DNA of 41,911 nt, taken from Parasitella parasitica (taxonomy: Eukaryota > Mucoromycota > Mucoromycetes > Mucorales > Mucoraceae). The stretch is from assembly GCA_025201805.1 (NCBI GenBank), contig MU619348.1, positions 66,927 to 108,837 of the forward strand, given 5' to 3'. Of this stretch, positions 1-41,911 are shown piece after piece. The notes under the pieces were generated by a model that saw only the letters and a list, made by a program, of their open reading frames with translations, was not told the origin of the DNA and did not search any database. The position numbers and the translations under genes were made by a program. Position 1 is the first letter of the stretch. Every line of letters starts with the position of its first letter.

Positions 1-593
1 TTATCCACATAACATCTGATGTTTGACAAGAAGTGTCAAACCTTATTAAATCACAGCATTTCCAGGACAGACCTATCTTTCTATTTTACATTAAAGAGAA
101 GATTGGGTAGGATGTCTTCCCGACATCCCGCGATCTGATCTAGATGATGTATTCTTTGAATAAGCCCGGAACCTTGCAAGAGGTCCAATTACAACTTGTA
201 GCTTATTCCTTATTTGTAAAAGAATTACCAGCAATTAATAACAATGATCCGTGCATTATGACTAAGTTAGATATGACATATGTAGCCTTTATATGGATAC
301 AACAAGTATATTATAAGTTAACAGCAGAAAAAATACGCATGTTAAAAAAATTGATACGCTGCGGTGCTTGTTCGTGAAATATTTAGATAGATTTTGGGTA
401 CTTTCTAAGAAATATACAAGGTGTACGAGGAATGACCTAATATATTTGGTGTTGCAATAATGTTCTTGATAAATTATAGATTTGTGAAGAATCTCAGCGA
501 TATAAATAAACCAAATGGATAAAAAGTATGCTATAAATTATTTAGACGGAAGAAAGCCCCTGTTTTATTTTAGCCATGTGTCGTTTTGACATG
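1..593. other. Intergenic, AT-rich, no convincing gene
   Basis: No reading frame here shows family motifs or gene-like structure; the longest (144-377, plus) is low in complexity and has no recognisable domain. The only notable element is a perfect 8-bp inverted repeat at 21-41 (GTTTGACA, five-base loop, TGTCAAAC). Flanking the MITE that follows, the sequence is ordinary AT-rich spacer. Confidence 0.6.
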
Positions 594-596
594 TAA

Positions 597-1230
597 GAGC
601 ATCTCCAACGGTGATGCTAAACAAAAAGCCATTTAAAGCACCTTTTATTTTTTACTACCCGAAAATTTTTTGTCTGCTTTTTTGGAAGTGCTAATTTGAT
701 ACGAAAATTTTAGAAATCAAGCGATCTAATTCTCATAAATCATCATTTAAATGGTTGTTTTCGATGGACATTTTGATATAATATTTGTTCAAATTAATTA
801 AGGGTGTGTAATATCTGAGATTATGTAATTGAGGTTTTCTGAAATAATATGATATTGATTTATCGATAAAATATATGGAGTATTTATACTATTTGATATT
901 CGGTTAAAATATTATGTTTTGGTTATTCAGTTATATATATATATTTGACATGGTTAAGAAGGGCCTTGATACCAGAAAGATAATGGTAACTACCCACTGG
1001 CCTTGGTTCGCGGTTAGGGAATCATCTTGGAACACCTCGAGGGTTACCACCAACACAAATTTCAATATAGCTTTTTCAAAAATAACGGCCAAATTTGGCT
1101 TCCTGGCAATCTTATTTTAGCTTTTGCTAAATATGGCACCCTGTTTACCTGGTCCGTTGGAGACCGTTTTTATTTATTTGGAGGTATTTTGGGAAATTTT
1201 GGGAAATTAGCACCTCCGTTGGAGATGCTC
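597..1230. mobile_element. Harbinger/Tourist-like MITE (non-autonomous)
   Basis: The element starts GAGCATCTCCAACGG and ends with the exact reverse complement, CCGTTGGAGATGCTC. The terminal inverted repeat continues inward with two mismatches (TGATGCTAA on the left, AGGTGCTAA on the right), giving about 22 of 24 matching bases. A TAA triplet flanks both sides (594-596 and 1231-1233), as expected of the 3-bp TWA-type target duplication of PIF/Harbinger elements. At about 634 bp, with no transposase-like frame inside, it is a non-autonomous derivative. The assignment rests on end sequence and target duplication; no second copy is present in the window. Confidence 0.75.
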
Positions 1231-1233
1231 TAA

Positions 1234-1753
1234 CCGCTAGAACTATATATAACATTTAAAACCTTGATTCATTTTTTTAGTAAAGTCCGTTCAGGAGCAT
1301 CTTCTTATTATGGTAACTTTCGATTCAAATCCCGAAAACATGGCTGCATGACAAAATTCACTTATACCCGTAACAAAATAAAAAAATAAATGAGGCGAAG
1401 TGGTAAATGACAATGGTGTGTAATCTCTGGTGCTCGAGTTCGATACAGTTAGAACGAAGTGTTTTGAATTAAATTCAAAAAAGTGGTGTGCGTAGATAAA
1501 ATCAGGACTCTTGCCAAGTGTGTAATTTGCAGACACCTTTGTTTTAATGAAATATTGAACTTTGAATAGTGCTTTAATAAAGTATTGATATGGATATAGA
1601 TGGTTAATGTATATACTTAAAAAAAGAAAATAAGGTATACTTGATATGTACGGGCCGAGTATAATAAAATATTACAAAAGGTGAATGAATAAAGTAATGG
1701 CTTTTTGAGGGGTAAGATATTTGTGTCTGCGCTATGAATTCACTGTTTGGTTC
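1234..1753. other. Intergenic, no gene seen
   Basis: AT-rich sequence between the MITE and the 3' end of the CABLES-like gene, presumably including its 3' UTR. A minus-strand frame at 1291-1536 has no recognisable features. A stretch near 1325-1343 superficially resembles a tRNA T-arm but no other tRNA part is present. Confidence 0.5.
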
Positions 1754-3315
1754 TTAAGTATGATCTTCTTGGCTGACTACAAACAAATAAAATGGCACAG
1801 GACCAAGGTAGTCCTCAATAGATTGAATTTCTATGATATTGTTAGATACAAGGAACGATGGTCCTGTTTTTTTTACAAGGTCTATATACATACTCCAAGT
1901 CTGGGCAATGCTATTAAAATGAGGCATAAACTCTCTCTGAGGCACATACAAGTTGAATTCTAAGTCTGCAAACACAGCAAATTCAAGGCTTCGGATGTCT
2001 TTAGGATTAACGCATAGTTCTGTTGAAATGGCCTGAATAGATAGATTAATAAATGAGCCTATAATCTCTAGTGTATGAATTATATGTACCTCCAAAAGAA
2101 TGTTGAAGTTTAGTCCTTTGGGTTCATTAACCTTGGTAGCCAGGAACAGACAACAAGCTAGACCACATATGAATGAAATGTGGATGATTAAGCCATGATC
2201 AACTTACCAGCCAATAGCTTGCGATTTTGTTTGATGACTATTTGCTTTTGAATCAACTTTTCAAAATATACAAACGCGTGGGCAACGCTAGATATTTCCA
2301 AGTCAATCTGCTTGCCAATGTTGAGGAGGTGGTTCTTGATTGATTTGATCTTTGTAAACGATATTTGGACGCCTGGATGCGATTGATGAAAGAGGTCATT
2401 TAGCTTCTGTTTATTCGAAAAGGCCGATCTCGTGATAGTGTTTGTTTGCTGCTGTGGTGGGCGTAAATCATCGTTTATGTAGTACGGATCATACTCTAGC
2501 TTTTGCAGCTGGGGCAGAGCTAGGCTATGAGTATTGTCCTCTGTCACTTGGTCTTTGTCTTCGTCTTCGCTGACATGCAAAAGATATTGGTCGTAAGATA
2601 TGCCCTGTCTGTGCTTTCCATTCATGATTGATACATGTTGGTGAAAATAGCTGGGATAATGACGATGATAGTAGTGCAGATCCGCCTTTCTTTTGGGCTG
2701 TCTGATGATCCTTTTGTAGTAGCGAAATACAGACATAAAGCTCATGGATGCAGGTGCTTCAGACTATATACGTGTACAATTAAATTAGTGCGAACAAAAG
2801 TGAGTATACTCAAGTAAGTGTGCCCATACATTGCTTGCGTGATGCTCTGATCTGCGCTTGACTTTCTCGGATGCAATAGGGCGCTGACTGTCTTCTCTTG
2901 TTAGCTTGTGCTGCACAATCTCTGAGGAGGATGTGTTGCTGTCACTGCTTGATAGTCGACGATGATAGAAGTTGTCAGACGTAGATGCCCTGCGATATCG
3001 TCTTCGTTCAATAGGCGTAAACCTTCTGGACGTGCTGACGGTCAGGTTAATTGGTGCATTGTCTTCCAAGGTCGAGTTTGAGTCCGATGATTCCACTAGA
3101 TAGCCTCTCGCTGGTGGAGTAACGGAAAGAGTGCCATACTGAGTGAAATTTGCGCTGCTAGCGTCATGATCAGGGTAGCCCGAGGCGGTTGGCGATACAA
3201 CCATGTCCTTTGGCTCTTCATGCTCGTTTCCCAGAGTAATGTTGGCAAGAAATGAAACTGCAGCCTGTCTGGAGGTGTTCCGTTTTGATGTGGTTCGTTT
3301 TTTGGCTGTTCCCAT
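1754..3315 (-). CDS. CABLES-like cyclin-domain protein
   Basis: Three exons, 3315-2830, 2763-2208 and 2157-1754, join in frame to a 481-residue protein (introns of 66 and 50 nt, GT-AG). The N-terminal half is Ser/Thr-rich and looks disordered. The C-terminal half matches the CABLES1/2 (Ik3-1) cyclin-like domain: a TKIKSIKNHLLNIGKQ segment, then VAHAFVYFEKL, then KQNRKLLAACCLFLATKV across the second junction, and LEFAVFADLEFNLYVP followed by MPHF near the end. In animals CABLES proteins link Cdk5/Cdk2 to regulatory kinases; the fungal role is unknown to me. Family assignment is by motif order; a conventional cyclin is less likely because the ALVYFEKL and FALxxP-type motifs are CABLES-specific. 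The first intron was placed by phase and consensus only. Confidence 0.8.
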
Positions 3316-3712
3316 ACGCGCTTGTGGCCAGATTAAAAGAGAAAAGAATATAAAGAGAAGGGCGACCTATGTTTATGACGTAGAATGGTTTTGGACACAG
3401 AAACGTGAGCAATGCTGCTGTAACATGGATCTGTGTTAATTCACACATTGTCATTTGAAAAATTACTATTATGTGTAAACAATAATTTACGCCTTTTTCT
3501 CAAAATGGTATAGTTGCACAGAGGCATTATTGCACTGTCTTTTACAAGAGATAAGTAATAAAACATATAGTTCTCTCACCATCATGTTGATATATCATTT
3601 GTTTTATTTCTCTCGAGTTTGTTAATTGTGTGCCTGTTTGCGGGGATTGACCAAATAATCAACGTTGATTATGTAACAAACGCATATGCAGTGTCTATTC
3701 GTAGTGTACATT
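3316..3712. other. Intergenic between CABLES-like and protease genes
   Basis: Contains the presumed promoter of the CABLES-like gene (minus, upstream of 3315) and the 3' UTR of the aspartic protease. No further gene is visible. The pyrimidine/purine-rich patch near 3338-3360 lies about 25-45 nt upstream of the CABLES-like start. Confidence 0.5.
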
Positions 3713-5247
3713 CTATAGTGATGCTCTTTCAGCAAACCCAATGCGTTTATTTTCGTTGTCATAGACGGAGACGTATTGCTGAAGAAACCCATAGCCGAGA
3801 ATCACGTCGACAAAGGGTGGGCTCTCTTGAAGATAAGTGTAGCAGTTCTCTTTGGAGTAGGAAAGCTGTGCGCAGTGAGATTAGTTTAAGCTTGCATGAA
3901 TAATACGTGCATGAATTTGACTTACAAGACCGCCTGTGATCAGATAATTCTCGGGTGTGATAGTAAATTTAGTATTGTTCATGGTGATGGAAATAACAGG
4001 CAAGTTGGGCGCTTGACATGGCACGATATACTGGCCAGAGAAGTCTCTACGAAGTCCCTTTACTCCTTTGAATACACGGCTGATGATCTCCCGGGGTAGA
4101 AAGACGAGCGTCGATCCGGTATCCACCATGCCAGCAATCTTTTTCTCGTACATTTTAGTGTAGTTTCCAACGGAAATAGCATCAATATCAACAGCCCAGT
4201 AATCCTGGCTGTCTGCATTAGTGATCTAGCATCTTTACATAAAGGCTACTCACTTTGAATTCTTCTTGTGTAGTCGTAGAAACATAGCTCACATTTCCCA
4301 CAATGTGTCTTTCTTGCACTGTAATACATGTGTATACATTTTTTTCTTAGTATAATGCGAATATCCTCTAATCAACAAAGAAGACCTACCGCCACCAAAT
4401 ACTATCTCGCCGTTGATACGCTTTTGCTCTCTTACGTTATGAGTCACTGGTTGAAAGTATACAGAAAATACATTATTGTCAATGATGCCTTCTTCAAACA
4501 TGGTAGTAACAAAAGTTGGGATTACTTTTTGCCCAGGATTATTGTAAATGCTCAAATTATCTGGCCCAAGCGCAAAAATGCCATCTATTACCAGTATATG
4601 GTTTCAATTCGACATGCAATACTTGTTAAGCACTACTTACCAGCCCCGTCCATTGTTAAATCGCCATCATTGTAATCAGACACTGCAAAATTCTAATGTG
4701 CATACAACAATGTCAAAATATATGGCAAGGCTTCTGGTTTAGAAAAAGTCAATCCTTACCACTTGGGGCACAGCGACATGGTTTATCGTCACCGTATCCT
4801 TTGCGTAATATCCTCTAGAAAATCCCTCTCCATATCGAATGCTAAATACCATATTGTCTGTATTGAAAGTCGAGGAATTTGAGGGAACTAAAGAATGTTT
4901 TGGATAGCCACAATAACGACCACAGCCTTGGATAGGCACCCATGTACTAGATGAGCCGGTATCTAACAGCAGTGTGAATAGCTGTGGGGGGGTTCCTGTA
5001 ATGTACATTTTAGTTGGCATTTCCTAGTGATATGATGGTTGTATATATGTATACCAATATGAATATCTATGAGATACGCTAAATCTACATTTTCTAGTGG
5101 CACATCAACAAGTGCACCCAGTTTCTTTCGCCCCCAAGCTGCAGCTTTTATGCCTTTCCGATCTACAGCTGTGAAAGGAATTGATACTAACTTTGAAGCG
5201 TATGCAGCTGCAATAGCGGTCGAAATGAGAAATACAATTGATTTCAT
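3713..5247 (-). CDS. Secreted pepsin-family (A1) aspartic protease
   Basis: Seven exons (5247-5055, 4995-4760, 4692-4641, 4584-4390, 4318-4254, 4204-3926, 3865-3713) give 390 residues; introns are 49-71 nt and all phases agree. Residues 1-17 form a signal peptide (MKSIVFLISTAIAAAYA), followed by a short propeptide of about 40 residues. Mature-domain landmarks: IDIHIGTPPQ, first catalytic motif DTGSS at Asp76, a flap IRYGEG, ADGIFALGP, GEIVFGG, second catalytic motif DTGST at Asp275, and C-terminal DVILGYGFLQQYVSVYD. Cysteine pairs expected for the family are visible (CGRYC; PCQAP with NCYT). Such enzymes are secreted acid proteinases of the rhizopuspepsin type. The ATG at 5247 is chosen because it begins the signal peptide and a TATAAAA lies about 60 nt upstream; an upstream in-frame start at 5313 would overlap that TATA box. 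No GPI signal is seen. Confidence 0.9.
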
Positions 5248-5303
5248 GAAGGAAGATGATTGCAAGAAGAAAAAAATAAAATAAAAAAGGCTAAATGCCC
5301 TGA

Positions 5304-5310
5304 TTTTATA
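5304..5310 (-). promoter_or_regulatory. TATA box of aspartic protease gene
   Basis: TATAAAA on the minus strand, 57-63 nt before the chosen ATG at 5247. Its position argues against the longer N-terminus. Confidence 0.5.
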
Positions 5311-5589
5311 CATGGAAATATCTCGAGAATGTCTTGTAGAGTTCAGTTTAAAAATCTACTACAAATGAAAACATTTCGTAGATCATCATCCAGCTATGGT
5401 ACGACGAAATGGCCTAACTCCCATACAGAAAAATGGACATTTACACTACTAAAAGGTCAAGAAAAACCAATCTTACAAGACTCATATTGAGAGAGAGAGA
5501 GGGTTCTTTGTGTATTACTATGTTGTGATTTTGATTTTTCTACACTATACTATCATATAATCCAAATATGCAAAAATAAATTGCAAACT

Positions 5590-6219
5590 TTACTCCTTTC
5601 TGGGCTTCTTGGACTTTCTGACACCACGGAACTTCTTCTCGCGGTTCTTCTTTTCCTTGCGCTGCTTACGGCCACCCTTGGGAGCTTCGGCGAGGCCAAT
5701 GCGAACAAGACGGTGCTTGGGCTCAAATTTCTTTAAGGACTCGACATTGTCGTAGATCAAGGCGAAACCAGTGGTCTTTCCGCCACCAAAGTGGGTCTTG
5801 AAACCAAAGACAGAGACAACCTCCTTGTCGGCCTTGTACATCTTGCCAATCTTGGAACGAAGTTCATCCTTGGAAACGTTGGCGAGTCCAGGATGGATAA
5901 CATCAACGACCATTTGCTTACGTTGGAGCAAACGGTTGGTAAGGAACTTGCGAGTTCTGATTGTAACAGCAGCGGTGTCGGCCTAAAATCAATAGATATG
6001 TGTTGGTTATTGTTTATTTCTATACAGAAATCCAGGCCCTCTCCATCTCTTTATATAATAAATGTGCATCTAGAGTCTGTAATTCCATTGTAATAAAGCT
6101 TGGGTCGTATAATATTTTATTCGTTATCCATACTAATCAAACTGCAGCTGATTATCGAGTTTCCAATATAACGAGATGGATGGGTTGGTTTCTCTGTTGG
6201 ATGCTTAGTTACATACCAT
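5590..6219 (-). CDS. RPS24: 40S ribosomal protein eS24 (RPS24)
   Basis: Exon 1 (6219-6217) contains only the ATG; after a 234-nt intron (5983-6216, GTATGT...TTTTAG) exon 2 (5982-5590) supplies the remaining 130 residues. The protein starts [20 protein letters not shown] and contains the eS24 signature [16 protein letters not shown], followed by [11 protein letters not shown] and the basic tail [15 protein letters not shown]. Length (131) fits the family (about 130-135). It is a small-subunit rRNA-binding protein. Codon use is strongly biased to AAG, GTC, GCC and similar codons, unlike its neighbours, as expected for a highly expressed gene. Without the one-codon exon the frame has no ATG before the conserved start of the protein, which is why this start was chosen. 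Confidence 0.95.
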
Positions 6220-8572
6220 TTTGATATAATTGAGAGAAAGCTTCCCTTTACTGTGTCCTTTTGAATTAAATATTGGTTCGACACTGTGTAATCTGCTATC
6301 GCCCTTTCTCTGCTTTCAATAGTTCAATCATTCTCCGGTCCACTCTATGCTCTGTCCGGAGGCCATTTTACATTCTCAGATGTTTACACAAAGGCCAGTA
6401 AAGCTCCAAACAGGCTGCTTTCGATCATTTATGATGGAATCACTATCAGCTCTTATCGGATGTATTTAAAACAACCCAAAATTGTCTTATATTGATAACA
6501 GATTATGTTGCCAAATATTTGTAATTCCCATACCAAAAAAAAATAAAAAACAAAAAAAAACAATACAATGTTGTTATTCAACAAGCAAAAGCCATTGATC
6601 TTGCCCTAAATACATAGCTTCGTTTATAAATTTTTTTTTAAAAAAAAGTCTATCAGAAAACACTATTCTTCGTTCAGTTCAGATTTCATAATTGAACATT
6701 AATTATTTTACAGTATTTCCACTGCAACTTTGCAGAAATTAATTAATAACAATTTACCTGATATGTCATAAACAGAGTCGTGGCAATCGTGTAAATCTTT
6801 GAAGCGTATGCATGATCATTATATCACTACCATTGAAAATAAATCAAGTTATTTTTAAACCCGTAAATCTCGGATATTGATGGGCGAGCAATATTACTAC
6901 ATTCATTGTCATGAGCAATTATAGATGTCATATAAAATTCAGGGGTAGATCTTTTAAGGATACTCATGCAGAGTCGATCATAAATATTAGTATCTCCTCG
7001 GTTCTCTTTGTTCCTACAATGCCATCTAAAAGCATTAACTAAATACAACACAAAAAGTTAGTTCGTAAATAAGGCTTCATTATAATAAATGCTGTTTTTC
7101 TATTAGAAAGTTGCTTGTCTATTAACATATATTAACTGACTGGGTATCTACACCATATTCGAGCAAATTATTCAATATATTTTGCGAATTACATGTATTC
7201 TAGCAGAATGTGTATGAATGTATTTATACCATTCAATATTTACTTAATAAAATATAGTGGAACAATTAACATTTAACTGATTTGTGGACGAGAGCGAGAA
7301 TTTTTAGGTTACAACAAACTCTTTCAATAAACATTATAAGACGTTTACAACAATATCCATTTATATAATGGGAATGAAGCATGCCCTTTTATTTCTGCTA
7401 GTGTGAGATATATTCAAGTCTAAAAACTTACCCTAAGCTTTGTAATTGCTCGTCGTGATTATATAGGCAGAGACCAGTATGCATATATAGTATTTAACCA
7501 CTCTAAAAGAATGTCTCAAGATAAAGCATGATCAAGTTATTGACGTTAGGGACTGTTGCAACTTGACATGTGTTTAAAGTCTGGTAGATGTCAAATAAAA
7601 CGTCGATCAAATCTTTGTCTTGCAGATAATAATATATACTAACTTTGTTGATTTCAGGACGTGGAATTACATTTGATGATCCTTTAGGTGTCATGACATC
7701 CAAGTTCAAACAAGGAGCGACTAACTCCATACAAAATGTCGCTGCGCCACCCGGAAATTGTACAAATTAGGATTTCAAGCAGCGTTGTTTATGCTATCAG
7801 CAAATTTCAATACTCAAAAGTATATACAGATCGAATTGCCACATCATAGACATTTATTCTGTGGCAGTGATTTAAGTTTCTTGTGTCAATAATTTTTCGA
7901 TGATGGCTCGAGAGTCTATAATGAATAATCGGTCATTTTACTTGAATGTGTTTATTTTGTTGCTTTATGTCAACTTTTTGGACTTTTGGACAAAAAACTA
8001 ATCCTGTACACCTATAAATCTATAGAGCTGCCCCTCCTTTTTCTCAAAAACGACACATTTCTCAACATTGCTTTAGTAAATTGCAAATTCAGTATTTAGT
8101 TTCCGACTACTGCAGAAAACTTGCCATTACCATTGATGATTGAAACTTTTCAGGACAAACTATTACGGTATATAACAAACATTTTCATGTATATATACAT
8201 ATATGAAAAGGGTCTTAGCATTCAGACCAACTCTAAAAGTAATTTTTTATAATGAATTATACTAAAGAAGTGATGCGTTAATTCTTTAATAAGGTAAACG
8301 TCTTTTACATTCATTGTTTCAATCGGTACACGTGGAATAAGGTACGAGAATAAAGGAGGAGTAAGTAGCAACATAAAATGGTGCCATAATATAATATGGC
8401 CGTGAGCATATGGTCATTGTCCTTCTTTTCACTCTGACTCGTAAAATTCAGCACATGCCATCCATAAAATCTATAAATATATATTCCACCAAATGAACTA
8501 TTTTCATCTGTACATGTTGTATAATGAAGCTTAATTACCGTTCCATTATGTCGGTGTACAATCAATTGAAGA
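6220..8572. other. Long AT-rich intergenic stretch
   Basis: More than 2 kb without a gene I can support. The first 150 bases are the likely eS24 promoter and include an inverted CTCCGG...CCGGAG pair (6333-6338 and 6356-6361). A-rich tracts occur at 6534-6560 and T/A tracts near 6630-6646. One minus-strand frame (7503-7730) reads like coding sequence in places, but shows no family motif, no clear partner exons and no promoter; it could be a gene fragment. Confidence 0.5.
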
Positions 8573-8582
8573 TATAAAAAGG
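8573..8582 (+). promoter_or_regulatory. TATA box of small orphan gene
   Basis: TATAAAAAGG lies 74-83 nt upstream of the ATG at 8656 and supports that start over an in-frame alternative non-ATG codon at 8587. Confidence 0.5.
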
Positions 8583-8655
8583 TGGGGTGAAAGAGTTGAT
8601 TGTCTTTTCTATACATCTTTCTTTCTTCCAGTACATAAAAATACCCATACATAAT

Positions 8656-9012
8656 ATGATTTTATCAAAGAAATTCACTTCAAAGCTTAGCAAACTCATC
8701 CCATGCTTCAAACCCTCTATAGACGAATTCGAATTTGTCACAATATCAAAACACAATCCAGACTCTCCAATCCAATTTGTTACCAATGTGAATTCAGGGC
8801 AACAACAAGACCAAAGAAAACAAACGAGTGGCAAAAACGACAGAAAGAAAAAACGAAGATCCGTGGTCTGTCCAGAAAATGATCTGGATCTCTATAAAAG
8901 AACCGGCCTGTTAGTCGCAGCGACCAAGACATGGAAAAAGGCCTATCACAGAAAGAAGCTGATGGCATTTCCCAATAAAAAGTTTGGAGAAATGGTATCA
9001 AATAATAGCTGA
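8656..9012 (+). CDS. Small basic orphan protein (118 aa)
   Basis: A single-exon frame coding 118 residues, starting MILSKKFTSKLSKLIPCFKP. I do not recognise it. The N-terminal 20 residues are basic and amphipathic, the middle is polar (GQQQDQRKQTSGKNDRKKKR, a possible nuclear localisation or RNA-binding stretch), and the C-terminal third (LYKRTGLLVAATKTWKKAYH) is predicted helical and basic. No signal peptide or membrane segment is seen. A good TATA box 74-83 nt upstream and absence of introns favour a real short gene. It is followed by PSF3 on the same strand about 200 bp downstream. It could also be an over-called frame; conservation among related genomes would decide. Confidence 0.5.
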   Translation: MILSKKFTSKLSKLIPCFKPSIDEFEFVTISKHNPDSPIQFVTNVNSGQQQDQRKQTSGKNDRKKKRRSVVCPENDLDLYKRTGLLVAATKTWKKAYHRKKLMAFPNKKFGEMVSNNS

Positions 9013-9208
9013 AAGGACATCAGCAGCAATATACATATATAGATATATATATATAAAAAGTAAAATAGACATCAATACATACACATTCAGTGAATAAAGA
9101 CATAATACCCCTTTCACATCATATATTGAATTGCTGCTCTTCAAAAATGAAAACGGACAAAATTTGCGCGTTTGTCAATTTCTTGTCTTGTTTTCTTATT
9201 TCTGTAAT

Positions 9209-10136
9209 ATGGAGCTTGATGAATACTATAGCATAGATTCCATTTTAGCTGAACAACAAGTAAAGCAAAAACAAAAAAAAACAAAAAAAAATTAAATAAA
9301 AACAGTTGTGAATTAATTGACTGAATACGCCCATGCAGAGGATACCCTGTATTGCACTCCATGATTATAGCAAAGAAGCCAATTTACATGGTGACCAGTC
9401 AGAGGTAAAGCGAATAATTAGTTTTTGTATATACAATGAGCATGGGCTTAAATCAGACATAGGTTAAAAGAGGCTCTCGTGTGGAGCTGCCGTACTGGAT
9501 AGCCAAACCAATGGCGCAATTTACGTACAGTATATCCATAACCATGGCATGTTTCACATACAATAGCAACTCATCCCTCATCTCACAATTAGATTACCCA
9601 CAGACGAGTTAAATAGCACTCAGAGTGCCGCAGATATGAAATAAATGGCTAATTTTTTTTTTCTTTTTTTCGCAATAGCTCACTTATATCCATCGAATTG
9701 CCCAAAACATACAACACCAAAGTTAGAAACGCTCTAGATGCAGGCGCAACCAATGTAGACTTGAAAATGCTGTGCCCATACTTTTATCTATTTGGAAAAA
9801 AACTGCTAGACTTGGTCGTAGATGACTCATTGACTGGTGTTCTCGAAAGAGCATTCAAACATAGATTGCGATATGTTATGGACTATTCACAATCAGCAGG
9901 ATCTGCCACTGGGCATTCGTTCGAGCTAAAGCTGGATGAAACTGAGAAAGAACGTAATGAGCTCTGAACACACTCGAGTGATATTGCTGCATGCTAACCC
10001 GTTCCTATTTGCTTTTTTTTTTTTTTTTTTTGTCACAGTGTACCGAGTGGGCCTAGAAAGCACAAAGCAATTTATACAGTGGCGAGACAGATCTGCCAAA
10101 CACATCCAGACTGTGGAGCTTGGTGCAAGATCTTGA
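9209..10136 (+). CDS. PSF3: GINS complex subunit PSF3
   Basis: Five exons (9209-9259, 9339-9404, 9463-9524, 9679-9953, 10039-10136) yield 183 residues, near the usual 190-215. Landmarks in order: N-terminal MELDEYYSIDSILAEQQ (compare the YYDID start of yeast Psf3), VKRGSRVELPYWIA, SIELPKTYN, ATNVDLKMLCPYFYLFG, MDYSQSA, KLDETEKEL bridging the last junction, and KQFIQWRDRSAKHI. These follow the animal/yeast PSF3 order. PSF3 is part of the GINS tetramer (Sld5-Psf1-Psf2-Psf3), which joins Mcm2-7 and Cdc45 in the replicative CMG helicase. Exon 1 is only 17 codons and exons 2 and 3 are 66 and 62 nt, so automatic prediction could easily keep only exon 4. An AATAAA at 10152-10157 lies 16 nt after the stop. 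Confidence 0.88.
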
Positions 10137-10204
10137 AACATTGCCTAACCCAATAAAATCTGTATAATCCAGAAACGTGACACTATTTCAATGTCCATAA
10201 CTCT

Positions 10205-10212
10205 TATAAATA
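10205..10212 (+). promoter_or_regulatory. TATA box of acetyltransferase gene
   Basis: TATAAATA, 87-94 nt before the ATG at 10299, in the 162-nt gap after PSF3. A (CT)n tract at about 10246-10266 lies between it and the ATG, in the presumed 5' leader. Confidence 0.5.
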
Positions 10213-10298
10213 GCAAGACATGCCATTTTCCCTTTTCGTCTTTTCCCTCTCTCTCTCTCTCTCTCTTTCATTCTTTCGACTTTTGACAAGCGCAGAAC

Positions 10299-11378
10299 AT
10301 GGCAGCATCTTCCACAGCGACTGCGGCTACTACGAGCAGCGATAGCCTCAGCACAGACACACCTCGCTTGATTCTGCGAACCTACAAAGCTAGCGACCAT
10401 GACCATGTGGACCATTTGTTTTACAGCACATACTTTACACTGGTGCCGGAGGGCGTAAAGTGCAAGCTCAAATCCCCAGTATTCTGGGTTCTGTGGATAG
10501 CGTTTTATTCCTATCTGTTGGGGATTGTGCCAATCTTGCTGTCCGGCATGAATTTGCCCTCCTGGTCGTCCACCGCTCTCAAGGTATTCTTGACATTTGC
10601 ATGGGCCGTTGTGTCCTTTGCAAGCATTTTCGTCGTGACGGACAGATTCGAAGTGGTGGATAAAGTAGAACAAGCACGTCAAAACGATCTTAGCGACCCG
10701 GAGATATACTATTTAAATTGGATCAAAAAAGAAGTTCAGGTAGACGACAACAACGAGAAGGCTGGCAAGAAACGTGTCACCTTTGACAAGGATGCCAAAC
10801 CTGCAACCGAACTCGTACGTACTCAAAAGCCATTGGAAGAACAAGCTCCTTCTCATTTCTGGGTGCTCACTTTGGACAACAGACCATGTGGCATGGTAGG
10901 ATTGGCTCATTTCAAGGAACAGTTGAAGAGCAACAGACCATTGCAACCTCCCGCCTGGAAATTACTCGCAGCATCAGCTTTAGCTAGATATCGTTTGCCT
11001 GTGCCAGAGTCACTACGAGATCTGCACGCAAAAATGCCTACGCCTGTTTTTGCTGAGCCTCATGACCCCAAGAAAGCTTCATTACAACGTCTTGCCATCA
11101 AAAGTGACTACCAAGGATGCAATCTATCGACGTTACTGATTAATCGTGCCATGTCATGGGCTGCCGAAAAGGGCTTGGAAACTGTAGAGGCAAAAACAAA
11201 CGAATTGGAATCAAAGGCAGCGAGCATTTTGAGCGTTCAGCATGGATTCAAACTAGTTAAGACTGAAAAAAAGGGTTGGTTTGGCCAGTTTGAAAAGACT
11301 TGGGCTTGTGATGTGAAGGAATGGATGGGTGCTCATGAGGATGGTGCGAGCACTTACGCCAAGAAAGTAAACGGATAA
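10299..11378 (+). CDS. GNAT-family acetyltransferase with membrane insert
   Basis: Intronless, 359 residues. After a Ser/Thr/Ala-rich start comes TPRLILRTYKASDHDHV, the beta-1/alpha-1 start of a GNAT fold. Two hydrophobic segments follow (about residues 61-80 and 91-115), as in the NAT8/camello membrane-bound N-acetyltransferases. A charged linker (about 125-185) precedes the rest of the GNAT domain: FWVLTLDNRPCGMVGLAHF, then SLQRLAIKSDYQGCNLSTLL (an acetyl-CoA-binding Q-x-x-G-type loop in which the second Gly is not obvious), then the terminal GFKLVKTEKKGW. The likely role is acetylation of an amine substrate at the ER/Golgi membrane; substrate unknown. The gene lies only 162 bp after PSF3 on the same strand and has an AATAAA at 11419-11424. 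Confidence 0.75.
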   Translation: MAASSTATAATTSSDSLSTDTPRLILRTYKASDHDHVDHLFYSTYFTLVPEGVKCKLKSPVFWVLWIAFYSYLLGIVPILLSGMNLPSWSSTALKVFLTFAWAVVSFASIFVVTDRFEVVDKVEQARQNDLSDPEIYYLNWIKKEVQVDDNNEKAGKKRVTFDKDAKPATELVRTQKPLEEQAPSHFWVLTLDNRPCGMVGLAHFKEQLKSNRPLQPPAWKLLAASALARYRLPVPESLRDLHAKMPTPVFAEPHDPKKASLQRLAIKSDYQGCNLSTLLINRAMSWAAEKGLETVEAKTNELESKAASILSVQHGFKLVKTEKKGWFGQFEKTWACDVKEWMGAHEDGASTYAKKVNG

Positions 11379-11620
11379 CTATAGTATAACCGAATCTGAA
11401 TGATTTTCTGTACATATCAATAAAAAGTGGAGAGGGGTATTTCCCAAAAGCAATGATTTCAGAACTCTTTTCTCATGTCCAGCATGGATATATCGGCCGG
11501 TATAATTTGTTTCCGCAGATATTGTAAGTGTGATTTGTTGTGAATAAAAAATGCAAGGGTTTTTAATAATGAAGATTAAGCGTAAGTAGTAATTATGAAT
11601 ATGACGAATGAATATGTACA

Positions 11621-13840
11621 TCAAGTCTTTTTCTTCTTCTTTTGAACAGAATTCATAGCAGAAGCAAGACTTGTAACAATCTGGTGTGCCTTGATCAAAT
11701 TATTATAATCAGGATGATTGGGTTGGGTGTGTTTCAGTAAATCTATTCAAGAATAGTAGACGTCAATTGCATGTAAATGTACACCATAGACAGCATATTT
11801 ACCCGCAAGCAGCAATCCATAACGAGCAACCCGCTGAACGGGAATGATCAAGTAGTCTTGCATTGAGAATTGGCTAGTCTCTTTTCGAGTTTGTAAGCGC
11901 TATAAAAGAGGGTTTAGTAATCATCCGAGGATACTGAGTTTGTTACACCCCACCTGTCGGTACTTGACATATCCTTCCCGGTGCTCTGTGTTATCCAAAT
12001 GTTTTCGATTGCCCTTGTAGTCCAAAGCACAGCGCAAAAACACAACAAGGTCTTCGGCCATGTCTACAAGAATGCTGCCTAGTTGCAAATTGTTGCAGTC
12101 AACGTTGCTGCATGTGTCTGCATGATCTGCTGGGGGGTTCGGGGTGGTGGAAACTACCTTGTTGACATAGTTTAGCTGAAAATGACGGAGGCGGTTGATC
12201 AGTTTCGCCGAAAATTGCATCAAATCAAACAGGTTGGCAAATATGTCTGCATCTTCGGCTTTGGCAAATGTCGACTCTTTGTTCAATGAGTAAACCAGAG
12301 CGTCGTAAAAGACCTATTTGGTGTATTGTGTCAATTATTAATATAGTATGCCATATACGGATGAAACTCACGATTTTGGTGTAATACAATTGATTCCAAA
12401 AATTAACCTCTGTAGTAAAGAATTCTCGTAGAATGAATCTACGAGTCAGTTGATATCTTTCGAGCTTGTCAGAAGACTATAAAAAATTCGGGACGGATTA
12501 GTGAATTGCTCTTATATATATAAATATATATATAAAAGCGCAAATAAACGTACCAGTTCCCTCAGAAAGCCAGAGCTAATAGCAGGCGGCCGCTGGATTT
12601 GTTCTTCCAGTGCATGATGCCATGTCATTAAAGCCTTGGCTTCACGCTTCCAGCTAGTTTTGCGATGGAGCTGGTATTTCCTTGGCTTGACAATGGCGAA
12701 TTCCAAAATAGGTTCTCTAGTAACGGGATCAAAGACGTTGGGTATATACAAATACTTGAGACTATCTTCACAGAAGGACGAATAAAGCGGGTTTGTTTGT
12801 ACAACTTCACCATTCACGGCTGCTTCTGCTGCACGAGCTTTTGCTTTTTGGCATGTCTTGAAAGCAGGCTTTTTATCGACGGGATGCGTATACTTTTTCA
12901 GCACAGACATGTGTCGAGTGTGCTGCTCGGTAATTGAAATGATGTCGTTTTCAATCAATGTCTTGGAAGACAAAGTGCTGTCACTGCTCAAGGACAAAGT
13001 ATCGTATGTGGGACAGCTGGAACGACGTCTCACACGTAAAGTAGGAGGGCTACCAGCAGAGTTGTTATCGGTACTTGAAGTACTGGGGATAGATGTCAAA
13101 CCAACAAGTGTAACATCAGAATTGCGATCAATGGAATCGGACGGACTATTAGACTGTAAAGGCTTGATGTTGGTGCTGATCGCCTCTGAATCAGAATGGT
13201 AATCTTCTACAGGAATGCTACGACTGCTAGTACTGCTTGGACGACGAAAATCATCGTAAAAATTGTGGTTGCTCAGAGAATGACGTTTTTTGCGGTTGAA
13301 CAACGGTTTGGCGTCATTGAGCTCCCATGGCGGCGGAGACACTGGAGCCTCAGGAGACCAATTGACGAGTGAAGGCATGATACGTTCAGGTGCAGTGGGT
13401 GTGTAATGCTCTTCTTGCTTATGAGCTGTCATTGCAATTGACGCTGCAGCGGTAGTCGACGAGGCATTGCCCTGAGAGTTGTTTCTTTTATGGAAAGGTA
13501 AATGGAATTTCTTGAAAGGTGAGGATGAGTCGTCAGTAAGATTCTCCACACTACTGCTAGTGCTACTGCCGGTAATCGTAGGGCTACTGGCTTTTCTCTG
13601 CAGCAATGAAGCTAAACCGACAAACGTCGAATGATGATGCTGCAGCTGAGGCACTGATGACGAAGAAGAAAGAGTAGGCAGACTATTTTGTTTTGAGGGC
13701 TTTGCATGAGCGGGGGCATCGGATTTGTGCGTAAGCAGCTGATGCCATCCCTTTTTCTTTTTGTTGAAGGATGTATTTATCGATAAATTTGGCCGATGTT
13801 GAGTTTTTAAACTATCGTCATGTTGCTGTATTGTTTGCAT
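11621..13840 (-). CDS. RhoGEF (DH domain) protein without PH domain
   Basis: Five exons (13840-12554, 12476-12372, 12313-11954, 11899-11803, 11742-11621) give 656 residues; all phases agree. Residues 1 to about 400 are Ser/Thr-rich and probably disordered, with basic patches. The C-terminal 250 residues match a Dbl-homology domain: RRFILREFFTTEVNFWNQL (CR1), a middle with LGSILVDMAEDLVVFLR, VKYRQ, and SMQDYLIIPVQRVARYGLLL (CR3, the helix carrying IxPxQR), then DLLKHTQPNHPDY. The protein stops about 30 residues after CR3, so the PH domain usual in Dbl proteins is absent. Expected role: GDP-GTP exchange on a Rho/Cdc42-type GTPase. The ATG at 13840 is preferred to 13903, because the longer start would sit directly at a TATA-like element and code a pyrimidine-tract-derived Phe/Leu stretch. 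Confidence 0.82.
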
Positions 13841-13906
13841 CTTTTCAACTATGATGATGTGAAAAAGGAAGAGGAAGAGAAAAGAGTTTTTTTCTTTTGG
13901 CATCGG

Positions 13907-13913
13907 TTATAAA
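13907..13913 (-). promoter_or_regulatory. TATA-like element of RhoGEF gene
   Basis: TTTATAA on the minus strand about 70 nt upstream of the ATG at 13840, followed by a CT-rich leader. It decides against the in-frame ATG at 13903. Confidence 0.4.
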
Positions 13914-14208
13914 TGTCTCTCTTGGAGCCGGCTAATTGGTTCCAAGACGTCCAGGTTTCGTCCCAAGTAGTGCTACGGTTAGCAGAAAAAATTTTCATCC
14001 CAACCCAACCAGAATAGCCTCGATCGTAAACAAGGCCAATAGCCTAAACACAGTGTTTTACAGTATCGTCAGCAAGTATAAAAATAGTAATATTATCAGA
14101 AAACGCTAGTAAACAGATCAACGGCAATTTGGGTTATTGAACGATCGTCTGTTTCAACATGGCACTTTTCCTTTGAGTAATAACCTATCACTCTGACATT
14201 CTCGTTGA

Positions 14209-14213
<5 letters not shown>

Positions 14214-14290
<77 letters not shown>
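14214..14290. repeat. 77-nt uninterrupted T tract
   Basis: An unbroken run of 77 T residues. Other long T or A runs in the window are about 10-25 nt. Length in the assembly may be imprecise. Confidence 0.9.
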
Positions 14291-14291
<1 letters not shown>

Positions 14292-15026
14292 AACGCTTAT
14301 GCAGGTTTCTCATTTAGTGTTACTTTGGCAACAATGTTCCCCATATTTTCTAAATACTTGTAAAAAATCGTAGATCCGTAAATGGATTTGTTTGAGATTA
14401 CCAATTTCGGTTTACATATTTCCAAATGTCATACCCTCGGCCAGATGATTACTAACTATCAACAAGTCATTTTTATTTTATTTTTTATTTTTTATTTTTT
14501 ATTTTTTTCAGTGTCATATGTCGTATGAATGTATCACGACTCTTTATTACAGAGGGTTTTTGCCCACATAAATACTAGCTATCCTCCTTAAGAAAACAGC
14601 AGAATAGAGCCATGACTTGTAATAGACACGTAAACAATGGAGCCTGATTATAATGTGACACTATTGAGTCCGCCATCACTTTTTTCCTAATTTGCCCGCT
14701 ATGCAATGTTGCTTGGTTGATCAAAATCATTATTGGGCATGAAAAAAATCAAAGACTGCAAAGAAGAGACAGATCGAAGGATATGTTGTTATTCCAGAAG
14801 TCTATGCAGTATCCCGGGATTAAAACTTGTGTATTCTCCTACCTTGTCTTCTGAGCTTGGCTCAATCGACCATTTTGGTCCCGTAGCAAAGAGTGAGGCT
14901 GTAAGTGCCATAATTTTTTTGCAGGAAGAGACACTATTAAAACGAATTACGGGAAACAAGGTCTCAGTCCGCATTCTTTACAAGCGCAGTAACAAGTGCT
15001 CGTGGAAGAGATCAGAATAATAGTTA

Positions 15027-15048
15027 TTTTTTTTTTTTTTTTTTTTTT
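15027..15048. repeat. 22-nt T tract
   Basis: An unbroken run of 22 T residues just before the degenerate 20-bp array. On the minus strand it is an A tail-like tract, but no retroposon body or target duplication is visible. Confidence 0.85.
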
Positions 15049-15075
15049 ATAAATCAAACAAGATGGAAAAGGTAT

Positions 15076-15247
15076 AGGTTAAATGATCATGGTCTAAGGC
15101 TATTGGAATTTAACTCAGGTCAAGTTATTGGGTCAAGGTTAATGGGGACAATTTGAGGCTAATGGCAGAGCCCAGGCTAGTGCAATTGAATCGAGGATAA
15201 TGCGGTTGAGCCCTGGTTAATGCAATTAAATTTCAGGTTAAACAACG
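15076..15247. repeat. Degenerate tandem array, about 20-bp period
   Basis: The motif AGGYTAATG (variants AGGTTAAAT, AGGCTATTG, AGGCTAGTG, AGGATAATG, TGGTTAATG) recurs with starts near 15076, 15097, 15117, 15136, 15156, 15174, 15194, 15214 and 15235. Spacing is 18-21 bp, about two helical turns. Between cores, sequences such as CAATTGA and GAGCCC also recur in several units. The spacing is far more regular than the sequence. Confidence 0.75.
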
Positions 15248-15851
15248 ATCCTCCTTTTTTTTTTTAATAAAATTTTGGTATCAAAGAACTATGTAAGCGA
15301 CTAAAACGTAACAGCTTTGCTTGTAGTAGTTTGACCAAGGTGCAAGCGGAGCATAATCCGACATACGGTTGCAATTGTGAGAATTGATGCTATGCTACGA
15401 TTTTGCGACGGCAAGTTCGTTTGGTTACCGAGCCAATGGTTTGGGATAGAGGTCTGTTTAGCCGTGTGCATCCGTTTGTTTGTTTCGGAAGGCGGCCAAA
15501 TGAAAAGTTTGCAAACACGAAAACAAAAACAAACTCAGTGATGTTACTCTTCAAGGCGGGGGGACAGATGCATGAAACTCGATGAATATAGTTTGTTTGC
15601 TTGTCTGCCATGCTTGTGTTCCGCGAAGTCGATATTTCATTTAAAACTAGTCGCTACCAAGTCAACAACGATCTTTTATTTGAAAAATGATAATAAACTG
15701 TACACAATGAACCAAAAGGTATATATATTTATAACAAACATACGATACTGGACGCATATATATATATATATGTATATATTGCATTGCTTATCAAAAGTAA
15801 CACTAACAGTATATATCGCGATCAGCAGATTGTTTATCCTTGAAACTCTCA

Positions 15852-16559
15852 CTACAAACCGCAACAAAACAACTGTTTGAGGCTAAACTTAAACTTGCGA
15901 AGAGACGGTTGCAAATAAACTCTGCGGAATATTCGCGCCTTCGATGCTTGGCTCATCAAGTATTCAGCAGCCCAATGGTCTTCACAGAGACCCAAAGGGA
16001 TGCCAAAGTAGGCCTCACATGCACGTTCCAGATCTTCAATATCGTGCTGTAGTATCGTTCTCTTTTCATCCCAACCTGTGTAGTTCTTTTCCTCTGGGAT
16101 GTAGTACCTGAAACTAGCATTGCTTTTGTTCTGATACTGTTGCTGAGATAGCCATGTAATACCGTCCTCAAACCAAGCAAGTTCTTCTTGCTTGGTGATT
16201 TCGCAATGCTGTTTCAGTACCACTGATCGGATCACATCCATCGTTATAGGGATGTAGTACAGTTCACCTGTGGATTCAACGTGGTAGGTGGGCCTTTGGA
16301 TCAGTCCCTTGTCTGAATAGTTGAGTCTATAGCTGCAATGTTCAGTGGACGATATGGATGGTGTGGATGAGGCGGATATCTTGATTTGCTCTAGTTTTTG
16401 CTTGTATTTTCCAAATTGCTTGCTGATTGATTCTTTGGAGATCTTTTTATAATGTGGTAATTCTTCGTAGTCTACAAGATAGTCGTCGTCGTGCACTGCA
16501 GGCGTCGTGTTCTTTTTGGCACTGAATCTGCAATAGAGAGTCTTGATTGACTTGGCCAT
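15852..16559 (-). CDS. Orphan protein, 235 aa, CaaX-like end
   Basis: Single-exon frame, 235 residues, starting MAKSIKTLYCRFSAKK. I do not recognise the family. The N-terminal third is polar with an acidic patch (DDDYLVDYEELPHY), followed by a Lys-rich helix (SISKQFGKYKQKLEQIK). The C-terminal half has well-ordered, aromatic-rich sequence (GELYYIPITMDVIRSVV, ELAWFEDGITWLSQQQYQ, YFGIPLGLCEDHWAAEYL). It ends LKQLFCCGL; the last four residues (CCGL) fit the shape of a CaaX box with Leu at the last position (geranylgeranyl type), though this is inference from four residues. No signal peptide or membrane span. A TATATAA on the minus strand about 85 nt upstream of 16559 supports the start; the frame continues upstream without an ATG. 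Confidence 0.65.
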   Translation of the reverse strand: MAKSIKTLYCRFSAKKNTTPAVHDDDYLVDYEELPHYKKISKESISKQFGKYKQKLEQIKISASSTPSISSTEHCSYRLNYSDKGLIQRPTYHVESTGELYYIPITMDVIRSVVLKQHCEITKQEELAWFEDGITWLSQQQYQNKSNASFRYYIPEEKNYTGWDEKRTILQHDIEDLERACEAYFGIPLGLCEDHWAAEYLMSQASKARIFRRVYLQPSLRKFKFSLKQLFCCGL

Positions 16560-16641
16560 TTTGAATTTTTTTTCTAATGTTTTGGTGTATTGCACAGAAG
16601 AAGACGAAGAAGAAAGCAAGAATTCAGCCCACCATAAACAG

Positions 16642-16649
16642 TTTATATA
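16642..16649 (-). promoter_or_regulatory. TATA box of 235-aa orphan gene
   Basis: TATATAAA on the minus strand, 83-90 nt upstream of the ATG at 16559. Confidence 0.5.
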
Positions 16650-18109
16650 GTGATAAATATAAACAAAGCCTCATTCCATCGCTTTCTGCGTACTTAACAG
16701 ATGTCAATTCCTTATCGAGTAACTTGTAACACGGCCTAATTAATGATTTGTCTTGTTCTTTTTTTGGTTGCAGGAGACAGGGAAGAATGTCAATTGCCCT
16801 TTCTTTTTTTTTTAATTTAAAGGGGGGCCTTTGTTACTAATTTAAAGCTGCAGCGACAATAAAATGGATACAATGCGACCAAAAAATAGATAATACATGT
16901 GGCTCATTGTATACTCGATTTTTGCAGCCATACACTATATAGATTACTTGGCTGAAAATAACTTTTTTCTTTTTTTTTTCTATTTCAAAACTGGACAAAG
17001 CCAGTGCTACAACGAATTCCTGTGGCGGGCGAGCAGTATGTAACCACTGAATTTAATATTGTGACATTAAAAGAAGCGCGATATTCATGTAGCCAGTTGC
17101 ATGAAAAAGCCGTGGCTGTATGAATTACTATGTTTATTGCTTCCGTTAACGCCGAGAGCAATCCCAGAGTTGCTGTTACTCTTGAAGAAGGTGCTTGGTT
17201 ATTGTTCGAAATTTTCCTCTTACAATTCTATCGAGGACATGCAGACTCATCATCCATTTCTTCGCTTTGAGCTATTGCTTTGTATTTGAAACTGACATTT
17301 AAGGCCATTTCTTGGGAAGGTATTTTTGTAATGGTAAACCATCATTTTCCGTCGCAACAGTTTGTCTTGTGTGTAACTGTATTTGCACTGGGTTACATAT
17401 CAAGGATATTTATTTTGTTCATAAATCATACCTTTGATGATATGTGCTTTAATGCGTTCTTCATCAAAAATTAACAGATTAAACCAAATTATCAACTGCC
17501 TAGCTCTTTTGCATGAGGCATGATATAGATGTGGTATATGATGCAAGTAGGTGGCTATAAACATTTGTTCCAATGGATGTTTGAGCATATGCAATGTGAA
17601 TTGGCTGTGCATGTGGCACAAGATGTTACTGCAGTACATTCATACTATATGATTGCATATACTGTTGAAGGAGGTTATTGAGTTTGACAGGTTCATTACA
17701 AAGCAATGCCAGATGTCCCATTTCAAGCCTTTTCTGTGCACTGAAGTGAAGACGCATTTGTAATTAATTAATTAATTAATTAATTAAACACCATAGCGAG
17801 CGATCTTAAATAGCAATTAGAGCCCCCCATATTTCCATGTCATTCAAGTGAATATGCGTTAACAAAGCTACGATGAAAAGTGAGATTATACCAAAATTTG
17901 GCATCCGAGTGAGCAAGATAGTTCTCGATGAGTTTCCCTCTTCTGGTCGTCCATTGCCAGAGTACCGTACACACTCGAATGTTAAATAGGGGATCATGTT
18001 TGATTGGATGCTGGTGACTAGTAATGATGTCTTCTCTTGGATTCCTAAACACTTTGCTCTTCTTTCCTTTTGCACACCTGTTCATTTGACATTGAAGAAA
18101 AAAGTGATA
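16650..18109. other. Intergenic between divergent genes
   Basis: Divergent promoter region of the 235-aa orphan (minus) and the ABC transporter (plus). T-rich tracts occur at 16803-16813 and about 16963-16979, and a (TAAT)n microsatellite at about 17761-17787. Short frames (for example 17101-17289, plus) carry no recognised features. An in-frame upstream ATG for the transporter lies at 17996. Confidence 0.5.
17761..17787. repeat. (TAAT)n microsatellite
   Basis: About seven perfect TAAT/ATTA units, 27 bp. Confidence 0.85.
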
Positions 18110-21100
18110 ATGTCAATGGCCATATTTCGAGGGGGATTTTATCCCTTCCCGCCGTACATCAACGGATTCTCATATACGACCCCATTCTTTTTCATACCTA
18201 CGTGTCTACTTGCATTTGTAAGCGTAATTGGCCTCTGCCGCTACTTACATACAAAGCAAGAACCATGGCAAGATATCTCAAGCCCACTAGTATCGTCTGA
18301 CAGACGTCTCTCGCCCCTCTCCAAGCTGATTGTGTACATGTGCTGTTTAATATCCATGTCTTATCTGTTGGATTCTGCCGTAGTCGTCGCCCAAGTGTTT
18401 TTGCAGGGAGATTTGTCGACCATTTTGGTGTACTACATCGGCGCTTCCTGGCTTGCATGGACCATCAGTTTGTTATGCCTCATGGACGAATCTCACAAGT
18501 TTTCTAAATGGTACTGGCTGCAGTATGCTTTTTTCGCTTTAGCTACAATGGGCGAAACTATCATTGCATGGATGTGGACTGTTGGCATTTGTAAACCAAG
18601 ACCAGGTAAAAATTTGGCTGGATCTCTTTCTAGTAGAAGCATTGGCACTGATAGCGATTTCATAGGGACCATTTTTACTACATACGATTACATATTCTTG
18701 AGTATCTTTGTAGGTCGCTACTTTATGGAAGCGTCCGTCTTTGTGCTCTCCTTCATTCAACTCATGACAACTAAACGCCATATTCCAAACTCTGAAACTT
18801 CTCCTTTGCTTGCAAATAGAGCTAGCTATGGTGCAACGGCAAATGGCAGCAGCGACAGTACTGAGGTGATCACTACTAGCAAAGATGCCGCCAATCGCAG
18901 TGGATATCACGATTTCTGGCACAAAATTAGAAAAGTTATGCCTTACATTTGGCCCCACAACGACCGTAAATTGCAGAATTTGGTAGTCGTTTGCTTCTTG
19001 CTCATGCTTCTGGGCTTGATCATCAACGTATATACCCCATTGCAGATCGGTAGAGTCGTAGATCAGTTTAATAGAGAACCAGAGACATTTGCTTGGGCTG
19101 CTGTTTGTGCCTATGTTGCTTTCAAGTTCTTGCAAGGTGGCTCGGGGGTTATTCAAGCATTGCAGAACTGGTTATGGATTCCTATCGGCCAATTTACTAC
19201 CAGAGAAATCTCTGTAAAGTTGTTTGCCCATCTGCACAGCTTGTCATTACATTACCACATCAATCGCAAGACGGGCGAAGTATTGCGCATTGTAGACCGT
19301 GGCACCAACAGCATCGTTCAGCTGCTGTCTCAAATCGTATTCCAAATCTTTCCAGCTCTAGCCAACATATTGATCGCTGTGGTTGTTTTCTCAGTGCAGT
19401 TCTCCTTGCCGTTTGGCGTTATTGTGTTTGCCACCATGTCTCTCTATCTCTACACTACAATCACACTGACTGAATGGAGAAACTCATTTAGACGCAAAAT
19501 GAACGAGTTGGATAACTTTGCCAGAACAAAGGCTGTGGATTCGCTGCTCAACTTTGAAACTGTCAAATATTACAATGCAGAAGGATTTGAAGTCAGACGT
19601 TATGATAATGCGATCGTAGAATACCAAAAGGCTGATTACAAGAACTCTGTGTCACTCAATGTCCTCAATCTGGCCCAAAATGCCGTGATTACCGGTGGTT
19701 TATTGGCAGGATCGCTCTTGTTTGCGTATGAAGTTTCTTTGGGTAAACTCACTCCGGGTGATTTCGTTTCGTTCAATGTTTACATGATGCAGCTGTACAC
19801 ACCTTTGCATTTCTTTGGCACGTACTACCGTATGATCCAGCAGAACTTTATTGATATGGAAAAGATGTTTGACTTGTTCGATGTGGAAGAAACTGTCAAA
19901 GATGCAGAAGGAGCTGGCTCTCTCACTGTCATCGAGGGACATGTCAAGTTTGATAACGTCTGTTTTGCTTATGACAATAGGCAAACTGCCCTGAATGGCG
20001 TTTCATTTGACATCCCCAAGGGCGCCACCGTTGCGTTAGTTGGGCCATCTGGCGGCGGTAAATCTACAATACTACGCTTGCTGTTCCGGTTCTACGACCC
20101 TAATTCTGGCCATATTTACATTGATGGGCAAGATATTAGCCAAGTCAAACAAAGCTCATTGCGACAAAATATCGGCGTTGTGCCTCAAGATACGGTTCTC
20201 TTTAATGACACAATCATGTACAACATCCGCTATGGGCGCAATGATGCTTCTGATGAAGATGTGTATCGTGCCGCTAAAGCAGCACAGATTCACGATAAAA
20301 TCTTGACTTTCCCCGACGGATATGACACCAAGGTAGGTGAGCGAGGTCTTCGTCTTAGTGGCGGCGAGAAGCAACGCGTCGCTATTGCTAGAACTATTTT
20401 GAAAAACCCCCCTATTATCCTACTGGATGAGGCAACCAGTGCGTTGGATACTACCACAGAGCGCTTTATTCAAGAGGCTTTGTCCGATATGACCAAGGAT
20501 CGTACTACGTTAGTCATTGCTCATCGTTTATCGACCATCGTGAATGCAGATTTGATTTTGGTTGTGAAAGATGGAAAGGTAGTTGAGAGCGGTAGTCACG
20601 AAGCATTAATTCAGGGCGCCGTTTCTGGGCAAAACGAAGGAATTTATCATGAGATGTGGCAAAAGCAGTTGGATGATCACCATGACTTGAGCCAAACTGC
20701 CAGTGGCGATGCAACACCGAAAATTTTGGAGGAGGGCGCTACAACCTCTGTTGCTGAAGAGCCTGTCAAGGTAACCATCACAGAGCCTACCGAGGAAGAG
20801 GCTACCAAGGAAAGAGAGATTCTGCAGGAAATCGGATCGAGCACAACTGCAAACCAAAACGAACCCACCACTAGTATTGATATTGAATCAGCCGAACCAA
20901 GCAAAATTGACACAAACGTAGAAGAACCAGAAGCTAGTAAGGACAAGAAAAAACAGCTCAAGATTGACACTACAACTTCAGCTGAGGAAGATGACACCAC
21001 AGAAAGTAGCAGCGGTGGTGAGAATAAAGTCATCAAAGATAGAGACATTTCCATGACGCCTGTTGACGAAGACCAAAAGCCTTCTTCTTCTGCAAAGCCT

Positions 21101-21166
21101 TCTACTCCCCAATCTCCAAACAAATCTCGCCGTAATAGCAAGAAAAAAAGAAAGAGCAAGAAGTAA
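18110..21166 (+). CDS. HMT1/ABCB6-type ABC half-transporter
   Basis: Intronless, 1018 residues from the ATG at 18110 (an in-frame ATG at 17996 would add 38 residues). N-terminal about 230 residues hold a hydrophobic TMD0 with several spans, then a polar linker, then a six-span exporter domain containing LHYHINRKTGEVLRIVDRG and SLLNFETVKYYNAEGFE. The nucleotide-binding domain has Walker A GPSGGGKST (about residue 646), Q-loop VVPQDTVLFND, signature LSGGEKQR (about 749), Walker B IILLDEAT (about 769) and the switch His in IAHRLST (about 805). This arrangement is that of S. pombe Hmt1 (vacuolar phytochelatin/heavy-metal tolerance) and animal ABCB6. It should act as a homodimer in the vacuole or another acidic compartment; the substrate cannot be read from sequence. 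An unusual charged Ser/Thr/Glu tail of about 130 residues ends in SRRNSKKKRKSKK. AATAAA at 21226-21231. Confidence 0.9.
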   Translation: MSMAIFRGGFYPFPPYINGFSYTTPFFFIPTCLLAFVSVIGLCRYLHTKQEPWQDISSPLVSSDRRLSPLSKLIVYMCCLISMSYLLDSAVVVAQVFLQGDLSTILVYYIGASWLAWTISLLCLMDESHKFSKWYWLQYAFFALATMGETIIAWMWTVGICKPRPGKNLAGSLSSRSIGTDSDFIGTIFTTYDYIFLSIFVGRYFMEASVFVLSFIQLMTTKRHIPNSETSPLLANRASYGATANGSSDSTEVITTSKDAANRSGYHDFWHKIRKVMPYIWPHNDRKLQNLVVVCFLLMLLGLIINVYTPLQIGRVVDQFNREPETFAWAAVCAYVAFKFLQGGSGVIQALQNWLWIPIGQFTTREISVKLFAHLHSLSLHYHINRKTGEVLRIVDRGTNSIVQLLSQIVFQIFPALANILIAVVVFSVQFSLPFGVIVFATMSLYLYTTITLTEWRNSFRRKMNELDNFARTKAVDSLLNFETVKYYNAEGFEVRRYDNAIVEYQKADYKNSVSLNVLNLAQNAVITGGLLAGSLLFAYEVSLGKLTPGDFVSFNVYMMQLYTPLHFFGTYYRMIQQNFIDMEKMFDLFDVEETVKDAEGAGSLTVIEGHVKFDNVCFAYDNRQTALNGVSFDIPKGATVALVGPSGGGKSTILRLLFRFYDPNSGHIYIDGQDISQVKQSSLRQNIGVVPQDTVLFNDTIMYNIRYGRNDASDEDVYRAAKAAQIHDKILTFPDGYDTKVGERGLRLSGGEKQRVAIARTILKNPPIILLDEATSALDTTTERFIQEALSDMTKDRTTLVIAHRLSTIVNADLILVVKDGKVVESGSHEALIQGAVSGQNEGIYHEMWQKQLDDHHDLSQTASGDATPKILEEGATTSVAEEPVKVTITEPTEEEATKEREILQEIGSSTTANQNEPTTSIDIESAEPSKIDTNVEEPEASKDKKKQLKIDTTTSAEEDDTTESSSGGENKVIKDRDISMTPVDEDQKPSSSAKPSTPQSPNKSRRNSKKKRKSKK

Positions 21167-21496
21167 TCATTCGCGAGCTATTTCAATCAAAAACTACCCT
21201 TATAAACATATCGTCATGAAAATCAAATAAACTTTTTTTTTGCCAGTAATTTATATCCATCTAGGAACCTGTAAATTTATATGTTATATGGCTTTGTCTT
21301 GTCGAAATACATTATCATGGCTCGCAAAAATTGCTGAAACTGCCTTTGTATTAATTAACGAAACGGCATCCAACTTGCAGAGTCAATGGATACCATCTCT
21401 CTTGCTGATTGGCCAGCCAGGCCGAAATAAATTGTCAATTCGCTGGCCAAAGCTTCCCTTGGTTCCTTTGTTTATGATACATGAAAAAATAATCAG

Positions 21497-21869
21497 ATGT
21501 ACGCGACCACCAAATTATATACTAGCATCTTGTTGATTTGTTTTATAAGCGTCGCACAAGCATTCAATATCAAAGACATAATATTCGGCAATACAGAGGA
21601 TCTAAATGACGAGCCATCTATAATTTTTGGCAGACCCATTGCCAAAACACTAAGGTCAAACAGAGCAGGTAAACAAGATCGCTGACAAACCGACAAGGTA
21701 CAGCCATACTCAATTTAACCTCATAGATATACCTTGCCAGCATTTTATCTGCGAAGAGACCGAAACCTGTGTGGCTACACCGTTTGAATGTCCCTGTCGT
21801 CTTGAAACGGAAATCAAGTGCAAGGTGGGAGACTGGTACACTTGCCTGCGGGGCGACAAATCATGCTAG
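21497..21869 (+). CDS. LCL2: LCL2-like small secreted protein
   Basis: Two exons (21497-21668, 21727-21869) code 104 residues; the 58-nt intron joins at AGAGCAG/ATATACC in phase 1. Residues 1-22 form a signal peptide (MYATTKLYTSILLICFISVA). The second exon carries the family signature CQHFICEETETCVATPFECP-CR, then KCKVGDWYTC, with regularly spaced cysteines as in fungal LCL2 (long chronological lifespan protein 2), whose members have C-x4-C...C-x-C cores. LCL2 is a small ER/secretory-pathway protein, proposed to act in ER-associated degradation; that role is from family annotation, not visible here. AATAAA at 21904-21909. Because both exons are short, the gene is easily missed. Confidence 0.75.
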
Positions 21870-22039
21870 ATCTAATAATGATATATGTAATATACGCATT
21901 ATAAATAAATGTTACAGCATTGTAGGATAACAGTGTCCATGATAAATCAGGATTATTATTTATAGAGAAAAATTGACCTTGCTTTCTTTTCCCTTTTTTT
22001 TTTTTTTTTTTTCATATATCCTCAGTCGTTCCATCTGAA

Positions 22040-22557
22040 ATGCCATATGAAATCACTTACAAGGACATTATACTCTATAAAACAGAATGCTGCAGAAACT
22101 GGGAAGAAAAGGGCCATTGCAGGTATGCGGTTGCTGTCACTTGAGTGCTCATCTATATATGTATGTATGCATATTACTGATTTTATTTTGGAGATATGGC
22201 AAGAGATGTCGCTATGCCCATGGCAGGGAAGAACTGCGTCCCATCTTGAGATCCCACCAGTACAAGACCAAGATCTGTAAGGCGTATCATGATAGCGGAA
22301 GTTGTTCATATGGTATTCGCTGTACATTCATCCATCAAATGAATTCCACTGACAGAAATCATTACAATATGGTCCCACCCATCTCGCCCGCTTCATCACA
22401 TTCATCGTTCCAATCTTCAATGGCGCAACAACAAACGCAGACGGATGCAGAATACCAACGCTACAGCGAGCTTGATTTGAACAACAACTTGCTTATTTCA
22501 AAGAATATCATGGAAGATATCTTTGATTTATCCTCTTACGAGCCACAACAACATTAA
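22040..22557 (+). CDS. Tandem CCCH zinc-finger protein (TTP/Zfs1 type)
   Basis: Two exons (22040-22122, 22194-22557; 71-nt intron inside finger 1) code 148 residues. Both fingers have the exact C-x8-C-x5-C-x3-H spacing: CRNWEEKGHCRYGKRCRYAH and CKAYHDSGSCSYGIRCTFIH. Each is preceded by the YKT-type lead-in (LYKTEC, QYKTKIC), and 18 residues separate the fingers, as in tristetraprolin and fission yeast Zfs1. Such proteins bind UAUUUAU-type elements in mRNA 3' UTRs and promote decay. The C-terminal 70 residues are Ser/Gln-rich, with a short hydrophobic-acidic end (MEDIFDLSSY) that might recruit decay factors. The start is uncertain: coding could extend upstream through a CTCAG acceptor at about 22021-22025, joining an unseen 5' exon. 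Confidence 0.85.
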
Positions 22558-23071
22558 CTTTATTTATTTTATATATACGAAGCCAAAATCACCATGTCGT
22601 ATTTTGCTTTGCTTTCATGCTATTAAATAACTTATAAAGTAAAGAATAAATCGTCCTGAAACCTTAAAGAGAATTACGCAATAGTGAATACATGAAAACA
22701 CTACATATGATAATGGTGCTTGTGAATAGAGTAAAATCTGCATTTTGCATGATTTTTCACTTGTCAAAAACTTGCATATTTCAATGCAGTTTTTTTTTTG
22801 TTTAAAAAAAAAAAAAAAAAAAAAAGTAGTTAATCAGTCCTGAAGCAACATGCTTGTTGGGTAAATACAAATAGAAAAATAGTACTTGATTGATACAATT
22901 TATCATTTTTCACAAAGTGATCTCTCAACTCTGATCTAGTTACGTTCAACGAGGCCTTTCATTGCATTAACTAAGCGGGGATGTGACTCTCCGGGTGTAG
23001 CACCATCAGGCATCCCCCAGGTTTTCATTGCTATTTTTTTTTTTTCACTTGCATCAACTAATCAGACAAAT
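22558..23071. other. Intergenic, no gene seen
   Basis: 3' region of the zinc-finger gene and promoter of the next gene. Contains an adjacent T-run and A-run (about 22791-22825: about ten T, G, three T, then some 22 A), which can fold on itself. No other feature seen. Confidence 0.55.
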
Positions 23072-23889
23072 ATGGGAGCACAGACATCAAAGGTTGCCAG
23101 AAAGCTGCCTACTAAACCACGTCCCGAGACGCTGCAAAGCTTACCAAAAGAATCTCCATCTACCGTAGGCCCAACGATCAGTGCTGCATCGGGTAATAAT
23201 CCCATAAAAGGGAAGTAAGCAATAGCGTCTAATTTCTCTTGTCACCAAGTAGAATTCAAGACTGAATTTATCGAGGAAGAAAGCCGTGATCCGCAATTGC
23301 ATGAAAATCTCAAGACCCTGGGTCCAGTTACGATTCCTCCAACAATCACAAAAATGAGGCCTGTAAGATTTTATTATCGAGAGATTATCAGTTTGATTTT
23401 TTCTTTTTTTTCTTATTCAACATATAGACAGATACAATGTTAAAAATTATGGAGCAAAGAAAGCAAGCAGAAGAAAAGGAACTGGGATGGCACGCCGTAT
23501 CAGAGGATAACATGTCCGTCGATTCTCTGTTCACTTTGATGGAACAACGCAAAAGACTGCAGCCTCACGAGATTGATCAACCAGAGGTTAGGCAGGCTCT
23601 CTTACAGAAATATAAAATCGATGAACCTACACTTGCAACCTTACTGAAATACTACAACACAATGGCTATCATGCCTCCAGTGATTGATGATAAAGAAGAA
23701 CGACGCATGGGTGTTTGGGTTGCAGATAAAGTCGACTGGGAAAGTCAGGTTAGACAGGTGGATCAACGAAATACAGAGATAAAAAAAGCTAGACAAGAGG
23801 CTCTGAAAGATAACAATAGAGCAAAGAAGCAAGATAAGGACAGTAACCAGGATCAAGCATTGAAAGATTTATTTGATGAGAGCTACTAA
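23072..23889 (+). CDS. NDUFAF4: Complex I assembly factor NDUFAF4-like
   Basis: Three exons (23072-23192, 23253-23362, 23428-23889) code 230 residues in consistent phase. The N-terminus MGAQTSKVARKL has a Gly-2 myristoylation-type start, comparable with the MGA start of animal NDUFAF4. The conserved core is in exon 3: MSVDSLFTLMEQRKRLQPHE followed by KYKIDEPTLATLLKYYNTMA and MPPVIDD, matching the order of NDUFAF4 (an SIVEALTLLNNHK-like helix, then SLLKYF). NDUFAF4 works with NDUFAF3 in early assembly of the mitochondrial NADH dehydrogenase Q-module. The C-terminal 40 residues are Lys/Gln-rich and not part of the family core. The first donor is taken as GCATCGG/GTAATA; the stronger-looking GTAAGC 22 nt downstream would break the frame. 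Confidence 0.78.
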
Positions 23890-24984
23890 AATAGTTGAGC
23901 TTTATTGTTGTACCTACCATTTAGAGACAATGAAACAAGAAATAAATTATTTCAATAGGATGTTTACGTAGTTGGACAAATGGTCAAAGATATGTTGGCA
24001 ACAGACGCTCTCACCCTCAAGCTCTTATTACATGCCTACTGATTTGCGAACTGATACCTTTTTTTTTTTAATTTATAAAAAAAAAAAAATTCACATTTGT
24101 CTTATTAAGCGTTTGTTTCCATCCCCCACCCCCCCCCAATTGTTCTAAAAGGTTTTCAATAAAAATGCTCCGAAACACTTATTCAGAATGTGCTTGTATA
24201 TCTGAATATCATAGAAATTGTGCTGATCAAAAGATATCGGAGTATGTTAAAGGCCCTGCCGAAGTTACTGTTAAAAGGATCATGAAGAGCTTTGAAATGA
24301 TTCTTTTAGCAAAAATTATGACCAAAAATTTGACATTTATGATAAATTATGAAAAATAAAACTGTTTTTGCTGATAACTTTTTGATAGTACACATTGCCT
24401 AATGGAAATCAAGTTATGCTCAGATAACAATGATCATGCCTGATTTGAGGGTGTGCAAGATAGGCTTTACTTTGCTATTTATCGCAAGCCTATCAGCTAT
24501 TATACGCAATTTTGATATGAAAATTTGTGTTATTATCTGGTAGGGTTCTAAACATCTATGAAAGCATCGACGCAAATGTTGTTGTCAGATAGCGGTGAGT
24601 CAACGCTATGTTTACCAAGTTAGATCGCGGTTCTACGGTGATTGAGGGCCAGATCCAGAGATACTAGAGACTTTCTAAACCACTGCAAATATCCTTGTAG
24701 AATCCAAGACGATACCATTAGCATAACATGGCCTATTGGTCCCTCCGTTACTCACTTAAAATTTGCATCTTTCTACTATACCATCTCACATACGTATCCT
24801 GCTACTAAAAAACATATTCAGCGGGCTATGTATTATACATGGTCCGTTCAGTATAAGCAAAGTACGCAGCGAATCAATAACTACACGCATTATACCGTAT
24901 AATTGATGAAAAATCGTTTTAGCTTAGAATTCTGTGAATTTGTTGAATTAAATAGTGTCTATTTTAAAGCTTTCATAGCAATTT
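23890..24984. other. Intergenic between convergent genes
   Basis: 3' flanks of NDUFAF4 (plus) and the MFS gene (minus). Homopolymer tracts occur at 24059-24069 (T), 24079-24091 (A) and 24129-24137 (C). A plus-strand frame near 24642-24902 lacks an ATG start and any domain. Nothing else recognised. Confidence 0.55.
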
Positions 24985-27029
24985 CTAAAATCGAGTGAAA
25001 ATGCCTTTTGTCAGCCGTAATTTGAGAATAACCAGAATTATGCCACCTATGAGATAGGTAACACCAGTAAACATCTTGTATACTCGATAAGGCTCAGCAT
25101 GAGCTCCAGATTCAATAGCGCTTGCGATACTGATACCAAAGATAGCAATGATATTAAATAACAACAACATCGACACAGCTGTGGGGTATTGAGCAGGTGT
25201 GACAATTGCAGCAGTGATAGGTGTCACTATCCCAACGTGTTGGTAAATGATTTGTAATAAAAAAAATAAAATGAAACTTACTCATAGCAAAATACGAGCC
25301 ACAAAAGAGGCCAAACAAGGTACAAAACGCAATTAACACACCATAGCTATTTGCGAAATTCCAAACAAGCAAAGAGCTTAAAGAAGAGCCAAATGTAAAG
25401 ATGATATCCGCGTTTAATCTGCCTATACGATCACCAATAAAACTACGTAAGAAACACGTTAGCATTCCTCCCCACTGCAAAAGGTACATAAGCATACCCC
25501 ACCAAGATACGGCCAACAAAGTTAGCCGCAGACATAATAGCAATCAAGGTCGACCCCTGTGTAGCTGAAAACCCTAGATAAGTGGCATTTGCAGGGACGA
25601 AAAAGTAGGGTATAAAAAAGCCCATTAAACCAATGACAGAACCGCAGCACCAAAGCAAGTAGTTGGTATCTTTCAGCACGCTCATTTCAAAAATATCTCT
25701 CAATGAACGTTTGCCCTTATTCCTTTTAGACGTCTTCTTTTCCTTGATAAAGATACAAGCAATGATATCACAGAATAAACAAATGAATCCCAAGATGCGA
25801 AATGTCCATGCGATGCCGAGGTTATTATTGATGGCCGTAATTATAAAGGGTAAAACAAGCCCGCCGATTCCAGAGCCACCAGAGGCAAGACCTAATGCAA
25901 GGCCTCTTCGTTTGTCGAACCACAAAGGCGCAGTGCTCATAGCAGTCTATGCAAAACAGTGTGAGCTATATGGTTGCTTTAAATGCATGTTAAACACGCT
26001 ACCACATAAAGAAAAGAAGCACCAGAGCCAAAGAGGACTCCCTGTGTCAAATACAGCTGCCATATTTCTGTGCTCAAACTAGCCAATTCGAGCCCCAATG
26101 TTGCTAATAGAGTGCCAATGATCAAAACTGCCTTTATACCGAAGCGAGAGGCAATGATCTGAGATAAAGGACCCATCAAATTAACACAGACTTCCAAGAT
26201 TGTGCCCACAAAGCTCAATTGAAATTGTGAATTGGCAACGCGATCTCGAAACATGTTCACATCCAAGTAATCCTGCAAAATACCTAACATTTCATAGAAA
26301 TGCGTTTATAAAAAAAGAAATAATACGCAATTGCAAACATGAGATATCACCTTCTTTTTTTTTTTGTTTGAAAAGAAAATACATACCCCTTTTCAATGTG
26401 AAAAAAAAAAAGAGTTTGAAGAAATATAACGTTAGCAAACTCGTATCTAAAAAAAAAGCATTGTTTTGCGAGAAGGGAATACAAGGAGACTTTTAAGAGG
26501 TTGTATTCTCTTCTCTTATGCCTATCGACTGCCAACGGAACCGACCAAACGCTATGAAAACGAACAAAAAAAGTCTCATACAATATCGATAGTGTGAGTG
26601 CGTCAACTTACCAGCATGAAGCAGTGCCAAAGCTAGTAACTTGGACCATGAATGTCCCGATAATCACGAGCCAACCATAACCACCATCCAAGTCGCTGTC
26701 AACTGTAGATGTTTGTTTGTTGACTCCATTTTCGGGATCATTGCATTTGAGTTCTGATATATAGACAAAGATAAAAAAATATAATGAAAGGTTAGATGTC
26801 TTGGTACTATATGCGTGCGGAAGTACTTTCAAATGAGGGTATCGAGGGTATACTTACGGTATTCATGGTCAGTTTTGGCATCTTCGTTGCTGGCATACAC
26901 TACTTCATCTGGCAAGATTGTAGGCACAGAAGAGTTTTGTTTCTCATTGACTGAGGAAAAAATCGTAGCATGCTCATCTTGCATCTCATCAAGTGAAATG
27001 GCAGGCTTGATACCGTGGATTGAAGACAT
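24985..27029 (-). CDS. MFS monocarboxylate-porter-like transporter
   Basis: Exons 27029-26858, 26753-26612, a proposed 2-nt exon 26388-26387, 26283-26003, 25946-25498, 25442-25282 and 25226-24985 give 482 residues. After a polar N-terminus of about 70 residues comes the monocarboxylate-porter start motif DGGYGWLVIIGTFMVQ and then SFGTASCWGILQDYL, which exists only if the micro-exon (or another exon of 3n+2 nt) is included. Further landmarks: GSGASFLYVTAMSTAPLWFD, KRRGLALGLASGGSGIGGLV, and ANFVGRILVGFIGDRIGRLN (the conserved loop between TM8 and TM9). Twelve membrane spans are expected. Relatives are the fungal Mch/MCT transporters; the substrate is not readable from the sequence. All other introns are 46-104 nt GT-AG with matching phases. 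Confidence 0.82.
26387..26388 (-). other. Candidate 2-nt micro-exon (GG)
   Basis: Exon 2 ends ...TCATGCTG/GTAAGT and the next long exon starts TTAG/GTATTTTGCAG. Direct joining gives a -1 shift and loses the conserved protein. Inside the intervening 328 nt, AAAAG/GG/GTATGT supplies exactly two G and restores TGC TGG GGT ATT TTG (C-W-G-I-L). Upstream are a GCTAAC branch consensus (26436-26431) and a T-rich tract; downstream is another T-rich tract before the TTAG acceptor. A competing 38-nt exon (26388-26351, ending ...GAAG/GTGATA) also keeps the frame but inserts a Lys-rich segment after TM1. Confidence 0.5.
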
Positions 27030-27347
27030 TTTATAACGAGAAGAGAAAAGAAAGGAACAAGGGTGCGAAAAAAAAAAAAGAAGGTATTTTATAGATCTGT
27101 GAAACATACGCTAGCGAGAGTTTTCCAAATGGAAATTTGCACTCGATGTTACTGATATATGGCACACAGGATATACTAATCATGTTTTACTTGATAAAAA
27201 AAAACCAGCATACGTACGTGAGCTCAATTAAGAGAATATGTACAGAGTCGATGTATGATTCAGTGGGCTTCCTGATTTGGTAAAAATGACTACATTATTC
27301 GTCAGTTTTAACATCTTACACTATTACTCCACCTCATTTCTGGACTC
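27030..27347. other. Promoter region of MFS gene
   Basis: AT-rich spacer upstream of the MFS ATG (minus) up to the foldback element. A purine-rich leader (minus-strand CT-rich) lies at about 27037-27083. No gene seen. Confidence 0.45.
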
Positions 27348-28023
27348 ACCTTTCCATCAAATTACAGTGGTGTAAAAAGCAATACCCTAAAGGCTAACAT
27401 ATCCTTCTTTTGTTTTGATTTCCTTTCTCTTTTCCTCATCCACACATCAAATCAGCATGGTGTTTACAACCTATAAAACAAAAACACACATCGCCGGCAT
27501 AAAAAGCCAATATAAATACTGAAAGTGGCTTCAAGGATATCTCAACCAAGATTGACTACTTCAGCTTTGCCAAGCTGATTCCCAAGTCTAAAGTAGCCAC
27601 AAACTTTCTGTACCAAAATTTGCTCACAAAGCTGTCAAAAAAACCAAAACTTCAAAGTGATGACCATTGCTCAAAAAGCCAATTCCATTTCAAAATAAAC
27701 ATTGGCTGTTAATTTAGTCTTTTTGACAGCTTTGTGAGCAAATCCTGATACAGAAGGTTTGTGGTTACTTTGGACTTCAAAACCAGCTTAGCAAAGCTGA
27801 AGTAGCCAAGGTCTGGTTTGTATCGGTTGAGATGTCCTTGAAGCCACTTTCAGTATTTATATTGACTTTTTATGCCGGCGATGCGTGATTTTGTTTATAG
27901 GTAGTAAACACCACGCTGATTTGATGTGTGGATGAGGAAAAGAGAAAGAAAATCAAAATAAAAGAAGGATATGTTAGCTTTTAGGGTGTTGCTTCATACG
28001 CTGTAACTTGATGGGAAGGGTGC
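27348..28023. mobile_element. Foldback/MITE-like element with 300-bp inverted arms
   Basis: Left arm about 27348-27643 and right arm about 27717-28023 are inverted copies of each other, with a roughly 73-nt loop. By eye identity is about 85-90% with few gaps; blocks such as TTTGCTCACAAAGCTGTCAA and CATCGCCGGCATAAAAAG are shared in opposite orientation. No frame of any length is conserved between arms, and no transposase is encoded. Near the outer edges the sequences read TTACAGTG...(left) and ...CGCTGTAA (right), so ends of the type TA-CAG, as in Tc1/mariner-derived MITEs, are possible. However, similarity continues about 18 bp outward to CACC(C)TT(T)CCATCAA, so true ends and the target duplication are unresolved. 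Confidence 0.8.
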
Positions 28024-28477
28024 AGCCATGTATTGTAGCAGTTTTTAAGATATAGTACATATTGCATAATCCCGCTTTGAACGATTTATGTAACAATAAT
28101 TTATAGCAAACGTCCTATAGTTTGGGAAGCTTTGTGAACACCGTGGCTCCATGATTAGAAATACAATTACTTCATTTGTTGTTCCTACTACACCTGGACT
28201 AGTGACAAAATACGCTCAACAAGTTCCTCATCTCCTTGCTTGGAAAGATGATGTAATTAACCAGATAATGAATTTGTAATTCCTTATCGCACATCCTCCA
28301 CAGACGGGTTTTCTCTTGAAATCTATATCTCATATCACCCCACCCTATCATTATATGCACATATTTTAAATAAATTATCATGCGCTGTTTATTTTGTTGC
28401 AAGCTTGAGACGTACTGACCCACTCTCGTAAAATACGATTCAGGTTGAACTCAGATTTCAACATCATCAATCAAAGC

Positions 28478-28924
28478 TCACTTGGTAACCTTAATAAATG
28501 CAGAGATCCAGCTATGAAAGACTTGATAGAGATTAAAGATTGCTTCAAATTGTTCCTGTGTTGATCTGCGCAATTTTATAGCAACACCCGTGAATTATTC
28601 GTATTCAAGAAAAAAAAGAAAGAGAGAAAGACCTGGGTTTCGCCAATATTCAGCATTGCCAATACCAAGGATAATCATACAAATCTTCTCTCAAATACTT
28701 TCAATGTATCGACTAATTTCATTTCGTTTTAAACCAAAATCAACTTCACTGCTAAAGCAATAAGCTGTATTGATGGTTATTGTAAGATCGAGTATAATAT
28801 ATTGTGCGTACTCAATATCTTTCGAGCTATCTAGATTAATACAATGATGTTTGGATTGAATCGATTTGAAATGGCACTGATACATCTCCTCATAGATAAG
28901 CAAAACCAACAAAAAAAAAAGCAT
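28478..28924 (-). pseudogene. Possible decayed gene or 3' gene fragment
   Basis: On the minus strand, a frame from the ATG at 28924 runs 77 codons to a TGA (28693-28691), then continues open in the same frame as EKICMIILGIGNAEYWRNP. A possible GT donor follows and, after about 60 nt, there is further coding-like sequence ending at 28478 (for example EQFEAIFNLYQVFHSWISAF in one phase). The sequence composition resembles coding sequence, but no family is recognised. Phase across the possible last intron is ambiguous, and the in-frame stop means no intact product as read. It may be a pseudogene, a gene with an exon I cannot place, or chance. Confidence 0.25.
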
Positions 28925-28977
28925 GGAAAGATTGATCCAAACCGATAATAATTACATGTTTATTCGAGCGGCAAAAT

Positions 28978-30563
28978 TTACTTTATATAGGCTTTCAATC
29001 CCTTAAGACGGTCCGCAGCTTCTTCTAGAACTTGGTCCGTCTTGCAGAAAGCAAAACGCGCAAAGTGAGCAGCTAAAGGCCAATGTTCTCTCTCATAGAA
29101 TTCAGATGGAGGGATCGCACAGACACCAATTTGCTTTGTTAACCAGTAACACATTTTGAAATCGGCACCACGGTCATCCAAGATTTCAGGAAACTCAAAG
29201 TCCTTGGGAATTTGAATCTTGCTAGTGTTGACCAAAATATAGTAAGCACCTTCAGGTATAGTGTAAGGTAAATTCAATTCATCAAATATTTTTCTCAGAA
29301 TGGACCTCTTGTGCAAATAATGGTCAATCTGATTCTGAAAAATAGGCTCAATCAAAGCACTCTCAAGGCCAGCAGCTACAGCTTCTTGACAAGGAGAATT
29401 GACACAGAAAACAACTCGGGTCTGGGCAGCAAATGCGTGCTTAATCAAATGCTCAGGGCCAATTAGCCATCCGACACGCCATCCTGTAGCGGCAAAGGAT
29501 TTGCCGCCAGAACCAACAGTGATAGTGCGCTCCCAAAGATCATCAATATTGGCAATTCTGGGGAATTTGTTAAGAGGAGGATAATAAAGACGATCATAGA
29601 CTTCGTCTGACAAAATGACTAGATTGTGTTCCGCGGCAACTCGACCGATGGCACGCAGCTCGTCTTCGTCAAATACCTTGCCAATAGGATTATGAGGTGT
29701 ATTGAGAACAATCATCTTTGTCTTGGATGTAATTTTGGACTTGAGTTCGTTAATATCCAATGTCCATTCATGAGAGGAAATAACACGGTCAGCAGCATCG
29801 GCAGGGGGCCTAAGAGGAACATAGACAGGCTTTCCACCATTCATGGTGATATTGGGCTATAAATCACACTTATGTGAGATTGTATCCATTATTTCCAAAG
29901 TTCAACACTCACAATATACTGATCAAAGAAAGGCTCCATACAGATAACTTCGTCTCCAGCATCCAAAAATCCTGCAAATGTCGCATACATACCTGGTTTT
30001 TGGAAGCCTCGTATCAATATTCCGCGCTGTACAAGATGTCTCGAGTCATACTGTACCTTCATTAGCTCCTGCTGTTACTAAAATCTCAGTTTCAGGGTCT
30101 AATGTGCGATTGAATTGGCCACTGTACGAAGCAGCCAAAGCATTTCTCAATCTAGGACGACCACGGGGATGGCTTTACAATATAAAGGTCAGTCATTAGA
30201 GGGGGGGGATTATCTTGTCCCAATCTACATGTACCTGTATTGGTTGGCTTCAATGACGTCGAGAGCTTCTTTGGCAGCATTTTGAACAATGGCAGGAGGA
30301 CCAAAGCTATGTGAGCAGAGATTAGTCTCATTTGCCTGATAAACAACGCGTTCGTATACAAATAACTTACTTCATATATCCTTGGCCCAAGTTAATAGCC
30401 TTTGTTTCCAATGCAAGGGGAGTAAAGATGGACCAAACTGATGACATTGATTTAGTTGTCATGATACACAAACATACATACACATTCGCAGAACCTTACC
30501 ATCTCTACCAAAATGAGATACACGTTCGGCAGGCTTAATTTGCTGAGGACTACTAGTTGACAT
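28978..30563 (-). CDS. Kynurenine/glutamine aminotransferase (class I/II PLP)
   Basis: Six exons (30563-30500, 30437-30371, 30306-30235, 30172-30057, 29992-29913, 29856-28978) give 425 residues, the normal size for this family. Landmarks: WSIFTPLALETKAINLGQGY, FGPPAIVQNAA, YSHPRGRPRLRNALA, TAGANEGMYATFAGFLD-GDE, the substrate/cofactor loop NTPHNPIGKVF, LSDEVYDRLYY with the PLP Asp, and the Schiff-base Lys in GSGGKSFAATGWRVGW (about Lys252). This is the KAT/CCBL (yeast Bna3) group, which transaminates kynurenine to kynurenic acid, and some members also act on glutamine or cysteine conjugates; specificity cannot be fixed from sequence. The first ATG in frame is 30563. The open frame extends upstream to 30725 and reads like a mitochondrial presequence, but has no ATG. 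Confidence 0.9.
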
Positions 30564-31242
30564 TCTGTATAACTGTTGTCGTTGAGGATGAGAAGAAAAG
30601 ACGAAATTCCTTCTAGTCACAGCAGGTAATCTTCTAATAGTTGATTTTATAAGATCCGAAAAAAGTGCGCGGGACAAAGGGGAAAGGGTAGGAAGAACTT
30701 GGCCATTTAAAGCAAGATGGTCCAATTAAACCAAGCATCTACTATTGCGTAACCCCAAGATATAATGTGTTTTTGCATGTAAATAAAGCTTTGCTTGGCG
30801 ATGGCTTGAATGTTTTACAACAGATTTAGCAAGCACTGTCGAAGCTTCCTTTTTCTCAACGTAATGCATAACATTCTCCCCTTGCAGTATTAAAATTTCG
30901 AGGTGTTTTCTGTCAACATCAAGAAGCATGGTACCTGAAAAATGCATTTATGGTACATACTGAATCTCAAATTCGATAAAAAATGCCTAAACTTTGACAG
31001 GAAATTGCTTCTCGGTTAATGCCTTCTATTAGTTGCTGCATATACCACCAGAATTCATGGCTTCAAAACTGTCGATGATTACGCCCATGGTTTTTGGCGC
31101 TTTGTAGACACTTTAATTTATATCAAGGGAAAACAAATTGTCGCAAAATCGTAGGCATCAAAATTTAAATTTTATTAGTATAATTTCAGTTGTCTCCTGT
31201 CTTTGCTTTTTCTGCCCCAGACCTGGACTGATAATAAATGCG
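30564..31242. other. Intergenic: aminotransferase promoter
   Basis: Upstream region of the aminotransferase and 3' flank of the next minus-strand gene. The part nearest the ATG (30564-30725) is open in frame and basic when read on the minus strand (...TIRRLPAVTRRNF...), which may be a presequence with a non-ATG start or simply a leader. No other gene is convincing. Confidence 0.45.
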
Positions 31243-34200
31243 TCAGTACGCTGGATGATTCAATTGTCGTAAACTTGCGAGTTCCTTAGATGGATATAGA
31301 TCTCCTAATTTTTCAGACTGGCAAAGTAGCAAACTGCTTGCTGCTTGTGTTTCTTCTTCAATATAAGATGGTGCAGACGACTTATCAGCATTAGCAAACA
31401 CGGACGGAGAGTTATCCTTGTCAGAGCTGGAAACACTTCCGCCAGATGTGTTTGGATTAGACGTACCAGCAGCAGCATCAGTAATCGCAAATACAGGTGT
31501 ACCAAAATTAGAAGGGACGACGTGTTGGCCAAACTTTTTGTCTTGCTCTTTAACAATTGTCATAGGATGCATGGCTGCGATCTTAGTGTTAGAGCGAGCC
31601 CCTCTCTCGGCTTGCTTATTACTAGTGTCAGTAGTATCTACGAACATGTGATCAAAGACCTCAAATCTACCGGACCTAATTAGGTCTATATCGCGGGAAT
31701 CATGAATAGCAGGTACAGATTCAGAAACAGTAGCCGAAGTCCTATATGCAGTTGTAAGTTCGAAGGGCTGCTCTAATTCGGGGACAATAGACAACGTGTC
31801 ATCATCTCTGAGACCAGTAGTAGCAGTAGCCATAGATACATCATCAATATTATTGGCTGCATCATCAACAGAAGCAACGCCACTTTGTTTGAAAGCAGCA
31901 TCGCCAGCATTATCAGCAACATCATTACTAGCAGTGCAATCAGGAGTTTGGTCATATTGAGGAAAATCATCTGGATCTATGGCAAGGTAAGCAGGAATAT
32001 CCGCAAAAAGATTGTCCAATGTATTAAGATGATGAGCACCAGTGGAGATTTGGGAATTATCAAGTGGAATTGCAGAGATATTCTCGTGTGTAATAGCGGC
32101 ATCAGTAAAATTGATGACTTTTGCAGCAACAGTAACGCAAGCATAATCCTCAGTATTATCTCCAAGAGTTCGGACATCAGACAAAGTCTTTTTGCCCTGG
32201 GAAGTATTTTGAGTATAAACTGAGTTCGCAGCCCTTTTTCGCAATGTACCTGGAGAATAAGAAGCAAATTGATTCTTGGTTAAAGAGGTTGATAAAATAC
32301 TGACTGGTTTCTTTTTGCTGCCTTTATGTGAAGAGTTGACAGCTTTCAGCGTGCTCAGAATGTTTGGGGGTGAAGATGGTGCTGATCTATTCGTTGAAAT
32401 ATCAGGACTGAAAAGTGGTCTAAACTTGAACCGAGTAGTGTCATTGTATGTTTTGTGATGATTTTGTGGTAAAAATAAAAGAGGTTCATCAACAACAAAA
32501 GGGTCTTCAGCAAAAAGATCGAAATAGGGTGAAGCGTCCATCTGACTAATTGCCGTTGAGTTGCTACCATTAGGTTTGCTGTCCTTTTGCGCTTTTTCCT
32601 CTGTTCGTTTGTTGTCTGCTTGATCTTCCAACTGATTAGCAAAGTCGTTTATGTACTGTTTTAACGTAGAAAATCGATATATTTCTTCAGCATAAGACGC
32701 CGGCATGCCGTTGCCAAAGCTAGTAGCGGGTTTAGGTAGAGGTCGAGCCATACTGGATTGTTTGTTTTTCGGCATCTCTTTGCATTTCCCCTTCTCAATT
32801 TCATGTTTCAGTTTATTTGCAAAATTAGCAATGTTCTCTTGTTGGCCTTTATATCGAGCAAGCTCCCGAGCAAATGAAATGGGTACACCATCAGCGAACT
32901 TGGGGGCAGTTCTAGGCGCAGATTGAACATTGCAGGGACTATACTCATCTTTAGAGGAACTAGCTTTTCTGGGAGGAGATCTACGCGAATTACCAATTGG
33001 AACAGAAGGTCTAGGAATGCCAGAATTACGAGCCGCAGGAATACCTGGCTTTTTGTTTGCAAATTTTGAAAGTTTTGCTGCGAGATTGATGTCTTTTAGA
33101 TTGAATGAAAGCTCTGGTATGTCTGAGAAAAAAAAAGAGACAGGTTCAGGACATCTAGTCAGCAATTTGGGTTCCCTTAATTGATTAAGAGCTCTGGTTG
33201 TGATTTTGAATTGCTTGGAGGGTTCAGCAGTACCAGCAGTGGCAAGGTCAAGACTGGCAGATACAGGATTGACAAAGCTAGAATCAATATTATTAGGAGC
33301 ATTAGGAAAACTAAGATAAGAGTTGTTGATCGCAAAGTTATTGTCGCTTTGTGTGGCAAGTTCGTCAGACGCCGACAAACTGGCACTTGCATTTTGAGTA
33401 CTTTCAAAATCTGAAGGGTCAGGAAGACCAGTGGGACCATAATGAGCATAGAGTAGCTCACTCGCAGTATCATTATAGGCAGCAGTATTGGTGAAATCGA
33501 GATTAAGAATTGATAAAAAATTACTAGAAGAAGAATGTTTAGGATCTGCGATCAAGGGCTCTTTGTTGGGCATATTCTTCCTGTCTTGTAGATTTGTGCT
33601 AGGAAGATCGTTATCTATTGTGGCATCTTTATTGCTAACGTTGGTAGTTACACAGTTAGGCTTTTCTTTTAACATTGACTTTTTGATTGATCGATGGAGC
33701 GAGATCCTGTATTCAGAAATGTATGGATACAATACAAGAATCACAAGGGAAACATAAAGCCAGAAATATTGGATATCTTCAATATTGGTATGCTTGGGAA
33801 ACATACTCGAAACCAAATCACCTTCCTTTAATAATTCTGTGGCTAAAGGACCCTTTGTAAAATACTTTGTTACCGAGCTTTGGTTATAAAAATAAGACAT
33901 TGCAGAAACTAAATGCTCGCTTGGCTTTCCTGGGATAGACATATTGAAAACGTCAACGTGGCAAATTGTTGCTAAAGTTATGTTATTAGTCAAGAACCAT
34001 GTAAGCATGAATTGCATGTCAATGAACAAACCATTCAAATTGTTGAATTGGTCAAAAAATGTCTTGCAGAAATCTATAAACATTGTTATACATGACATGG
34101 AACTGGGGGCATAGTCATTGAAATGACAAGCCTGATCAACTGAATTATGCAGGTTAATATGTGCATCATGTAGATTCTATAACATCCCACCTACAGTATT

Positions 34201-34306
34201 GTTTCATATAAAGTAATCCTCTAATACCCGCAGTTCGTGGTTCGAACAATAACTCCAACACGGCACAACAAATAATAAAAAATGAGATATGTAAAGAGGT
34301 AATCAT
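31243..34306 (-). CDS. Orphan membrane protein, 1002 aa, duplicated motif
   Basis: Two exons (34306-34195, 34139-31243; 55-nt intron) code 1002 residues. I do not recognise the family. Residues 1-23 (MITSLHISFFIICCAVLELL) look like a signal sequence or anchor. Residues 24 to about 160 form a Cys- and Asn-containing ordered region, likely lumenal or outside, and residues 162-180 (FWLYVSLVILVLYPYI) are a membrane span. The remaining 800 residues are polar, rich in Ser, Asp, Asn and Ala, and probably cytosolic and disordered. Within it a motif of about 35 residues occurs twice: FADGVPISFARELARYKGQQ (about 452) and FGNGMPASYAEEIYRFSTLK (about 512), each followed by an I-x2-FAN-x-L helix. A weaker third copy (LAAKLSKFANKK, about 388-399) precedes them. 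Ser/Pro and Arg-rich sites such as RRSPPRKASSSK suggest phosphorylation. Confidence 0.8.
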
Positions 34307-35221
34307 GATGTCGAAATGTTATGAAAATTAAAAAAATAAAAAGAGAAAATATTGTACACTATTTCTTTTAAAGGGCTGTAAAGTATTCTGGGCTCTTTGT
34401 AACGCTGGAAACTCAATGAGAATTTTACAACAATGAAACTTGCGCATTTCCCGTATTATATCGTAAATTTGTGTTATATCATTCTCTGCAACAAATAAAT
34501 ATACGGCGAACTTTGCTTATATGTTCATCAAGTATAGTTATCCGATAACAAATTCGTACTAGGATAAAAAATTGTCGTTGTGCCTTGAAAGAGTTATTCA
34601 ATGTGCCTCGTTGACTTTGATAATTGTTTTTAATGCCTTGCATTTGACAAAAACCTCATATATTGGTCAAATATTTATCAGATATCTAATCCTATTTAGC
34701 TGTTCATCAGATTTTCCACCCTGAGCACTTTCTTAAATACTATGACAAACACCATTGCGAAATCACGTTCAATTTTCAGCTGTAAAGAAACAATAAACTT
34801 GCGCCGCTAATCAACTTTCATGTAAACCACCGCTCATTATAAATTCAAGACCTTCAACTGGAGTGCTTACACCTCAGGATTCAAAATTGCTGGCGCAACA
34901 TTTGCTTCTCAGTTGCTGATTAGATCGTAGCCCGAAGTTATAAAGATAATGATTTCTACCACAAGCAAAACGTAGTAGCTTGACACTAATTTTGGTGCAT
35001 ATTTGATGATAAAAATTCATCTAAAGAAAAGCAGCGTTTGCATGACATGTTACACATGTCAAATTGCAGCGATTTGCCTTTGCATGTTCTTTGCATTGAC
35101 AAGAGAGAGCACTAGGAATAAAAACCATCTTCGGAGATCTGCCGTCTGATGCTTTTTCTTTTCGTTTTTTTTTTTCATCTCTCTTTTTCTTTCCTCTTTT
35201 CATTTTGCAACATAAAATACA
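34307..35221. other. Divergent intergenic region
   Basis: Shared upstream region of the orphan membrane protein (minus) and VTC4 (plus). A CT/T-rich leader occupies about 35151-35212 just before the VTC4 ATG. No gene is seen; a minus-strand frame at 35021-35236 is the complement of that pyrimidine-rich leader. Confidence 0.55.
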
Positions 35222-37504
35222 ATGAAATTTGGTCAAACATTAAAAACTTCATTAAATCCTGAATGGACACAGTTTTACCTGGGTATGTTGTTTAAGAAAT
35301 GTCATGCATTTCTCGCTGCTAAATTATTCCGAACTGACATAGACTATGATGCTTTAAAGGCCATTTTAAAAAAAAAGCTTCCTTATATTGAATGGCAAGA
35401 AGAGGACGAGTCAAAATTTGTTGAGAAGCTCGAGAAGGAATTGGCCAAGGTGTATAATTTTCAAAAAGTCAAATTATCAGAGATCACCAAGCACATTCAG
35501 CAGGAAACGCATGAAGTAGATACTTTATGCGAAAAAGAACACCCTGAAGAAGACGATTTCACTGCTTGCGAGATTGAATTGAGCCAAATCATTGCAGATG
35601 TGCATGATTTAGGCAAATTCACTCGCTTAAATTACACTGGTTTTTTGAAAATCATCAAGAAGCATGATGTATGTGGTTTGCAACTTGGCCATATTCTTCC
35701 CTGCACTAATGACAAATTATTAGAAAATAACCAATTGGATTACTAAACCAATGTTTATTGCAAGACTAAATGCAAAGCCGTTCTACAAGGAAAACTACGA
35801 AGCACTCATCATTCGCATTTCAACATTGTACGATCGTGTAAGAACTCGTGGCAAAGAGCGTGGCGGCGATTCTGGAGCCGGTGGTAAACAATCAGCCTTT
35901 GTTAGAAATACGACAAAGTACTGGGTACATCCTGACAACATCACTGAACTCAAATTGATCATTCTCAAACACTTGCCTGTTCTCGTATTCAACCCCAACA
36001 AAGAGTTTGAGGCACAGGATTCTGCCATCAGCAGCATCTACTTTGACAATGACAATTTTGAATTGTATATGGGTAGACTCGAAAAAACTGAAGGCGCGGA
36101 GGCTGTTCGTATGAGATGGTACGGAGGCATGGATACGAAAACTATCTTTGTAGAACGTAAAACACACCACGAAGATTGGACCGGTGAAAAATCCGTCAAG
36201 GCCAGATTTCCAATCAAAGAAAAATACTTGAATGCATACTTGAAGGGCGCTTATACCACTGACGAGCTGTTTTCAAAGATGAAGGAGCAGGGCAACAAAT
36301 CTGAGAAGGAGATTGAGGACATGGAGCAGCTGGCACAGGAAGTGCAGTACTCAGTACTCACTCGCAAGTTTCACCCAATGATAAGAACATTTTACAACCG
36401 CACGGCTTTCCAATTGCCTGGCGATGCTCGTGTTCGAATCAGTCTTGATACAGAGCTTTCCTTGATTCGTGAGGACAATAATGGAGAAGTTAGATCAGGT
36501 GATAACTGGCGCCGCATGGATATTGGCGTTGATTACCCGTTCAAACAGTTGCCTGATGGCGACATTTGTCGCTTCCCTTATGCCGTGCTCGAGGTAAAGT
36601 TGCAAACACAATTTGGCCAAGAACCTCCGCAGTGGATCACGGAGCTTGTCAACTCTCACTTGGTGGAATCTGTTCCCAAATTCTCGAAATTTATTCACGG
36701 TTGCGCCACGTTATTAGAAGATAAAATCAATGTATTGCCATTCTGGCTGCCTCAAATGGAAGTTGATATCCGCAAGCCTGAAACAAGCGCGATTGGTGTT
36801 AAAAGACCAGACGCTATACATAGTAGCTCAACATCATTCGACTCGTCATCGGATGTCAATGACGGGTCCAAATTGACGACTACTGATAGCGTGCAAATTA
36901 CAATGGCTAAAGCCACGGAAAGTACGCCTCTTTTGCCACCTCGACCTGGAACCAAACCAGCAAGACAGCCGGATGAAGAAGGTGGGCTTGATAACTTGAA
37001 AAAATTATCACCTGCTGGCCTTCAATCAGTGTTTAGTAAATCAAAGACTATTTTCAGAAGAAAGAACCCACAAAACCAACAACAGGAATCCCAAACACGT
37101 TCTCGTGTTGTGCCAGTAGCCGCCCCATCTGCAAAGACCTTCTTTGCTAATGAACGCACATTTCTGTCTTGGCTGAGATTTACTCTGCTGTTGGGCGCCT
37201 TGTCGATTGGTTTATTGAACTTTTCAGACCATGTAGGCTATGTATCAGCTGTCATTTTTACACTGTTGGCTGTGGTTGTCATGATCTATGCCTTGTATAA
37301 TTTCCATGTTCGCGCAAATAGTATTGCTCGGAAAGATGTGGGAGATTTCTCTGATAAATATGGCCCTGCCACGTTGACTTTGTTTATGGTAATTGCTGTA
37401 TCCATCAACTTTTATCGTAAGTAGATTTCTTGCATTTTCTAATCTATTGTTTACATTATTTGTTTTGATGTATAGTTCGCTTAAATTCTGAAGGGATGCA
37501 ATAG
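35222..37504 (+). CDS. VTC4: Vacuolar transporter chaperone VTC4 (polyphosphate polymerase)
   Basis: Exons 35222-35282, 35343-35668, 35724-37416 and 37476-37504 give 702 residues (yeast Vtc4 has 721). N-terminal SPX domain (1 to about 150): [38 protein letters not shown] (basic inositol-pyrophosphate site). Catalytic tunnel domain (about 155-480): [75 protein letters not shown] and [11 protein letters not shown]-terminal DUF202 membrane domain from [20 protein letters not shown] (about 602) with three spans. The enzyme makes polyphosphate from ATP and moves it into the vacuole as part of the VTC complex; the intact tunnel motifs favour VTC4 over VTC2/3. Intron 1 (60 nt) has no in-frame stop. 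The last intron (37417-37475) is optional by sequence: unspliced, the protein ends NFYRK (695 aa); spliced, it ends [12 protein letters not shown]. Confidence 0.93.
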
Positions 37505-37734
37505 CCATGATTGGGAGCGATCACAGTAAAAAGTCCGTCTTGCAGGTATTTAAAAAACAATCAAAAATCATCAACTGCTTGACAAGACTGCAGCATCATT
37601 GTTAATTAGTTTACAAAAAAAAAAAAAGTGGGGGGGGGGGGAGAAAACGTTTATTGATTTAAATGTCTACCAGAAAATTATAAAAAAAAAATAAAAAAAT
37701 AAAACTTGTTCATAAAAATACATTATACTACAAA
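37505..37734. repeat. Convergent 3' spacer with A/G homopolymers
   Basis: A 230-bp gap between the ends of VTC4 and PEX5. It contains A13-GT-G12 (about 37616-37642) and A-rich stretches around 37681-37700. These could act in 3' processing for the two genes; no clear signal is assigned. Confidence 0.6.
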
Positions 37735-39748
37735 TTAAAATTCGAATTCTGGACGGAATTGATTCAAATCTGCTCCTACAACGGCTTTATCTGCTAAATC
37801 ACGACGATCCTAGATGCTTGTTATTAATCACCGTAAACAGAACGAGGTATGTCCACTTACCATCATAATAAATGCCTTTCTCAACATCTCCCAAGAGTTA
37901 TTTGACACATTTACGCCCTCCTCTGAGTCTCCATTGCCTCGTTTGTGCATCGAAAGACCAGTTAAAATATGTTCTGCTGCTTCCTTGTAACAGCCAATGT
38001 TCACACAACTAACACCAATGTTATATCTAGCACGAACAAAAGATGGGCGTAATTCAAGTGCTTTGTGGTATGCATCTATTGCTTCTTCTGAGCGACCATT
38101 GTTCGCCAGAGTGGCACCCATTCGATTCCATAATAGATAGTCCTAAACATCAATGAATATTTGTAGAGCAGCCTAGCCTTTGAAATCTAAAACTTACATC
38201 AGGACGACCCTTCAATGCAGCAACAAAACAGTCGATGGCTTTATCGAGATCACCGCTACCATAGAACAAAACACCTAAACCAACTTGTACATCAGGGTCC
38301 ATCAATTGACCATCAGGAGCTTGTCTCGCAGCAGCCAAGAACAAGTCGGTAACTCTGTCATGCAGTTCAAATGGCGAAGCAGCTTCGGGTAAAGGCAATT
38401 TTCCAGCGACTTGGGGGTATTTTTGCGTAATCCAGCGCTCCAGAGTCTGGTATGCAGCATGATCGTACGATTCATTAGTATAGCTGACCGCCAATGACAT
38501 CAAAGCTTGCAAGTTTCCTGGGTCTGACTCAATAGCTCTCTCCAATGCACGGATAGCCGGCTCTTCCTTTTCATTTTGAGCCTGAACATTACCGAGATGC
38601 ATCCAAGCCTCTGAATTTGCGGGATCTTTCTGTACAACAGCTTCAAAAGCCATAGCAGCATCGCTGAGAGACCCGCCGGATTCCATCAAACGCAAACCTT
38701 CTGACATGGGGTCAGGATGATTTAAAAAGGGATTTGCTATTTCAAATACGTATTCTCCTAAATCAGGTTTGTAAACGGCACCACCGTTATTGAAATTTCC
38801 AAACTCATCTTCCCAATTTTCGTCTTCACCCATCTGTTCACGAATATTTTGCCAGACGTTTTCAAATTGTTCAAAAGCAGGATCCTGTGCAGCGGCGGCT
38901 TCTTCTACTTTGCGAGCCATTTCTTCTTCTGTAGGACCATCAAAGGAAGCAAACTGTTCCTCCCACGACGCATTGTTGTTCAATTCAAGACGCCCTTTGC
39001 CTTTGCCCTGGTGAACATCGAATTCGTTTGCCCAGTCGAAATGTTTCTGGAAAGCGGTTTCGAATTCAGCCAGTTGTGCTGGATTCATATTGGTCACTTC
39101 GGGGTGATTCATGAACTCATCCCTCCAAACTAGTGTTAAAAACGCATTTTGTAAATTAGATGCTATAATAAAACTCTAATTTTTCTTGTCTTACCTGATG
39201 CGCTTTGTGATGGGCCAGCAGCTGCTCTACTCTCTAAGAATGCCTTTTCCATAGCCTCTTCTTCCCCAGGTGTCAATTCCCATAATTTAGGCCCTTGTTG
39301 CTGCTGTTGGTGGCTGCCGAATTCACTTGCCCAACCTCCAGCTGCGGGAATCTGACGAACTGCATCGAGCTCTCTTTGCAAAGCCGAGAATTCAAAGTTA
39401 TTTCCCATATTCATTCTTTGTGGTTGTTGTTGCTGCTCCTGTCCAAAGAATTCATTTATCATGTCTCCTCCCTGGGAAAAACCCGGTCCTTGTCTTTGAG
39501 TACGCATCTAAATGATTTTTCTTTTAGATATGGCTGTTTCTTGAGGACATTTACTTACTGACGATGGTCCAGAACTAGATTGAGAAGGGCCGGCAAATCG
39601 CTCCTAAATTTGCATGAATGTGAGTTTGGATATAGCATGATATGTGAGCCGAAAATATTACTCGTTGAAGAGATCTGTCTTGACCAAATTGCTTCATCAT
39701 TTGAGCCATAGGGTTAACTCCACCGCAAGAATCATCACTGTTCATCAT
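37735..39748 (-). CDS. PEX5: Peroxisomal targeting signal 1 receptor PEX5
   Basis: Six exons (39748-39662, 39603-39559, 39507-39195, 39129-38198, 38142-37861, 37809-37735) code 577 residues, the usual length. The N-terminus MMNSDDSCGGVNPMAQMMKQ carries the conserved Cys (here Cys8) that is ubiquitinated for receptor recycling. The disordered half holds five W-x3-F pentapeptides for PEX14/PEX13 docking (WASEF, WRDEF, WANEF, WEEQF, WEDEF, about residues 103-258). From about residue 280, TPR repeats follow (SEAWMHLGNVQAQNEKEEPA, NLQALMSLAVSYTNE, VQVGLGVLFYGSGDLDKAID, DYLLWNRMGATLANNGRSEE, VRARYNIGVSCVNIGCYKEA) that form the PTS1 (SKL) pocket. It shuttles cargo to peroxisomes. The two shortest exons (29 and 15 codons) are at the 5' end and are easy to miss. 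VTC4 lies convergent downstream. Confidence 0.93.
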
Positions 39749-41911
39749 TTTTCAAAGGCTTCTTTTATTTTTCTTCTTGTTTTTGTCTCTTCCACACAAT
39801 GTAAGAAAAGGGGAAGAAAAGGGAAAAAAGTTAAAAGGTGAGAAGATTGGGTAAAAGTCCTTCATTGATGACTAAAAAAAAAACCACAGTTTGAGCCCAG
39901 TTTGTTTGTGGGGTCGAGGTTTCCATTCCCATAAAAAAGATGACACACGATTTAAAATTCTTTAGCTACACTTTGAGATTTCACTGAAATGAGGTGACTA
40001 AGTTAATGGTCCTATGCTTATTCAAATGACAATGGCATTTTTCAGTTGACGCAACCCCATCTTATTCCAAGTTCTCGATTCCAATAGCAATGTTGTCGCA
40101 AATCTCATGTTCTGGTTTTACGCACAAAGAGCCCATTCATTGCTTTGAATGGACGAATGTCTTGTCTCTGTTTTCAACATCGCCTCAATCTCTGTATACA
40201 GTCTTTTTATGGTTTTTGAAAAAAAAGTTCAAGTAAATGATAAAGGTCTTGGTGATTGTGATAATATATTAGGGTTTCTAGTAATAAATATTTTATTTCT
40301 GACAAAAGCTGAGAAGTTTATGAGAGAGGAGAAATGTCTTCCTAAGAATGTTTCAAATAGGATTTCTATTTTTTGAATGAATGACTATTTAGTTTTTATA
40401 CTATCCCATTTTTCCATACAATAAATATTCTTTATCAACACTATCGACATGTACTTCAGATACCTGAAACTGAACAATTACCTAACGGGCCGCTTTGCAA
40501 AATTGTTTGAATTTCATAATTGATGAATTATTTCAGATATTTCCGTTAGATATTAGACCTGTAAATAAACCCTAATATTTAGGCAAGTCTAAAGAACTAC
40601 ATAGGTATTTAAACTAAAAAATGGTTAAACCACAAAACCATCAAAGCATCAAAGTACCAAAGTATCAAAGTATCAAACTGCATGTACTAATAAGGCATTG
40701 AATTGTACGTATCCCTCAAATTATGCATTTAACAATGAAAGATCATAGCAGATTCAGCAAATGGCATTCTCTATTTTTGTAACTTTGCATTATCATTTTA
40801 TGTTATATCTATTGAGTTAAGGCAGCATATCCAATGTCAAGGGAAGAATATACAGTTAGGACTCGGTATAACGGATGGGTTGGTGTGCAAAAATATGTTT
40901 GGTATTGCAAGTTATTCTCTATTCAGAATTAGATACTCTACAGTACAGTACCTGGAACCTGAGACCTGGAAAATGGAATCTACCAGAAGCTTAACTTTTG
41001 CTAGTAAAATTATTCTCAACCTCAATCCTAAGCTCTCTTCTACTTTTTATTTTACATGTTCAGCTTTAGAATTACAAAAAAAGGGACTCTTGAATTGACA
41101 TTAGGCATTTTTATAAGCACCAGTCGTAATAGGGCTTGTCTGCAACTAGCAATTAGAAATTATGAATTATTCACAAATAACAAGGGGTCATTACAGCAAA
41201 ATATTGTTTTTATCCATTATCTTCTTCTGCTTCCAACTCGATGAGCCGCACCAGATTTAGCATATTACTATGAAGAAAGGTATACTTGTGGTATCAAAAA
41301 TACTTATTTTATAGAGCTATGTCATGTACTAGACTTGATATTGACATGATATCATCTCCAGATAGATATTCTTTACAGCTTAAAAGCAAGGATTTCAGCT
41401 TCGTGTGCCATTTTTTGATTACTTTTCATAATCAAAAGTACCTTGAAAACACGAAAAATAGTATCCATTGGGAAGAAACTATATTATATATGATTTTGGT
41501 GCAATTTGAGCATGATTTTTTTTTCGATGCAAAATGACAGATTTTATCGATTTTTCCGTTGTGTCTACACATCCAAAATCTTCAATTATGCATTATCCTC
41601 ATTTTTGACCTCAAAAATGCAACTTTTTACTATAGCATATATTGGAGGAAAATGATTGTAAAAGACCGTTCTTTGGTCTGAAAGACTGGAAATGCGCTCT
41701 GATTAAGCAAAATGTTGACTTTTCTCCTTAATCTGCTTTTGAGGTTTTCCCGGCAGAATTCTTCCAATAAGCATACGGGAATTATGAAATGGTACCATCG
41801 TGTAGAGCGTCCAAAGATACAGCTATTATCATAGACTGACAGCCGTGGTATGCATAGTATCAAAGAATGATATCTTGCCTCAAAAGAGTAACTTTGTTTT
41901 TTTTTTTTTTT
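39749..41911. other. Long AT-rich stretch, no gene seen
   Basis: The first part is the PEX5 promoter (minus; pyrimidine-rich leader at about 39764-39795 when read on the plus strand). Beyond that, frames up to 83 codons (for example 40149-40376 and 41286-41537) are AT-driven and without domains. A short 8-bp tandem repeat lies at 40640-40679. The window ends in a T tract (41896-41911). A gene or repeat continuing past the edge cannot be judged. Confidence 0.55.
40640..40679. repeat. Short tandem repeat, 8-bp unit, 5 copies
   Basis: Units ATCAAAGC, ATCAAAGT, ACCAAAGT, ATCAAAGT and ATCAAACT in tandem, with one or two changes each. Confidence 0.8.

Follow-up and report, generated by a model that had tools for sequence, protein, structure and literature searches.

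In the fungus Parasitella parasitica (Mucorales), a gene for an MFS transporter very probably contains a constitutive coding exon of two nucleotides, GG (positions 26388-26387, minus strand), which, as judged from DNA and protein sequence, would lie between two introns of the ordinary GT-AG type, 223 and 103 nt long. Positions are counted in the window, by which we mean the whole stretch of 41,911 nt that was analysed (contig MU619348.1 of assembly GCA_025201805.1, positions 66,927 to 108,837 of the forward strand). With exons of 1-2 nt, one can probe how small an exon the spliceosome is still able to recognize. Six genes that have the same 2-nt exon but diverged introns, together with a relative that has only one of the two introns, make the order of splicing and the birth of an exon testable in one organism.

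The Transporter Gene and Its Product

The gene lies on the minus strand from 27029 to 24985. In the gene model, exons of 172, 142, 2, 281, 449, 161 and 242 nt are separated by introns of 104, 223, 103, 56, 55 and 55 nt, all with GT-AG ends. Exon 1 with the start codon (26858..27029) is followed by a GTAAGT donor, and exon 2 (26612..26753) encodes a segment from DGGYGW to SFGTASC and ends with the TG of a Trp codon. The upstream intron (26389..26611, GTAAGT..AAAAG) is followed by the putative exon GG (26387..26388), which has counterparts in five paralogues, and the downstream intron (26284..26386, GTATGT..GTTAG) by exon 3 (26003..26283), which opens with the GT of a Gly codon so as to read GILQDYL. 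Exon 4 (25498..25946), exon 5 (25282..25442) and exon 6 with the stop codon (24985..25226), all on the same strand, complete the model.

With GG included the product has 482 aa and matches Pfam MFS_1 at 1.7e-40. A profile made from ten relatives, with the region of exon 2 included, matches the structures of monocarboxylate transporters (MCT8, MCT10, MCT1 and MCT2) over most of its length with E-values down to 8e-50, and the [DE]GGxGW motif, which marks the start of the first transmembrane segment in monocarboxylate porters, is found as DGGYGW in exon 2. The product can thus be classified by its sequence as an MCT-like MFS transporter of the monocarboxylate porter family. In the alignment with MCT8, only the Gly of the Trp-Gly pair discussed below is common, since MCT8 has VG there. 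A deposited Parasitella protein, P0001, agrees with our model from exon 3 to the end and is 100% identical to it over the 78% of the model that it covers; its start codon, an ATG, lies among the final bases of the gap between exons 2 and 3 (MLGILQ). A search of the whole window with Rfam at the gathering threshold gave 0 matches.

The Joint between Exons 2 and 3

Exon 2 ends with TGCTG at 26612 and exon 3 begins with GTATTTTG at 26283, so that a gap of 328 nt (26611..26284) lies between them on the minus strand, just as an earlier note on this DNA had placed it. Exon 2 must end at TG because in-frame read-through meets TGG TAA at once. If the canonical GT and AG of the gap are joined directly, the frame is shifted, the product reads SCWYFAGLLG and a stop is reached after 138 aa in all; direct joining was rejected for this frameshift, which the earlier note had also seen. 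Addition of GG at the joint gives the 482-aa protein with CWGILQDYL. The pattern AG-NN-GT occurs exactly once in the gap, with GG as NN (26388-26387), and the other elements that the earlier note had described around it are likewise there: a branch-like CTAAC, 47 nt from the 3′ end of the upstream intron, a T-run between CTAAC and that end, and GTATGT as the donor after GG. The simple pattern used for branch sites found nothing like CTAAC in the downstream intron.

How often would such a site arise by chance? When the window gap alone was shuffled with its dinucleotides kept, AGGGGT at a distance of 40 nt or more from the start and 35 nt or more from the end of the gap appeared in 1.1% of the shuffles, and thus the single gene by itself is only suggestive. 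AGGGGT is absent from all four other introns of the gene. As for a transposon inside the 223-nt upstream intron, a genome search with the intron matched only its own place and gave this idea no support.

Paralogues in the Same Genome

In the 30.7-Mb genome (232 contigs), a protein search gave 29 matches on 11 contigs, and two more searches with P0030 and P0110 as queries added no contig. In six loci, C112 (the gene in the window), C179, C130, C167, C60 and C82, the TG of the Trp codon is followed by an intron and the GT of the Gly codon is preceded by the end of one, and the six share the anatomy TG/gt..ag/GG/gt..ag/GT. In this order, their upstream introns measure 223, 59, 83, 95, 86 and 66 nt and their downstream introns 103, 50, 75, 143, 58 and 79 nt. 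Each of the six gaps contains exactly one AGGGGT; in all six genes the canonical joining without GG shifts the frame, and the internal AG/GG/GT restores both the frame and the motif WG[IV][LM]Q. The earlier note had taken a real 2-nt exon as the best reading of the one gene, and this reading is strengthened by AG/GG/GT at the same codons in every Parasitella gene that was found to have the upstream intron. Conservation of the exon is seen here among paralogues of one genome; across species it is seen indirectly.

Multiplied together, the six shuffle frequencies for AGGGGT give 6e-14, a figure that treats as independent six introns that are homologous and only partly so. From the density of AGGGGT in the window (7 in 2 x 41,911 nt), 0.09 occurrences are expected in the gaps against 6 seen (Poisson 9e-10). 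When the gaps were compared with each other by local alignment (15 pairs), the z-values against letter shuffles ranged from -0.3 to 3.1, with eight pairs at 2 or above; since the gaps hardly align and score only slightly above shuffles, a general similarity of the introns does not explain AGGGGT. The exact CTAAC is present in two of the six upstream introns and in one of the six downstream introns.

Other paralogues need no such exon. C43 has a single 65-nt intron at the downstream position (TGGG/GTAAAC..ATAG/GC) and no AGGGGT, while TGGGG is uninterrupted at the joint in C16, C78 and C28. All four read Trp-Gly, by which the conservation of this pair is demonstrated independently of the micro-exon. 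In the paralogue C10 (L016), the stretch upstream of the transporter consists of Ns and the joint is unreadable. For C179 and C130 the GG joint predicts SWGVMQ, and precisely this is read in P0020 and P0030, respectively, two proteins deposited for Parasitella; P0020 is 100% identical to C179 over 375 residues, and P0030, at 97-98% identity to C130 where the exons match well, may come from another assembly or strain.

Other Readings of the Joint

The same mRNA and the same protein would also result from a single non-canonical intron of 326 nt with TA..TA ends (26610..26285, TGCTGG/taagtt..tgtta/GGTATT). The bases fit this reading exactly, as a G follows exon 2 and a G precedes exon 3, and the geometry is the same in all six genes. 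Thus, cDNA reads across the finished joint cannot by themselves separate the TA..TA intron from the micro-exon, and the read TGCTG-GG-GTATTTTG, which the earlier note had proposed as the decisive test, loses that role. What separates the two readings, indirectly and at the level of sequence, is the conserved internal AG/GG/GT: a TA..TA intron leaves unexplained why gaps that can hardly be aligned contain one AGGGGT each in six of six cases, for all the rarity of this in shuffles, and GTAA donors and AG acceptors at their normal places would be a coincidence. To our knowledge, introns with TA..TA ends do not form a recognized class among spliceosomal introns. We give this reading a slim chance.

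The earlier note regarded as the main competitor a longer cryptic exon with the same acceptor, for example one of 38 nt (26388..26351) that would add 12 residues. This exon is indeed open and restores the frame, but it is not the strongest rival. We listed every single insert with GT-AG borders that restores an open frame and leaves both introns at least 35 nt long, and found 8, 1, 2, 5, 1 and 4 of them in C112, C179, C130, C167, C60 and C82. The 38-nt exon is one of the eight in the window gap, GG being another, and it has no counterpart in the paralogues; the only insert length available in all six genes is 2 nt. C82 has a second candidate of 2 nt, TC, which gives Cys-Arg for Trp-Gly and does not restore the motif. 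Moreover, the 38-nt exon would put GMYFLFKQKKKE, with four lysines among its 12 residues, into transmembrane helix 1 beside the conserved Trp-Gly, and its donor, GTGATA, looks weaker than GTATGT. A longer exon of this kind is very improbable.

No more credible is an error of the assembly or a pseudogene, by which the frame of the window copy would be wrongly assembled or truly broken. The assembly is a draft with long homopolymers in introns, and P0001 starts inside the gap, but the same phase problem of 2 nt recurs at five other loci, and all other exons of the window gene are open and joined in frame. Equally remote are stwintrons, nested introns known in fungi from which, according to the portions of the literature considered here, two introns are removed in order: a [D1,2] stwintron needs an internal AG followed by T, so as to rebuild the external G^T, while AG is followed by GGGT in six of six genes, and a stwintron would leave no bases behind where two are needed.

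How Two Introns May Be Spliced around GG

Under the micro-exon reading, GG would complete the Trp codon (TG/G) and open the Gly codon (G/GT) of a conserved pair in transmembrane helix 1. In the predicted structure of the relative P0002 (mean pLDDT 76), Trp116-Gly117 is located at a break between the helices 94-114 and 116-127, which together would correspond to the first transmembrane segment. GG cannot drift, because Trp is encoded only by TGG and Gly codons always begin with G, and G also suits both splice sites. As skipping of GG shifts the frame in all six genes, a working protein can be made only if GG is included constitutively.

The 3′ site of the upstream intron (AG) and the U1 site of the downstream intron (GGG/GTATGT) would share a base. 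Thus, the two sites cannot be occupied at once, and we infer that the introns are removed successively, probably by intron definition and in a manner similar to recursive splicing. Either order is possible, since the second donor is preceded by GGG at -3 to -1 whether or not the first intron has already been removed. If the upstream intron is removed first, the half-spliced RNA would read TGCTG joined to GGGTATGT with the downstream intron kept; if the downstream intron is removed first, it would read AAAAGGG joined to GTATTTTG.

Deposited Relatives

Can an exon of this size be overlooked by gene finders? Joints were classified in the best 120 of the 273 relatives from a first protein search. 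Trp-Gly is intact in 32 of the 120, 37 start at or after the joint, and 51 have the N-terminus but are broken there; by a stricter test, which compared six residues on each side, 33 are clean, 59 have gaps or inserts and 28 are without the region. When 14 of the 120 that were found only in sources marked lgn or jgi are left out, the 106 deposited proteins listed comprise 30 intact ones, 26 late starts and 50 broken ones, so that 76 of the 106 are cut short or wrongly joined in transmembrane helix 1, which affects the annotation of transporters across Mucorales. N-terminal exons are often badly annotated in any case, and this weakens the weight of the 76. At three other conserved joints, 115, 120 and 118 of the best 120 are clean. 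The joint of exons 1 and 2 was also considered as a control and was rejected, as it is clean in 8 of 120 only and the N-terminus is not conserved. By name, the deposited relatives are Mucorales except Umbelopsis P0112, with several species, and probably some genes, represented more than once. It is to be added that Trp-Gly is invariant in the 10 proteins of set A1 and in the 32 intact proteins partly as a result of selection, because they were chosen for it.

Broken models that read SFG/VMQ or S/VMQ look, from their residues, as if a gene finder had moved the donor back to an in-frame GT and had joined it at AG/GTNATG. Probably, the 2-nt exon is the reason for the errors that many database versions of related transporters show at this joint. 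P0026 (462 aa, contig of 1556 nt) and P0035 (476 aa, longest contig 1632 nt) are encoded by uninterrupted open reading frames that read SSWGVMQ; they look like assembled transcripts, or, alternatively, may be intron-free copies of the gene. Two further protein searches (30 and 13 matches) gave no full-length transcript-like match to the orthologue of the window gene, and a pattern search for DNA of other species, with 65 matches in viral contigs and 109 in genome contigs, gave none that was confirmed. Another relative, P0122, reads SSWG-RLFRLQKRDSWLIHPLT-GVMQ; it looks as though some 54 nt of in-frame intron had remained unspliced at the downstream position while an upstream intron was missing, and the protein perhaps represents a lineage that lost the upstream intron.

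Origin of the Micro-exon

A FastTree phylogeny of 138 sequences was built from exon 3 onward and rooted on C28; eight Parasitella loci in it were pieced together from tblastn matches. The six micro-exon genes and other Mucorales proteins form one clade (0.975), Umbelopsis P0112 comes next (0.966) and C43 is outside, while several inner nodes are weak (e.g., 0.27). In the simplest history, the downstream phase-1 intron would be the older one, and the second intron would have entered later, 2 nt upstream of it, in the ancestor of the clade. Thus the micro-exon was probably born by intron gain 2 nt upstream of an older intron, as the single-intron paralogue C43 suggests. We infer that it is ancestral to the family of paralogues, and the pattern of mis-modelled proteins points to its presence in other Mucorales. 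Taken as a whole, the following picture is one to which we incline with some reserve: one 2-nt exon arose once in the ancestor of the Mucorales transporter family, was kept through duplication and speciation, is still constitutive in this large family across the order by obligatory stepwise splicing, and corrupts a large share of deposited models. In P0112, the deposited protein of the outgroup Umbelopsis isabellina, the joint carries an unusual insert (SCGKWRSVMQ).

Comparison with Known Ultra-small Exons

Ultra-small exons are already known as a kind. Exons of 2-5 bp are stated, in the portion of the report considered, to be known in Arabidopsis, Drosophila and humans (PMC12940212). The closest case in that portion was published in February 2026 together with RNA reads and concerns cytochrome P450 genes of Fusarium, CYP621A, with an exon of 1 nt: as in Parasitella, an ultra-small exon made only of G (there AGGGT) lies inside a conserved motif (there PKG), the apparent intron is abnormally long, the arrangement is kept across related genes, and deposited models are wrong at the joint (PMC12940212). 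As far as that portion goes, the Fusarium exon has 1 nt, is found in orthologues of Fusarium species and is supported by RNA reads, while the Parasitella exon has 2 nt, is found in paralogues of one genome, and probably in an order, and is known here from DNA and protein sequence; the single-intron paralogue of Parasitella additionally hints at the order of intron gain.

In plants, conserved 1-nt exons with wide mis-annotation are described in APC11 and VPS55 (PMC8831610). According to the parts of the reports considered, these exons of Arabidopsis and other plants resemble the present one in that they are constitutive, too small for exon definition, mis-annotated, and accompanied by intronless relatives, while they differ in being of plants, of 1 nt and experimentally verified, the Parasitella exon being fungal, of 2 nt and sequence-based (PMC4674806; PMC8831610). 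For the Arabidopsis 1-nt exon, a model that combines intron definition with recursive splicing has been proposed, and in its outline this model fits what we suppose for Parasitella (PMC4674806). Recursive splice sites, or zero-nt exons, are similar, as treated in the same source, in that a 5′ site is used directly after a 3′ site in a stepwise way, but they leave no bases, while in Parasitella two coding bases would stay in the mRNA (PMC4674806).

Our search for 2-nt exons, with most subscription journals outside its scope, found none, and no count of microexons in Mucorales was found; within the literature searched, we met with no 2-nt exon common to six paralogues of one fungal genome. The Parasitella micro-exon appears unusually old and common to several paralogues.

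The Surroundings of the Gene

Just upstream of the transporter gene, at about 27377-27971 of the window, there is an imperfect palindrome of roughly 595 nt, whose reverse complement matches it at 82%; the genome search listed no second location for it. The transporter gene is adjoined by an open reading frame of 292 aa (28978-29856, minus strand), which, by the look of its sequence, we take to encode a class I aminotransferase.
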